Of a stretch of DNA of 64,000 nucleotides, positions 1 through 64,000 are shown one piece after another. The position numbers and the translations under genes are program-made. The stretch covers positions 92,043 through 156,042 of the forward strand of contig JAIXTE010000129.1 in the NCBI GenBank assembly GCA_027484315.1, read 5' to 3'. The notes below the pieces were generated by a model. That model saw only the letters and a list, made by a program, of their open reading frames with translations. It made no database searches and was not told the origin of the DNA. Each line of letters opens with the position of its first letter. Position 1 is the stretch's first letter. The DNA is from Burkholderiales bacterium (lineage in GTDB: Bacteria; Pseudomonadota; Gammaproteobacteria; Burkholderiales; Burkholderiaceae_B).

Positions 1-37
1 CCCCGCTATCGTTGCGAGGGCCCGGACTTCGACAATC

Positions 38-2650
38 TCACTGCAAACTTGACGTGGTTTCACCAATGGTGTTTTCCTGCAGATATTGCAGGGCTTCATT
101 GACCTGATCAATCAACACCAGTACAAGGTGGTCGGCTGCGGTTTGATCAAGCGCCATTTGTATGGCCTTGAATTCACCCCGCACTTCAACCACCTTCGGT
201 TGTTTGATTGAAGCAGATTGAGAGATACCCTGTTGCAGTAGTTGCAGGGTTTCACCATCAGGTCGGCCGCGCTGGCAGGCGTCTTCATACAAAATGATGT
301 CGTCAAAGAAGCTGCCAACCAATCGCCCTTGTTCGACAATGTCCTGATCCCGTCGATCACCTGCCGCACTGATGACGACTGTGCGTTTCACAGCTGGAAT
401 GTTTTTCAGGGTATTGACCAGTGTGGACACGGCGTCTGGATTGTGTCCGTAGTCGGCAATGACGGAGCCGCCCTTGTGCTTGAAGAAGTTGAAGCGTCCA
501 GGGACGGTGTCAGGGGTGGATTGGAAGCTGCCAAGTGCTGCCAAGATGGTAGCAAATGGCACATTCAAGCCCAGTGCTGCCGCAACCGCACACATGACGT
601 TTTGCACCTGGAAAGTGAATAGCCCGTTGTTGGTCAGGGGCACTTCCATCAGGTCAATCGTTTTTTCCATGCCGTCGTAGCTGATGTTGATTACCCGTCC
701 ATCGTGAACAATCACGGGTCGACCTTTCGCCTTGTGAGCAGCAACAACGGGGTTGTCAGGATTGCTGGTAAAAAACAGCACACGCCCAGGGGTCAGCTTG
801 GCCATGCCGGCTGCATGCTTGTCGTCCGCATTCAAGACAGCCAGCCCATTGGGTGCCACGTTTTGTACCAACACGCTTTTCAGCAAGGCGAGGTCTTCCA
901 CGCTGTCGATGAAGTTCAAACCAAGGTGGTCGCCTTCGCCGATGTTGGTGACAATGCCCACGTCGCACATGTCGAATCCAAGGCCTTCACGCAACATGCC
1001 GCCACGAGCACATTCCAGCACCGCTGCATCCGTTTCTGGATGCACCAGGACCTTGTGCGCGCTTTTCGGGCCGCTGCAATCGCCTGTGTCAATCAAATGA
1101 CCATTGACCACTACGCCTTCAGTGCCGGTGAATCCCACACGCAGGTTGTTGTATCGAAGAATCTGTTCAATCAGACGCACCGTGGTGGTTTTGCCATTGG
1201 TGCCAGTAACCGCCACCACAGGAATGCGGCCATTTTCATCTTTTTTGAACATCAGGTCGATGACGGCTGCACCCACATCTCGGCCTTTGCCGATGGAGGG
1301 TTCCAGGTGCATGCGCAAACCTGGTGCTGCATTCAATTCCACAATACCGCCACCTTGGGCTTCCAGGGATTCGTCCACACGCTCGCAGACCACGTCCACA
1401 CCGCACACTTCGATGCCGATTTGCTGTGCGGCTTGAATGACCATTTCCGCAAGGGCAGGGTGCACATTGTCAGTCACATCGGTTGCGCTGCCGCCAGTGC
1501 TCAGGTTCGCATTGTTACGAAGTACCACGCGCACACCCTGGTCGGGTACTGAGTCTGCGGTGAAGCCCTGCTTTTTGATGCGGGCAATCGCGATCTCATC
1601 AACGCGCAATTTGCTCAGCGCACTGCCATGTCCTTCGCCGCGCAAGGGGTTGCGGTTCTCGATTTCGACCAGCTCAGTGATGGTGTGTACACCGTCGCCA
1701 ACCACGGAAGGCGGTTCACGGCGGGCAGCGGCAACCAGTTTGTCACCCACTACCAGGAAGCGGTAATCGTGGCCAGGAATGAATTCCTCAACAATGGGCA
1801 CGCCACTTCCGTACTTCTTGGCTGCATCGAAGGCCACCTTCAGGTGTTCTTCATCCACAATATTGACGGTGACGCCCTTGCCTTGGTTGCCGTCGCTGGG
1901 TTTGATCACCACGCCTTTTTTAGTGGTTTCGGTCAGCTCGCGAAAGGCCTGCACCGCTTCTTCAAATGTCTTAACCAGCTTGCCTTTCGGGGTGGGAATA
2001 CCAGCCGCGGACAAAATGGCTTTGGTCAGGTCTTTGTCTTGCGCGATCTCTTCAGAGATGGCGCAGGTGGTGTCTGTTTCAGCGGCTTGAATGCGCCTTG
2101 CTTTGGAACCCCAACCCAGTTGAACCAGGCTGCCTTGGGTCAACCTGCGGATCGGAATGCCGCGGCGAATGGCTGCGTTGACAATGGAGCCGGTGCTGGG
2201 GCCCAGTTTGCAGTCTTCATAAATCTCCTTGAGCCGCTCTATCGACGCCTTGGCATCGAAGTCCTGACCGGCAAGGGCCGCCAAAATCAACTGGTGGGCC
2301 TCTTCAAATGCGGCGCGCGCCAGATCTTCTTCTTCGTACTGCACGACCACGCGGAAATAGCCAGAGGTGATGTTGTCCGAGACATGTGCAAACGTGACTT
2401 GTGAACCCGCTTCCACTTGGAAACGCAATGCCGCACGACTGAGAATGTGTGCAAGGGCAATATTGTTCTGCTCGAAACCGGTTGCTCTTAGGGATCCGAT
2501 GCCGGGCAGGGCGCTTCGAACACGCATTTCAATGTTTGCAAATCGGTCGTAGATGCGTTCGTTTTCCTCACAAAACACCAGTGCTTCCATGCTGGTGTTC
2601 TTGCTCCACAAGTTTGGGCCGCGCAGGGCGCGAATGCGTTCAATATTCAT
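38..2650 (-). CDS. cphA: Cyanophycin synthetase (ATP-grasp + Mur-ligase-like domains)
   Basis: 870-aa ORF; ATP-grasp region (VVIKPSDGNQGKGVTVNI) and intact Mur-ligase P-loop (VVAVTGTNGKTTTVRLI). Confidence 0.95.
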   Translation of the reverse strand: MNIERIRALRGPNLWSKNTSMEALVFCEENERIYDRFANIEMRVRSALPGIGSLRATGFEQNNIALAHILSRAALRFQVEAGSQVTFAHVSDNITSGYFRVVVQYEEEDLARAAFEEAHQLILAALAGQDFDAKASIERLKEIYEDCKLGPSTGSIVNAAIRRGIPIRRLTQGSLVQLGWGSKARRIQAAETDTTCAISEEIAQDKDLTKAILSAAGIPTPKGKLVKTFEEAVQAFRELTETTKKGVVIKPSDGNQGKGVTVNIVDEEHLKVAFDAAKKYGSGVPIVEEFIPGHDYRFLVVGDKLVAAARREPPSVVGDGVHTITELVEIENRNPLRGEGHGSALSKLRVDEIAIARIKKQGFTADSVPDQGVRVVLRNNANLSTGGSATDVTDNVHPALAEMVIQAAQQIGIEVCGVDVVCERVDESLEAQGGGIVELNAAPGLRMHLEPSIGKGRDVGAAVIDLMFKKDENGRIPVVAVTGTNGKTTTVRLIEQILRYNNLRVGFTGTEGVVVNGHLIDTGDCSGPKSAHKVLVHPETDAAVLECARGGMLREGLGFDMCDVGIVTNIGEGDHLGLNFIDSVEDLALLKSVLVQNVAPNGLAVLNADDKHAAGMAKLTPGRVLFFTSNPDNPVVAAHKAKGRPVIVHDGRVINISYDGMEKTIDLMEVPLTNNGLFTFQVQNVMCAVAAALGLNVPFATILAALGSFQSTPDTVPGRFNFFKHKGGSVIADYGHNPDAVSTLVNTLKNIPAVKRTVVISAAGDRRDQDIVEQGRLVGSFFDDIILYEDACQRGRPDGETLQLLQQGISQSASIKQPKVVEVRGEFKAIQMALDQTAADHLVLVLIDQVNEALQYLQENTIGETTSSLQ

Positions 2651-2686
2651 TGTTCTGTTACCTTGTTAGTGCGTCGCGGCATGGTT

Positions 2687-4879
2687 TTAATAGCGCTGTC
2701 GAATGTCTGCGCGAAGCAGGTCATGGGGTACATCCATGGCCCAGCTGGTGGCGGCCAGCGCCAGGGCTTTGATCAGGTTGCTGGTGGGCTGCTTCAATTC
2801 AATGGCTGTTCGAGATTCCGCTTCGGCGCGCGTGCCCAAAAAGCGGATGCTGTTCGTGTCGCACACTACGGCCATGCCGCCGTTATTGACATGCTCATCG
2901 ACCACCGGATTGTCGGCGGTGCTGCTGATCCAGATCACCTTGCCGTCGCAGAGATCTTTCAATGGCAGCAGGTTGACCTCATCGGCATTGATGACAGCGT
3001 GTCCGCTGGCCAATACCAGATCTATCACCGTGCGCATGACGTTGAAGTGTTGTTCGCGGGTCAGAATGTCCCACTCATCCAGGCCTTCAATGGACCCTAC
3101 ACTGGTAATGACTGCCAGGCTGGATCGGTCAAATGGCAGCCCTTGAGACAGAATGGTGCTGGCCTTGACCTGCATGACCAGCGTGTCCAGGTTTTTATTG
3201 ATCAGGCAGTTTCTTCCTGCCTGCCAATTGGCTGAAGGTGTGATGGTGATCACCCGACCATTCATCACCAAGCCCTCATCACAGGCCAGCCCAACCCGGT
3301 GGCCTTGATCTTCCAGAATTTCTGTCAGTTCAGGGCCAAATCCATCAATTTCTGGTCCGCCTGAATAGGAGATGGTGGGAATACGCCCATTGGCCTCGCC
3401 CGGAAACAGGGATTCCACAATGGGCTTGCCCACGTTGCGCGGCTTGCCTTTGGCGGGCTTGATGTGCATCAACAACCCGGGGCCGGCATTCACTTCCACA
3501 ACGGCCAGTGACTGGCCTTTGGGCGCTTGGTCAATGTGTTCACAGACCAGGTCGATTCCTGCAACATCAAGGCCAACAACCCGTGCGGCCATGCTGCACA
3601 GCCGTGCTATTTCAGGGTGAATCAGGTCCGTGACATCTTCAGAAGCATTGCTGTTGCGTTCAATCAGTACTTTTACGTCTTGGCCAATAATTGACGATGC
3701 GTTGTAACCCTGGCGTTGCACTTCAAGAAAAACCGCCGGATTTTTTTCAACATTGACCGGGCGCAGTGGGAAAATTTCAGATTCACCACGGCGTGGGTCG
3801 GTATTGATTTGTTGGTTGCACAGTTCCTGCAAGCTCGATTTTCCATCGCCGATGACGTACACCAGTTCACCGCGTGACACTGCCGCCACCTGGTAGTTGA
3901 CCACCAGGACACGGTGTTCGACACCACGAATGAATTTCTCGACGATTACGCCGGTGTAACTTTCTTTGTCGGCCAGTGGCCAAGCTGTTTTAACGTCCTC
4001 TTCCTTGCTGAGTTCAAGCGACACGCCACGGCCCCAATTGCCGTCTACCGGCTTCACCACCACGGGCAAGCCGATGTCCTTGGCAATTTCCCAGGCGTGT
4101 TCAGGGCTTTTGGCCATTTCGCCTTCAGGTACAGGCACCCCACACTGGGCCAGCAATTCCTTGCAGAGGTCTTTGTCTGCTGCGATGCCTTCCGCAATGG
4201 CTGAGGTTTTTGATGTTTCAGCGGTCCAGATTCGTTGTTGCTTGTTGCAATGCCCCAGTTGCACGAGGTTGCCGTCATTCAGACGAACAATTGGAATTCG
4301 CCGCTCATAGGCAGCGTCAAGAATGTGCTGGGTGCTTGGCCCGAGCCCGTGCATGTCGCAATGGTGTTTGATGACTTTCAATTCCGCTTGCAGGTCGTAT
4401 TCCGTGCCTTCAATTGCAGCGTGCAACAGGCGCACCCCAGCTTCCAGGCAGGCCATGCCCACCATGGGGTCTGGTGTGCGGAACACCATTTTGTAGACGC
4501 CTTCCTTGCTGGTCATTCGGGCTTTCCCAAAACCGACCTCCAGGCCTGCCTGTGTGTGCAACTCGATTACGATGTGCTCAAGCATGTGGGCGGCATATGT
4601 GCCTTCACGCACGCGGAGCAAAAAACCACCGGGTTCACCAATTCCACACCGGTGGTCAACCAAACCGGGTAGCAAAGCCGTTAAACGCTCGTAAAAACCG
4701 GGAAGCAGGTTGGAAGGAAACTGCTCCAATTCCTGGATGTCCACCAACGCTTCGATACAACTTCGATAGGTCCAGATGTTCGGGCCGTCCAGCCACATGG
4801 TTCGGAGTACTACAAGGCGTTTTTGCGTCATATGCTGTCTGTCGGCAGTATTAGTTTCTAGGATTGGATTTTCGAACAA
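2687..4879 (-). CDS. Second cyanophycin-synthetase-family protein (CphA'-like) with a non-canonical Mur-ligase P-loop
   Basis: 730-aa ORF; N-terminus and ATP-grasp region (VVVKPVDGNWGRGVSLEL) parallel the adjacent CphA; the position of GTNGKTT reads SYSGGPEIDGF. Confidence 0.88.
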   Translation of the reverse strand: MFENPILETNTADRQHMTQKRLVVLRTMWLDGPNIWTYRSCIEALVDIQELEQFPSNLLPGFYERLTALLPGLVDHRCGIGEPGGFLLRVREGTYAAHMLEHIVIELHTQAGLEVGFGKARMTSKEGVYKMVFRTPDPMVGMACLEAGVRLLHAAIEGTEYDLQAELKVIKHHCDMHGLGPSTQHILDAAYERRIPIVRLNDGNLVQLGHCNKQQRIWTAETSKTSAIAEGIAADKDLCKELLAQCGVPVPEGEMAKSPEHAWEIAKDIGLPVVVKPVDGNWGRGVSLELSKEEDVKTAWPLADKESYTGVIVEKFIRGVEHRVLVVNYQVAAVSRGELVYVIGDGKSSLQELCNQQINTDPRRGESEIFPLRPVNVEKNPAVFLEVQRQGYNASSIIGQDVKVLIERNSNASEDVTDLIHPEIARLCSMAARVVGLDVAGIDLVCEHIDQAPKGQSLAVVEVNAGPGLLMHIKPAKGKPRNVGKPIVESLFPGEANGRIPTISYSGGPEIDGFGPELTEILEDQGHRVGLACDEGLVMNGRVITITPSANWQAGRNCLINKNLDTLVMQVKASTILSQGLPFDRSSLAVITSVGSIEGLDEWDILTREQHFNVMRTVIDLVLASGHAVINADEVNLLPLKDLCDGKVIWISSTADNPVVDEHVNNGGMAVVCDTNSIRFLGTRAEAESRTAIELKQPTSNLIKALALAATSWAMDVPHDLLRADIRQRY

Positions 4880-4948
4880 TGTTAACTCCGTGTCGCTGGA
4901 AATAGTGGTGTAACATCAGCGAATTCGCGAACTGAGGGGGTAATCTCA

Positions 4949-7171
4949 TTGAAAATCGTTGGATTTTCGCCGTCTGAAAACGAGGTGCAACACCTTTCAC
5001 AGGTTTGGGCTACAAATTCGCCAATTCGAGCGGTTTTTGTAGCTGACATGAATACTCGACGTGAGTTTTCCAGAAGCCTTGTAGCCTTTAACGCCGATGA
5101 ACTAATTGTGGTAGACAGGGACTCGCAGGTGCCTGTATTCAAAGCTGCTTTTTCAGACATCGACAAGATTTCGATGTCCGATCATTCCGGGCTTTCTACG
5201 ATCGTAGTTCAAACCAGAAATGGGCATGTGTTCCGCTTCTACGCCAGCTTCAGTTTGCACCGCTCGCTCGAAGAGTTTGTGGCCCAGCTTGAAGCTGCAT
5301 TGCGGGAATTTGAACACGGCTCAGGACATGTTGCGCAAATTCAACACCCGGTGCCGCAATTGCTGGCCGACGAGGACTTGAATGACGCAGGGTTCGATGA
5401 GCCCGTGTCCTCGCGTGCACTGCTGCGCCTTTGGCGATTTGCACATCCGTACCGCTGGCGCCTGTTTGTCGGTTTGATCCTGACGCTGTTTTCCACAGCG
5501 GCTACCCTGGTTGCACCGTACCTTTCAATGCCACTGATGGACGAGGTGCTGATTCCGTTTCAAAACGGCCAGCCGATGAACACTGAACTGGCAACCTTTT
5601 ATTTGGGTGGATTACTGATTTCTGCCCTTGTCGCTGCTGGTCTGAGTTGGGCCCGCACCTACTTGCTGGCACTGGTTTCAGAGCGAATTGGATCTGACCT
5701 TCGAACTACCACGTTCAATCACTTGATGAGTTTGTCGCTGGATTATTTCAGCGCCAAGCGCACAGGCGATTTGATCGCGCGAGTCAGCGCTGAAACCGAT
5801 CGCATCAATTTATTCCTCTCATTGCATGCTCTGGATTTCATCACCGACGTGATCATGATTGTGATGACTGCGGTCATTCTGATGAACATTGATTTCGAGC
5901 TGGCTTTGCTGACCTTGCTGCCCTTGCCTGTGATCGGTTGGATGATCCACCTGGTGCGTGAAAAGCTGCGCACCGGTTTTGAAAAAGTGGACCGTGTGTG
6001 GGGTGAAGTCACCAACATTCTGACGGACACCATTCCCGGTATTCGGGTGGTGAAAGCTTTTGCGCAGGAACGCCGTGAAGCGGACCGGTTTTTGAAAGCC
6101 AACACACGCAACCTGGAAGTCAATGATCGCATCAATAAAACCTGGTCGCTGTTTGCGCCAACGGTGAGTCTGTTGACTGAACTGGGTATCCTCGTGATCT
6201 GGGCCTCCGGTATCTGGATGATCATGAACAATGACATCACGGTGGGTGTACTGACTGCCTTTTTGGCCTATATCGGTCGCTTCTATACCCGGCTTGATTC
6301 CATGAGTCGCATCGTGTCTGTGACCCAAAAAGCGGCTGCTGGCTCCAAGCGGATTTTTGATATTCTCGATTACAAGTCATCGGTTCCCGAAGCAGAAAAC
6401 CCGGTCAAGATTGAACAACTGCAGGGCGCGCTAGAACTGCGAGATGTGTCTTTCCGCTATGGCAGCAGACAGGTGCTCGACGGTGTGAACCTGAAAGTGA
6501 AGCCGGGCGAAATGGTGGGCTTGGTCGGCCACAGTGGTTCTGGCAAATCAACCCTGGTCAATTTGCTGTGCCGTTTTTACGATGTCACTGATGGTTCAGT
6601 GCTCGCCGATGGCATCGACATTCGTCAAATTGAAATGTTGACCTACCGTCGCAACATCGGCCTGGTGCTCCAAGAGCCTTACCTGTTTTTCGGCACCATT
6701 GCAGAGAATATTGCCTATGGTCGCCCGGATGCAACACGTGCAGAAATTATTGCGGCAGCCCGGCTTGCGCATGCCCATGAGTTTATTCTGCGCTTGCAGC
6801 ATGGCTACGACTCCCTGGTTGGCGAGCGTGGGCAAAGTTTGTCGGGTGGTGAGCGCCAGCGTATTTCAATTGCGCGTGCGCTGTTGATTGATCCGAAAAT
6901 CCTGATTCTGGATGAAGCCACCAGCTCGGTGGATTCCCAAACCGAGAAGGAAATTCAGAAGGCCCTGGATAACCTGGTCAAGGGCCGAACCACCATTGCG
7001 ATTGCGCACCGCTTGTCCACTTTGAGAAAGGCGGATCGGATTGTGGTGATGGACCGAGGCAAGGTGGTGGAAGAAGGTCCACACGATGAACTGCTGGCTG
7101 CGAAATCCCATTTTTGGCATTTGCACCAGGCGCAGGAAAAACTGAAACAGGAGCAGGCCCTATATGACTGA
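4949..7171 (+). CDS. ABC transporter, fused permease/ATPase (cyanophycin-locus associated)
   Basis: 740 aa; TM region, Walker A GHSGSGKST, signature LSGGERQR, Walker B ILILDEATSS; TTG start with GAGGGGG upstream. Confidence 0.9.
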   Translation: MKIVGFSPSENEVQHLSQVWATNSPIRAVFVADMNTRREFSRSLVAFNADELIVVDRDSQVPVFKAAFSDIDKISMSDHSGLSTIVVQTRNGHVFRFYASFSLHRSLEEFVAQLEAALREFEHGSGHVAQIQHPVPQLLADEDLNDAGFDEPVSSRALLRLWRFAHPYRWRLFVGLILTLFSTAATLVAPYLSMPLMDEVLIPFQNGQPMNTELATFYLGGLLISALVAAGLSWARTYLLALVSERIGSDLRTTTFNHLMSLSLDYFSAKRTGDLIARVSAETDRINLFLSLHALDFITDVIMIVMTAVILMNIDFELALLTLLPLPVIGWMIHLVREKLRTGFEKVDRVWGEVTNILTDTIPGIRVVKAFAQERREADRFLKANTRNLEVNDRINKTWSLFAPTVSLLTELGILVIWASGIWMIMNNDITVGVLTAFLAYIGRFYTRLDSMSRIVSVTQKAAAGSKRIFDILDYKSSVPEAENPVKIEQLQGALELRDVSFRYGSRQVLDGVNLKVKPGEMVGLVGHSGSGKSTLVNLLCRFYDVTDGSVLADGIDIRQIEMLTYRRNIGLVLQEPYLFFGTIAENIAYGRPDATRAEIIAAARLAHAHEFILRLQHGYDSLVGERGQSLSGGERQRISIARALLIDPKILILDEATSSVDSQTEKEIQKALDNLVKGRTTIAIAHRLSTLRKADRIVVMDRGKVVEEGPHDELLAAKSHFWHLHQAQEKLKQEQALYD

Positions 7172-7631
7172 TTGGCAATTGCGTGAATCGACTCAAGGCA
7201 AGCTGGCTTTGTTCAAGGGTGACACCCTCGTGGCAGACCCGGTCATGCCAGTGTTGGCATTTCCGTTTTCAGCACCTCAGGAAAGCATTTCAATCGTGGA
7301 TGAATACAGCCGTGAAATGGCTTGGCTTGACCGCGTGGAGCAGCTGGACGGTCCATCTCAGGCGGTGTTGAAGGATTACCTGGCTGTGCGGGAATATCGC
7401 CCCGTGGTGTCGCGCATTACATCCGTGTCCACGTATTCCACACCCAGCGTGTGGACACTGGAAACCGACAAGGGACCCTGCAAGTTCGAGTTGCCCACCG
7501 ATGAAAGCATTCGCAGATTGGGCGGCAGCCGCCTGGTGTTGACCCACGCCAATGGCATGCAATTCATTATCGAGGATATGTTTGCACTGGATGCCCGCAG
7601 CCGGCAGATTCTTGCCCGGTTCATGGCCTGA
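7164..7631 (+). CDS. DUF1854-type protein, cyanophycin-locus associated
   Basis: 155-aa ORF overlapping the ABC gene end by 8 bp; small protein known to accompany this ABC transporter in cyanophycin loci. Confidence 0.75.
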   Translation: MTDWQLRESTQGKLALFKGDTLVADPVMPVLAFPFSAPQESISIVDEYSREMAWLDRVEQLDGPSQAVLKDYLAVREYRPVVSRITSVSTYSTPSVWTLETDKGPCKFELPTDESIRRLGGSRLVLTHANGMQFIIEDMFALDARSRQILARFMA

Positions 7632-7640
7632 ACAGGCGGC

Positions 7641-7675
7641 AAAAAAAACGCCTGTGAACTTCAAGCTCACAGGCG
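7641..7675 (-). terminator. Rho-independent terminator downstream of flhDC
   Basis: Perfect 9-bp stem CGCCTGTGA/TCACAGGCG (7649-7657/7667-7675) followed on the minus strand by 8 T. Confidence 0.8.
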
Positions 7676-7760
7676 ATTCAAGTGTCCTTGTACTACGGAC
7701 TAGGGGAGAGAGACAAAAAACAAACTACTACTGCATACAACGGCACTGCACATCAATTCT

Positions 7761-8327
7761 TTAAGCAACTTCCAGCTCGCATTCTTCATTGAAAAAACGG
7801 TTCGCGGCACTCTGTTTCGTTTTGCCTGCACGTGAGGGCATGTGGCACAAGCCGCATTCATAATCTTTTACCAGGTCGTAGGTGTGAACCACGAATTGGC
7901 CTTCGCAGGTTTTGCAGGGTGTGGAGGTCAGCATGCCGGCATCAAAAAATTTCACCAGGCGCCAGGCGCGGGTCAGTGACAACACTTCCGGAAGACCCAA
8001 GGTAGTGATCTGCTCGCGGTACAGCTTGTAGGCTTTCACCAGGCAATCGCCGTCGCCCAAATCCGTGTGTTTGATGCAGGTGGAGTAGAACCCCATGAAC
8101 AGTGAGCAATGAATGTTGGGTTGCCAGGTCATGAACCAGTCGGTTGAGAATGGCAACATGCCTTTGGGCGGTGACTTGTGTTTGATTTCCTTGTACAGGC
8201 GAATCAGTCGTTCACGCGACAATTGGGTTTCACTTTCCAATACTTGCAAGCGGGCGTCGAGCTTAATTAGCTCGGAGGCCAGTTTGATTTGTTCTGCTTC
8301 AGTAACCAGTGATTTGATTTTGGACAT
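7761..8327 (-). CDS. flhC: Flagellar transcriptional activator FlhC
   Basis: FlhC-like protein with Cys motif (CKTCEGQF...CGLC); start MSKIKSL chosen because GGAGAG lies upstream (ORF track starts at 8357). Confidence 0.93.
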   Translation of the reverse strand: MSKIKSLVTEAEQIKLASELIKLDARLQVLESETQLSRERLIRLYKEIKHKSPPKGMLPFSTDWFMTWQPNIHCSLFMGFYSTCIKHTDLGDGDCLVKAYKLYREQITTLGLPEVLSLTRAWRLVKFFDAGMLTSTPCKTCEGQFVVHTYDLVKDYECGLCHMPSRAGKTKQSAANRFFNEECELEVA

Positions 8328-8372
8328 TTTTTCTCTCCAGCACACCCGCAGGTGCAAGTTTCAGGATTGGAT

Positions 8373-8690
8373 TCAGGCGTTGATCTGGGCGCTACGGCCA
8401 GCCATCAAAATGGCAGCGTGCATTCCAGAAATGGCGCGATCTTTTCCGTGGTCGGAGAGAAGTTTCCACACAGCCGGGTCTTCAAACCGGATGCTGCACA
8501 TGGGCACATTGCTGCCCGCTATACGCAACACCTGGGCTGTAGTCAGCCGTACAAGAAGGTCTGCGGTGTTTTCATCAATGCCCAGGCGAATGATAGCCTC
8601 GGCCTTGTCTTCATTGATCAGTTGTTTGGCCAACAGCAGGTAAGACAGGTTGGTTTCGCGAATTTGTTCCAGTAGTTCATTTGCTTTCAT
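8373..8690 (-). CDS. flhD: Flagellar transcriptional activator FlhD
   Basis: MKANELLEQIRETNLSYLLLAKQLINEDKAEAIIRLGI is FlhD-like; AGGAGG RBS at proper spacing from the internal ATG; adjacent to flhC. Confidence 0.93.
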   Translation of the reverse strand: MKANELLEQIRETNLSYLLLAKQLINEDKAEAIIRLGIDENTADLLVRLTTAQVLRIAGSNVPMCSIRFEDPAVWKLLSDHGKDRAISGMHAAILMAGRSAQINA

Positions 8691-8831
8691 TTTGAACATC
8701 CTCCTATTCAATTCAAGCAATCTTTTTGAGAGGTTTTCGTCGCTTCCCACAGACAACGAATCCAGTGAATGTATTGTGGTCGAGATGCAAAAAAAACTAA
8801 GCCGGCCAATTGCTGTAAACAGGATCAGCAA

Positions 8832-9761
8832 ATGGCTCGAAGCAATGTAAGAAAAAACCAGACAACAGGACTGACAAAGAAGATGATTGATTCATTGATG
8901 AACTGGATATGCCGCAAGCTGATAGATTCCAAGTGCAAGCAGATGGGGTTGACCAAACATGCCGCTGATACGGTGGATGGGCGTACCGTGTATTTCAAGG
9001 GTGGCCAGGGGCCAGACATGGTGCTGCTTCATGGCTTTGGCGCCAACAAGGAAAACTGGCTGGCGTTGGCCCCACGCCTGATGCGCCATTACACGGTGTG
9101 GGTTCCCGACCTGATTGGTTTTGGTGAGTCGGATCGTCCCGCCAACGCGCGATTCCACATTGCCGCGCAGGCTGAACGGGTGGCTCGCTGGCTTGATGGT
9201 ATTGGCGTGAAAAGCTTCCATGTCATGGGCAACTCGATGGGAGGTTATATGGCGGGTGCGCTGGCAGCCAACTTCCCAAACCGGGTTCTAAGCGCGTGCC
9301 TGTTGAACCCCGCAGGGGTCAATGGCGCAGAACACACTGCAATTGGAAAGACTTTCGCAGAAAGCGGAAAAATAATCCTGGCGCCAAGTACTTTTAAGGA
9401 ATACGAACACATCATCGATTTGTGTTTCAACGGCAAGGCCCCGCCCATGCCAGGTTTCATGCGCAAATACTTCGGCAGGATGTCGATCCAGAACAAGGCT
9501 TTGCTGGATCGCGTATTCATGGAGTTTGTGATTCCCGATGCCAATGTCAGCCTTAACGACATGGTGGCCAGTACCCCGGTGCCTTTGATGGTGGTGTGGG
9601 GCGATTCAGACCTGTTGGTGCATTCGAACGGCTTGGCTTTGTTGAAACAGGCCCAGCCTGCAATTCACGACCTGATGCTGGAAAATACAGGCCACTGCCC
9701 GATGGTGGACAGGGCCTCGCAAGTTTACAAGGCACACTTGGCGTTCATGCCAGCATCTTGA
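8832..9761 (+). CDS. Alpha/beta hydrolase
   Basis: LLHGFGANKENW, nucleophile elbow GNSMGG, terminal GHCPMVDR His; start uncertain (ORF track opens at 8769). Confidence 0.85.
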   Translation: MARSNVRKNQTTGLTKKMIDSLMNWICRKLIDSKCKQMGLTKHAADTVDGRTVYFKGGQGPDMVLLHGFGANKENWLALAPRLMRHYTVWVPDLIGFGESDRPANARFHIAAQAERVARWLDGIGVKSFHVMGNSMGGYMAGALAANFPNRVLSACLLNPAGVNGAEHTAIGKTFAESGKIILAPSTFKEYEHIIDLCFNGKAPPMPGFMRKYFGRMSIQNKALLDRVFMEFVIPDANVSLNDMVASTPVPLMVVWGDSDLLVHSNGLALLKQAQPAIHDLMLENTGHCPMVDRASQVYKAHLAFMPAS

Positions 9762-11184
9762 ATGGTTGGGCCTGTTCCAGTTCAAGGGCAAGCTCAATCA
9801 ATCTGAATTCGTAGCCCATTGGGGCTGCGAAATGTACACCGACCGGAATGCCTTCAGCGTTGTGATGCATGGGCAAACTAATTGCGGGTGCGCCTGATAC
9901 GTTTTGTGCTGCGGTAAATGATGCAAAGTTCACCAAGCGATATCGGGCTTCTTCAAATGGCAAATCAAGTGCCAAGTGGCCCAGTGGTGGGGCAGGGTGG
10001 CCCAGTGTCGGGCTTAATAGCACATCCACATTTTCGAAGGCCTGTGCATATTGGGCTTCGAACTGATGAAGCCTGCGCAATGCAAATGGAAACTTCATCA
10101 GATTGCGAGTGAAATGGCGCGCCAGCCCGTGGGTCAGTGGTTCCAGCTTCTTGGTGTTCAAGCTTCGATCAACCGCCAATCTGCCCGCATAGGAAATGGA
10201 TGCGGCCAGCATGCCCCAGTACAACAGGAAGTCATCTGCAAACTGTGCCGGTATCGGAATCTGAATTTCCTGTACTTCGTGACCAAGGCTTTCACACAAG
10301 GCCGCTGCCTTGTGAACAGCCTCCACGCAATCGGGGTGGGTTGCATCGCCTGAAATTTTCATTGTGAACAGTCCGATTTTCAGGCGTTTTCGCCCCGGCA
10401 TGGTGATGTGACCCAAAGGGGGCAAGATGGGGTTTTTATAATGAGCTTCAGCCTGTGCAAAAAATGCTGCCGTGTCACGTACCGTGCGCGTGACCACACC
10501 ATCGCTGACAATATTGATGGGCAGGCTCTTGGCCATTTCATTCATGGCCAAACGGCCACGGCTGGGCTTTAAACCCACCAGCCCGCAGCAGGCCGCTGGA
10601 ATTCGTATGGAACCGCCACCGTCATTGGCATGCGCAATTGGCACTACCCCAGCAGCCACCAAGGCTGCTGAACCGCCCGATGAACCACCGGTGCTGTGGC
10701 CAATGTGCCAAGGGTTGTGCGCTGGTTCAGCGGAGCTGTATTCCGTGGTGGCGGTCAATCCGAATTCAGGCAGTTTGGTTTTGCCCAGAAAAACCAGCCC
10801 GGTGTCCATCAACTGCCGGGCCACCGCGCTGGTGTGGTTTTTGATTTTATTCGGCATGGCTGCTGAACCATGACGTGTTGGCAAACCCTCAAGATCCAGG
10901 TTGTCTTTCAAGAAGCTTGGTATGCCTTGAAAGGTTTTGAATTTACCAATCGCCCGATCTTTTTGGTCGAGCCGTTTGGCTTGCCCCAAAGCGTGATTTT
11001 CTTGAAGGCATGCCGTGGCGTGCAAAACCGGGTCTACTCTTTCAAGTCTTTTGTATGCGGCTTGCACCAGTTCGGTAGAACTGATGTCACCACATTCAAG
11101 CAATTCACCCAGTGCAGTGGCATCGTGCAGGCCCAATGCATCGTTTTTATCAAAGGCATGCAGGCGTGTGTGTTTCGTTCTCAT
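9745..11184 (-). CDS. Amidase (amidase signature family)
   Basis: GSSGGSAALVAAGVVPIAHANDGGGSIRIPAACCGLVGLKPSRGR amidase signature; start MRTKHTR chosen within the ORF. Confidence 0.92.
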   Translation of the reverse strand: MRTKHTRLHAFDKNDALGLHDATALGELLECGDISSTELVQAAYKRLERVDPVLHATACLQENHALGQAKRLDQKDRAIGKFKTFQGIPSFLKDNLDLEGLPTRHGSAAMPNKIKNHTSAVARQLMDTGLVFLGKTKLPEFGLTATTEYSSAEPAHNPWHIGHSTGGSSGGSAALVAAGVVPIAHANDGGGSIRIPAACCGLVGLKPSRGRLAMNEMAKSLPINIVSDGVVTRTVRDTAAFFAQAEAHYKNPILPPLGHITMPGRKRLKIGLFTMKISGDATHPDCVEAVHKAAALCESLGHEVQEIQIPIPAQFADDFLLYWGMLAASISYAGRLAVDRSLNTKKLEPLTHGLARHFTRNLMKFPFALRRLHQFEAQYAQAFENVDVLLSPTLGHPAPPLGHLALDLPFEEARYRLVNFASFTAAQNVSGAPAISLPMHHNAEGIPVGVHFAAPMGYEFRLIELALELEQAQPFKMLA

Positions 11185-11262
11185 TGTGATTTCTTGTAGG
11201 TTGGCTGTCTCTGACTTCAGTCTAAAATGAAACCCTCCGCTTGATGAATGCGTTTGCCTCAC

Positions 11263-11664
11263 ATGGTCCGAAAATATCAATCCAACCCGTGCCCCTGTGG
11301 CGGTGCCAGTTATGCAACATGCTGTGAACCTTTTCACACAGGCTTGGCATCTGCACCCACAGCCGAAGCTTTGATGAAATCGCGTTACAGCGCTTATGCA
11401 TTGGGTTTAAGCGACTATGTGCAGACCACCTGGCATGTGTCCACGCGCCCACCGCAGTTGGATTTGTCCCGGGAAAGGGACCAAGGCAAGTGGATTGGTT
11501 TGATGGTGAAGCAGCACAGGCCCCAAGGTGACAAAGCAGAGGTTGAATTCGTGGCGCGCTACAAGGCCAAAGTGGGCCCGGCAAGCCGCTTGCATGAGAA
11601 CAGCCGTTTTGTGTTGGAAGGAGGCAACTGGTTTTATGTCGATGGCGATTTGTTCGACAACTGA
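11263..11664 (+). CDS. YchJ-family SEC-C metal-binding protein
   Basis: NPCPCGGASYATCCEPFH...SRYSAYA is typical of YchJ. Confidence 0.85.
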   Translation: MVRKYQSNPCPCGGASYATCCEPFHTGLASAPTAEALMKSRYSAYALGLSDYVQTTWHVSTRPPQLDLSRERDQGKWIGLMVKQHRPQGDKAEVEFVARYKAKVGPASRLHENSRFVLEGGNWFYVDGDLFDN

Positions 11665-11793
11665 AATTTTTTGTTGAAAAGGCCTTGAAATTTTTCAGTT
11701 GAGTTCATAAATCAGGATTACGGGAAATGTCTCGGAGAGAGTTTCTCGCAATATGTTTTAAAACTGATTTTTTGCTTCTTTGGAGATTGAATC

Positions 11794-12258
11794 ATGGCAA
11801 CGATTGACCTAACCCCCCTTTACCGCAGCACCATTGGTTTTGACCGCATGGCCAGCATTCTGGATGCCGCGATGCGCGCCGATACGTCCAGCGGATATCC
11901 TCCCTACAACATCGAAGCGCTGGAAGAAAACCGATACCAGATCAGCGTTGCTGTGGCCGGTTTTGATGAACAGGAGCTTGAACTGGAAGTGGAGCGGGGC
12001 GTGCTTACCGTGCGTGGACGCAAAGCCGACGAAGAAGGCAAGCAGTACCTGCACAAGGGCATTGCATTTCGCAGTTTCGAGCGCAAATTCAACCTGGCAG
12101 ACCATGTTCAGGTGGAAGGTGCCAGTTTGAAAAATGGCCTGTTGGTGGTCGAGTTGCTGAAAGTGATTCCTGAACAGATGAAGGCCCGCCGAATTCCGAT
12201 TGGTGACACCAGCCTGCGCACCATCGAAGCGGAAAACAAGCCACAGGCCGCGGCCTGA
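11794..12258 (+). CDS. Small heat shock protein, Hsp20/IbpA family
   Basis: TPLYRSTIGFDRM...YPPYNIEALEENRYQISVAVAGF...ERKFNLADHV alpha-crystallin-type. Confidence 0.93.
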   Translation: MATIDLTPLYRSTIGFDRMASILDAAMRADTSSGYPPYNIEALEENRYQISVAVAGFDEQELELEVERGVLTVRGRKADEEGKQYLHKGIAFRSFERKFNLADHVQVEGASLKNGLLVVELLKVIPEQMKARRIPIGDTSLRTIEAENKPQAAA

Positions 12259-12277
12259 TACTTATCGGTTGTCATTT

Positions 12278-12311
12278 CACAAAAAAAGCAGCCTCGTGCT
12301 GCTTTTTTGTG
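12278..12311 (+). terminator. Bidirectional Rho-independent terminator after hsp20
   Basis: CACAAAAAAAGCAGCctcgtGCTGCTTTTTTGTG. Confidence 0.8.
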
Positions 12312-12347
12312 TTTACACTGACGGTTGTTGCGACACCAATCCATTTC

Positions 12348-13019
12348 ATGCCCCACATTTATTGCGTATCTGATCGCGCAATCCAGATTGACTGGGATTC
12401 CTGCTCTGTCAGTTCCATAGTGGTTGCCCAGGCACTGCACAAAACCACAGCGGGCATGTCATTGCCCAGGTTTCAGTGTGTTCAGGCCGACAGATCAACC
12501 ACCCTGTTGTTTGAAAGTGCGGTATTTCCTGAGGTTTTGAACGATCTCAGGAATGGGCTGGTCACATCGCTTTCAAGGAATGAGCAGCAAACCACTGCAT
12601 TGGCTCCAAATGCCAAACACCATGTACTCAGCGTGCAATATGGCGGTGCAGCAGGCCCTGATCTTGACTGGCTGGCTGCACAAACAGGCCTGAGCACACA
12701 AGCCGTGATCGACCTGCACTGCAGCGCGGTTTACACCGTTCAATTTTTAGGTTTTTTGCCCGGGTTTGCTTATTTGAGCGGTTTGCCCAGCGTACTTCAG
12801 TTTCCAAGGCGCAGTCAGCCCAGGGCTCGCGTGCCCGCAGGCACACTTGCCATTGGCGCAGAATATTGTGCGGTGTATCCATGGGAAAGTCCGGGTGGCT
12901 GGCACCTGATTGGCCATATTGAACAGCGCATGTTTGATCCCACCAAATCAGACGACATTGGCCAGTCCTTTTTTCAGGCTGGTGATGTGGTTCAGTTTAC
13001 TCGGGCTGACCATGCTTAA
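12348..13019 (+). CDS. pxpB: 5-oxoprolinase subunit PxpB (KipI family)
   Basis: GFLPGFAYLSGLP...RRSQPRARVPAGTLAIGAEYCAVYPWESPGGWHLIG; adjacent to pxpC and pxpA. Confidence 0.92.
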   Translation: MPHIYCVSDRAIQIDWDSCSVSSIVVAQALHKTTAGMSLPRFQCVQADRSTTLLFESAVFPEVLNDLRNGLVTSLSRNEQQTTALAPNAKHHVLSVQYGGAAGPDLDWLAAQTGLSTQAVIDLHCSAVYTVQFLGFLPGFAYLSGLPSVLQFPRRSQPRARVPAGTLAIGAEYCAVYPWESPGGWHLIGHIEQRMFDPTKSDDIGQSFFQAGDVVQFTRADHA

Positions 13020-13971
13020 GGTGATCAAGGCACAAGGTCAGGGGCTTGTCAGCGACAGTGGGCGTTGGGGGTACCAGCACCAGGGCGTGCCGGTGGGTGG
13101 TGTTCTCGATTCATTTTCATACTTAGTTGGCAACCGGGCACTGGGCAACCCGGACAATGCAGCCTGCCTGGAATTGATGGGTCAATTTGTATTCGTGTGC
13201 ACCCAGCCCGGCAAGGTGTTTCTTGCGAACAGGGGCGCACAGGCCACACTCAACAGCAAGGTTGTTTATTGCGGCCAGGTTTTGTACCTGCAAGAAGGGG
13301 ATGTGCTGGCCATCAAGCCGCCTCACCTCGGTTTCTGGACTTTGCTGTGCATTCAGGGGGGCATCGATGTACCCATGGTGATGGGCTCGCGAAGTACTTG
13401 CCTTGCTGCGGTATTTGGCGGGTTTGAGGGCAGGGCTTTGCAGGCTGGGGATTGCTTGAAGGCTGGTTCAGAATTTCAGCCAGCGGTACGCCAAGGCATT
13501 CGACTGGCCATGCCCTTGGCACTGCGAAATGGTGCAGGGGAATTGCCAGTGCGTTGTTTGCCAGGCCCCGAGTTTGAAGCACTCAATCCCGATTCCCTCC
13601 GGCTGTTTGAGCAGCAAGCCTACACCCTGGGCCAACAATGCAGCCGGATGGGCTACGCCTTGCAGGCACAACATTCGCCATTGCAACTTTCAGGCTCACT
13701 TTCCCTGCGTTCGCATGCCGTGCACCCCGGTATTGTTCAGTTACCGCCCAGAGGCAACCCTGTCGTTCTACTGTGTGAGTCCCAAGTGACCGGAGGTTAT
13801 CCTCGGCTTGCCGGTGTTTTAGCCAGTGAACTCTGGAAGTTTTCTCAACTTGGACCCGGGCAAAGCGTACACTGGGTTGTGGTGGATGCTGCACAGGCCA
13901 AACGCTTGCAGCACCAGCACAATAATGAAATAAGGCGGTACCACCATGTTATTGAATCAAACCGTGGCTAA
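13012..13971 (+). CDS. pxpC: 5-oxoprolinase subunit PxpC (biotin-dependent carboxyltransferase/KipA family)
   Basis: MLKVIKAQGQGLVSDSGRWGYQHQGVPVGGVLDSFSY, ends ITGGY/VTGGYPRLA; overlaps pxpB. Confidence 0.92.
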   Translation: MLKVIKAQGQGLVSDSGRWGYQHQGVPVGGVLDSFSYLVGNRALGNPDNAACLELMGQFVFVCTQPGKVFLANRGAQATLNSKVVYCGQVLYLQEGDVLAIKPPHLGFWTLLCIQGGIDVPMVMGSRSTCLAAVFGGFEGRALQAGDCLKAGSEFQPAVRQGIRLAMPLALRNGAGELPVRCLPGPEFEALNPDSLRLFEQQAYTLGQQCSRMGYALQAQHSPLQLSGSLSLRSHAVHPGIVQLPPRGNPVVLLCESQVTGGYPRLAGVLASELWKFSQLGPGQSVHWVVVDAAQAKRLQHQHNNEIRRYHHVIESNRG

Positions 13972-13975
13972 AGTC

Positions 13976-14710
13976 ATGTGGATTAACGCGGATCTGGGCG
14001 AAGGTTTTTCTTGCGACGAAGAATTGTTCAAGCTGATCGATTGGGCCAATATTGCATGCGATGGGCATGCAGGCAATGCAGACAGCATTCGCGTGGCCTG
14101 TGAACTTGCAATGGAACACAATGTACAGGTTGGGGCGCACCCCAGTTACCCTGACAGGGCGGGTTTTGGTCGAAAAAAACCGGACATGAAGCCCGAACAG
14201 TTGTTGGGAGAATTGAAACGGCAGGTAGATCTGTTTGAAAACATTGCCGCGCAAACGGGTTGCGTGACCGCGCATTTCAAGCCCCATGGCCAGTTGTACA
14301 ACGACGCTGCATTTCAGGAGGTTGAAAGCAGCCTTCTGATTGAGCTGGCTCAGAATTATCCGCATTTACAACTGCTCGCCCTTGCCCAAAGCCCTCAGGT
14401 GGCCAAGTCTCGCGCAGCTGGCCTTGTGGTGGTCGAAGAGGCTTTTCCAGACCGGGGCTACATGCCCAATGGTGCCTTGGCCCCCCGAGGGCTTGAAGGG
14501 GCCATGCTGGACAATCCTGAAGCCGTGAAGGCCCAGGCGGTGTCGTTGATACGGCGCGGTCCCTTGGTCTGCGTGGATGGGTCAAGCAGGGTGGTAAAGG
14601 CACAAACCCTGTGTGTTCATGGCGATACACCCCAAGCACTGGCCAACGCACAGCTTGTTCGGGAAGCCTTGATCGAGCAGGATCAGGACACGTTCAGCGG
14701 AGCCGATTAA
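13976..14710 (+). CDS. pxpA: 5-oxoprolinase subunit PxpA (LamB/YcsF family)
   Basis: INADLGEGF...GAHPSYPDRAGFGR...VKPHGQLYN-like, FPDRGY. Confidence 0.93.
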   Translation: MWINADLGEGFSCDEELFKLIDWANIACDGHAGNADSIRVACELAMEHNVQVGAHPSYPDRAGFGRKKPDMKPEQLLGELKRQVDLFENIAAQTGCVTAHFKPHGQLYNDAAFQEVESSLLIELAQNYPHLQLLALAQSPQVAKSRAAGLVVVEEAFPDRGYMPNGALAPRGLEGAMLDNPEAVKAQAVSLIRRGPLVCVDGSSRVVKAQTLCVHGDTPQALANAQLVREALIEQDQDTFSGAD

Positions 14711-14746
14711 GGCTAAGAATCAAGTCCACACATTAAGCCCTGCAGA

Positions 14747-15169
14747 TCAGGCTGAGGTCTTCGGCACAAACCGCACATTCAATGGCTCGAACCCATGTTT
14801 GGCGCGCGCCTGGTTGCAACGTGGGTTCAATTCCCCTTGCGCATCAAACACATCGTATTCACGGCAGGGCGAAGGGCGGTTTTCATACACGGTACAGGTC
14901 ACTGATTCACCCAGATTTCCTGCCAGCGCAATGCAGCGCGGCTTGCTTTGCGAGCTGCCTTTCATGCAGCTGCGGTAAAGGTTCATTTGCTCGGTCAGTT
15001 CAACCGGCACAAATCCGCCTTCTGCTGCGGTGGTTTCACCCCAGTAAAAGCTGATACGGAATGTTGAGCAGCACACGCCGCAACTCTGGCACAAGGCTTC
15101 TACGCCCGCACCATCGGTAATCAGGGTGGGTGGGTTTGACTGCATTTTGACCTCAGACATAACAGCCAT
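14747..15169 (-). CDS. YkgJ-family cysteine cluster protein
   Basis: CQSCGVCCSTFRISFYWGE...CTVYENRPSPCREYDVFD. Confidence 0.85.
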   Translation of the reverse strand: MAVMSEVKMQSNPPTLITDGAGVEALCQSCGVCCSTFRISFYWGETTAAEGGFVPVELTEQMNLYRSCMKGSSQSKPRCIALAGNLGESVTCTVYENRPSPCREYDVFDAQGELNPRCNQARAKHGFEPLNVRFVPKTSA

Positions 15170-15323
15170 GGGGAAGATGCGCGAATATATTCTGAGCGCA
15201 CCGTCAAATCAAGCACTATTTTCGAAACGCCAGGATGCCAATAAAAAGTATTTTGTAAGGCGCAGGGCCTACAATAGGGAAAACCATTATAAAAACCATT
15301 GACGCCAAGGAAATGGAGAGACT

Positions 15324-17285
15324 GTGAACCGACCGAACACCGCCCCTATGGTGGATTGGGGGCAACACGCACCCGATGCAACCCAAGCCACGACCACACC
15401 GTCGGGCCAAATACTGGATTACATCAAGCAACGGTTGATCAAGCATGCACCTTTCAGCGAAATTCCCTTGAGAGACCTGGATTGTTTACTCAATGGCTGC
15501 GCTGAGACCTACTTTGCCCCCAATGAAGTAATTGTTCGGCCTGACGATGGCCCACCCAAATTCCTGTATTACGTCGAAAAGGGCTCAGCCGTAGGCCGAA
15601 AAGGCCTGGCAGATTTGTCATCAACAGGCTTTCAGTACGAAGCAGGTGAAATGTTTCCAGTGAATGCCTTTCTCGCCAAGCGCGCTGTAACCGCCACGTA
15701 CAGTGCCCGCGAAGACACCTTTTGCCTGATGTTCACCTTTGACTCGGTGCAGGCACTCGCCCGCAAAAGTCCGGTGTTTTCCGATTACCTCACGCGGCGC
15801 ACCATGCAGTTCCTGGACCTGTCCAGAAAGGCCATCCAGGTGGCGTATTCTTCCCAAACCCTGGCTGAACAAACCCTTGAAAAGCCGCTGCGCGACGTGT
15901 GTCGGCACGAACCTTTTTCCTGTTCCCCCAATACTCCGCTGAAGCAGGTGCTTGAAGTGATGCACGAACACCGCATCGGCTCCATGATTGTGGTCAATGA
16001 GGGTATGCAGGTGGCCGGGATACTGACCCGACAAGACGTGTTGTCCCGGGTGGCCATGGCAGAAAAACCGCTGACCTCGCTGATTTCCGATGTCATGAAC
16101 ACGCCAGTGCACACGCTCGATGAATCCTGTTCTGCTCAAGATGCGGCCTTGCTGATGTCACGGTTCGGTATTCGCCATGTTCCTGTGACCCGGGACGGCA
16201 AGCTCAGCGGTATTGTGTCGGAACGGGACATTTTCGCCATGCAGCGTTTGTCCTTGAAACAGATCAGTAGCAATATTCATTCTGCGCAGGATGCCGATAT
16301 GCTGCGGGCCTGTGCCAACGACATTCGCACGTTCGCCAAAAATCTGTTGGGGCAGGGCATTGCAGCCAAGCAACTGACTGAGCTGATCAGCCACCTGAAC
16401 GATGTTTTGACTGAACGAATTCTTGAGGTGGTGGGCAACCGGATGGGTATCGATCCTTCCAGCTACTGCTGGCTCAGTTTCGGGTCGGAGGGGCGTTCAG
16501 AGCAAACCATTGCGACCGATCAGGACAACGGCCTGTTGTTTGTCAGCGAGCAACCCGAAGTGGATCGCCCCCATTGGCTTGCTTTTGCCAAGGAGGTCAA
16601 TCAAACCCTTGACCAGTGCGGCTATCCGCTGTGCAAAGGCAACATCATGGCCAGTAACCCGGAGTGTTGCATGACATCTGCAGAGTGGCTGAAAAAATTC
16701 GGCAAATGGATCGATGTGGCCACCCCGGAAAACCTGCTGCGTGTGAATATCTTTTTTGACCTTCGTCCACTGGCGGGTAACAAGGAATTGGCCCAACCAC
16801 TGCGCAATTACATGGTCACCCGCGCCAAGGAATCGACGATTTTCCTGCGGCTGCTGGCTGAAAACATCATGCGTTTTCGCCCACCCCTGAACTGGCACGG
16901 CAGCATCGACACCACGGAAATAGAGGATGTACGCACACTGGATTTGAAGCGGCAAGGCACCGCTGTGTTTGTAGATGCAGCCCGTTTTTTCTCGCTGGTA
17001 TTCGGTATTGACGAAGTAAACACCCGCCGTCGCTTCGAGGCCGTGGCCAAGCGCCTCAGCGTGGAGGAGCAGCGCCGCGACGCTTGGGTCAGCGCATTTG
17101 AATTCCTGCAAATGATGCGCCTGCGCATTCAGCTGGACGAAGGGGTGTCAGTACCGAACCTGCCTGACCAACCGAATGTGGTGAACTATGATGTGCTGGA
17201 TAACATCGACCGCCGCATTCTCAAAGAATGTTTCCGAGTCGGGCGTCGCCTTCAGCAGCGTATTGAATCGGAGCACATGCGTTGA
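15324..17285 (+). CDS. Cyclic-nucleotide-binding / CBS-pair / DUF294 putative nucleotidyltransferase
   Basis: N-terminal CNMP-like region, two CBS motifs (IGSMIVVNEGMQVAGILTRQDVL), FGSEGRSEQTIATDQDNGLLF nucleotidyltransferase motif. Confidence 0.9.
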   Translation: MNRPNTAPMVDWGQHAPDATQATTTPSGQILDYIKQRLIKHAPFSEIPLRDLDCLLNGCAETYFAPNEVIVRPDDGPPKFLYYVEKGSAVGRKGLADLSSTGFQYEAGEMFPVNAFLAKRAVTATYSAREDTFCLMFTFDSVQALARKSPVFSDYLTRRTMQFLDLSRKAIQVAYSSQTLAEQTLEKPLRDVCRHEPFSCSPNTPLKQVLEVMHEHRIGSMIVVNEGMQVAGILTRQDVLSRVAMAEKPLTSLISDVMNTPVHTLDESCSAQDAALLMSRFGIRHVPVTRDGKLSGIVSERDIFAMQRLSLKQISSNIHSAQDADMLRACANDIRTFAKNLLGQGIAAKQLTELISHLNDVLTERILEVVGNRMGIDPSSYCWLSFGSEGRSEQTIATDQDNGLLFVSEQPEVDRPHWLAFAKEVNQTLDQCGYPLCKGNIMASNPECCMTSAEWLKKFGKWIDVATPENLLRVNIFFDLRPLAGNKELAQPLRNYMVTRAKESTIFLRLLAENIMRFRPPLNWHGSIDTTEIEDVRTLDLKRQGTAVFVDAARFFSLVFGIDEVNTRRRFEAVAKRLSVEEQRRDAWVSAFEFLQMMRLRIQLDEGVSVPNLPDQPNVVNYDVLDNIDRRILKECFRVGRRLQQRIESEHMR

Positions 17286-18016
17286 GTTCCACAGCCCCAA
17301 GTCAGTTGCTACCTCGCCCGGGTTGGGCGCAGTACATCCAGTACCGGTTGGCTCAGTCGCTGGACTTCTCCCAGCCAAATTCCGATCGGTGGGTGGTTCT
17401 CGATGTGGAATCCTCGGGGTTGAACCCCAAGAAAGATCGCCTGATTTCAATCGCGGCTTCCGCCATCGAATTTGACACCATGCGCAGGCCCCGCATTTCC
17501 TTGACAGATACTTTTGAGGTGATCATCAAGCAGCCACCTGAAATTGTGGAAATGATCGAATTCGAGGCGATCGACAAAAGCAATATTTTGATTCACGGCA
17601 TCGGTATTGGCGCTCAGCAAAAAGGCATGAAAGCTGAACAGGCGCTTTCCGAGTTTCTGCGCTATGTGGGTGATTCGCCCTTGATTGCTTTTCACAGCTG
17701 GTTTGATGAAATCCTGATCAACAAGGCATTGCGCAAGGTGCTGGGCCGTTCAACCCATCGGCATTGGCTCGACCTTGAACACCTTGCTGCTGTACTTCAC
17801 AAGGAAAACCACCAACTGCCGCTCGATGTGTGGATGCAGCGCTATGGCATTGAATGTGAGCAGCGTCACCAAGCCGCCGCTGATGTGCTTGCGACAGCCC
17901 AGTTACTTTTGAAGTTGTGGCCCATGCTTCAAAAGCGCAAGGCGACGAAATGGAAAGAATTGAAAACCATTGCAAACGGGCTTAAAACCTTGCCAGGCCG
18001 GAACATGCCAAGCTGA
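17282..18016 (+). CDS. 3'-5' exonuclease (DnaQ-like)
   Basis: VVLDVESSGLNPKKDRLISIAA ExoI motif; HQAAADVLATAQL ExoIII motif; 4-bp overlap with upstream DUF294 gene. Confidence 0.88.
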   Translation: MSSTAPSQLLPRPGWAQYIQYRLAQSLDFSQPNSDRWVVLDVESSGLNPKKDRLISIAASAIEFDTMRRPRISLTDTFEVIIKQPPEIVEMIEFEAIDKSNILIHGIGIGAQQKGMKAEQALSEFLRYVGDSPLIAFHSWFDEILINKALRKVLGRSTHRHWLDLEHLAAVLHKENHQLPLDVWMQRYGIECEQRHQAAADVLATAQLLLKLWPMLQKRKATKWKELKTIANGLKTLPGRNMPS

Positions 18017-18021
18017 GTTTA

Positions 18022-18465
18022 TTACGCTGGCAGCAACTGCTGAAGTTTGTTCCTGATTGATTCAGGAATAGGCGTTGGCGAGTTGCTGGCCTTGTTCACA
18101 AAAACGTGAACAAAATAGCCTTCTGCACACAAATCACCTTGCGCATTGAACAAGCCCAGTTCATAACGTACGGAACTGTTGCCCAGCTTGCCCACGCGTA
18201 AGCCTGCGGTGACAGCTTCAGGATAAGCGAGTGGCTTGAGATATTTGCAATTGCTCTCCACGACAAAACCCACCACATCGCCCTTGTGAATGTCCAGGCC
18301 GCCTTCTTCGATCAGGAAGCGGTTCACTACGCTGTCAAAGTAGCTGTAATACACCACATTGTTCACGTGGCCGTAAATGTCGTTGTCATGCCAGCGGGTT
18401 TGAACGGTCTGGTGAACAGGGTATTGGGGCAGGGTGCCGATCGGGTTAATTGTTGCGTTGCTCAT
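18022..18465 (-). CDS. Acyl-CoA thioesterase (4-hydroxybenzoyl-CoA thioesterase / YbgC-like hotdog fold)
   Basis: QTRWHDNDIYGHVNNVVYYSYFDSVVNRF. Confidence 0.88.
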   Translation of the reverse strand: MSNATINPIGTLPQYPVHQTVQTRWHDNDIYGHVNNVVYYSYFDSVVNRFLIEEGGLDIHKGDVVGFVVESNCKYLKPLAYPEAVTAGLRVGKLGNSSVRYELGLFNAQGDLCAEGYFVHVFVNKASNSPTPIPESIRNKLQQLLPA

Positions 18466-18526
18466 TGCGTTGCTCGCAGGCGAAAAGTGATTTCTTTAGC
18501 AGCTCATTGCTTAATTCAGTGCTTGT

Positions 18527-19699
18527 TCAGTAAGCCGCCTGGTAAATGGCCAGGGCATCCGATTCGCTGACTTCGCGCGGGTTGTTGCTCAGCAAGCGTG
18601 TTTGCAGCATGGCGGCGCTGGCCATCACCGGCAAATCTTTTTCGGAAATACCGACATCCTGAAGGCCCATTGGCAAGCCGGTTGAAGGTGACAGGGTTGC
18701 GGTGTAGTCGATAAAGCCTTGAGCCAACTGCGCTGCGGTGTCGCCGGTTTGGCCCAACTTCAGCACCTGTGCCAGTTCTGCATACTGTTGTTCGGCTGCG
18801 GGCAGGTTAAATTGCAGCACATGGGGCAATACCAGGGAATTGCTCAAACCGTGCGGCACATGAAATATGCCGCCGATCGGGTAAGCCAGGGCATGCACTG
18901 CACCCACCGGTGCGTTTGCAAACGCCTGCCCAGCCATGCAGGAACCCAGCATCATCGCCTGGCGTGCTTCGCGATTCCCAGGTTCTTTGCACACAGTGTG
19001 CAGGTTGGCTGCTAACAGACGCAGTGCCTCGCAGGCCAGGAAATCCGCGTAAGGATTTTTCAATCTCTTGCTGGTGTAAGCCTCAATGGCGTGCACCATG
19101 GCATCAATGCCGGTGGCTGCTGTGACATGCTGGGGCAGGCTCAAGGTCCAGTCTGCGTCCAACACAGCAAGGTCGCCGTACAACACCGGTGACACCACAC
19201 CCATTTTTGTATCCACGCCCGTGGTCACAATGGAAATTGGCGTTACTTCGCTGCCTGTGCCGGCAGTGGTGGGAACCAGCACCAGTGGCAGGCGGTCGCT
19301 GTGCACATTGCCCACGCCGTACATGGTGTTCAAGGCTTGCTTGCCACGGGCCAGAATGGCGATCAGCTTGGCCACGTCCAGCGTGGAACCTCCGCCTATG
19401 GCCACCACTACGTCGGCCTTGAATTCAATGGCCTGGGCGCTGACCCGGTGCACCAGTGCCTCAGGTGGGTCAGGTTCCACGTCGTTGCAGGTGTGCACCG
19501 CGTGGCCCGCTGCAGCAAGGTTGTCACAAATGGTTTTGAAGCTGGCAGTGCCCGCAATGAAAGGGTCTACCAGCATGAAAACACGTGCGCTGGTCAAACC
19601 GTGTTGCCCAAGCAAGGGCAACAGCAAATCGGCCATGCGCAACGAGCTTCCCGATTCACACACAATGCGGTTCACCGTGCGAAATTCAAATGGGGCCAT
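18527..19699 (-). CDS. Iron-containing alcohol dehydrogenase
   Basis: VVAIGGGSTLDVAK, PTTAGTGSEVTPI, HALAYPIGGIFHVPHGLSNS. Confidence 0.92.
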   Translation of the reverse strand: MAPFEFRTVNRIVCESGSSLRMADLLLPLLGQHGLTSARVFMLVDPFIAGTASFKTICDNLAAAGHAVHTCNDVEPDPPEALVHRVSAQAIEFKADVVVAIGGGSTLDVAKLIAILARGKQALNTMYGVGNVHSDRLPLVLVPTTAGTGSEVTPISIVTTGVDTKMGVVSPVLYGDLAVLDADWTLSLPQHVTAATGIDAMVHAIEAYTSKRLKNPYADFLACEALRLLAANLHTVCKEPGNREARQAMMLGSCMAGQAFANAPVGAVHALAYPIGGIFHVPHGLSNSLVLPHVLQFNLPAAEQQYAELAQVLKLGQTGDTAAQLAQGFIDYTATLSPSTGLPMGLQDVGISEKDLPVMASAAMLQTRLLSNNPREVSESDALAIYQAAY

Positions 19700-19765
19700 G
19701 CGGGTGTCTCCTCGTAATGCGGTGTTCTGCGCTGTTCTGCGCAGTTTTTTTATTGAGTCGTCAGT

Positions 19766-20260
19766 TTAGCTTTTTCGCTTGGGTGTCCAGGCCCAAATGG
19801 CGCGAACAAAAATCGGTTCTTTGCTTTCGCCATCGGTAATAGTCACCGCCACGTCCACTTCACCCCGTTCCTCGGTCTGCATCATTGTGATCTGTTCCTG
19901 CGTCAGCATGGCCTCGGCTTTCATGTCGCCAGTCGCGCGTTTGCGGTAGTCCACCTCCATGCGCTTGATCACGGGAATGGCGTTGGCTGGTACGTTCAAG
20001 CCTACCAGTGCACCGGTGGCTGATTCCGCAATCATGATCATGGCGACAGCATGCACGGTGCCAATGTGGTTTTGCACATAAGGGCGGTTCTTGATCACCA
20101 CGATGGAATGGTTGGGCTCAATCCATTCAAATTTCAATCCGCTGGTCTTGAAGTACTTCACTGCACGCCCAAAAAGCAATGTGAATGCGCGGGTTTTCAA
20201 GGGCGTGGGCAGCTTGTCAACCTGCGCATACACCTTCTGCAACATCGATTTTTCAGTCAT
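19766..20260 (-). CDS. DUF4442 / PaaI-like hotdog protein
   Basis: NHIGTVHAVAMIMIAESATGALVGLNVP. Confidence 0.8.
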   Translation of the reverse strand: MTEKSMLQKVYAQVDKLPTPLKTRAFTLLFGRAVKYFKTSGLKFEWIEPNHSIVVIKNRPYVQNHIGTVHAVAMIMIAESATGALVGLNVPANAIPVIKRMEVDYRKRATGDMKAEAMLTQEQITMMQTEERGEVDVAVTITDGESKEPIFVRAIWAWTPKRKS

Positions 20261-20273
20261 TTTTCTTCAGCCT

Positions 20274-22322
<2,049 letters not shown>

Positions 22323-22528
22323 TTAAAAATCGGTCGTTTTTTGTAATGTATTGACTTATGTTACTTAAAAGTAATTCTTAGTGTTGGAGTCAGCGTTCAA
22401 AATAGCACGATCGGTCGGTTTTTTGCGTGTTTATTCGCGAAGAAAGTGCTGCACTGCGACAAGCAGGGGAACCTGCAAGGCCGGGCCTTGTCCTAAACTG
22501 GTGTCTTATCCAGCAAGCGTCCATTTCC

Positions 22529-25027
22529 ATGCAGTCAATTCAGTACTGGGTGCGGCAGTCCCGCCGCGCATCGTTTCGCATTTTGTTCGTGGCCTTGGTC
22601 CTGGCTGTGGCGGCCATTTCCTCTGTGGGTGTTTTTTCCGCACGCATTGAAGCCGCCTTGGTGCGCGACGCCAGCCAGATGCTGGGGGGCGACCTGGTCA
22701 TTGAATCCAAGCGCAATGTTGAAGCCGCACCCTGGTTGTCTGTACTGGACAAGCCCGAATACGCGGGCCTGAAACAGGCACAAAGCGTGGTGTTTCCCAG
22801 CGTGGTGCCTTCAGAGCGGGTTGATCTGTTGGTCTCCCTGAAAGCGGTCAATGACACGTATCCCTTGCGCGGTCAAATGACAGTGCGCAGTGCCCAAGGG
22901 CAAGACGAAAAATTGGCATCCGGCCCGCCCCAAGGCGAGCTGTGGGTGGACCAGGGCGTACTGGGGTCACTCGACATTGAATTGGGCGACAACATCCAGG
23001 TGGGGGAAATTACCCGCCCTGTAACCCGTGTCATTCTGGTTGAGCCCGATCGTGGCGGCGGCTTTGTCAACTTTGCGCCCCGCGTCATGATGAACATGGC
23101 CGACCTGGACGAATCAAAACTGCTGGGCTTGGGTTCCCGCGCCACTTGGCGAATCTATTTCACCGGCGACAAGCCTGCCGTGGATGGTCTGATCACCGAA
23201 CTGACGCCCTTGTTGACGCCAGTCGAAGAAATTGAAACCCTTGAAAACGGTCGGCCCGAAGTCAGTGGCACGCTGGAACGCGCGAACGATTTTCTGGCCA
23301 TGGCCGCTTTGATCGGCACCATGGTGGCTTGCGTGGGGATTGCGCTGGTGGCCCATTTGTTTGCCAAAGAGCAAGCCCGCGAGTTGGCCGTACTCAAAAG
23401 TCTGGGCTATACGCCCCGCCATTTACTGCGCATGTGGGCAGTGGGCATGGGCATGTTGACCCTTGGCGCCGGTGTTTTGGGTGTAGCCTTGGGTTGGCTT
23501 GCGCACTGGGGTTTGCTTGCCCTGCTGGCCGAATTGGTCGGGGTTGATTTGCCACTGGCTGGTTTGCATTACCTGCCCATGGGCATGTTGTTGTCGGCTT
23601 TGTTGCTGCTTGGCTTTGCCGCAGTGCCCACTTGGTACGCACTGCGCGCACCTGCCGTAGCGGTAATCCGCCAGCAAACCCTGAAAAGCAATCGGGGCCA
23701 GTTGGTGCTGTCGGTTCTGTTTGGCGTGTTCACCGCCATTGCCGTGTGCTTGTTGATTGTCAAGAACATCACATTGGCCTTGCTGTTGTTTGCAGGCTTC
23801 GTGGGCACCTCACTGGTGTTTGCCTTGCTGTTCTGGGGCTTGCTGAAGTCGCTCGCTGCGCTGGGGCATGGCAGATCAAGGGGCAGCAACATCGCCGTGT
23901 TTCAAAGCATGTCCAGGCGTTCTGGCACCCTTGTGTTGCAAGGTGTCAGCCTTGCACTGGGTTTGGCAGCCCTGCTGATGCTGGCTGTTGTGCAGGGCGA
24001 TCTGATTGATCGCTGGCAAGAAGCCGTGCCCGACAACGCACCCAACCGCTTTGTGTTCAATATTCAGCCCGACCAGGTTGATGGCGTTCAGCAAACCCTG
24101 AACACAGCCAGCCAAAACCCGGTCAACCTTTACCCCATGGTGCGGGGGCGTTTAAGCGCCATCAACGGCCAAACCATTACGGCCGATACCTTTCAGGATG
24201 AACGGGCACGTAACACGGTCGAACGGGAACTGAACCTGAGTTTCACTGACACCTTGCCCACGCACAACACGGTGACTGAAGGGGGTTGGTTTGACGCAGC
24301 AACCCCAAAAGCAGAGGTCTCGGTTGAAGACGGTGTGGCGAAACGCCTCGGTATTGGCCTGGGCGACCAACTCACCTTTGACATTGCTGGCACCCCCCTA
24401 ACTGCTGAAATCACCAGCATCCGTGAATTGCGCTGGGATTCCATGGAAGTCAACTTCTTCATGATTTTCCCAACCCAGGTTTTGTCGAGCTATCCGCAAA
24501 CCTGGATCACTTCAGTCAGCCTGCAAGGCGACAAGGCCACACCGGTATCGCGCGAACTGGTTCGCCAATATCCCAACCTAACGGTGCTGGACACGGAACT
24601 GGTCATCACCCAACTGCGAAAGATTCTGGGCCAGGTGGGGCAGGCGGTGCAATTTGTGTTCATGTTTACCGTGATGGCGGGTGGCTTGGTGGTGGTCGCC
24701 TGTGTCATGACAGGCGCGCGTGCACGCACCCGCGAAGCGGCCATTTATCGCGCCATGGGGGCGTCCACCTCACAACTGCTGCGTGCAGCCTGGCTAGAAC
24801 TGTCCGTGCTGGGGGCACTGGCTGGTTTGGTGGCTGCCATTGCAGCACAGGGCTTGGGGTGGGGTGTGGCGCACTTCGTGTTTGAATTTGAGTACATGCT
24901 GTCGCCGCTGCACATTGTTGCGGGTGTATTGGCAGGTGCTGCGGTGTCGGTGTTGTTTGGTGCCTGGTCGGTTAACAGCGTGTGCCGCGCACCGGTTTTG
25001 CAAACCCTTCGGCAGGTGGGTGTTTAA
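22529..25027 (+). CDS. FtsX-family ABC transporter permease
   Basis: Multiple TM segments; FtsX-type repeats (LAVLKSLGYTPRHLLRM; AAIYRAMGASTSQLLRA); start MQSIQYW inferred. Confidence 0.88.
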   Translation: MQSIQYWVRQSRRASFRILFVALVLAVAAISSVGVFSARIEAALVRDASQMLGGDLVIESKRNVEAAPWLSVLDKPEYAGLKQAQSVVFPSVVPSERVDLLVSLKAVNDTYPLRGQMTVRSAQGQDEKLASGPPQGELWVDQGVLGSLDIELGDNIQVGEITRPVTRVILVEPDRGGGFVNFAPRVMMNMADLDESKLLGLGSRATWRIYFTGDKPAVDGLITELTPLLTPVEEIETLENGRPEVSGTLERANDFLAMAALIGTMVACVGIALVAHLFAKEQARELAVLKSLGYTPRHLLRMWAVGMGMLTLGAGVLGVALGWLAHWGLLALLAELVGVDLPLAGLHYLPMGMLLSALLLLGFAAVPTWYALRAPAVAVIRQQTLKSNRGQLVLSVLFGVFTAIAVCLLIVKNITLALLLFAGFVGTSLVFALLFWGLLKSLAALGHGRSRGSNIAVFQSMSRRSGTLVLQGVSLALGLAALLMLAVVQGDLIDRWQEAVPDNAPNRFVFNIQPDQVDGVQQTLNTASQNPVNLYPMVRGRLSAINGQTITADTFQDERARNTVERELNLSFTDTLPTHNTVTEGGWFDAATPKAEVSVEDGVAKRLGIGLGDQLTFDIAGTPLTAEITSIRELRWDSMEVNFFMIFPTQVLSSYPQTWITSVSLQGDKATPVSRELVRQYPNLTVLDTELVITQLRKILGQVGQAVQFVFMFTVMAGGLVVVACVMTGARARTREAAIYRAMGASTSQLLRAAWLELSVLGALAGLVAAIAAQGLGWGVAHFVFEFEYMLSPLHIVAGVLAGAAVSVLFGAWSVNSVCRAPVLQTLRQVGV

Positions 25028-25121
25028 CTCCCGCTGCTGCACTGGATAGCAATTGGCCCGGCCACTCTTGCAGCTACAATAAGGCTTGTCACTTTCCAGT
25101 GCCGCAAGGCTAGCGTTTCCA

Positions 25122-25601
25122 ATGTCCAATTCCACCAACGATGTACCTGGTGATCAACCTGTCGCCCCAATTCTTTACTTCGGCAATACGCCCGATGCGC
25201 AGCAGTTGGGTGTTCGCCGGCTGGTTGATCTGTTTTATGATGAAATGGATCAAAATCCGTACTTCGAACGTATTCGAAAACTGCACCCAGGCGACCTTGA
25301 TCATTCCCGCGACAAGTTTTACCTGTTCCTCTCGGGCTGGCTAGGCGGCCCAGATCTGTATTCACCACAATTTGGTCACCCCCGCCTGCGCATGCGGCAC
25401 ATGCCTTTTCCGATTTCCAGCGAAGACCGCGACCAGTGGCTGCTGTGCATGGTGAATGCCTTGCGTGCGATGGAGCTGCCCGAGAAAGTGATTCAAGGCC
25501 TGATGCTGTCCTTCTTTCGCACAGCTGACTTCATGCGCAACAGGCCCGACCCTGAAGGTAGCGCCAAATCTGTCAATCCCATTTCAATCAAGGGCGAATA
25601 A
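25122..25601 (+). CDS. Group II truncated hemoglobin
   Basis: LVDLFYDEMDQNPYFERIRKLHP...FLSGWLGGPDLYSPQFGHPRLRMRHMPFPIS. Confidence 0.92.
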   Translation: MSNSTNDVPGDQPVAPILYFGNTPDAQQLGVRRLVDLFYDEMDQNPYFERIRKLHPGDLDHSRDKFYLFLSGWLGGPDLYSPQFGHPRLRMRHMPFPISSEDRDQWLLCMVNALRAMELPEKVIQGLMLSFFRTADFMRNRPDPEGSAKSVNPISIKGE

Positions 25602-25604
25602 GTC

Positions 25605-27059
25605 ATGCAAGCGGGAATGGAAAACGGATTGATGTGGGCGATACCAGCCGTACTGGTCATGCTGTTGGTTGCCCTCGGCATGATGTGGGCTATCCATAGA
25701 AAACTCGGCTATTCCAATTCGCAAGAGCAGTTGCAAGAACAGGCACGGTTTCAACAACAGGTGTCGAACAGTCTTGAGCAACTGATTGCCGCGCAGATGC
25801 AGCAGCGTTTTGTGTCCGAAGAATTGGCCAAACAACTGCGCCTTGTTAACCAGGACATTGAGACACGACAAAGCAAGCAGGCGGAAGCCATGCAGCAAAC
25901 ATTCGCACAGGCTCGCACCGAAAGCCAGCAAGCCGCGCACGGCTTGCAGCAAGTCATTGTGGGGCAGTTCACACAAGGCAATCAGTTGCAATCTGAAAAG
26001 CTCAACCAGTTTTCTGAAACCCTGCACCGCACCAATACACTGATTCAGGACCAACTGACCCAAATTCGCCTGTCAGTTGAACAAAAGCTTAAGGACATTC
26101 AAGACGACAACGCCAGCAAACTGGAATTGATGCGAAAAACCGTGGATGAAAAACTTCACGCCACGCTGGAAACCCGCCTGGGTGAATCGTTCAAGCAAGT
26201 CAGTGAACGCCTTGAGCAGGTTTACAAGGGGCTGGGGGAAATGCAAACCCTAGCCACAGGCGTGGGCGATTTGAAACGGGTGCTCACAAACGTAAAAACC
26301 CGGGGTACTTGGGGTGAAGTGCAGTTGCAGGCGCTGCTTGAGCAAATGCTGACACCCTCCCAGTTCGGCCGGAATATCAAGCCCGTTCCCGGCAGCAGCA
26401 ACATTGTCGAATTTGCTGTTCGCCTGCCCGGCAAGGAAGAAGACCAGCCTGTGTGGTTGCCCATCGATTCCAAATTCCCCAAAGAACAATACGAACGCTT
26501 GCTTGAATGCTTCGACCGGGCCGATGCCGATGGCGTGGCTGCTGCATCCAAGGCGCTGGACATTGCCATTCGTGCTGAAGCCAAAACCATCGCTGAAAAG
26601 TACCTTGCACCGCCTTACACCACTGATTTTGGCATCCTGTTTTTGCCGACCGAAGGCCTGTACGCCGAGGTGGTCAAACGCCCTGGCCTTGTCGACGATT
26701 TGCAGCGCATACACCGTGTCACAGTGGCTGGCCCAATCACTCTGACCACGCTCCTTAATGCCTTTCAACTGGGGTTTAAAACCTTGGCCCTGGAGAAGCG
26801 TTCCAGCGAGGTGTGGACCGTGCTGAGTGCCGTGAAAACCGAATTTGGCAAGTTTGGTGACATACTCGCCAAAACACGCGATACGCTAGAAAAAGCAGCG
26901 AAGAACATTGAGGGTGCCGAAGTGCGTTCACGGGCCATGCACCGCAAACTCAAGGGTGTTGACGAATTGCCTGAAAAAGACGCAATGAGCCTTCTCGGTT
27001 TGAATGACCCCAAGGCGGAGCCATTTGATGATGACGAACAGCAGCCCACAAATACCTGA
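25605..27059 (+). CDS. rmuC: DNA recombination protein RmuC
   Basis: Coiled-coil N-terminus followed by RGTWGEVQLQALLEQML...VEFAVRLPG...LPIDSKFPKEQYERL. Confidence 0.93.
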   Translation: MQAGMENGLMWAIPAVLVMLLVALGMMWAIHRKLGYSNSQEQLQEQARFQQQVSNSLEQLIAAQMQQRFVSEELAKQLRLVNQDIETRQSKQAEAMQQTFAQARTESQQAAHGLQQVIVGQFTQGNQLQSEKLNQFSETLHRTNTLIQDQLTQIRLSVEQKLKDIQDDNASKLELMRKTVDEKLHATLETRLGESFKQVSERLEQVYKGLGEMQTLATGVGDLKRVLTNVKTRGTWGEVQLQALLEQMLTPSQFGRNIKPVPGSSNIVEFAVRLPGKEEDQPVWLPIDSKFPKEQYERLLECFDRADADGVAAASKALDIAIRAEAKTIAEKYLAPPYTTDFGILFLPTEGLYAEVVKRPGLVDDLQRIHRVTVAGPITLTTLLNAFQLGFKTLALEKRSSEVWTVLSAVKTEFGKFGDILAKTRDTLEKAAKNIEGAEVRSRAMHRKLKGVDELPEKDAMSLLGLNDPKAEPFDDDEQQPTNT

Positions 27060-28134
27060 CCCACTGCCTCGCCTTGCCTTTGTCTCCACAGGCGGAACCA
27101 TCGCTGGTACAGTGGTGGAGGGGGCCGACCATTGGAAATACGAGTCTGCACAACGCAGCGGGCAAAGCCTGATCATGGGTGTTCCCGGCTTGCTTCGGCG
27201 GGCCCAATGGTTTTTTGAGCAACCGTACAGCATTGGCAGTCAGAATCTTGAATTAAGCCACATGCTGCAACTGCGGGCGCTTGTTTTACACCTTCTACAC
27301 TCCCCGGATGTGGATGGCATATTGCTCACACACGGCACTGACACGATGGAGGACATGCTTTATTTCCTCCACCTCACATTGCCTGCAGGTAGCCTCACCA
27401 AACCCGTGCTGTTCACCGGGGCGATGTTGCCTTCGGACCATCCCCAGGCCGATGGGCCCGATAATCTGAATTCCTCCGTTGATCTTCTTTGCCACACCTT
27501 GAACAGTCACAAGTTTAACAATCACAAGGCAGAGATTCCGTTTGGCTTGGTGATGCAGGGTCTGTACACGCCCGCCGCAGCGGTCGAGAAAAGAACAACG
27601 TCCGGCATGGATGCTTTTGACGGTGCTTTTTCCGTCAAGGCTGACATCAATTGGCCTGTTTCTCTCGATCAACACGAACTGGTCGCAAGGCTTGGAAAGC
27701 AAGGTGAGTTTGCAAGTCTGTTCAATACGGACACCACCGCCTTGCCCCTGTTTGAAGCCCTGGAAGTGCCCGTGGTGTTCTGTGTTCCGGGCAATGGGCC
27801 TGTCAGGCAGTTGAATGATTTGCTGGGGCGAAAGCCTGCTTCCGTGGTAGTTGCAGCGCCAGGGCATGGAAACATTCCCGATGCCTGTCTTCCGGTATTG
27901 CGCAGGCTGATTGTCAATGGGGTGTCTGTGGTGCGAGCCAGCCGCGTTGCTGAAGGTGGTGTGGAGCAGGGTGGAGAATTTGATGCGTTGGATGAATTCC
28001 GTGCAGGCGCAACACATCAAGGTTTGCCAGGTGGAAAGCAGGCAGGTGTGTTTTCAGAGGCTGGTCACTTGAGCCTGAGCAAGTGTGTGATGCGCGAAAG
28101 GCTGCGGGTGTTAGCCCACAGCCTTTCCATGTAG
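27028..28134 (+). CDS. L-asparaginase
   Basis: FVSTGGTIAGT and GILLTHGTDTMEDMLYFL catalytic motifs; start overlaps rmuC end. Confidence 0.92.
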   Translation: MMTNSSPQIPDPLPRLAFVSTGGTIAGTVVEGADHWKYESAQRSGQSLIMGVPGLLRRAQWFFEQPYSIGSQNLELSHMLQLRALVLHLLHSPDVDGILLTHGTDTMEDMLYFLHLTLPAGSLTKPVLFTGAMLPSDHPQADGPDNLNSSVDLLCHTLNSHKFNNHKAEIPFGLVMQGLYTPAAAVEKRTTSGMDAFDGAFSVKADINWPVSLDQHELVARLGKQGEFASLFNTDTTALPLFEALEVPVVFCVPGNGPVRQLNDLLGRKPASVVVAAPGHGNIPDACLPVLRRLIVNGVSVVRASRVAEGGVEQGGEFDALDEFRAGATHQGLPGGKQAGVFSEAGHLSLSKCVMRERLRVLAHSLSM

Positions 28135-28136
28135 TG

Positions 28137-28162
28137 TCAGCGTGGTTTGATGTTCACGCTGA
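28137..28162 (+). terminator. Possible terminator hairpin after asparaginase
   Basis: TCAGCGTG (28137-28144) / CACGCTGA (28155-28162), weak T-tract. Confidence 0.4.
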
Positions 28163-28187
28163 TTTCTGCTGACTTTTCAAATCATAT

Positions 28188-30296
28188 TTAACGAATCGAT
28201 GTGCTCAACGCCAAATTCAGGTTCTTCTTGCCTTGGGCACCCGCAGTACTTTCTGGCAGATTTTGTTCCCGAATAATTTGCCACACGCCTTTGCTTTCTT
28301 TCCAGGTCAATATTTTCTTGGACCTTTCCTGGTAGTTCTTCGCACTGTAGTCTTGAATGAAACTGATTTCATATTCATCGGGCTTGTCGAAGCTCGGGAT
28401 CACTTGCAATTCTGAAATTTCGATGTCGATTTGCTGTGCTCTTGCAATTCGATCACGTCGATTGTTGACCCAGGATTCATAGCTGCCTTCTTCAGGTTTG
28501 AATGCGGGTGAGTAAAAAGCGATGTAGCTGTTGACATCCTTGTTCTCCCACGCCTTCGCCCATGAGTTGGTCCGATTGATCAGACTTTTTGAAACTTCAG
28601 CCGGGTCACCGAATGACGCCACCTGCTGACCTGTTCCACCTGCTGCGCCACCGGCACCCAGTTGCGCAAGTTCAATTGGTGGCATATCGATTGGAGCCAG
28701 TTTGTTTGGCATGTCCTCAGCGTCGACTGATTTCAATGCTTCGTCAAAGCCGATATTGGGCAATTCAAAGTCTTCAAGATTGATCAAGCTGGCTGGGCAA
28801 CCTTCCGCTTCGGCACCTGAACGGCTTTGCTCTTTGTAGAAAAGCACTTCGCGTTTTGTAGGTTCATCCGCATTGACCAATTCATCGACTGAGAACAGCG
28901 TGGTCAGTTGCCCAGTTGCTGCAAGAAGCTTCAATTTGGAAATACTAAGATCCGCTTCAATATTGATCAGTGCGCGCTGTGCCTGAAAGTATTCATTTTC
29001 AGCGCTGAGCAGGTCAAGAAGGCTGCGTCGGCCTACTGCAAATTGTTGCTCATAAGCGGCGCGCGCTTTGGAAATGGCTGCAGCCTGTTCACGGAAATAG
29101 TTCAGCTTCTTTTGTGAACTGACCACATCGAACAAGGCAGTTTGTGTGGACTGGCGAATTGCCCGGCAAACCACCAGTTTGTCGTCCATGCTGCGCAAGC
29201 GCCGCTTGATGGCCGAATTTCTTGACGCGTTATCGGAGCCGCCACGGTACAGGTTGATGGTGGCCAACAAATCAATGGATGAAATTTGACGCTCATCAAA
29301 TGTGGACAGGTAATTGCTGTACACATCGGTTTTGGCACGCAAATCAATTCGTGGGTGAAAGCCTTCACTTGCAGCCGTCACTTCCTGTTTTGCGCCAATA
29401 ATCGAGGAATTCGCAGCCTTTAAAAGCGGATGATTGTTCAAGGCAAAGACCAGGCGTTCACGATTTTCTACTTCGAAATTGGCATTCACTACATACTCGC
29501 CTGTTTCGTTTACGGGCCAAACCGTGTCAGTGATTCGCTGGTAGTTGGCCATGGAAGAAAAAGTGTTGGCTTTTTCAGTGGCCAGATTGCCCAGTGCCAA
29601 GGTGTAGCGGCTGCGGGCCTGTTCCAGATCAGACTGGCGTGTTACGCCACTTTTCACTTTTTCTTCAATCCGGTTCATCAGGTCCTGGTGGTATTTCAGG
29701 TTGTTCTCGGCAAGTCGTGTCAAGGCCTGAAAGCGGGACACATCAACATGAGAACTGGACGCTTCAAATGCAACCTGGTTGGCTTTGTTCAGGTAGCGGT
29801 AATAACTTTGCATGGCACCTGAATAAGAGGCCAGATAGCGCGCCTGGGATGCAAAACCGTTGTACAGGTTCTGGCGTGCTTCAATGCCGTAGGAGTTCGC
29901 ATTGTAGGTGCGGGTGTCGGCATCTTCTATTCGGGTCCGCTCGCGCCCCGTTGAACCCCGCGCATCGACTGTGGGCAACAGCGCTCCAAACACCACATTG
30001 GCATCTTCCATCTGCGCTTCAAGTGCGTGAACGTCCGCGTCGAGTGCTGGGCTATTTTGAAGCCCTTTGATCACACTTTGCTGCAGCGGGTTGACCGCCT
30101 GCGCTGGCGCTGCTTGCGGGTTTTCAGCTGGAGCCGTGCTTTCAACCGGTGAACTGCTTTGAACTTCAGGGATTGCCTGAGGTTGGCCTTGCATCTGTTG
30201 TGCCCAGTTCAATGGGGTGTACAGGTAAAACAGGGCAAGCAGGATCGCTGATGGCAAAACTTTAAGCGTGGTGTTTGGCGTGTGTTGTGTGTTCAT
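28188..30296 (-). CDS. TolC-family outer membrane efflux/secretion protein with C-terminal NTF2-like extension
   Basis: TolC-like repeats (QNLYNGFASQARYLAS; LYRGGSDNASRNSAIKRR); extra ~120-aa C-terminal domain (INRTNSWAKAWENKDVNSYIAFYSPAFKP...ISFIQDYSAKNYQERSKKILTW). Confidence 0.88.
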   Translation of the reverse strand: MNTQHTPNTTLKVLPSAILLALFYLYTPLNWAQQMQGQPQAIPEVQSSSPVESTAPAENPQAAPAQAVNPLQQSVIKGLQNSPALDADVHALEAQMEDANVVFGALLPTVDARGSTGRERTRIEDADTRTYNANSYGIEARQNLYNGFASQARYLASYSGAMQSYYRYLNKANQVAFEASSSHVDVSRFQALTRLAENNLKYHQDLMNRIEEKVKSGVTRQSDLEQARSRYTLALGNLATEKANTFSSMANYQRITDTVWPVNETGEYVVNANFEVENRERLVFALNNHPLLKAANSSIIGAKQEVTAASEGFHPRIDLRAKTDVYSNYLSTFDERQISSIDLLATINLYRGGSDNASRNSAIKRRLRSMDDKLVVCRAIRQSTQTALFDVVSSQKKLNYFREQAAAISKARAAYEQQFAVGRRSLLDLLSAENEYFQAQRALINIEADLSISKLKLLAATGQLTTLFSVDELVNADEPTKREVLFYKEQSRSGAEAEGCPASLINLEDFELPNIGFDEALKSVDAEDMPNKLAPIDMPPIELAQLGAGGAAGGTGQQVASFGDPAEVSKSLINRTNSWAKAWENKDVNSYIAFYSPAFKPEEGSYESWVNNRRDRIARAQQIDIEISELQVIPSFDKPDEYEISFIQDYSAKNYQERSKKILTWKESKGVWQIIREQNLPESTAGAQGKKNLNLALSTSIR

Positions 30297-30319
30297 GTTG
30301 ACTCGTTTAATTAAAGGCA

Positions 30320-31642
30320 TCAGCAAGCTGCGACGGGCTCTTCAACAGGCGCACAGGCAGCGGACTCGAATTGATTGCCCCCTCCGTAATTTGACGCCCA
30401 GGACGATTTGCCTTGAATCAGGTTGTTGATGTGCTCCATTTTGTCGTTCAGGATTTCGTTGACTTTGTCCATCTGCTCGGAGAACAGGTTCTCGCTGTAA
30501 CTGGTCGACGAATATTCGTAGTCCCTGACATGGTTGCTACCACCGGTGTCGCAATTTTCTTCCACCACAGGGCAGGCGTTTTCAGTGACTTCTTCGCATC
30601 CACCCGACGGCTGAGGGCACTCGGCGGGCTTCACATTCATGTAGACATGTGCGGTGTCGCTCATGCAGTTTTCATCACCCATGGTGTAGCTGATTACGTC
30701 TTCGCCACAGAAACCTTCATTGGGTGTGTAGTGCAGTTTTCCATCCTTGATTTCAACTTGTCCGTTTTCGGCGCAGGCCTCGGTGATTTCAAGTTCACCG
30801 CAGCCCAGATCATTTCTCAGGACATCGATGACAACCGGGCAACCCGTTGTTGTGGTTGCGCAATCATTCACAGCATCTGCTGGCGTGTCACAGCACTCCG
30901 CTTCTTCCACTGGGGGGCAGGGTGGTGGCGTGCATTCCTCTTCCTCAACGGGAGGGTCGCAGTCTTCCTGCTCATCCACGGGTGGGCACACGGGTGGAGT
31001 GGGGCATTCCTCTTCCTCAACGGGAGGGTCGCAGTCTTCCTGTTCGTCCACGGGTGGGCACACGGATGGAGTGGGGCATTCCTCTTCATCAACAGGCGGC
31101 TCGCACACTGGTGGGCAAGGCGGGCAGGTTGGGCATTCAGGTTCGTTGGGGTCGACGGGTGGTTCTTCGTTTTCGTCAACAGGCGGTGGAGGTGGATCTT
31201 TGCATTCCACGGCGGCAGGCCCTTCGTTTTCAATCACGCGGACTGTGTCTGTGCCGTTTTGACGGACAACGCTGTCCATACTGGGTAGTGGGTCCTGGCT
31301 GACCCTTTCCACCACATAACCATCACCGATTTTGGGCAGATCATCGGGCACATCGGTGTCTTGGGCACCGACGGTGATGTACTTCCGTATAACGTCCTTT
31401 TCGGGAGGTGTACCAGCGTCGAATGGAACAATTTCACCGGTGTTGGGTTTGATCAGCCATTCGGTGGGCCCTTCAAGCGGGCGAACCATTTCAGGAGCCG
31501 TGATTTGGCCATCCGTGAATGGACCCAGCTGAACCACCACTTCTGTTGCAGGCTTTTTCTTCATGGCTGGGCGGGGCTTTCTGGCCAGACCAAGGGTACT
31601 TGGGTCGCAATTCTGGGTGTTTACGACGGGCTTTTCGCTCAT
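30320..31642 (-). CDS. Cys/Pro/Glu-rich repeat protein with cadherin-like/Big_9-like domain, encoded inside the type I secretion operon
   Basis: Start MSEKPVVN with AGGATTAG RBS; 24-aa repeats CPPVDEQEDCDPPVEEEECPTPPV; VIDVLRNDLGCGELEITEACAENGQVEIKDGKLHYTPNEGFCGEDVISYTMGD resembles a tandem cadherin-like domain. Confidence 0.75.
   Translation of the reverse strand: MSEKPVVNTQNCDPSTLGLARKPRPAMKKKPATEVVVQLGPFTDGQITAPEMVRPLEGPTEWLIKPNTGEIVPFDAGTPPEKDVIRKYITVGAQDTDVPDDLPKIGDGYVVERVSQDPLPSMDSVVRQNGTDTVRVIENEGPAAVECKDPPPPPVDENEEPPVDPNEPECPTCPPCPPVCEPPVDEEECPTPSVCPPVDEQEDCDPPVEEEECPTPPVCPPVDEQEDCDPPVEEEECTPPPCPPVEEAECCDTPADAVNDCATTTTGCPVVIDVLRNDLGCGELEITEACAENGQVEIKDGKLHYTPNEGFCGEDVISYTMGDENCMSDTAHVYMNVKPAECPQPSGGCEEVTENACPVVEENCDTGGSNHVRDYEYSSTSYSENLFSEQMDKVNEILNDKMEHINNLIQGKSSWASNYGGGNQFESAACAPVEEPVAAC
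30933..31130 (-). repeat. 72-bp in-frame tandem repeat (about 2.7 copies)
   Basis: Units begin cattcctcttc at 30933, 31005 and 31077; period 72 bp (24 codons). Confidence 0.85.
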
Positions 31643-31759
31643 ACTAATCCTCGTGGTCGATGTCATTGATAAGTGATCGATCCGCGAGTTTGGTTCCAAA
31701 TTCACCTGTATGCCAAACAGGTGGTTCGGTCAGACAGGAGCCGAGGTAACCCTTAGTAG

Positions 31760-33130
31760 CTATTGTTCCGTGAACGCCTCCACGGAACCACGCAGGATTG
31801 GTTTTGTGAGGTAGGAAAGCACTGTGCGCTTTTCTGTTTCTATGCTGACATTGGCGACCATGCCCGGCATCAGGCGAACTTTCTCATGAACTTCCATTCT
31901 TGGCACAGTGACCTTCACGCTGAAGTAAGGGCGGCCAAATTCGTCAATCAGGCTGTCAGCAGAAATGCTTTCTACTGCACCGGTCAGCGCGCCGTAAATG
32001 GAATAGTCATAGGCAGTAACACGTATGGTTGCCCGCTGTGATGGCCTAATGAACGCGATGTCTTTTGGGTTGATTCGGGTTTCAAACACCAGCTTTTCGT
32101 CGGCAGGCACAATTTCAATCACTTCTTTGCCTGCGGGAACAACAGCGCCGCGTGTGTTGTAAAGGATGCGCTGTACAAGTCCATCGACCGGGGTTTTCAA
32201 GGTTGCCTGATTCACCCTGTCGCTTAATTCGATCTGGTTCTGCTCTAGGCTGGCCAGACGGGCCTTGACCTCAGACAGCTCGGTGCGGGCCTCATTGATT
32301 TGCTTGAACCGGATTTCTGCAATTTTCTGGCGCGCTTCACGAATGGCCGAATGGAGGCGGTTGGTTTGTGCGCTGGACCCTTCGTAATCTCCTTTCGCTT
32401 TGGCTACGTCGCGCTCAAGGCGCATTACTTCAACGGGCGACACCGCGCCACTTTTCAGCAGTGGCCGCATGCTGGTCAGTTCCTGTTCGGAAATTTCAAG
32501 ATTGCGTTTGGCTGCGGTGGCATTGCTTTGCGCTTCTTCAAGTTCGCGCTGGCGTTGGTCAAGCTGTTGCTCATAAATCTGGGTTTGGGCTGACCATTCC
32601 TGCAGCTTGCTTTGCAGCAGCCTGGATTCCTGAAAAAAGAGTTCGGGGTGTTGCTTGATGATTTCATCGGGCAACTTCAATTCAGTGTTGTTGAGTTGCG
32701 CGAGCAAACGGGCTTCACGGAATTGAAAGGAGGCATCAATCGCTTCTTTTTCCCGCAGGCTTGAGGAGAAACGTGTGATGTCAATTTGTACCAAGGTGTC
32801 TCCGGCTTTGACTTGCTGACCTTCCCGCACCATCACCTCGGTGATCACGCCACCATCGACAGCCTGTATCACCTGTAAACGTTGAGAGGGAACGACCCGG
32901 GCTTCGCCATGTGCAGCCTGTGGCACTGTAGCGATCGCAGACCAGGCCAACAGGGCCAGCATGGTGAATGCACACAAATGCACCAGCCTTTTGGTGAGTT
33001 GCTGTTGCTCGGCCCAAAGGCGGGACTGGCTCAAGGGTGCTTCTTCGGGCATGCCGTTGTTGCCGGACTCCGTGTTTGCTTTGCCATTGAACCAGTTCCA
33101 CCAACGCTTGAAAGTAGAACTCATTTTCAT
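31760..33130 (-). CDS. HlyD-family type I secretion periplasmic adaptor
   Basis: Single TM, VVPSQRLQVIQAVDGGVITEVMVREGQQVKAGDTLVQID, long coiled coil, C-terminal VRLMPGMVANVSIETEKRTVLSYLTKPIL. Confidence 0.92.
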   Translation of the reverse strand: MKMSSTFKRWWNWFNGKANTESGNNGMPEEAPLSQSRLWAEQQQLTKRLVHLCAFTMLALLAWSAIATVPQAAHGEARVVPSQRLQVIQAVDGGVITEVMVREGQQVKAGDTLVQIDITRFSSSLREKEAIDASFQFREARLLAQLNNTELKLPDEIIKQHPELFFQESRLLQSKLQEWSAQTQIYEQQLDQRQRELEEAQSNATAAKRNLEISEQELTSMRPLLKSGAVSPVEVMRLERDVAKAKGDYEGSSAQTNRLHSAIREARQKIAEIRFKQINEARTELSEVKARLASLEQNQIELSDRVNQATLKTPVDGLVQRILYNTRGAVVPAGKEVIEIVPADEKLVFETRINPKDIAFIRPSQRATIRVTAYDYSIYGALTGAVESISADSLIDEFGRPYFSVKVTVPRMEVHEKVRLMPGMVANVSIETEKRTVLSYLTKPILRGSVEAFTEQ

Positions 33131-35259
33131 TGTATTGCCCCCGGTTGTTGGTCACGTTGTTTGGCCAGCGCGTTTGCCTGGTGAAGTACCTTGGCCTTTT
33201 CACCTTGCGTATCAATTTGGCTGTTGTTCATCAATACCAGTGAGTTGGCGCAGCCCAGCAGATTCAGTTTGTGGGTGGTGAATACGAGGATCTGCCGGCT
33301 GTTGAGCTGTTGCAGGTACTGGATCAGGCGTGTTTCCATGTGCTGATCAAGGCACACGGTGGGTTCGTCGAGCAGCACAAGCTCGGGTTGCCCGACCAGC
33401 GCGCGGCACAGCGAAATGCTTTGTTTCTGGCCAGAGGACAGGTTATTGCCCTGATTCTCAATGCGCATGTGAATGCCATCTGGGTGTTGTTCAACCCAGT
33501 TCTTGAGCCCCAATGCATCCAGTATTGCCCAACAGGCGTTCGTGTCTATGTGGGGTCGGTTGAACCGGATGTTCTCAAGCAGCGTGCCGCGAATCAGCGA
33601 CGGTGGTTGTGTGGCATAGCCAATCTTGCTGTTGTATTCATCGGGGTGGTAATGGTCGATCGCCAGGTGATTGACGGCAAGGTGGCCTGCATCGCAAGCG
33701 AGCTGACGGGCCAGCAGTTTCAGCACCGAGGTTTTACCAGAGCCTGTGGGGCCGATGATCCCTACGCGGTCGCCCGGTTTCAATTCCAGTGTGATGTGCC
33801 GAAGTATAAAATGGCCAATCTGCCGGGATTCCGGACTTTGCCCGGGCTTGACCACGCTGGCTGATTCAATACCGATTTGTTCAATGCCTGTGAGCGCTGC
33901 CCGGGTTGCCTGGGTTTTGGGTTGCTGCCCCAGAAACTGGTCAAGTTCTTCAAAGCTGGCCTGCGCGGAATGGGTTTGAACAAGATGCCCCTGAAGTTTT
34001 TGAATGGGTGCAAAACATCGCATGGTGAGCATGGACACGGCGATCAATCCACCCACAGTCAACTGTTTTTCAACGATCAGGTAGACCCCAAGTGCAATGG
34101 TGAATACCCAGCTGCCTTGTTGCAAGAGCTGGATTGACTGAGTCACTTTGAACAATTGATCCCTTACAGCATTGCCACCCATGCGGGCCTTCAGTTGCAG
34201 GTTGTTCAGTAATTTGCTGTGGGCTTGCTGCACCCCGTGGGCCTGAATGTTGTCAAGACAGGCCAATGAGTCCAGCCACTGGCTTTGTGTTTGCCTGGAT
34301 TGCTTCATCTGTGCTTGCCCAAGGCAAGACAGACATCGGTGCGAGTGAACAACCAGGAGCAAGGTGAGCAAAATGACGCCACCTGAAACAAGCAGGAACA
34401 CCGGATGAATCAGCGTGATGACACCTAGAAACAGCACCAGAAAAGGAAGGTCAATCAGGGCCAGCAGGAATACGCCGGTGATCAGCTCACGCAGTTGCTC
34501 GAAGGACCGCAAGTGTTGAAGCAGCACACTGGGTTCGGTTTTGTGCACGGGTACATTCAACAGCGATTGAGACAGGTGACTGGTGCATCGGGTGTCAATC
34601 GAGGTGGCTGCAAACTCCATCAGACGGTGACGGGCGTGCTTCAGAAAGTGTTCAAAGCCCAAACAAAGTGCCACGCCTGCCAGCAAAGCGGCAAGTGATG
34701 CATAAGCCTGATTGGGGATGATGCGGTCATAAACCTGAAGTGAAAACAGTGGGCCTGCAAGGGCCAGGATGTTGATCAACAGCGATGCATACACGACTGG
34801 CTTGAAGTTGCCGTTGTCAAACTGCATGGCCTCGCGTAACCATTTGCTGTCACGCAGTTTTCGCCAAAAACTTAAAAGGCTGGCGGGCGGCGCTTCGGAT
34901 TGAGCAGGAGCAGCTACAGTTTGAGCCCCTTCGAGTTGTATGGCCCAGTGCAATCCGGGGCTTTTATCCTGTGATCCGGTTAATTCCTGAAGACTGCCGG
35001 TTTGTCCGTTCAGGCCCATGGCCAGTGTGTAGGGCCCCAGGTGTTTGATTTCTTCTGCGCTAACTTGCTTGAAGGTTTGGTAGGGGACCCTGCATGCGTC
35101 CAGGTAGCCTTGAAGCAGGGTCAACTCGGTGTGCTCGTCTGGGGTGAGCAAGGATTCCTGCATTTGCCACTGGCTGGGCAGGAATTCGATGCCGAGTTGT
35201 TCCAGCAGATCACGCAATGCGTATTGAAGCGGCTTGATTGGGCGGGGGTCTTGCAGCAT
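33127..35259 (-). CDS. Type I secretion ABC transporter (permease/ATPase)
   Basis: Walker A GPTGSGKTS, signature LSSGQKQS, Walker B LVLLDEPT; 4-bp ATGA overlap with hlyD-like gene; start MLQDPRPI inferred. Confidence 0.9.
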   Translation of the reverse strand: MLQDPRPIKPLQYALRDLLEQLGIEFLPSQWQMQESLLTPDEHTELTLLQGYLDACRVPYQTFKQVSAEEIKHLGPYTLAMGLNGQTGSLQELTGSQDKSPGLHWAIQLEGAQTVAAPAQSEAPPASLLSFWRKLRDSKWLREAMQFDNGNFKPVVYASLLINILALAGPLFSLQVYDRIIPNQAYASLAALLAGVALCLGFEHFLKHARHRLMEFAATSIDTRCTSHLSQSLLNVPVHKTEPSVLLQHLRSFEQLRELITGVFLLALIDLPFLVLFLGVITLIHPVFLLVSGGVILLTLLLVVHSHRCLSCLGQAQMKQSRQTQSQWLDSLACLDNIQAHGVQQAHSKLLNNLQLKARMGGNAVRDQLFKVTQSIQLLQQGSWVFTIALGVYLIVEKQLTVGGLIAVSMLTMRCFAPIQKLQGHLVQTHSAQASFEELDQFLGQQPKTQATRAALTGIEQIGIESASVVKPGQSPESRQIGHFILRHITLELKPGDRVGIIGPTGSGKTSVLKLLARQLACDAGHLAVNHLAIDHYHPDEYNSKIGYATQPPSLIRGTLLENIRFNRPHIDTNACWAILDALGLKNWVEQHPDGIHMRIENQGNNLSSGQKQSISLCRALVGQPELVLLDEPTVCLDQHMETRLIQYLQQLNSRQILVFTTHKLNLLGCANSLVLMNNSQIDTQGEKAKVLHQANALAKQRDQQPGAIQ

Positions 35260-35375
35260 GACGGTGGCCTGAATTCGAGAGCGCCCATGGTAGCGCTTGA
35301 ACCTACCCCTGAAAATCACTCGCTTGGCTCACTCCGCCCAATCAGGGTGTCACCCGATATGCGTAATTACCTCGA

Positions 35376-36620
35376 TTAAATCAAGCCTTCGAATGGAAGT
35401 GCCATGACTGTTTCACCGGCCTTCAAGTCACCTTGCGCGTGTTCCAGCACGAGCAGGCAATCGGATTCGGACATGCTGCGCAAAATGCCGGATCCCTGAG
35501 AGCCGGTGAGGTGAGCTGTTGGCATGCCGTGTTCCGTGCTGAGTCTTGCGCGTTGATATTCTGTTCGGCCTGGACGCTTTCTCAGGTCTTGTGCCAGCCT
35601 TGCGCTGATCATGGGAATGGGCAAGTGGTTGGCGCTGGCCAGTTTGAAGAGGGCGTCACGAACGAAGGCGTAAAAAGTCACCATGACAGCCACAGGGTTG
35701 CCAGGCAGGCCGAACAGAAAAGCGGAGTCACCGCTCGTGGCATTGTGAACCTGACCGAATGCCATAGGGCGACCAGGCCGCATGGCAATTTTCCAGAAAT
35801 TCACGCTGCCCAGTTTTTCCATCACGTCTTTTGTGAAGTCGGCTTCGCCCACCGATACTCCGCCTGAAGTGATGATCACGTCGGCCTGTTCCATGGCCTG
35901 TAGCATGGCGTGCTCAAGCGCTTCAGGTGAATCATGCACAACGCCCATGTCAAGAAGTTCGACAAAACGCAGGCGCGTGAGCATGCCGTAAAGTGTGTAT
36001 CGGTTGCTGTCGTACACGCACCCTTCATCCAGCGGTTGACCCAGCGAGCGCAGTTCGTCGCCGGTGGAAAAAAAGGCGACGCGCAACTTGCGGCGCACCA
36101 CAATTTCAGCCATTCCAAGCGAGGCAAGCAAACCAAGGTCAGCCGGGCGAAGTAATTTGCCAGCGGGCAGGGCGGTTTTGCCCATGGCCAGGTCTTCACC
36201 GGCCAGACGACGGTTGTCACCAGGCGATACGGCACCCGGTGGGAAGCTGATGACATCGCCACTCACCGTGGCATTTTCCTGAATCAACACGGTGTCGCAA
36301 CCCGCAGGCATCACCGCACCGGTCATGATCCGCACACATTCGCCGGATGCGCAATGCCCATCAAACAGCTTGCCGGCCAGTGCAGTGCCAATCAATTTGA
36401 GTGATGTGATGTCGGCGCTTTGAATGCTGCTGCTGTGAAAGGCATAGCCATCCATTGCAGAATTGTCGTGAGCCGGCACATTAATGGGCGACAACACGTT
36501 GACGGCCAGTACCTGATCCAGTGCCTCTCGAATGGCCACTGTTCGGGTTCCGGCAATGGGTGTGAGCTGCTCGAGAATGTTTTGCCGGGCCTGGTCTACG
36601 GTTTGGAAATCAGTTTGCAT
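35376..36620 (-). CDS. moeA: Molybdopterin molybdotransferase MoeA
   Basis: NVPAHDNSAMDGYAF, SGGVSVGEADFTKDV, GLPGNPVAVMVTF. Confidence 0.95.
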   Translation of the reverse strand: MQTDFQTVDQARQNILEQLTPIAGTRTVAIREALDQVLAVNVLSPINVPAHDNSAMDGYAFHSSSIQSADITSLKLIGTALAGKLFDGHCASGECVRIMTGAVMPAGCDTVLIQENATVSGDVISFPPGAVSPGDNRRLAGEDLAMGKTALPAGKLLRPADLGLLASLGMAEIVVRRKLRVAFFSTGDELRSLGQPLDEGCVYDSNRYTLYGMLTRLRFVELLDMGVVHDSPEALEHAMLQAMEQADVIITSGGVSVGEADFTKDVMEKLGSVNFWKIAMRPGRPMAFGQVHNATSGDSAFLFGLPGNPVAVMVTFYAFVRDALFKLASANHLPIPMISARLAQDLRKRPGRTEYQRARLSTEHGMPTAHLTGSQGSGILRSMSESDCLLVLEHAQGDLKAGETVMALPFEGLI

Positions 36621-36634
36621 ATCGTGTCCCCAGT

Positions 36635-37228
36635 TCAGGCTTTTTGTTCAAGCGCTCTGAGTTCTTCAAGCGTATTGACATTGTGAAAGGCTGACTCGTC
36701 GGCGAATTCCACCACGGCATGGGGAATGTTGGCATACCAGGCATCAATTTTCCTGCCGCCTTTGCGCAGAAATTCTTCCATGCTCGGCAGTACGACGGTT
36801 CGCATCATGCAAAACACCGGCTGATGAAGCCCCCCTGTGGCGGCCACGCTGAGCATCAATGAAGGGTCCGTCAAGAAAGGCTCGCTCAACTTTGCCACCA
36901 GGTCGAGCGGAAACAGTGGTACATCACAGGGCACTGTGACCAAAAAGGGCACTGTGGCTTCGTTCAAGGCGGCTTGCATCCCGGCCAGCGGGCCAGCAAA
37001 GTCGGCCTGCTGATCGCAGATCACGGGAATGCCGAAGCCTTCGTAAACGCCAATGTTGCGGTTGGCATTGATCATGGTGCTGCCCACCTGGGATGAAAGG
37101 CGCATCAGGGCGTGTAAAGCCAACGGGGCTTGCTTGAAATTGCGAAGGCCTTTGTCAATGCCGCCCATGCGGCTACCCATGCCACCGGCCAAAATCACGG
37201 CGGTGATGTCGTCAAGAGAAATGCTCAT
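36635..37228 (-). CDS. mobA: Molybdenum cofactor guanylyltransferase MobA
   Basis: AVILAGGMGSRMGGIDKGL, PCDVPLFP. Confidence 0.94.
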   Translation of the reverse strand: MSISLDDITAVILAGGMGSRMGGIDKGLRNFKQAPLALHALMRLSSQVGSTMINANRNIGVYEGFGIPVICDQQADFAGPLAGMQAALNEATVPFLVTVPCDVPLFPLDLVAKLSEPFLTDPSLMLSVAATGGLHQPVFCMMRTVVLPSMEEFLRKGGRKIDAWYANIPHAVVEFADESAFHNVNTLEELRALEQKA

Positions 37229-38106
37229 GCGTACTGTGTGTCATTCAAGGTGTTGAATCGGTGGGCGCCGGTGTAAAGCAGATAGTGTTTGCCTTGGCAG
37301 CGGCCCAGCATGGTGATGTTCAGTTTTTGGGCAATCTCGTAGCCCATTTGTGTCAGGCCTGATCTGGAAACCAGCACCGGAATACCCATCTGTGCGCATT
37401 TGATGACCATTTCGGAAGTCAAACGCCCAGTGGTGTAGAAAATCTTGTCGTCGCCAGTCATGTTGTGCAGCCACATCTGGCCGGCAATTGCATCTACGGC
37501 ATTGTGGCGCCCCACGTCTTCCACGAAGAGGAGAATTTCACCCCGGTTGGTTCCGCTGTTGGAGCACAAGGCACAGCCGTGAACAGCGCCCGCCTGTTTG
37601 TAGATGGACTCGTGTTTCCTGACCTGGTCCATCACACCGTACAGCACGTCCTGCGACAGGCTGTAAGCGTTGCTCAGTTGGACTTTGTCCAGGTCTTCCA
37701 TCAGGTCACCAAACACAGTGCCTTGACCACAACCTGAGGTTGTCGTTTTTTTCTCAAGTTTTTTCGCTTTTTCCGTTGTTTCCCAAACGGTTAACCCGGT
37801 GTTCTTGAGTGAAGTCGAGGTGACAGCTACGCTTTCTGTTTCCCAGTCCACATGTATTGCAGCAATTTCTGAAGGGTTGTTGACAAGCCTTTGATTTCTC
37901 AGCCAACCCAATGCAAGTGCTTCAGGCTGGGCACCCAGAGTCATCAAGGTCAGCAACTCTTTTTTATCAAAATAGAGGGTTAAAGGGTGCTCGCCTGAAA
38001 TTTGCACTGAGACCAGTTCGCCATGCTCGTTGGTGGCCGTGATTTCCACCGTGCTGGGAATGCTGGCATTGGTGGTTTGAATTGAAGTGGGCATTGCGGG
38101 TTCCAT
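37225..38106 (-). CDS. fdhD: Formate dehydrogenase accessory sulfurtransferase FdhD
   Basis: AVHGCALCSNSG..., EDVGRHNAVDAIAG, TTGRLTSEMVIKCAQMGIPVLVSRSGLT; start MEPAMPTS inferred. Confidence 0.94.
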   Translation of the reverse strand: MEPAMPTSIQTTNASIPSTVEITATNEHGELVSVQISGEHPLTLYFDKKELLTLMTLGAQPEALALGWLRNQRLVNNPSEIAAIHVDWETESVAVTSTSLKNTGLTVWETTEKAKKLEKKTTTSGCGQGTVFGDLMEDLDKVQLSNAYSLSQDVLYGVMDQVRKHESIYKQAGAVHGCALCSNSGTNRGEILLFVEDVGRHNAVDAIAGQMWLHNMTGDDKIFYTTGRLTSEMVIKCAQMGIPVLVSRSGLTQMGYEIAQKLNITMLGRCQGKHYLLYTGAHRFNTLNDTQYA

Positions 38107-38116
38107 TGTGGGTTCT

Positions 38117-39235
38117 TTAGCCGCCGATGTACGACATTTCAATTCTGTCTTTGGGCTGCGTGGTATTTTCTGTGCGAATTTCGCTGTAGCGGTCACTCCG
38201 AACTGCCCACAGGTTGCGTATTGCATCATGCAGGCTTTTTTGAATGTGTTCCACGGGTTCGCCGGAACGAATCAGCGGTTTGAGATCGTGCCCTTTGCTG
38301 GCAAAGAGGCAGGTGTAAAGTTTGCCTTCGGTAGACAGGCGGATGCGTGTGCAATCTTTGCAGAAGGCCTGGGTGACCGAGGAAATCACGCCAATTTCTC
38401 CGCTGCCGTCGCTGTATTTCCAGCGTTCGGCTACTTCGCCTGTGTAATTGGCATCCAGCATCTGCAATTGCGACAAGCCTTGGGAAATCATGTTGACAAT
38501 GCGGGCCGAGGGTACCACTTCATCCATTTTCCAGCCGTTGCTGCTGCCCACATCCATGTATTCAATGAAACGCAGAATATGCGGCGTGCCCTTGAAATGC
38601 CGGGCCATGGGCAGCACCTGGTCGTCATTCATGCCGCCCTTGACCACCATGTTGACCTTGATCGGACCAAGCCCTGCTTCATAAGCCGCCTCGATGCCGT
38701 CCAGCACTTCATCGACAGAAAATTCCACATCATTCATTTGCTTGAACACGGAATCGTCAATCGCATCCAGGCTGACTGTGACCCGGCTCAATCCCGCTTC
38801 TTTCAGGATTTTGGCCTTTTTGCGAAGCAGCGTGCCATTGGTGGTCAATGTAATTTCCACCGGTTTGCCGGAGGGTCCGCGAAGGCTGGCCAGTTGTTCA
38901 ATCAGGATTTCTATGTTTTTCCGCAGCAACGGCTCACCACCTGTGAGGCGTATTTTTTCAACACCCAAGGCCACGAATTGTTTGGCGACCTGTTCAATTT
39001 CTTCAAAACTCAGCAGGTCTTTGTGGGGCAGAAATGCGTAGTCCTTGTCGAAAATGGACTTGGGCATGCAGTACACACAACGGAAGTTGCAGCGGTCAGT
39101 GACAGAAATCCGCAAGTCGTGAAGCCTGCGATTGAAATGATCTTTTGCGGGTACTTCACTGCTGTGCGGTGCGCTGAAATTCAGGGGAATCACGCGCGAA
39201 TTGTCCTGGACCAGTTGAATAACTCGGTCTGTCAT
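38117..39235 (-). CDS. moaA: GTP 3',8-cyclase MoaA
   Basis: [18 protein letters not shown] radical SAM motif, [11 protein letters not shown]-terminal CxxC..C cluster. Confidence 0.96.
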
Positions 39236-39313
39236 CGTTCAATCCCTCGCCCCATGGGGGCAAACTCCTATTGTGATACTTGTGCTGTATCTTCTAATCT
39301 GATGACCTGAATT

Positions 39314-39823
39314 GTGCCCTCACTGGCGGGGGCCGGCAACTCGCAGAGGTGTTTTTTGAGTGCAAATTTTTTGGTGCTGGGTGAAGCAGCTTTCAATGTA
39401 CGAATTGGCAAGGTGGTTCAAAACTCCCGCTGGCAGCCATTCCGCTGGCAAGTGCTGGAGTTGGGGCCGGCGGATTTGCCAATTTCACATGCTCCGGATG
39501 AATACGTTCAACTGGTCAAGGCGCAGGTGTATCAGGATGAATTGCAGGGCTATTTCCTGAATCTGGACACCGACACACCTTTTCTTTTCATGTGTGTGCG
39601 ATATCCAGATGAGAACAAGGCCCTGATGCCTACCGTATTCGACGTCACCTTCAGTTATGACGAAGCGGCCCGGTGGATGGATTCCAATGAGGAAGTGCAA
39701 ACATTGCCTTTGCCGGCCCCTGTGGCCAGTTGGTTGGCTGAACTGGTGCAAGCCAGGTATCAACCGGAGCCAAAGCAGCGTCGACGTCCCCAGTCATTCG
39801 TGAAACCCGCCAATCGGGGTTGA
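39314..39823 (+). CDS. DUF3305-type protein
   Basis: 170-aa ORF preceding DUF3306 gene at formate dehydrogenase locus; WQPFRWQVLELGP. Confidence 0.7.
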   Translation: MPSLAGAGNSQRCFLSANFLVLGEAAFNVRIGKVVQNSRWQPFRWQVLELGPADLPISHAPDEYVQLVKAQVYQDELQGYFLNLDTDTPFLFMCVRYPDENKALMPTVFDVTFSYDEAARWMDSNEEVQTLPLPAPVASWLAELVQARYQPEPKQRRRPQSFVKPANRG

Positions 39824-39855
39824 TTCAGTGATGTGCAGTAAAGGACGAGATACAC

Positions 39856-40539
39856 ATGAGTGACAGTTTTTTAAGTCGGTGGTCCCGGCGCAAAATCGAA
39901 GTTCGGAACCTGGAGAAGGAGGGACTGCTCCCGGTTCAGGCAGCAGAGTCTTCCCTGGCACAAGTACCTGCACCGCTTTCCGTTGGCAATGTGCCTGAGA
40001 ATCCCGCGGCGACGGTTGCCCCAGTTCAATCTGCATCCCCTGAAGTTGCTCTGCCTACCGAGGCGGATTTGAAGCTGGTGGAGCAGGGCGGTGACATCAA
40101 GGCATTCTTGATGGACAAGGTGGCGCCGGAGCTTAAGAACAAGGCGTTCAAGGCCTTGTTTTCGCGACCTGAATTCAATGTGATGGATGGCCTAGATATT
40201 TATATCGATGATTACAACAAGTTCATCCCTTTGAGCCAGGAAGACATCGGAAAAATGACTTTGTCCAAGCAGTTGTTGAGTCGACCTGATCTGGACATGA
40301 TCAAACCGGATGTATTGATGGATTTACCACCCAGTGTGGGCGACGAAACCCAGGATCTTTCGGACGTTCAACTTGAAGGCGCTGAACCGGATGAATCGTC
40401 TGAAAACCTGCATCCAGCACATCCAGCTTCAGAAAACCATGAAACAGTCAGGGTTATCCCTGATGCGTTGCAAGATATTGATTCTAATAATATTGATACA
40501 AATCGATCGTTTGAAAAGCCAGGTGATTTTTCGGCTTGA
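39856..40539 (+). CDS. DUF3306-type protein
   Basis: SFLSRWSRRKIEVR start and KNKAFKALFSRPEFNVMDGLDIYIDDYN core. Confidence 0.8.
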   Translation: MSDSFLSRWSRRKIEVRNLEKEGLLPVQAAESSLAQVPAPLSVGNVPENPAATVAPVQSASPEVALPTEADLKLVEQGGDIKAFLMDKVAPELKNKAFKALFSRPEFNVMDGLDIYIDDYNKFIPLSQEDIGKMTLSKQLLSRPDLDMIKPDVLMDLPPSVGDETQDLSDVQLEGAEPDESSENLHPAHPASENHETVRVIPDALQDIDSNNIDTNRSFEKPGDFSA

Positions 40540-40716
40540 CTGGTACTTTTTGTCCCACCCCTCAAACAGTTTGATACAGACAAAATGAACCACCTTGTGG
40601 GGGCGGTTCAAATGCTGTTTTTCTAGTGCATTGATTACACGGGAAAAATATTCAAACCGCCTTCTGGCACAAGTTTTGCAAATAATTGCCAAATAACCAA
40701 AACAGAAGTATTAGAA

Positions 40717-42831
40717 ATGACCAACTCGGATGTGTTTGTGTGTGGTTGCCAGGGAAGTGGCGAGACAGTCGACAAAGCGTTGCAAAACGTGAGTGTTGAC
40801 GGTATTCGTTTTGTGTCTGCACAACGCGCTTGTCGCGATGGAATCACCCAAGTGCTGGACGCAAAAAATCAGACAAGTGGCGCGCGCTGTTTCGTGGGTT
40901 GCACCCAGGAACAGGCTGTTTTTGAGTCTGTCGCGCAAAGTGGTGCTGTTCAAAACATCGAATTTGTGAATTTGCGGGGTTTGCTCCGCGGGCAGCCTTC
41001 ATCACAAACTTCCCCGGAGGCGGCGGCCACTGTGGCGGCACTGGCCGCGTACGAATCGGATTTCCGTGTTGAACCCGTGCCTGCTGTGTTGTTCTCATCC
41101 AAGGGCCGTGTGGCCATGGTGGTGAACAACGACAAGCAGTTGCAACATGCGCAGACCCTTTCCAACAACCTGACCGTTGATTTGTTGGTTAAAGACCCGT
41201 CCGCGTTGGTGTTGCCAGCCAAGCGCAACCTGAATGTCATGGCCTTGTCAGTGGACTCTGTAAGCGGTTACCTGGGTGCATTCACCCTGAGTACCCGCAA
41301 AAGCAATCCTGTTGACATGGAACTGTGCACCCGTTGTGGCGCTTGCGTGGATGCCTGTCCTACACAATCAATTTCCAAAGATTCCTTCACGATCGACCTG
41401 AACAGCTGCGACAAAACTGGCGCCTGTATCAAGGCTTGCGGCGAGTTCAAGGCCATTTCATTTTCAGACCTGAATTCGCTTGAAGAACGCCAATACGACA
41501 TGGTGATTGATTGCACCATGCCCGGCCTGTTTTCCGACCGCCAGGCCCCCTTGGGCTATTGGCATGTGGGTGACAGCGAACAGTTGTTGCTGGAAGCCAT
41601 GCTGGACGCCGTTCAAACCGTGGGGGAATTCGAGAAGCCCAAGTTTTTTGAATACAAGTCCAGCATCTGTGCACACAGCCGTTCAAACAAGACCGGATGC
41701 AACAGCTGTATCGATGCCTGCAGCACAAAGGCGATCAAATCTGCTGGTGAAAAAATTGAAGTCAATCCTCACTTGTGTCTGGGCTGCGGCGCATGTACTA
41801 CCGTGTGCCCAACCGGTGCGATCCAGTTCGCTTTGAGCCCGGCGACCGTGCAAGGTCGCTCGATCAAGTCAGCCATCAAGGCATTTCGGTCCAATGGTGG
41901 CAAGAAGCTTGAGCTGGTGTTTCACGGCCCCGACCTGGACCACAACTGGCTGGAAACTTCGAAAAAAACCAACAGACCTGCCTTGGCAAAATCGCCTGTT
42001 TCTGATTTCAGCTTACTGCCCATTGAACTGAACCACAGCGCAAGTATCGGGCCTGATCTTTGGCTGTCTGCATTGGCTTTCGGCGCAGACCGCATCACGG
42101 TGCTGCAGTCGGCCGTTGAATCCAGCCACTACGGAGAGCCGTTGGGTGCGCACGCAGGTTGGGTGAATGAGTTGCTCGAAGCCATGGGCTTGCAGCAGCG
42201 CATTCGTGTGCTGCACATGGGCGAAACATCACAACTGTTTGAGCCGGTCAGTTTGCCTGCCTTGGGCGTCACGCCGGCCAGTTTTGAATTGTCTTCAAAC
42301 AAGCGCACCCGCATGGAGTTTGCGGTTGACCATTTGGCAGAACACGCTCAAACCCATGCGAAGCTCAGTTTCGCAGAGCCGATTGCGCTTTCAGCCGCTG
42401 CGCCGTTTGGTGCCGTGTTGGTGAACAAGGACAAATGCACTCTGTGCATGAGCTGTACCAGCGCATGCCCGGCATCTGCCCTGATCGACAATCCCGAAAA
42501 ACCACAACTTCGCTTCATTGAACGCAATTGCGTGCAATGCGGCCTGTGCGTTGAAACCTGTCCTGAAAATGCCATGCAACTGGTGCCCCAATTGTTGTTG
42601 GGCCCGGCCGCGCGCGAAAAGCGTGTGCTGAACGAATCGCAGCCATTCCACTGCATCAGCTGTGGCAAGGCTTTTGGTACCAAGCACATGATCGACAACA
42701 TGTTTGCCAAGTTGAGCCAGCACAGCATGTTTGAACGAAACGCCAACCGCCTGAAGATGTGCGCCGATTGCCGCGTGACCGACATGTACAGCGCCAAGGA
42801 TGAAATGACAATTTTCGAGGTGAAGAAATGA
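40717..42831 (+). CDS. Multi-[4Fe-4S] ferredoxin-like protein of formate dehydrogenase locus
   Basis: CTRCGACVDACP, CLGCGACTTVCP, CTLCMSCTSACP, CVQCGLCVETCP motifs. Confidence 0.88.
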   Translation: MTNSDVFVCGCQGSGETVDKALQNVSVDGIRFVSAQRACRDGITQVLDAKNQTSGARCFVGCTQEQAVFESVAQSGAVQNIEFVNLRGLLRGQPSSQTSPEAAATVAALAAYESDFRVEPVPAVLFSSKGRVAMVVNNDKQLQHAQTLSNNLTVDLLVKDPSALVLPAKRNLNVMALSVDSVSGYLGAFTLSTRKSNPVDMELCTRCGACVDACPTQSISKDSFTIDLNSCDKTGACIKACGEFKAISFSDLNSLEERQYDMVIDCTMPGLFSDRQAPLGYWHVGDSEQLLLEAMLDAVQTVGEFEKPKFFEYKSSICAHSRSNKTGCNSCIDACSTKAIKSAGEKIEVNPHLCLGCGACTTVCPTGAIQFALSPATVQGRSIKSAIKAFRSNGGKKLELVFHGPDLDHNWLETSKKTNRPALAKSPVSDFSLLPIELNHSASIGPDLWLSALAFGADRITVLQSAVESSHYGEPLGAHAGWVNELLEAMGLQQRIRVLHMGETSQLFEPVSLPALGVTPASFELSSNKRTRMEFAVDHLAEHAQTHAKLSFAEPIALSAAAPFGAVLVNKDKCTLCMSCTSACPASALIDNPEKPQLRFIERNCVQCGLCVETCPENAMQLVPQLLLGPAAREKRVLNESQPFHCISCGKAFGTKHMIDNMFAKLSQHSMFERNANRLKMCADCRVTDMYSAKDEMTIFEVKK

Positions 42832-43454
42832 CCTTGCAAGCGCAACACGATGAGCAGTTGCTGGCCGGTGAAGACTGGGCGCGTGCCGATTTTTACGGTC
42901 TGCTGTCCCAATTGTTTTCAGGCAACGTCACCGATGAATTTCTGGCCCGGTTTCGCGAGATTGACCGTGCATCGCTGGACATCACGACTCCGCTTGGCTT
43001 TGAGTTTTCGGAGCTGCTTCGAGTGGTCAGCCAGTTTGACAGCAAACAGGTCAACCAGGAATTTGTCGACAACTTCATCGGCGTAGGTCGTCCTGAAGTG
43101 ATGCTTTACGGTTCGTATTTCCTTTCCGGTTTTCTGAATGAAAAGCCCCTGGTGGGTTTGCGTGATGACTTGGCCAAATTGGGCCTGACCCGGGATGAAG
43201 CGCTGGTCGAGACCGAAGATCACATCGCATTTTTGTGCGAAGTCATGCGCTACCTGATCTTGGCTGATGATCCTCCCGTGCCGTTTGCAGAGCAGCGCGC
43301 TTTTTTTCAATCCCATGTGGCGATGTGGTATGACCGCATGTGCGATGACATTGAGGCAGCAGCCAATACCGATTTTTACAAAGCAGTGGGTCGTTTGGCC
43401 CGCGTGTTTTTTGATGTTGAAACACAGTCTTTCGATTTTGAAAGTGCCGTTTGA
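42828..43454 (+). CDS. TorD/DmsD-family molybdoenzyme chaperone
   Basis: DFYGLLSQLFSG...LYGSYFLSGFLNEKPL...EDHIAFLCEVMRYL; 4-bp overlap with upstream gene. Confidence 0.85.
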   Translation: MTLQAQHDEQLLAGEDWARADFYGLLSQLFSGNVTDEFLARFREIDRASLDITTPLGFEFSELLRVVSQFDSKQVNQEFVDNFIGVGRPEVMLYGSYFLSGFLNEKPLVGLRDDLAKLGLTRDEALVETEDHIAFLCEVMRYLILADDPPVPFAEQRAFFQSHVAMWYDRMCDDIEAAANTDFYKAVGRLARVFFDVETQSFDFESAV

Positions 43455-43468
43455 TTGGAGATGATGAG

Positions 43469-43687
43469 ATGACCAAGAAAATGATAAGTCAAGACCAGCC
43501 AAAGCTAGCAAGACGCCAGTTTCTGGTGGGTGCTGGTGCAGGGGTTGCCGCCGCCGGCGCTGCATTGATAGTCAGCACACAACCAGAAGTGTTGCAGCAA
43601 GCTGCCGCTGATGGCGCAGAACAGCAATCGAAAGGCTATCAGCTCTCTGAGCATGTAAAAACCTACTACAGAACCTTGCTGGTGTAA
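43469..43687 (+). CDS. Small Tat-signal formate dehydrogenase-associated protein
   Basis: 72 aa; ARRQFLVGAGAGVAAAGAALIV twin-arginine-type signal, immediately upstream of fdhA. Confidence 0.75.
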   Translation: MTKKMISQDQPKLARRQFLVGAGAGVAAAGAALIVSTQPEVLQQAAADGAEQQSKGYQLSEHVKTYYRTLLV

Positions 43688-43702
43688 TTCGGGGAGACAG
43701 GA

Positions 43703-46642
43703 ATGTTAAAGAAGAGAGAAGACACAACAGTGGGCAAGGCGATTCCCAACCACAACCACAGTTTGCTGAACAAGATCGGATCACGCCTGGGTGCCACAAT
43801 GGACCGCCGTGCATTTCTGAAGCGTTCGGGCATTGGCGTGGGCGCGGGTGCTGTTGCAGGCAGCTTGCCCTTTGGTATGGTCCGCAAGGCCGAAGCCAAG
43901 GCTGAGGGTGGTACTGCAGGCGGAAAAATTGAGATCAAGCGTACAATTTGTTCGCATTGCTCAGTAGGCTGTGCCACCGACGCAGTTGTTCAGAATGGCG
44001 TTTGGGTTCGTCAGAACCCTGTATTCGACAGCCCGATCAACCTGGGTGCACATTGTGCCAAGGGCGCAGCATTGCGCGAACATGGTCATGGCGAACACCG
44101 CCTGAAGTACCCCATGAAGCTGGTTGACGGCAAGTACCAGAAAATCACCTGGGACGAAGCACTGGACGGCATCACCAAGAAGATGTTGGCGCTGCGTGAA
44201 GAGAACGGCCCTGATTCGCTGTTTTTCATTGGTTCCTCCAAGCACAGCAACGAGCAGGCTTACCTGCTGCGCAAATGGGTTTCCCTGTGGGGCACCAACA
44301 ACTGCGACCACCAGGCGCGTATTTGCCATTCCACCACAGTGGCTGGTGTGGCCAACACCTGGGGTTATGGTGCAATGACCAACTCCTACAACGACATGCA
44401 AAACACCAAGTGTGCGTTGTACATCGGCTCCAACGCTGCTGAGGCTCACCCTGTATCCATGCTGCACATGTTGCATGCCAAGGAAACAGGCGCGAAGATG
44501 ATCGTGGTGGACCCACGCTTCACACGCACGGCAGCCCGTGCGGATGAATATGTGCGCATTCGTTCCGGCAGTGACATTCCATTCCTGTTCGGCATGCTCT
44601 ACCACATTTTCAAAAATGGCTGGGAAGACAAGAAGTACATCAATGACCGTGTCTATGGCATGGACCAGATCAAGGCCGAGGTGATGGCCAACTGGACACC
44701 CGACAAGGTCGAAGAGGCTTGTGGCGTGGGCGAAGCCCAGTTGTACAAGGTCACCGAAATGATGGCCAAATCCAAGCCATCGACCATCGTGTGGTGTATG
44801 GGTCAAACCCAGCACACTATCGGTAACGCCATTGTTCGTGCCTCCTGCATCTTGCAACTGGCCTTGGGCAACGTCGGTATTTCCGGTGGTGGGACCAACA
44901 TTTTCCGTGGTCACTGCAACGTTCAAGGCGCCACTGACGTGGGCCCGAACCCGGATTCACTGCCTGGCTACTATGGCGTGGCAGAGGGTTCCTGGAAGCA
45001 CTGGTGCCGTGTGTGGGGACTGGACTACGAATACGTCAAGAGCCGCTATGCTGAAGGCATGAGCACCAAGGGCGGTATGACAGTCTCGCGCTGGGTAGAC
45101 GGTGTGCTTGAGAACCCGGAACTGATCGATCAGAAAGCAGGCAACCTGCGTGGTTTGTTCTTCTGGGGGCATGCACCGAACTCGCAAACCCGTGGTCTGG
45201 ACATGAAAAAAGCCATGGACAAGCTGGATTTGCTGGTCGTGGTCGATCCTTACCCAACCGCAGCAGCAGCCATGGCTGCGATGCCAGGTGACCCTGCAGG
45301 TTTGAACCCGAATCGGGAAGTGTATCTGTTGCCAGCTACAACCCAATTTGAATCATCCGGTTCAATCACGGCTTCCAACCGGTCCATTCAGTGGCGTGAG
45401 AAGGTGATCGAGCCTTTGTATGACAGCCGCAATGACCACATGATCATGTATCAACTGGCCGAGAAGCTGGGTTACGCAGCAGAGTTGACCAAGAATCTGA
45501 CCATGGTCAAGGGCAAGGGCGGCATGATGGAACCGGAGATCGAATCCATCTTGCGTGAAATCAACAAAGGCACCTGGACAATCGGTTACACCGGTCAAAG
45601 CCCCGAACGCCTGAAGTTGCACATGAAAAACATGCACACCTTCAACGTTCGCACCTTGAAAGCAGAGGGCGGACCTTGTGATGGTGAATATTTCGGTTTG
45701 CCATGGCCATGCTACGGCACGCCCGAAATGAAGCATCCCGGTTCTCCCAACCTGTACCAGACCGACAAACACGTGATGGACGGTGGCGGGAACTTCCGCG
45801 CCAACTTCGGTGTGGAAAAAGACGGTGTCAGCCTGTTGGCTGAAGACGGATCACACTCACTGGGTGCTGAAATTACAACCGGTTATCCCGAATTCACAGC
45901 GGACATGATGAAACAGCTGGGCTGGTGGGACGATTTGACCGAGGCGGAGAAAACCGAAGCCGAAGGCAAGAACTGGAAAACCGACCTGTCAGGTGGTATT
46001 CAGCGCGTTGTCATGAAGCATGGTTGCCATCCTTTCGGTAACGCCAAGGCCCGTGCCGTGGTGTGGAACTTCCCTGATCCAATACCCAAGCACCGCGAAC
46101 CGCTGTACTCGACCAAGCCTGACCTGGTGGCCAAGTACCCAACGCATGACGACAAGGCTGCTTTCTGGCGCTTGCCAACCCTGTACAAATCAGTTCAGGA
46201 AAAGAATGCCGACATTGGCAAATCCTTCCCCTTGATCATGACGTCAGGTCGTTTGGTGGAGTACGAAGGTGGTGGTGAAGAAACACGTTCCAACCCCTGG
46301 TTGGCTGAATTGCAACAAGACATGTTTGTTGAAATCAACCCCAAGGCAGCGAATGACCGCGGTATCAAACATGGTGATCAGGTTCGCGTGACTACACCGA
46401 CCGGCGCAAAAATCCAGGTGCAAGCCTTGGTTACCCGCCGAGTGGCTGCAGACACCGTGTTCTTGCCTTTCCACTTCTCAGGACACTGGGAAGGAAAGGA
46501 CATGATCAGCAGCTACCCCGAAGGCGCCGCACCCATTGTGCGTGGCGAATCCGTCAACACCGCAACCACCTATGGTTACGACGTGGTGACGATGATGCAG
46601 GAAACAAAAACAACCGTGTGCCAAATCGAGAAGTTGGCATAA
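43703..46642 (+). CDS. Formate dehydrogenase catalytic (alpha) subunit, Cys-type
   Basis: Tat signal DRRAFLKRSGIG; CSHCSVGCATDAVV 4Fe-4S site; active-site segment DHQARICHSTTVAG has Cys, in frame with no UGA. Confidence 0.95.
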   Translation: MLKKREDTTVGKAIPNHNHSLLNKIGSRLGATMDRRAFLKRSGIGVGAGAVAGSLPFGMVRKAEAKAEGGTAGGKIEIKRTICSHCSVGCATDAVVQNGVWVRQNPVFDSPINLGAHCAKGAALREHGHGEHRLKYPMKLVDGKYQKITWDEALDGITKKMLALREENGPDSLFFIGSSKHSNEQAYLLRKWVSLWGTNNCDHQARICHSTTVAGVANTWGYGAMTNSYNDMQNTKCALYIGSNAAEAHPVSMLHMLHAKETGAKMIVVDPRFTRTAARADEYVRIRSGSDIPFLFGMLYHIFKNGWEDKKYINDRVYGMDQIKAEVMANWTPDKVEEACGVGEAQLYKVTEMMAKSKPSTIVWCMGQTQHTIGNAIVRASCILQLALGNVGISGGGTNIFRGHCNVQGATDVGPNPDSLPGYYGVAEGSWKHWCRVWGLDYEYVKSRYAEGMSTKGGMTVSRWVDGVLENPELIDQKAGNLRGLFFWGHAPNSQTRGLDMKKAMDKLDLLVVVDPYPTAAAAMAAMPGDPAGLNPNREVYLLPATTQFESSGSITASNRSIQWREKVIEPLYDSRNDHMIMYQLAEKLGYAAELTKNLTMVKGKGGMMEPEIESILREINKGTWTIGYTGQSPERLKLHMKNMHTFNVRTLKAEGGPCDGEYFGLPWPCYGTPEMKHPGSPNLYQTDKHVMDGGGNFRANFGVEKDGVSLLAEDGSHSLGAEITTGYPEFTADMMKQLGWWDDLTEAEKTEAEGKNWKTDLSGGIQRVVMKHGCHPFGNAKARAVVWNFPDPIPKHREPLYSTKPDLVAKYPTHDDKAAFWRLPTLYKSVQEKNADIGKSFPLIMTSGRLVEYEGGGEETRSNPWLAELQQDMFVEINPKAANDRGIKHGDQVRVTTPTGAKIQVQALVTRRVAADTVFLPFHFSGHWEGKDMISSYPEGAAPIVRGESVNTATTYGYDVVTMMQETKTTVCQIEKLA

Positions 46643-46668
46643 GCACTTGATGCAAAGGAGATAACAAA

Positions 46669-47271
46669 ATGGCACGAATGAAGTTTCTATGTGATGCCGA
46701 GCGTTGCATTGAGTGCAATGGCTGCGTCACGGCCTGTAAAAACGAACACGAAGTGGCTTGGGGTATCAACCGCCGCCGCGTCGTGACCATCAACGACGGC
46801 GAACCCGGAGAGCGCTCTATCTCCGTGGCTTGCATGCACTGTTCAGACGCGCCTTGCCAGGCCGTGTGTCCAGTGAATTGCTTCTACAAAACCGATGAAG
46901 GTGTCGTGTTGCACGACAAGGACCTGTGTATCGGTTGTGGATATTGCTTCTACGCTTGCCCGTTCGGCGCACCACAATTCCCACAGGAAGGTGCATTTGG
47001 TCAGCGCGGCAAAATGGACAAGTGCACATTCTGTGCTGGCGGTCCTGAAGAAGACACTTCAGAAGCCGAGTTCGAGAAGTATGGTCGCAACCGCCTGGCT
47101 GAAGGCAAGCTGCCACTTTGCGCAGAAATGTGTTCAACCAAGGCCTTGCTGGCTGGTGACGGCGACGTAGTCTCCGACATCTTCCGCAACCGTGTGGTTG
47201 TTCGTGGCAAAGGCGCCGAAGTGTGGGGCTGGAGCTCAGCCTATGGTCAGCCAGCGAAGGAGGGCGCGTAA
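46669..47271 (+). CDS. Formate dehydrogenase iron-sulfur (beta) subunit
   Basis: CIECNGCVTACKNEHEV, CMHCSDAPCQAVCPVNCF, CIGCGYCFYACPFGAPQFP. Confidence 0.94.
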   Translation: MARMKFLCDAERCIECNGCVTACKNEHEVAWGINRRRVVTINDGEPGERSISVACMHCSDAPCQAVCPVNCFYKTDEGVVLHDKDLCIGCGYCFYACPFGAPQFPQEGAFGQRGKMDKCTFCAGGPEEDTSEAEFEKYGRNRLAEGKLPLCAEMCSTKALLAGDGDVVSDIFRNRVVVRGKGAEVWGWSSAYGQPAKEGA

Positions 47272-47273
47272 TC

Positions 47274-47537
47274 ATGGCGCTTCGCAGCAAGCTGATTTTA
47301 TCCGGCGCAGTTGCAGGCCTTGTTCTGGTTGCCGGCTGTTCACCCCTGGAAGACGCCAATAACGGCAAGGGTTATGCGGGCAAAGCGGACACCCACGCCT
47401 TTGAAACAGGCGGCGGTGAATTCACCGCTGGCGGTTTCAAGGCAGGTGACAAGGAAGGCTGGGCAGACAACCTGAACGTTCGGGCCAAGGCGCAAAACGA
47501 GTACGTGCGTACTGGTGATTCGGCAAAGGCCCAATAA
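47274..47537 (+). CDS. Small lipoprotein between FDH beta and gamma genes
   Basis: 87 aa; signal peptide with lipobox LVAGC; AGGAGG upstream. Confidence 0.75.
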   Translation: MALRSKLILSGAVAGLVLVAGCSPLEDANNGKGYAGKADTHAFETGGGEFTAGGFKAGDKEGWADNLNVRAKAQNEYVRTGDSAKAQ

Positions 47538-47549
47538 GGAGAGTCAATC

Positions 47550-48626
47550 ATGACACATTCAACCATTCGGGCAGCGGCAAAGCCGGGCTTGAACAACGCC
47601 CTTGTGGCTTTGTTCACCGCCCTGGTGTTTGCTGTCTGCGCACTGTGGTCGGTCGGGGCCATGGCGCAAGACGCTTCTGAACGCTCACAAGCGCAAGTTC
47701 AGAAACAGCAAACCCAGCCCTTGAACAATTCACCGGTTTGGTCAGGTGTTGCTTCAGGTGAGTCCTTCACCACGGTGACCAAAGGCCGTGAAACTGGCGT
47801 TTTGATCAACAAAAGCGGTGAAACCTGGCGTGAAATGCGCAACGACTGGATTTCATTCATCGGTGGATGGGCAGTGGCCTTGGTGTTTTTGGCAATTGTC
47901 GGGGCTCACTTGGTAAAAGGCCCCGTGAAACTGCCCGAACCACGCACTGGAAAGCTGATCGAGCGCTTTACATCTGCTGAACGCCTTGCCCATTGGACCA
48001 TGGCTTTCAGTTTCGTAGCACTCGCGTTGACTGGCTTGTTGTTGATGTTTGGCAAGCACGTGCTTGCACCTTGGATGGGGCTCACGCTCAATTCATGGCT
48101 CGCTTCCATCAGCATCGTGATCCACAACTTTGTGGGCCCACTTTTCGCGGTCAGCATCATTGTGTTTTTCATCATGTATGTCAAAGACAACATGCCTGAG
48201 AAGAACGACATTGAGTGGCTCAAGAAAGGCGGCGGTATTTTCGGTCACGCACCAGCAGGCCGTTTCAACATGGGCGAGAAAATCTGGTTTTGGGGTGGTG
48301 TCACGGTACTTGGCCTGGTGGTGTCTACCACCGGCTTGATCCTTGACTTTCCGAACTTCGACCAGCCACGCCTGTTGATGCAGCAATCGCATGTCATTCA
48401 TGCCAGCGCAGCCTTGTTGTTCATCATCATGTCGATGGGCCACATCTACATTGGTTCAATCGGTATGGAAGGTGCACTTGAAGCCATGCGTGATGGCTAT
48501 GTGGACGAAACCTGGGCCAAGGCTCACCACGACGCTTGGTACGACGACATCAAATCCGGGAAGATTTCACCTGTTCGTTCAAAAGAAGGTGAAGCGGCCA
48601 TGGGATCTCAGGTAATGGTTCACTAA
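47550..48626 (+). CDS. Formate dehydrogenase cytochrome b (gamma) subunit
   Basis: RFTSAERLAHWTMAFSFVALALTGLLLMFG; FVGPLFAVSIIVFFIMYVKDNMP. Confidence 0.93.
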   Translation: MTHSTIRAAAKPGLNNALVALFTALVFAVCALWSVGAMAQDASERSQAQVQKQQTQPLNNSPVWSGVASGESFTTVTKGRETGVLINKSGETWREMRNDWISFIGGWAVALVFLAIVGAHLVKGPVKLPEPRTGKLIERFTSAERLAHWTMAFSFVALALTGLLLMFGKHVLAPWMGLTLNSWLASISIVIHNFVGPLFAVSIIVFFIMYVKDNMPEKNDIEWLKKGGGIFGHAPAGRFNMGEKIWFWGGVTVLGLVVSTTGLILDFPNFDQPRLLMQQSHVIHASAALLFIIMSMGHIYIGSIGMEGALEAMRDGYVDETWAKAHHDAWYDDIKSGKISPVRSKEGEAAMGSQVMVH

Positions 48627-48662
48627 CGAAACGGTTCAAAACCAATTCGCTTCATGAACTTG

Positions 48663-48693
48663 AAAGCCCGCTCAGTATTGAGCGGGCTTTTTT
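48663..48693 (+). terminator. Rho-independent terminator after FDH operon
   Basis: AAAGCCCGCTCAgtatTGAGCGGGCTTTTTT. Confidence 0.9.
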
Positions 48694-49050
48694 CTTTGTT
48701 TCAAATATTTGTTGCAAGACTGCAATTGGTGCGAAGCACAAATAATGTGCGCACTAAACATAATCACGCCATTTAAAAGTGCAACATTATTCATTGTCGC
48801 AATAGGAGTTGTTGCCAATTATTCTGATCGCAATATGACGTAATCATTATTTAACAATCACATTCAAGTCATTGTATTTAAATAAATAACTATTGTTTTC
48901 TGAATTAAAACACTTTGCAGGTATGCATATTGCGTTTAATCAGGACAGAGGCGCTCCTCATGGGAATGCGATGCTTCCTCACTTTTTGTCTTGACGAGTC
49001 CCATGTTGGGTACGTGACTGCGGCAAAAAGGTTTCGATTAAGGAATCAGT

Positions 49051-50103
49051 GTGAATAAAATCAAATTTTTTGCGATTTCTTCAATATTCATCCTGTCCGC
49101 TTGCGGTTCCGATGGATCAACTCCAACCAGTGCATCCAGGGTCGGCGCGAGTGGGTTTGTCTCCTCCGATTCACCTGCACCCCCGCTTGAAATTTCCAGC
49201 CAGGAACTGGACAGCGCCATGAAATGCAGCGAAGGTTTCGGGCCAGATTCAGGGCGAGCTGTTTTATTGGTGCCAGGTGCTACGCAAACAGTTGAAAGCA
49301 ACTTCAGCTGGAACTACATACCCGCTTTCGATAAAGCGGGTATTCCATGGTGTGCGGTTGATTTACCCAATAGCAACACAGGTGAATTGCAGGCCTCTTC
49401 TGAATACATCACCCACGCCATTCGCAAAATGTTCAACACCACCAAGACGAAAATTGCGATTGTCGGTTTTAGTCAGGGCGGTGTGATGCCTCGCTGGTCA
49501 CTGAAATTCTTTCCAGACACACGCGACATGGTTGAGGACATGATTGGCATTGCAGCAGCCAACCACGGCTTGATTGAAGCCAACTTGTTGTGTGCCCCAC
49601 CTGTTGTTGGATGTATCACCTCGTTCACACAAATTGCAGTGGGTGCCAAGTGGATGGATGCATTGAACGCCGGCGGCGAAACATTGGCCGGAATTGACTA
49701 CACGCAGATTTATACTCGGACCGACGATGTGGCTATACCCAACTTTGATGAGGCCAACGGTGTATCCAGCTTGCGTACAGGGGATGGCAACAAGGTGAAC
49801 ATTGCAACACAGGACATTTGCCTGACCAACACGGCGGACCACTTTTTGGTGGGTTCATCCGATGCCGTGGGCTTCGCGATTGTTTCAGATGCCTTGGCTC
49901 ATCCTGGTGTCGCCAGTGTCGAACGATTGCAGGCACTCGCCCCTGAGCTGTGCCTGACACCGTTCATGCCGGGCGTGGATCCGCTGATGTTCCCAATCAA
50001 CTTTGCCACCAAGATGATGAGCACTTTCGCTCAATCAGTGACCTTGCAACCCAAAAGCACAGAAGAGCCAGCACTGCGCTGTTATGCAGGTGGCGAGTGC
50101 TGA
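49051..50103 (+). CDS. Lipase-like alpha/beta hydrolase lipoprotein
   Basis: Lipobox ILSACGS; VLLVPGATQT; nucleophile elbow GFSQGG. Confidence 0.82.
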   Translation: MNKIKFFAISSIFILSACGSDGSTPTSASRVGASGFVSSDSPAPPLEISSQELDSAMKCSEGFGPDSGRAVLLVPGATQTVESNFSWNYIPAFDKAGIPWCAVDLPNSNTGELQASSEYITHAIRKMFNTTKTKIAIVGFSQGGVMPRWSLKFFPDTRDMVEDMIGIAAANHGLIEANLLCAPPVVGCITSFTQIAVGAKWMDALNAGGETLAGIDYTQIYTRTDDVAIPNFDEANGVSSLRTGDGNKVNIATQDICLTNTADHFLVGSSDAVGFAIVSDALAHPGVASVERLQALAPELCLTPFMPGVDPLMFPINFATKMMSTFAQSVTLQPKSTEEPALRCYAGGEC

Positions 50104-50133
50104 TTGAATAAGTAGCGTAGCACTGACAACACG

Positions 50134-50166
50134 AAACCGCCTTTCAGCAATGAATGGCGGTTTTTT
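50134..50166 (+). terminator. Rho-independent terminator after lipase gene, overlapping 3' end of convergent gene
   Basis: AACCGCC (50135-50141) / GGCGGTT followed by T-run. Confidence 0.7.
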
Positions 50167-50857
50167 CATGGTGCATTTGGCGAATGCTCTCCAACACAGC
50201 CAAGCCACTGCGCATTGTGTGAAGGCCGCTGACCCCCAACGCAACCTCATCTCGCGGTGACAGATACAGGCCATCAATGAGTGCTTGAATTTCAACCTTG
50301 TGAATCAGGTCCAGTTTTTCATGGCGTGAAATGGCTCTGAATGAATCCAGACCATAACCGGTCAATTCACTCAAGTACCTGGCAAATCCGGTGGGTGGGT
50401 GATAGTTTTCCAAGGCAGCAACATGGCCCATCACCATCACAGGATGGTGGTGCAAAATCCAGTAATACTGCGCCCCCACCATATTGGCCACTTCACAAGA
50501 CGGTATTTTGGCCAGCAAATGTTCAGGGTTGCGGCCAGTGGCTGCATAATCTTCGAGCAACCACAGGTCATGGCCCCGTTCTTCTTCGATGTGCTTGACC
50601 AAGTATTCAATCAGGTCTGATTTCAAGGCACTTGATGCGGGTAATTTCCTGGCAGCCTGTACTGCGGTTTCCATCAGTGAAACGCCTGCGCGAACTACCA
50701 TGTTCATCTGTTCCAGGTACGAAGGGTAAATGGAATGGGCATCCGGGCCAGCCCAAAGTTGCTGGGCCTCATGTTGCAGGGCAGGCTGAACCAGTTCCAG
50801 CTTGTTGATAAGCCGGGTGAAAGGGGTATTGGTGGGGGTACTCAACTGGGTGTTCAA
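50144..50857 (-). CDS. Heme-oxygenase-like diiron / TenA-PqqC-like protein (iron-containing redox enzyme family)
   Basis: 237-aa helical protein with LVKHIEEERGHDLWLLEDY (HxxExxxH) and ILHHHPVMVMGHVAALENY; ATG overlaps stop of radical SAM gene (ATGA). Confidence 0.75.
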   Translation of the reverse strand: MNTQLSTPTNTPFTRLINKLELVQPALQHEAQQLWAGPDAHSIYPSYLEQMNMVVRAGVSLMETAVQAARKLPASSALKSDLIEYLVKHIEEERGHDLWLLEDYAATGRNPEHLLAKIPSCEVANMVGAQYYWILHHHPVMVMGHVAALENYHPPTGFARYLSELTGYGLDSFRAISRHEKLDLIHKVEIQALIDGLYLSPRDEVALGVSGLHTMRSGLAVLESIRQMHHEKTAIHC

Positions 50858-51822
50858 TGCGATTCTCCAAGTTGCGCGACCGCATTGATCAATCGGTCTG
50901 TTTCAGGCAGGCTTGGAAATGCCTCCATGACTTTCCAGCACAGATCGCAGTTGTTGATGTACCTCTTCTCCGACAATGCCAGCAAGCGCGGGTGCTTGAC
51001 CAACTCCCCCAAGCCAACATCGGCGACACATCGCATCAAAGGGTCCGCCTTGAACCTTGCAAGTGCTGTATCCAGCGCCTCCCGATTCTTCACACGCGTT
51101 CGGAATCGGTCAGGTCCTTTGCCCATGATCACTTCCTCATTGCAGCAGGAGGTTAGTACCCCGTCGTATCGAATCACCGGTGTTACTGCCAGTGTGCAGC
51201 TACCCATGGCCCCAGCCTTTTTTGCTGGGCTCAAGTCGTATACGTCATGTCCCCGCCCATTTCGAAGCGGTGTGATGGCTACAATTTCCGCGTGGGTGTC
51301 AGCATTGGTTCCGAAGGCTTGTTCCAGCAAGTGTCGTGTGTGTTCCACCTCCAGGGTCTGCACCACAATCCAGGCACCGGCATCTGCAATCTGCCTGGCC
51401 GCTTGAACAAACACGGAAGAGGGCACACCATTTTGATGAAAGGAATCTGTGCTCAAGTACACAGTGCAGCACGATTCAAGTACTGACCTGATCCAAGGTG
51501 CAGACTTCAGACTTTTCGCCCAAACACCACTGGTGTAAATCACGATCGATTTGTTACAGGCCGACAGGGCTTCGCAAGCCTTGGTCAGCCCACGCCGTTC
51601 AGAAAAAGGCTCTCCGCCAGAAATACCCACGACCTGAATGTCGGGGTCACCACAAATGCCATCAAGCAAGTTGTCGAATAGGCCAAAATCCGTGATCATT
51701 GGGCTGTTTGCGCGGGAGTCGACCGAGCAATGGGCACAACCCACCGGGCAGCGGTCTGTAATAAACAACAGAACGGAATTCCCCCGTGTGCGCCGTGCAA
51801 TCTCAATGTCGTTGTGTTTCAT
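50854..51822 (-). CDS. Radical SAM protein A (putative RiPP maturase)
   Basis: CPVGCAHC CX3CX2C motif, GISGGEPF, C-terminal extra Cys (TSCCNEE...NCDLC); start MKHNDIEI inferred. Confidence 0.88.
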   Translation of the reverse strand: MKHNDIEIARRTRGNSVLLFITDRCPVGCAHCSVDSRANSPMITDFGLFDNLLDGICGDPDIQVVGISGGEPFSERRGLTKACEALSACNKSIVIYTSGVWAKSLKSAPWIRSVLESCCTVYLSTDSFHQNGVPSSVFVQAARQIADAGAWIVVQTLEVEHTRHLLEQAFGTNADTHAEIVAITPLRNGRGHDVYDLSPAKKAGAMGSCTLAVTPVIRYDGVLTSCCNEEVIMGKGPDRFRTRVKNREALDTALARFKADPLMRCVADVGLGELVKHPRLLALSEKRYINNCDLCWKVMEAFPSLPETDRLINAVAQLGESH

Positions 51823-51826
51823 GGCA

Positions 51827-52891
51827 TCAGGCACCCAACAGAACCAGTTCCGCAAAACGCGGGTGACTGTAGCGCTTCGCAAAACCCACTGCGCCCAATT
51901 CAAGCTGCAAATCCACCACCGAATCGCCCAGTATTCTTGCGCCCGGTTTCAGCATTTGGGAACTTACGCCCACTTGAATTGCATCCTGTGCACCAAGGTT
52001 GATGCAGGTGTCGCAGTAGCCTTTGCAGCCCGTCTTGCCCTGACTGCCGAATTTGGTTTGCAGGTACTCTGGCCCATAGGTTCTCAGTGCAATTTGCATG
52101 GCGTTGTCAACGCAACGCGACCGAATGTCCGCCCAGCTGTGAATGCGAATATCCCCAAGCCTTAAATGGCTTGGAACCCGCCCGATCAAATTGTCATTTC
52201 CGCAAGCAGCCACTACCCCGTCAAAACCAACCACAGGCCAGGCCGCCATGGTGCAGGGGCTTGCCTCTACAGTCTTTGTGCTTGGTGATGCAGTTTGAAT
52301 GAAGAAGGTTTTCGCCCTGCCAAACGGTGACAGGGTATTGACCATCATCGGGATGCGCTTGCCAAAGCGCTTTTGAACGAGATTCACCAAATCGTCCAGG
52401 TACGGATCGTCTTCTCTTTCGCCAGCGATGTGCAGGCTCAGGTGTTTTCCCTCATCCAATAATTGATTTAAAACAGTAAACACGTTCGAGCGGGGAACTT
52501 CACGCTCATGAAATGCGTCCATGCTGACCGAGAAATGATCCACCGCATCGATTGCCGATTTGACCGATTTGGGAATGCCTGGCTTTCGCGCAAAAAAAAG
52601 CCCTGACAGCACACTGGACTTGGTGCCCGATGCGCGCGCCTTCAAAGCAAGATTTTTCACCAGTGCAGGTCGAAGCAGGGCTTCACCACCCGACATGGCC
52701 ATGAATTCCGGGTGAGAAGCTTCAGTAAATGTGTCAACAAACCGATTGAACAATTCGGGTCGGCTTTGCTCGCTTTGCATGGTCGAGCTTGTTGAACAAT
52801 GGGCACAGCTTAGGGGGCAACGCCGTGTAATGCCGACTGAAACTCCGGCGGCTGGTACTGCACGACGAGCTAGCATTTCGACAAGGTGCAT
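51827..52891 (-). CDS. Radical SAM protein B (putative RiPP maturase), paralogous to the adjacent one
   Basis: CPLSCAHC CX3CX2C motif, AMSGGEALLRP, C-terminal extra Cys (AACGNDN...CKGYCDTC). Confidence 0.88.
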   Translation of the reverse strand: MHLVEMLARRAVPAAGVSVGITRRCPLSCAHCSTSSTMQSEQSRPELFNRFVDTFTEASHPEFMAMSGGEALLRPALVKNLALKARASGTKSSVLSGLFFARKPGIPKSVKSAIDAVDHFSVSMDAFHEREVPRSNVFTVLNQLLDEGKHLSLHIAGEREDDPYLDDLVNLVQKRFGKRIPMMVNTLSPFGRAKTFFIQTASPSTKTVEASPCTMAAWPVVGFDGVVAACGNDNLIGRVPSHLRLGDIRIHSWADIRSRCVDNAMQIALRTYGPEYLQTKFGSQGKTGCKGYCDTCINLGAQDAIQVGVSSQMLKPGARILGDSVVDLQLELGAVGFAKRYSHPRFAELVLLGA

Positions 52892-52925
52892 GGTGGTTCA
52901 CTGGCGGACAAGCGGGTGGAGGGGT

Positions 52926-52957
52926 GGGGCATTGAAGCAAATTGCATCCAATGCCCC
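52926..52957 (-). promoter_or_regulatory. Hairpin between putative precursor gene and radical SAM genes
   Basis: Perfect 9-bp stem GGGGCATTG (52926-52934) / CAATGCCCC (52949-52957), 14-nt loop, no downstream U-tract on the minus strand. Confidence 0.6.
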
Positions 52958-52982
52958 GATTGAACAATGGGTTCAGATCAAA

Positions 52983-53207
52983 CTACCAAACAAATCCACC
53001 CACAGTGTCCGCAGCATTCTTCAGCTTTTCGTCCAGCCCTGAATTCAACTTCGACTTGATGCTGGTTAACACCGCCAACTCATCATCATCGAGCTTGGCT
53101 ACTTGCGCTTTCAAATTGTCGCTTAGTGCATCCAGCTGGAATGCAGCGCCAGTGGCTTTGACGCGCATTGATCGAGCAGAACTCATACCTGTTTTTTCTT
53201 CAGACAT
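52983..53207 (-). CDS. Putative RiPP precursor peptide (74 aa, Cys-free, C-terminus GGFVW)
   Basis: MSEEKTGMSSARSMRVKATGAAFQLDALSDNLKAQVAKLDDDELAVLTSIKSKLNSGLDEKLKNAADTVGGFVW; AGGGG RBS; first gene of co-directional cassette with two radical SAM genes. Confidence 0.65.
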   Translation of the reverse strand: MSEEKTGMSSARSMRVKATGAAFQLDALSDNLKAQVAKLDDDELAVLTSIKSKLNSGLDEKLKNAADTVGGFVW

Positions 53208-53334
53208 AACAATCCCCTATTGGTGTAGTTGACGCATTGAAAGACAATGCCCAATAAGTTGTACGCCGGGCAGGTTAACCCGTCAAAAATCGATTCGGTT
53301 CTGCTGCTGCCTTCTGAACGGTAGGCAACAAAAA

Positions 53335-53368
53335 AGCGCCCAGAGAATTTTCATTCTTGGGCGCCTTT
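53335..53368. terminator. Bidirectional terminator downstream of rne
   Basis: AAAGCGCCCAgagaattttcattcTTGGGCGCCTTTTT; A-run/T-run on both sides. Confidence 0.85.
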
Positions 53369-53370
53369 TT

Positions 53371-53390
53371 ACAGGTGACGAATCACCTGT
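53371..53390. repeat. Perfect inverted repeat adjacent to rne terminator
   Basis: ACAGGTGA-cgaa-TCACCTGT. Confidence 0.7.
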
Positions 53391-53401
53391 AAAACATTGC
53401 T

Positions 53402-56400
53402 TCAGTTCGCGTTGCTCTTGAACTCCGGCTTGGTTTCAATTAACACCAGGTTCTCAGTTGAAATTTGAACAACAGGCTTGCGTTCGCGGGGAACGCGGGC
53501 AGGCTTTGTGGATTCGCTCAGTTTCGACTGCACAACAGACCATTTTCCATGGTCAGTTTCAACCCAAAGCATTCCCGCACTGTTCAACATCTGTTCAAGT
53601 GAAGTTCTGTCCAGCTTTGGCGCTGGGGCAGGTGCTACTTTTTGAACGTTCGCTTCAGTTGCTGCCACTGTTGCTACTGGCGCCGTTACGGGCGCTTTTA
53701 CTTCTGCTGCAGGCTCAGTAATTTCAGCAGGCGCTGCAGTTTCCACCAAGGCGGCTTCTACTTTCTCTACAGCTGCCAAGGATACTTCAGCCACAGGCGC
53801 GCTTTGAACCGATTCAACCACCACGGCTTCAACAGCTGGGGTTGGCTCGATTGGCAAGACCTTCTGTTGAACCTCGGTTTTTGCAGGCTCTACTTCAGCA
53901 GTTTGGGCAACTGCAGCGATAACGGACTGAACGGCCTGCACTTCTACCGATTGAACATTCGACTCATCGGGATTGTTTTCAGTAGAACCCATTGCTGTAG
54001 GTTCAGCTGGCAAGCCCATTTGAGAGACATTCAAGCCAGTTGCTGCAATAACGGGAGTAGGTGCTGGAGCTGTTTCAGCCATCTCAGGTGCTGGTGCTGA
54101 TTCAACTGAATCGCTGCCTTCAGCGGCTTGTTGCGCGTCTGATGAATCACGAACGCCATCCCGATTGCCTCCGCGACCACGGCGACGACGACGGCGACGG
54201 GGCTCTTCGCCACTCGCCTCTTCTTCGCTGCCATAAGACATGGTCTCGGCAATCTTGTTGGCCAGTTCCTCATCTTCCGCTGCATCTGCAGCCTGGAATG
54301 CGTCTTCAGACTGCAATGCAGACTGTTCAGCCGCCAAGCCTGTTTCGCCTTCACCAGCACCGCGACCACCACGACCACGACGACGGCGGCGTCGACCGCC
54401 TGTGCGTTCACTTTGCTCCAACGCATCCGCAGCTTCGCCTTCCACTGCATCTACAGCGGCCAAAGGCTTGACTTCCAACATTTCGGCACTTGCAGCGCGG
54501 TCTTCACGTGGTTTGCCACGGCCACCACGATTCTGCTGTGCAGAACGAGGTTGTTGCACGTCGGCTACCTTGACTTCGTCTTCCGCTGCGCTTGAGTTTG
54601 TACCTGTTGCTTCGTCTTCGCGTCCGCGTCCGCCACCACGACGGCGATTACGTCCGCGACCACCGCGGGAGTCATTGCGGTCACCCTGTGGGCGACCTTG
54701 TCCACGACCACCACGGTCATTGGTTTTTTGCTCAATCACCACGGCAGGCACTTCGACATTCGCGTCCCGCTTGAACCACGCAATAATGCGTTGAATCAGC
54801 GAAGGAGCGGCAGGGGCCGCAGCCACAACCACTTCTGTTTTTGGCTTGCGTTCCTGATGGGGTGGTGCAGGCTGGGTTGGAATCACGCCTTTGATTACTG
54901 CTTCCTGGCGCTTCACTGCCTCGCCCTCTACTTTTTTGTCGTAGTAGCTTTGCTCATCCTTGGATGTAGCCAGCTCAAAGCTCTGGCGTGGGTCTTCAAG
55001 ACGCTCGTCATCATGGCGAAGACGTGTAATCTCATAGTGGGGGGTTTCCAGGTGCTTGTTTGGAATCAACAAAACGTTGACTTTCAAACGTGCTTCCAGC
55101 TTGTAGATTTCGGATCGCTTTTCATTCAGCAGGAAAGTGGCCACATCCACAGGCACCTGCGTGTGTACGCTGGCCGTGCCTTCTTTCATGGCTTCTTCTT
55201 GCAAGATACGCAACACATGCAATGCTGTGCTTTCCGTATCGCGGATCACTCCCGTGCCGTTACAACGTGGGCAGGTGGTGTGTGAACCTTCGTTCAAGGC
55301 AGGGCGAATGCGCTGACGGCTCAATTCCATCAAGCCGAAACGGCTGATCTTGCCCATTTGAACGCGTGCGCGGTCAAAATGGAGGCTGTCTTTGACGCGC
55401 TGCTCCACTTCCTTCTGGTTGCTGGCTTTTTCCATGTCGATAAAATCGATCACGATCAAGCCGCCCAAGTCACGCAGGCGCAACTGGCGGGCTACTTCTT
55501 CAGCCGCTTCCAGGTTGGTGCGCAAGGCCGTGTCTTCAATGTCTGTACCGCGTGTTGAACGGGCCGAGTTCACATCGATGGACACCAGCGCTTCCGTATG
55601 GTCAATCACAATGGCGCCGCCCGAGGGCAGGGGAACCATGCGGCTGTAGGCCGTTTCAATCTGGTGTTCGATCTGGAAACGGCTGAACAACGGAATGTCG
55701 TCGCGGTAGCGTTTTACCAGGTTCATCATGTCGGGCATGACATGCTGCATGAACTGCTTGGCCTGGTCGTAGATTTCATCGGTGTCGATCAGCACTTCGC
55801 CGATGTCCGGGCTGAAGTAGTCGCGAATGGCACGAATCACCAGGCTGCTTTCCTGGTAAATCAGGAAGGCACCGTTGGCCGATTTGCCGGCACCGTCAAT
55901 GGCTGTCCACAGTTGGAGCAGGTAATTCAGGTCCCACTGCAGTTCTTCAACCGAACGGCCAATACCGGCTGTGCGGGCGATGATGCTCATCCCCTTGGGG
56001 TATTCAAGCTTGTCCAGCGCTTCACGCAGTTCTTGACGTTCTTCGCCTTCGATTCTGCGGGATACACCGCCTCCACGGGGGTTGTTGGGCATCAGCACCA
56101 AGTAGCGGCCTGCCAGGGAGATGAATGTGGTGAGGGCTGCACCCTTGTTGCCACGCTCTTCTTTTTCGACCTGAACAAACAGTTCCTGACCTTCTTTTAC
56201 GACGTCTTGAATGCGAGCTTTGCCGGCCTCAACACCTTCCTTGAAATACTGGCGGGAAATTTCCTTGAATGGCAGAAAACCGTGGCGGTCTTCGCCGTAA
56301 TTGACAAAACAGGCTTCAAGACTGGGTTCTACGCGGGTAATGACACCCTTGTAAATGTTACTTTTCCGTTGTTCACGGCCAGCTGTTTCAATGTCAATGT

Positions 56401-56476
56401 CGATGAGTTTCTGGCCGTCGACAATGGCGACCCGCAACTCTTCTGAATGAGTTGCGTTAAATAACATGCGCTTCAT
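53402..56476 (-). CDS. rne: Ribonuclease E
   Basis: MKRMLFNATHSEELRVAIVDGQKLIDIDIE; S1 domain, CPRCNGTGVIRD Zn-link, Arg-rich C-terminal scaffold. Confidence 0.96.
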   Translation of the reverse strand: MKRMLFNATHSEELRVAIVDGQKLIDIDIETAGREQRKSNIYKGVITRVEPSLEACFVNYGEDRHGFLPFKEISRQYFKEGVEAGKARIQDVVKEGQELFVQVEKEERGNKGAALTTFISLAGRYLVLMPNNPRGGGVSRRIEGEERQELREALDKLEYPKGMSIIARTAGIGRSVEELQWDLNYLLQLWTAIDGAGKSANGAFLIYQESSLVIRAIRDYFSPDIGEVLIDTDEIYDQAKQFMQHVMPDMMNLVKRYRDDIPLFSRFQIEHQIETAYSRMVPLPSGGAIVIDHTEALVSIDVNSARSTRGTDIEDTALRTNLEAAEEVARQLRLRDLGGLIVIDFIDMEKASNQKEVEQRVKDSLHFDRARVQMGKISRFGLMELSRQRIRPALNEGSHTTCPRCNGTGVIRDTESTALHVLRILQEEAMKEGTASVHTQVPVDVATFLLNEKRSEIYKLEARLKVNVLLIPNKHLETPHYEITRLRHDDERLEDPRQSFELATSKDEQSYYDKKVEGEAVKRQEAVIKGVIPTQPAPPHQERKPKTEVVVAAAPAAPSLIQRIIAWFKRDANVEVPAVVIEQKTNDRGGRGQGRPQGDRNDSRGGRGRNRRRGGGRGREDEATGTNSSAAEDEVKVADVQQPRSAQQNRGGRGKPREDRAASAEMLEVKPLAAVDAVEGEAADALEQSERTGGRRRRRRGRGGRGAGEGETGLAAEQSALQSEDAFQAADAAEDEELANKIAETMSYGSEEEASGEEPRRRRRRRGRGGNRDGVRDSSDAQQAAEGSDSVESAPAPEMAETAPAPTPVIAATGLNVSQMGLPAEPTAMGSTENNPDESNVQSVEVQAVQSVIAAVAQTAEVEPAKTEVQQKVLPIEPTPAVEAVVVESVQSAPVAEVSLAAVEKVEAALVETAAPAEITEPAAEVKAPVTAPVATVAATEANVQKVAPAPAPKLDRTSLEQMLNSAGMLWVETDHGKWSVVQSKLSESTKPARVPRERKPVVQISTENLVLIETKPEFKSNAN

Positions 56477-56560
56477 GCACACTCCAATGGCACCGCAGTG
56501 CGAAAAGAGATGCTGAAAAAGCGGAAGGAGCAAAGAAAATCAAAAACGAATACAACAAAG

Positions 56561-56588
56561 CGCCGCCCGGGTCTAGCCAAGGGCGGCG
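56561..56588 (-). promoter_or_regulatory. GC-rich hairpin in rne upstream/leader region
   Basis: CGCCGCCC (56561-56568) / GGGCGGCG (56581-56588), 12-nt loop, within the ~420-bp rne-rluC intergenic region. Confidence 0.5.
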
Positions 56589-56897
56589 ATCACACTAAGG
56601 CATTGATATTTAATAATAAATATTGGTTCAAATTTCACCTGTGTAAGGTGGGCCTGCGTCGTTTTTGTTAGTACCCAGCGCTTCTTGTGCGCGCTGGTGC
56701 GTATAAATTCTTTGTTTCCAGCTTAAGGCGGGCATTCAGCCGCGCGCCTCTTTTTCAGCGATCATTGCCACCATCCAGGGTAGGCGGCACACCCACTAAA
56801 TAAAATCGCTGTGGGGCGTATCCAGAAGTGAATTCGGACGCTTCCCAAGCGATAATCCCATTATATGCTGAACCCGCCCAATTGGTAAAACAAAGAA

Positions 56898-57905
56898 TTG
56901 AAAACACAGGAAAAACCCAATCCCGACAGGGCTGTTCTGCTTGAAATTGACGAAAAACATCAAGACCAGCGTCTCGACAATTTCCTGTGCAGTGTTTGCA
57001 AAGGTGTACCGAAAAGCCACGTATTCCGTATTATCCGGTCCGGTGAAGTTCGCATCAACCGAAAGCGGGCAGAAGCGAAAACCAAATTGTGCATTGGCGA
57101 TGTGGTTCGGGTTCCCCCCATTCAGGTGGTGGAAAAACAAAGCCTTGAATCAACGCCTTCAAGCGCTTCATTCAACAAGGTACAGCTGTTGAATGCCGCC
57201 GCCGCAATCCCCATCCTTTTTGAAGACGAACATCTGCTTGTGGTGAACAAACCATCCGGCATGGCCGTTCACGGTGGCTCAGGGTCGTCATTTGGTTTAA
57301 TTGAATGTATTCGGGCACTTAGATCGGAAACTCACCAGGATCTCGAGCTTGTCCACCGAATTGATCGTGAGACTTCTGGAATATTGATCATTTCCAAAAA
57401 ACGTAGTGCTCTTAGGAAGTTACAGGAACAACTTCGAGCCAGATCCTGGAAAAAGTATTACAAAACACTGGTGCTGGGGCATTGGCCTGAGAGCTTGCGT
57501 CAGGTCGATCTGCCCTTGTTGAAAACCCAAAGCAACGAAAAAGAAGCCCGTGTTTTTGTGGACCCATCAGGTGATAACGCCTGTACCAAATTCAAGACTA
57601 TTCAATGTTATAGGTCCCTATATTCAGAATTCACTTTAATTCAGGCGCAAATCCTGACAGGTCGAACCCATCAAATTCGTGTGCACACCAGTGCGAGCAA
57701 GTTTCCGATCGCCGGGGACGACCGATACGGAAATTTCGAGATGAACAAGCAATTGGCGCGACACGGGCTAAAACGCATGTTTTTGCACGCCGCACGCCTG
57801 CAGCTGGTACACCCGGCTACAAATGAATCTATAGTAATAGAGGCGCCTTTGGCCGCTGAATTAGACAGTTTTTTACAAACCTTACAGGCAGTAAACCGCA
57901 AATGA
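56898..57905 (+). CDS. rluC: 23S rRNA pseudouridine synthase RluC-type (S4 domain)
   Basis: QRLDNFLCSVCKGVPKSHVFRIIRSGEVRIN S4 domain; LVHRIDRETSGIL; TGRTHQIRVH; TTG start. Confidence 0.93.
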   Translation: MKTQEKPNPDRAVLLEIDEKHQDQRLDNFLCSVCKGVPKSHVFRIIRSGEVRINRKRAEAKTKLCIGDVVRVPPIQVVEKQSLESTPSSASFNKVQLLNAAAAIPILFEDEHLLVVNKPSGMAVHGGSGSSFGLIECIRALRSETHQDLELVHRIDRETSGILIISKKRSALRKLQEQLRARSWKKYYKTLVLGHWPESLRQVDLPLLKTQSNEKEARVFVDPSGDNACTKFKTIQCYRSLYSEFTLIQAQILTGRTHQIRVHTSASKFPIAGDDRYGNFEMNKQLARHGLKRMFLHAARLQLVHPATNESIVIEAPLAAELDSFLQTLQAVNRK

Positions 57906-58564
57906 CTTACAAAATGGTGGTGTTTGATTGGGATGGCACCATACTGGATTCAACCGGCGCAATTACTCGGGCCATTCAAGGTGCCTGCGTGGATGCCGGT
58001 TTGCCAGATCCTGGCGCAGAAATCGCCTCCTATGTGATTGGTCTGGGCCTGAGTGACGCCCTGCGTCACGCAGCACCTGGCGCAAGCGAGCAACAAATTG
58101 CCATGTTGGTCGATAGTTATCGGCGGCACTACCTGAGCAACGACCATGAGCTTGAGTTGTTCACCGGCGCAATACCCTTGCTGAAACAGCTCAATGAAAT
58201 GGGCGTGATTTGCACAGTAGCCACCGGAAAAAGTCGACAAGGCTTGAATAGGGCCATGTCACATTCCGACACGGGTCGCTACTTCATGGGTTCCCGGTGT
58301 GCAGATGAGTGCCACAGCAAGCCTCATCCTCAAATGATTCTTGAATTGATGGAAGAATTTGACACGGATCCGGCCGATGTCGTCATGATTGGTGACACCA
58401 CGCATGACCTTAACATGGCAAACGCTGCCGGCGTGCATGCACTGTCGGTGCAAACAGGCGCGCATCCGCCCAAATTGCTGAACCAGGTGCCTCACCTGCA
58501 ATCTTTTCATTCCATCAACGAGTTGGCGCCCTGGTTGGTGAAAACCATTTCTTCAAGACTCTGA
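57902..58564 (+). CDS. HAD-family hydrolase (phosphoglycolate phosphatase-like)
   Basis: VVFDWDGTILDS; VVMIGDTTHDLNMANAAG. Confidence 0.92.
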   Translation: MTYKMVVFDWDGTILDSTGAITRAIQGACVDAGLPDPGAEIASYVIGLGLSDALRHAAPGASEQQIAMLVDSYRRHYLSNDHELELFTGAIPLLKQLNEMGVICTVATGKSRQGLNRAMSHSDTGRYFMGSRCADECHSKPHPQMILELMEEFDTDPADVVMIGDTTHDLNMANAAGVHALSVQTGAHPPKLLNQVPHLQSFHSINELAPWLVKTISSRL

Positions 58565-58566
58565 TC

Positions 58567-58944
58567 ATGTCTCAAATTCAAGTATGTCAATCAAGCGACC
58601 TGTCTGAAGGTGGCATCGGTTACCGTTTCAGGGTGCTGTATAACGGTGAGGAAACCACAGCCTTTGCCGTACGGGTCGACAACGATGTGCGCTGTTTTCT
58701 CAATCGCTGCTCACATGTTCCCGTTGAGCTGGACTGGAATTACGGCGAATTTCTCGATGATTCAGGGCGGATCATTGTTTGCGCCACCCACGGCGCCAGC
58801 TATGACGCCACTGATGGCAACTGCCTTGGGGGCCCCTGCAGCGGAAACCCTTTGGTCAGATTGGCCATCGAAGAAAAAGACGGTGCTGTGTACTGGACCC
58901 CTTCCGAACAAATTACGGTGCCCGCTGATGGCATTGAGGACTAG
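58567..58944 (+). CDS. Rieske [2Fe-2S] domain protein
   Basis: CSHVPVELDW ... CATHGASYDATDGNCLGGPCSGNPL. Confidence 0.9.
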   Translation: MSQIQVCQSSDLSEGGIGYRFRVLYNGEETTAFAVRVDNDVRCFLNRCSHVPVELDWNYGEFLDDSGRIIVCATHGASYDATDGNCLGGPCSGNPLVRLAIEEKDGAVYWTPSEQITVPADGIED

Positions 58945-58947
58945 AGA

Positions 58948-59904
58948 ATGAGCGAAGAAAACAATCAATGGGAGCGCAAGCTGCTCGAAAAGCTGGCTTC
59001 TGAATCTTTGGTCGAGCAACGGCGCAAACGCCGCTGGGGTATTTTCTTCAAACTCATTGGCGTGGCGTACGTGGGTATCTTGATCGCTTCGGTGATGGGG
59101 TTGGCCAGCGCACCCGGGCTAGAGGTTAGTCGTCACACAGCCCTGGTTAACCTGGATGGGGTCATCGCAACAGATACACTCGCCAGCGCTGATCGTATCA
59201 ACTCCAGTTTGCGCGCTGCATTTGAAAGCGAGCAGTCGGTTGGCGTCATTCTCCGCATCAATAGCCCCGGAGGCAGCCCGGTGCAAGCCGGGTTGATCAA
59301 CGACGAAATTGAGCGACTGCGTACCAAATACCCCACGAAGCCACTTTATGCAGTGGTCGAGGAAGTGTGTGCGTCGGGTGGATATTACATCGCTGCTGCG
59401 GCAGACAAAATTTATGTAGACAAAGCCAGTTTAGTGGGTTCAATTGGCGTGGTCATGAACGGTTTTGGCTTCACCGGCGCCATGGAAAAGCTCGGTGTGG
59501 AACGCCGCCTGATCACCGCGGGCGAAAACAAGGGCTTTCTCGACCCGTTCAGTGCCGCTGATCCCTATCAAACCGAGTTTGCCAAGCAAATGGCCGAAGA
59601 AATTCACCAGCAATTCATCACTGTTGTCAAAGAGGGGCGGGGCGAAAAGCTGAAGTCGAATCCCGAGTTGTTTAGCGGCCTTGTTTGGACCGGTGCAAAA
59701 AGCATCGAGCTCGGACTCGCAGACGAACTGGGCTCCATTGATACCGTGGCCCGGGATGTTCTGAAAGCAGAAGAAATTCTGGATTACACAGAGCAGGATT
59801 CCTTCGCAGAGCGCTTCGCGCAACGGGTCGGTGTGGTGTTCGGAATGGGCATTCGCAGTGCATTTCCTGAATTTGGCACCAGTCAGCGGGTTGGTTTTCA
59901 GTAA
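58948..59904 (+). CDS. S49-family signal peptide peptidase (SppA-like)
   Basis: RINSPGGSPVQAG; EEVCASGGYYIAAAADKIY; GSIGVVMNGFG. Confidence 0.93.
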   Translation: MSEENNQWERKLLEKLASESLVEQRRKRRWGIFFKLIGVAYVGILIASVMGLASAPGLEVSRHTALVNLDGVIATDTLASADRINSSLRAAFESEQSVGVILRINSPGGSPVQAGLINDEIERLRTKYPTKPLYAVVEEVCASGGYYIAAAADKIYVDKASLVGSIGVVMNGFGFTGAMEKLGVERRLITAGENKGFLDPFSAADPYQTEFAKQMAEEIHQQFITVVKEGRGEKLKSNPELFSGLVWTGAKSIELGLADELGSIDTVARDVLKAEEILDYTEQDSFAERFAQRVGVVFGMGIRSAFPEFGTSQRVGFQ

Positions 59905-59938
59905 TGCGAGGTTAAATCACTTGACGCTGGTTTAATGT

Positions 59939-60034
59939 CCAGCGGATTTAGCAACCATGGCGTTTAGCATCCATGGCGTTTAACACCCATGGCGTTTAAC
60001 ACCCATGGCGTTTAACACCCATGGCGTTTAACAC
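59939..60034. repeat. 16-bp tandem repeat, 6 units (first degenerate)
   Basis: ccatggcgtttaacac x4 (59971-60034), variant ccatggcgtttagcat at 59955, degenerate ccagcggatttagcaa at 59939. Confidence 0.9.
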
Positions 60035-60047
60035 CCACTCGGCGCGA

Positions 60048-60211
60048 GTACCAACCGCTCGCCCGAAAACCTGTATCTCCCTCTTTGATCCAGCCCACTG
60101 CTCACAAACACTCGGCAAAACAGATGACCGAGTGCTTGTGACGCCCTGAGGGCATACGCAGTGGGCTGAACCAAACGGGCAGGTTTTTTTGAAAGGCGAA
60201 GCGGCTGGTAC
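60048..60211. repeat. Large nested inverted repeat (candidate structured RNA or MITE-like element)
   Basis: Nested stems: GTACCAACCGCTCGCC/GGCGAAGCGGCTGGTAC (imperfect), AAAACCTG/CAGGTTTT, CAGCCCACTGC/GCAGTGGGCTG, CACAAACACTCGG/CCGAGTGCTTGTG (1 mismatch). Confidence 0.8.
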
Positions 60212-60514
60212 ATCGCTACCGATCGGGTGCTAAGCAGCCGGTGATTGATCCCGCTGTGGATTCATCTCAAGATGCTGGCTCTGAAGGTCGCACGTACATT
60301 AGCCTACTCGGCAGCCTGTTGCTTGTATCACGGTAGCGTTTTGCCGACTCGGTAGCGTGTTTGCCAGTTCTGCACATTCAAGAAAATCGCCCCGTTTGAG
60401 CATGGCTTCAATGTTCGCGCGCTGCGCGACACCCAGGCCCGACTTTGTTTTTTGTCGGGACTTGGGTGAATGCAAAGCTTTGCTTCAAAAAGGGATCAGC
60501 GGTTTTCTGTGCAG

Positions 60515-60655
60515 AATCAGGCAACCCGCGCCGAGTAGGCTTATGCACGGTCTATGTGTTAAATCAGGCAGCCCGCACCGAGTAGGCATGAACAAGGTCT
60601 GTATGCCGAATCAAGCATCTCGCGCCGAGTAGGCAACTGCACCAATCAGGTCAGC
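60515..60655. repeat. 47-bp degenerate tandem repeat (about 3 units)
   Basis: aatcaRgc..c.cgcRccgagtaggc starts at 60515, 60562 and 60609. Confidence 0.75.
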
Positions 60656-61338
60656 CACAGGAAAAGACAGGGTAGTTTCCCCGGCGCAGGCGGTTGCTTT
60701 CTCCAGTTGGCCACAGTTTTGGTCTGGATAAACTGATCATCGCCAGTCAAATCCCACCCAACACACAGCAAGGTACTGTCTGAGAGTTGCTTTAATAAAG
60801 CCTCAATCAGCTTGTCATTGCGAAAAGGGGTTTCAATCACCAATTGTGTGCAGTTCTGGCTTTTGGATTCCCGCTCGGTCTGCTTGATCCAGCTATCGCG
60901 CTGTGCGGGCTCAAGCGGAGGGTAGCCGTGAAAGCGGAAACTTTGACCATTCAGTCCGCTGGCCATCAAGGCCAACAATATTGAGCTGGGCCCCACCAGT
61001 GGGTTCACCGGGCAACCCATTTTGTGGGCCAAAGCAACGATTTCAGCGCCAGGGTCGGCCACGCCCGGGCAGCCCGCATCACTCATGACTGCAATAGGAT
61101 CGCCCGCTTTGCACTGTTCAATCAGCGCAGACCGTTGATCTAGGTCAAGTCTGGATATTTCCAGAATCTGTAAATCCCGAATGGCCACCGGCATGTTGAA
61201 ATGTCCCAAGGCTGCGCGCGCAGGCTTGGCGTTTTCAACCAGCCAGGTTTTGCATTGCTGAACCAAGTGCAGGTCGGCCTGTAATATCGGCAACTTCGGC
61301 GATTTCTGACTTAAGGGGCTGGGGACAAGGTAAAGCAT
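60646..61338 (-). CDS. SAM-dependent methyltransferase (tetrapyrrole methylase / RsmI-like family)
   Basis: VMSDAGCPGVADPGAEIVALAHKMGCPVNPLVGPSSILLALMASGLNGQSFRFHGYPP. Confidence 0.88.
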   Translation of the reverse strand: MLYLVPSPLSQKSPKLPILQADLHLVQQCKTWLVENAKPARAALGHFNMPVAIRDLQILEISRLDLDQRSALIEQCKAGDPIAVMSDAGCPGVADPGAEIVALAHKMGCPVNPLVGPSSILLALMASGLNGQSFRFHGYPPLEPAQRDSWIKQTERESKSQNCTQLVIETPFRNDKLIEALLKQLSDSTLLCVGWDLTGDDQFIQTKTVANWRKQPPAPGKLPCLFLWLT

Positions 61339-61339
61339 C

Positions 61340-61921
61340 TCAGGGTAGCGTCACTTCAAACTGCCTCAGGGCACTGGATACTTCTATTAGAGGCAATCCA
61401 ATCAGGGCGGTTGGGTCACTGGACTCCACTCTTTTCAATAAAGAAATACCAAGTCCCTCACTTTTGGCAGAGCCAGCGCAGTCATAGGGCTCCTCTGCAA
61501 TCAGGTAGCGTTCGATCTCGGCCGCATCCAATTCACGAAACTCAACCGATGTGGGCACCGTGAATTCAATGGTCTGGGCGGTTTCTACACAGCAGACACA
61601 CACCGCCGTGTGAAATACAATCGTTTTGTTGCTCATGCTGCGCAGTTGGGCGCGTGCGCGGTCATGTGTGCCGGGCTTGCTGATTGCCACGCCATCCACA
61701 TCTGCAACCTGGTCTGAACCGATGACAATGGAAGAAGGGTGCTCAACAGCCACAGCCAAGGCTTTTTCTCGCGCCAGGCGCTTGCAGGTATCCAACGGCG
61801 TTTCTCCCTGTTTGGGAGTTTCATCGATTTGAGGCGATTCACACCGAAAATTGATCTGCAGGCGCGCCAAAAGCTCACGACGGTACTTGGAACTGGATGC
61901 TAAATACAGGGAACGGGTCAT
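61340..61921 (-). CDS. Maf-family nucleoside triphosphate pyrophosphatase
   Basis: LYLASSSKYRRELLARL; VIGSDQVADVDG; DPTALIGLPL. Confidence 0.92.
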   Translation of the reverse strand: MTRSLYLASSSKYRRELLARLQINFRCESPQIDETPKQGETPLDTCKRLAREKALAVAVEHPSSIVIGSDQVADVDGVAISKPGTHDRARAQLRSMSNKTIVFHTAVCVCCVETAQTIEFTVPTSVEFRELDAAEIERYLIAEEPYDCAGSAKSEGLGISLLKRVESSDPTALIGLPLIEVSSALRQFEVTLP

Positions 61922-61995
61922 TTGATTTGGATGCTGGCTTTGACATAAAACGTTAGGCAGAGTATTATCGCGCGTTTCCTGCTTTTCTTATCCGC

Positions 61996-62583
61996 ATGCG
62001 GCACAAAGGCCCACTAAAACAGTTTGACGAATTCGACGCATGGTCGTTTTCTCGCTCGGGCGAACGCATTCGCAGTGATGAAGTGAAGTTTGACTTCCCA
62101 AGGCTGGCTGGCGACGAAAGCATATCGGCCAGTCATGTTGAAAATTGGGAAATTTCCGGGCGAATCAACGCCAAGTCTGAAAGCGTAATCCGGTTTCAAG
62201 GCCGGTTTTCTGCTGAGTTTTCTTGCGTAGTATGTGGTTCTGGCGTGCAGCACGTCATCGACTTTGATCGTCATTTGGTGCTGGTTACTTCAGAATCTCA
62301 GGCCGATGTTTACGATGAAGAGACACTTGACGAGCAAACTGATGTGGTTGCATGCCCGGGTGCGATAAACTTGCGCGACTGGCTCGAAGACGAAATACTG
62401 TTGGCTTGTCCTATGTTTCCAAAGCATGATGCCTGCTCGGATGTCGCAGGGCGGTCATGGCGGGACAGTGAGTCCGACGAAGATACTGATGATCACCAGG
62501 ATGACACTGCTGGTGATACAAAACAGGAAGTACAGCGTCCTTTTGCCAACCTGGGCGATTTGCTCAAGGGCAGCAAAAAGTAA
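61996..62583 (+). CDS. YceD/DUF177-family protein
   Basis: CVVCGSGVQHVIDFDRHLVLV...INLRDWLEDEILLACPMFPKHD...RPFANLGDLL; upstream of rpmF. Confidence 0.9.
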   Translation: MRHKGPLKQFDEFDAWSFSRSGERIRSDEVKFDFPRLAGDESISASHVENWEISGRINAKSESVIRFQGRFSAEFSCVVCGSGVQHVIDFDRHLVLVTSESQADVYDEETLDEQTDVVACPGAINLRDWLEDEILLACPMFPKHDACSDVAGRSWRDSESDEDTDDHQDDTAGDTKQEVQRPFANLGDLLKGSKK

Positions 62584-62607
62584 CACTTTTATACATGGAG
62601 CTTTAAA

Positions 62608-62790
62608 ATGGCCGTTCAACAGAACAAAAAATCACCTTCCAAGCGTGGCATGCACCGCTCACACCAGAACCTGACAGCGCCGACCTTGTCTGCTGATTCT
62701 TCTTCTGGTGAAACACACCTGCGCCACCACATCAGCCCCAACGGCATGTACCGTGGCAAGAAAGTTGTAAAGACCAAAGCTGACGAGTAA
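62608..62790 (+). CDS. rpmF: 50S ribosomal protein L32
   Basis: [22 protein letters not shown]. Confidence 0.97.
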
Positions 62791-62854
62791 TTATTTACTG
62801 ATCAACCAGGCAACTGCAGTCTGTTGCCATGAAAACCAAAAGGTCTAAGAACGG

Positions 62855-63937
62855 ATGGTTCGCATAGCGATTGATTGCATGGGTGGAGATCACGGTTTGT
62901 CGGTCACCATCCCGGCCTGTTTGCGCTTTATCAAGCTGCACCCGGATGTACAGCTTGTTTTGGTAGGAAAGCAGATAGAAATTGAAGCTGCCCTGGCCAA
63001 GAAAAAGGCATTGGAGCTCCCCCAAATTACCATTCGTCACGCCAGTGAAGTGGTGGAAATGGACGAGCCTCCTGCTCAGGCCCTGCGCAATAAAAAAGAC
63101 TCATCGATTCGGGTGTGTGCCAACCTCGTGAAAGACGGATTGGCGTCTGCGTTCGTCAGTGCCGGCAATACCGGTGCACTGATGGCCATCTCCCGGTTTG
63201 TACTCAAAACCTTGGACAGCATCGACCGGCCAGCGATTGCCTCGTCTTTGCCCAACATGAAGGGCAAGGGTACGCTGATGCTCGACCTTGGCGCAAACGT
63301 CGATTGCGACCCGTCGCATCTGTTTCAGTTCGCCGTCATGGGTTCTGCCTTTGTCAAAGGCATCGAAGGAATTGACAGGCCAACCGTGGGTCTGCTCAAT
63401 ATCGGCGAAGAAGTCATCAAGGGAAATGAGGTTGTTAAAAAAACATCCGAGCTGTTGCGTGCCAGTGAATTGAATTTCTACGGCAACGTGGAAGGCAATG
63501 ACATCTACAAAGGCACCACCGATGTCGTGGTTTGTGATGGCTTTGTGGGCAATGTGGCCCTCAAAACCTCTGAAGGCCTGGCTCAAATGCTGGGCGACAT
63601 CATTAAAACCGAATTTAAAAGAGGCCTGTGGCCCAAGGTGGCTGCGGTATTTGCTGCGCCAGTGTTGCTCCGATTCAAAAAAAGGGTGGATCACCGCCGA
63701 TACAACGGGGCAGCTTTGCTAGGGCTTAAGGGGATTGTGATAAAAAGCCACGGCTCGGCAGATGCCTATGCCTTCTTCTATGCGATCAAGCGAGCTTACG
63801 ATGCCGCCAACGGCAATTTGTTGGACAGCATTAGGCTCACGATGTCGCACTACGTACCTTTGGCCGCGCCAGCGACCACAGGCATCGGGGAAGCAGTCGC
63901 AGCACCAGTCGAGGCAAAACCTGACCAAGTGATTTAA
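62855..63937 (+). CDS. plsX: Phosphate acyltransferase PlsX
   Basis: [40 protein letters not shown]. Confidence 0.96.
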
Positions 63938-64000
63938 TGTCTCCATACAGTGCGATTCTTGGCACAGGCGCAAGCCTGCCAAGGCGCGCAGTTTCAAACC
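63937..64000 (+). CDS. fabH: Beta-ketoacyl-ACP synthase III, 5' end only (truncated by window)
   Basis: ATG overlaps plsX stop (TAATG); [21 protein letters not shown]; canonical plsX-fabH order. Confidence 0.8.
   Translation, partial: MSPYSAILGTGASLPRRAVSN

Follow-up and report, generated by a model that had tools for sequence, protein, structure and literature searches.

The window, a stretch of 64,000 nucleotides from a Burkholderiales bacterium, contains a compact minus-strand operon in the order precursor peptide gene, stem-loop, RS1, RS2 and HDO. The precursor gene (52983..53207, minus strand) encodes 74 aa, MSEEKTGMSSARSMRVKATGAAFQLDALSDNLKAQVAKLDDDELAVLTSIKSKLNSGLDEKLKNAADTVGGFVW-stop, and follows a putative ribosome-binding-like site, AGGGG (53214..53218, minus strand), read from the sequence; the plus strand over 52983-53207 has stops. 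RS1 (51827..52891, minus strand; 354 aa) and RS2 (50854..51822, minus strand; 322 aa) are radical SAM proteins identified by profile and alignment. HDO (50144..50857, minus strand) is a haem-oxygenase-fold protein (PF14518) identified by profile, alignment and fold. RS2 starts 4 bases past the RS1 stop, and the HDO gene overlaps the RS2 stop. The stem-loop between the precursor gene and RS1 (GGGGCATTG...CAATGCCCC; 52926..52957, minus strand; z -3.9) has no U-tract. Two loci from the same genus as the window, L009 and L010, preserve its 8-bp stem despite differing flanks, and comparison of the same intergenic region across L008, L009 and L010 found the stem kept in these relatives. The element may serve in transcript processing or in stabilising the precursor mRNA.

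An RNase E gene lies upstream of the operon and does not look part of the unit. A lipase-like ORF (49051-50103, plus strand) was rejected as an operon member, being convergent and downstream. Near the operon, the ORF list also indicates a formate dehydrogenase-like set with molybdopterin, FeS and cytochrome b-like subunits (43703-48626, plus strand). We found no dedicated protease or exporter linked to the operon within the window, and no linked regulator at the operon. At L009 the cassette occupies another chromosomal site with the same gene order, indicating that the cassette is mobile or retained as a whole. In the window, the G+C of the cassette equals that of its surroundings, which gives no sign of recent import.

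Residues 23-60 of the precursor match the NCBIfam model NF045560, the 'aroma-sacti cluster domain', at 36.9 bits against a curated cut-off of 30. The match is marginal; the L009 homologue scores 34.3 bits. The window's own genome carries a single copy of this leader domain. Structures were modelled for the window proteins and those of loci L006 and L007 from shallow alignments. In the 74-mer, helices are predicted at residues 8-23, 30-37 and 41-69; confidence is moderate for the middle part (block means about 71), and pLDDT falls below 50 over the tail at 69-74. The earlier note had described a helical acidic leader. The helix model with its loose, low-pLDDT tail agrees with the first half of that description; acidity is confined to a local patch (DDDE at 40-43), the whole peptide having 11 acidic and 10 basic residues. 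The precursor contains no Cys. Sactipeptide and ranthipeptide assignments, which require a donor Cys, were rejected on this ground, and thioethers are likewise excluded.

The precursor has homologues in four further genomes of the genus, and all five peptide-bearing genomes share the end TVGGFVW. Across codons 65-74 (AADTVGGFVW), the window differs from L009 by seven synonymous and from L010 by six synonymous changes, with no amino-acid change in either comparison; codons 1-63 differ by 12 and 16 amino-acid changes, respectively. Because the tail codons change synonymously while codons 1-63 change amino acids, the ORF is a true gene and no chance reading frame, and these codon comparisons indicate that selection is acting on the precursor at its tail. 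We take the GGFVW codons (residues 70-74; 52986..53000, minus strand) as the proposed core. The earlier note had asked whether GGFVW is the conserved part; it is, being invariant in the four relatives of the genus, with a GG-x-x-aromatic end kept in more distant ones.

To place the leader domain, we searched one genome per species with the NF045560 model, genes being found by homology. Scores above cut-off came from 73 of the 299 Streptomycetaceae genomes, from 4 of the 397 in a wider phylum sample and, among 274 genomes of the window's class, from the window's own genome only. In a 399-genome sample of the window's phylum, matches besides the window look due to chance: that at L136 lies inside a long ORF reading like topoisomerase, the ORF matched at L135 has no related tail, and both were rejected. 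Outside Actinomycetota, the system appears, within the genomes sampled here, only in the window's genus. The window operon has radical SAM and haem-oxygenase-like neighbours; NF045560 also covers loci without them. Two more divergent HDO-linked precursors, at L058 and L060, give sub-threshold matches to the NHLP-clan RiPP model NF038399, a hint that the NF045560-type leader originated there and is distantly NHLP-like. L058, L059 and L060 have HDO alone of the three enzymes (HDO-only loci), and Val is the last residue of their precursors (EWV, VHV, HMV).

Both radical SAM proteins carry a CX3CX2C motif, and the best solved relative of each is EpeE/YydG (8ai1-8ai6; E 2e-11 for RS1 and 1e-15 for RS2). 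Alignments revealed four further invariant Cys in RS1 and likewise in RS2, as expected for one auxiliary cluster per protein. No Pfam match to a PqqD-like RiPP recognition element was found in RS1, RS2 or HDO. In EpeE, Cys223 returns a hydrogen atom to the C-alpha radical (PMC5682303). By alignment this H-donor site is chain position 248, the second Cys of a CC pair. We derived the numbering offset of 25 from the D-to-A change carried by 8ai6, presumably D210A; Asp210 of EpeE is conserved in neither RS1 nor RS2.

RS2 of the window retains the donor as Cys227, and RS1 has Gly231 in its place. All 12 RS2 proteins and all 46 RS1 proteins from loci without RS2 have the donor Cys, so that every system retains at least one enzyme with it; RS1 from RS2-bearing loci has Gly or Thr there in 9 of 11 cases, the window's kind included. 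On the RS1 tree, loss of the donor Cys occurred in few lineages, so the p-value for this pattern likewise serves as description only. RS2-less proteins form one clade (support 100/99), and RS2-bearing lineages fall outside it when the tree is rooted on RS2, so the window has what looks like the older, three-enzyme form. The closest Streptomyces relatives of the window on this tree are L092, L121, L123 and L124 (pairing support 83/68). A single 661-aa ORF spans RS1 and HDO in a Catenulispora MAG (L006:4830-6815, plus strand), which is either a natural fusion or a MAG artefact.

HDO matches PF14518 at 34.7 bits (cut-off 28.9) and aligns with 3dde (profile E 2e-12) at all six positions of a 3H/3C ligand set, E93, H96, E150, H179, D183 and H186. 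These positions are conserved across 19 relatives, with one or two exceptions at H96. The HDO model is of low confidence (mean pLDDT 62), and its fold matches 3dde, UndA and CADD. By these sequence criteria HDO is probably an iron oxidase of the diiron type. In HDOs solved with substrate, Fe1 is directly ligated by the substrate (PMC13108848). The haem-oxygenase-like protein VarO has been proposed to desaturate Arg in the thiovarsolins (PMC6511847). Our search of the open PMC literature found no other HDO-like protein reported in a RiPP pathway and no report of an HDO acting on a peptide C-terminus. To our knowledge, no HDO is known to act there.

The kinship of RS1 and RS2 with EpeE, the donor Cys kept in RS2 and the VarO precedent would together suit an epipeptide-like system, in which RS1 and RS2 install D-residues only, HDO acts elsewhere by hydroxylation or desaturation of a side chain and the product is longer and membrane-active. 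However, both proteins fall far under the 300-bit cut-off of the YydG/EpeE equivalog TIGR04078 (RS1 47.5 bits, RS2 41.5 bits), RS1 of the window has lost the donor Cys, and conservation of the precursor is concentrated in its final 5-10 residues. We consider such a system unlikely.

We then asked how precursor tails are distributed over gene contexts. Fetching 85 loci, mostly from Streptomyces, and searching them for precursors, RS1, RS2 and HDO gave 96 precursor ORFs. The 68 precursors that accompany an RS1 gene all terminate in G[GAV]-x(2-3)-[F/W], a pattern broadened once the GAGIF and GVGIF cases had been seen; at loci without RS1, an aromatic-type tail occurs in 4 of 28 (Fisher p ~1e-15 to 1e-18, a descriptive figure that ignores relatedness). 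The tail is AG[GA]ALF in 47 precursors at RS1+HDO loci, and GGFVW, GGVVW, GGLVW, GGALLW, GGLFF, GAGIF or GVGIF at loci with RS1, RS2 and HDO. The other 24 RS1-less precursors have tails such as IKLA, KLL, NVLC, RIG or, at HDO-only loci, EWV/VHV. Two of the four exceptions (L011, L127) are on contigs cut inside the operon. The other two have the same leader and a GGLLF end, with a cytochrome P450 in place of RS1/HDO (L125:8256-9923, L129:6983-10656), so the tail is not strictly tied to RS1/RS2/HDO; the P450 may represent an enzyme swap on the same tail. L125 also encodes a pro-kumamolisin-type secreted protease. In Streptomyces, L092, L121, L123 and L124 have the same gene set as the window and three tandem precursors each, the tandem copies carrying different tails (GGLVW/GGVVW/GGLFF).

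These results bear on whether the peptide is a RiPP precursor at all. A protein this small and helical, with its conserved acidic motif, could be regulatory or structural and lie beside the enzyme genes by chance, and some Streptomyces loci do pair the same leader with other tails and lack these enzymes. Against this, the tail changes together with the enzymes, three tandem copies with GGLVW/GGVVW/GGLFF fit substrates better, and the HDO-only relatives touch NHLP-clan RiPP models, albeit below the NF038399 cut-off; a chance neighbour is therefore highly improbable. The RiPP-type precursor proposed in the earlier note is borne out by the conserved GG-aromatic C-terminus, and the link it drew to radical SAM proteins and a diiron enzyme extends, as an association with two radical SAM proteins and a diiron-type enzyme, across phyla. 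Neither a variable C-terminus nor a lack of linkage to radical SAM genes, the outcomes that it held would speak against its reading, was found. We put the probability that a precursor with a GG-x-x-aromatic C-terminus is matured here by RS1, RS2 and HDO at about 0.8, and the tail is very probably the part modified.

The same collection of tails narrows the possible chemistry. An aromatic crosslink within the tail, as a three-residue cyclophane or a C-C/C-N link between F72 and W74, had been among the earlier suggestions, and the F-V-W spacing fits it in the window alone. Relatives with the same enzymes end in GGVVW, GGLVW or GGALLW, with no aromatic residue two before the end, and other relatives end in ALF. 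This makes the crosslink very unlikely in the window and unlikely as a general chemistry; a triceptide/cyclophane assignment was rejected for the same want of a first aromatic residue in the relatives' tails. The GG had also been read as a possible double-Gly cleavage site. That proposal is not supported: GA, GAG and GVG variants exist, only 3-4 residues follow the GG, and no C39-type peptidase or transporter was present in the loci whose genes were examined. Nitrilobacillin was considered as a possible precedent for C-terminal modification and set aside, since the enzyme used there is asparagine-synthetase-like.

Several actinobacterial loci showed further features. A cyclase/AAA/TPR regulator adjoins the precursor at L092:3623-7761 (minus strand), L057:9696-13720 and L056:2414-6423 (minus strand), together with a small subtilase-family gene that is possibly a leader peptidase; L056 additionally has a RamC-like kinase-lanthionine synthetase gene and an MFS gene upstream. 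At L092:8343-9845 (minus strand) and L121:4986-6779 (plus strand), the first precursor and an MFS transporter form one uninterrupted reading frame (501 and 598 aa); the free peptide may also be made from an internal start that has a purine-rich site. L091, L106, L109, L114 and L119 lack RS1/HDO and encode leader-domain peptides in divergent pairs, one peptide ending KLL and the other VC or LC; these appear to be a different subfamily.

The earlier note held that the tail chemistry cannot be picked from sequence alone, and our analysis agrees; the following scheme is proposed with that reservation. Sequence establishes the operon, the conserved tail, its association with the enzymes and their catalytic residues. 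The helical leader (NF045560 domain) would present the flexible GG-x-x-aromatic C-terminus as the core. The predicted diiron site of HDO would bind the free C-terminal carboxylate of W74, leading to O2-dependent oxidation of W74, because the substrate ligates Fe1 in HDOs (PMC13108848) and the conserved residue is always last. Action of HDO on the terminal residue is a conjecture that we slightly favour. UndA-type oxidative decarboxylation to a C-terminal enamide (-46.005 Da) would be the plainest and single most likely HDO outcome, since a C-beta hydrogen is adjacent (F and W, or V in the HDO-only relatives), though as a specific assignment it stays tentative. RS2, with its donor Cys kept, would take a C-alpha hydrogen from the tail, epimerisation of a residue being the likeliest result, an assignment we hold at somewhat under even odds. 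RS1, with its donor Cys lost here, would form a similar radical whose more probable fate is oxidation or bond formation. The short tail would then be released by unlinked proteases.

A mycofactocin-like route would lead from the same tail to another end: the terminal V-W would be decarboxylated, C-C linked and excised as a small redox molecule, as is Val-Tyr of MftA. In that pathway, MftC removes the carboxylate of MftA's C-terminal Tyr and joins this residue to Val (PMC5682303; PMC8326336). The window system and its relatives have a hydrophobic-aromatic C-terminal dipeptide after Gly (VW, LF, LW), the core is very short and no exporter is linked in the window. But RS1 scores 15.1 bits against the 265-bit cut-off of the mycofactocin radical SAM family, this family is absent from the RS2 matches, the operon has no MftB/MftE-like gene, and in Streptomyces the loci include regulator, MFS and subtilase genes, much like secondary-metabolite clusters. 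A cofactor precursor of this kind is thus rather improbable. Returning to maturation by RS1, RS2 and HDO, we tentatively propose a RiPP class in which HDO would oxidatively decarboxylate the C-terminal aromatic (or Val) residue, using its carboxylate as an iron ligand, and two EpeE-like paralogues would divide the radical work, the one with the H-donor Cys being of the epimerase type and the one that has lost it of an oxidase or bond-forming type.

Radical SAM-modified RiPPs are a known kind, and NF045560 was named by NCBIfam with no chemistry found so far; our search of the open PMC literature found no experimental study of this precursor family or its product. For this uncharacterised family, the analysis offers a testable core definition, a hydrophobic-aromatic tail of 3-4 residues after GG. 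It places a leader domain present in about a quarter of the sampled Streptomycetaceae in a Gram-negative genus, and brings HDO and radical SAM chemistry together at the extreme C-terminus of a peptide. Lineages that gained or lost RS2 or the H-donor Cys furnish a natural experiment on the division of labour between radical SAM paralogues.

Among known systems, the StsA-related sactipeptides (NF045559) show weak leader similarity (13.7 bits for the window, below cut-off, and up to 44 for Streptomyces relatives), but with no Cys in the window precursor a thioether is impossible. The thiovarsolins share an HDO-fold protein in a RiPP cluster (PMC6511847), whereas the proposed target of VarO is an Arg side chain, and its cluster has YcaO-TfuA and no radical SAM protein. 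Mycofactocin (MftA/MftC) resembles the window system in how it works, with chemistry on a C-terminal hydrophobic-aromatic dipeptide; it differs in that neither precursor nor enzymes match its families, MftB/MftE are absent, and a separate HDO and two radical SAM proteins are present. The epipeptide epimerase EpeE (YydG) is the best solved relative, with one auxiliary cluster and a donor Cys shared with RS2; in contrast, the window lacks Asp210 and the donor Cys of RS1, its precursor is unrelated and HDO is added. The NF045560 proteins of Streptomyces share the leader domain, the RS1 and HDO neighbours and the GG-x-x-aromatic end; with no linked regulator, protease or exporter, the window system is set apart from these by its Gram-negative host, its three-enzyme form and its FVW tail.
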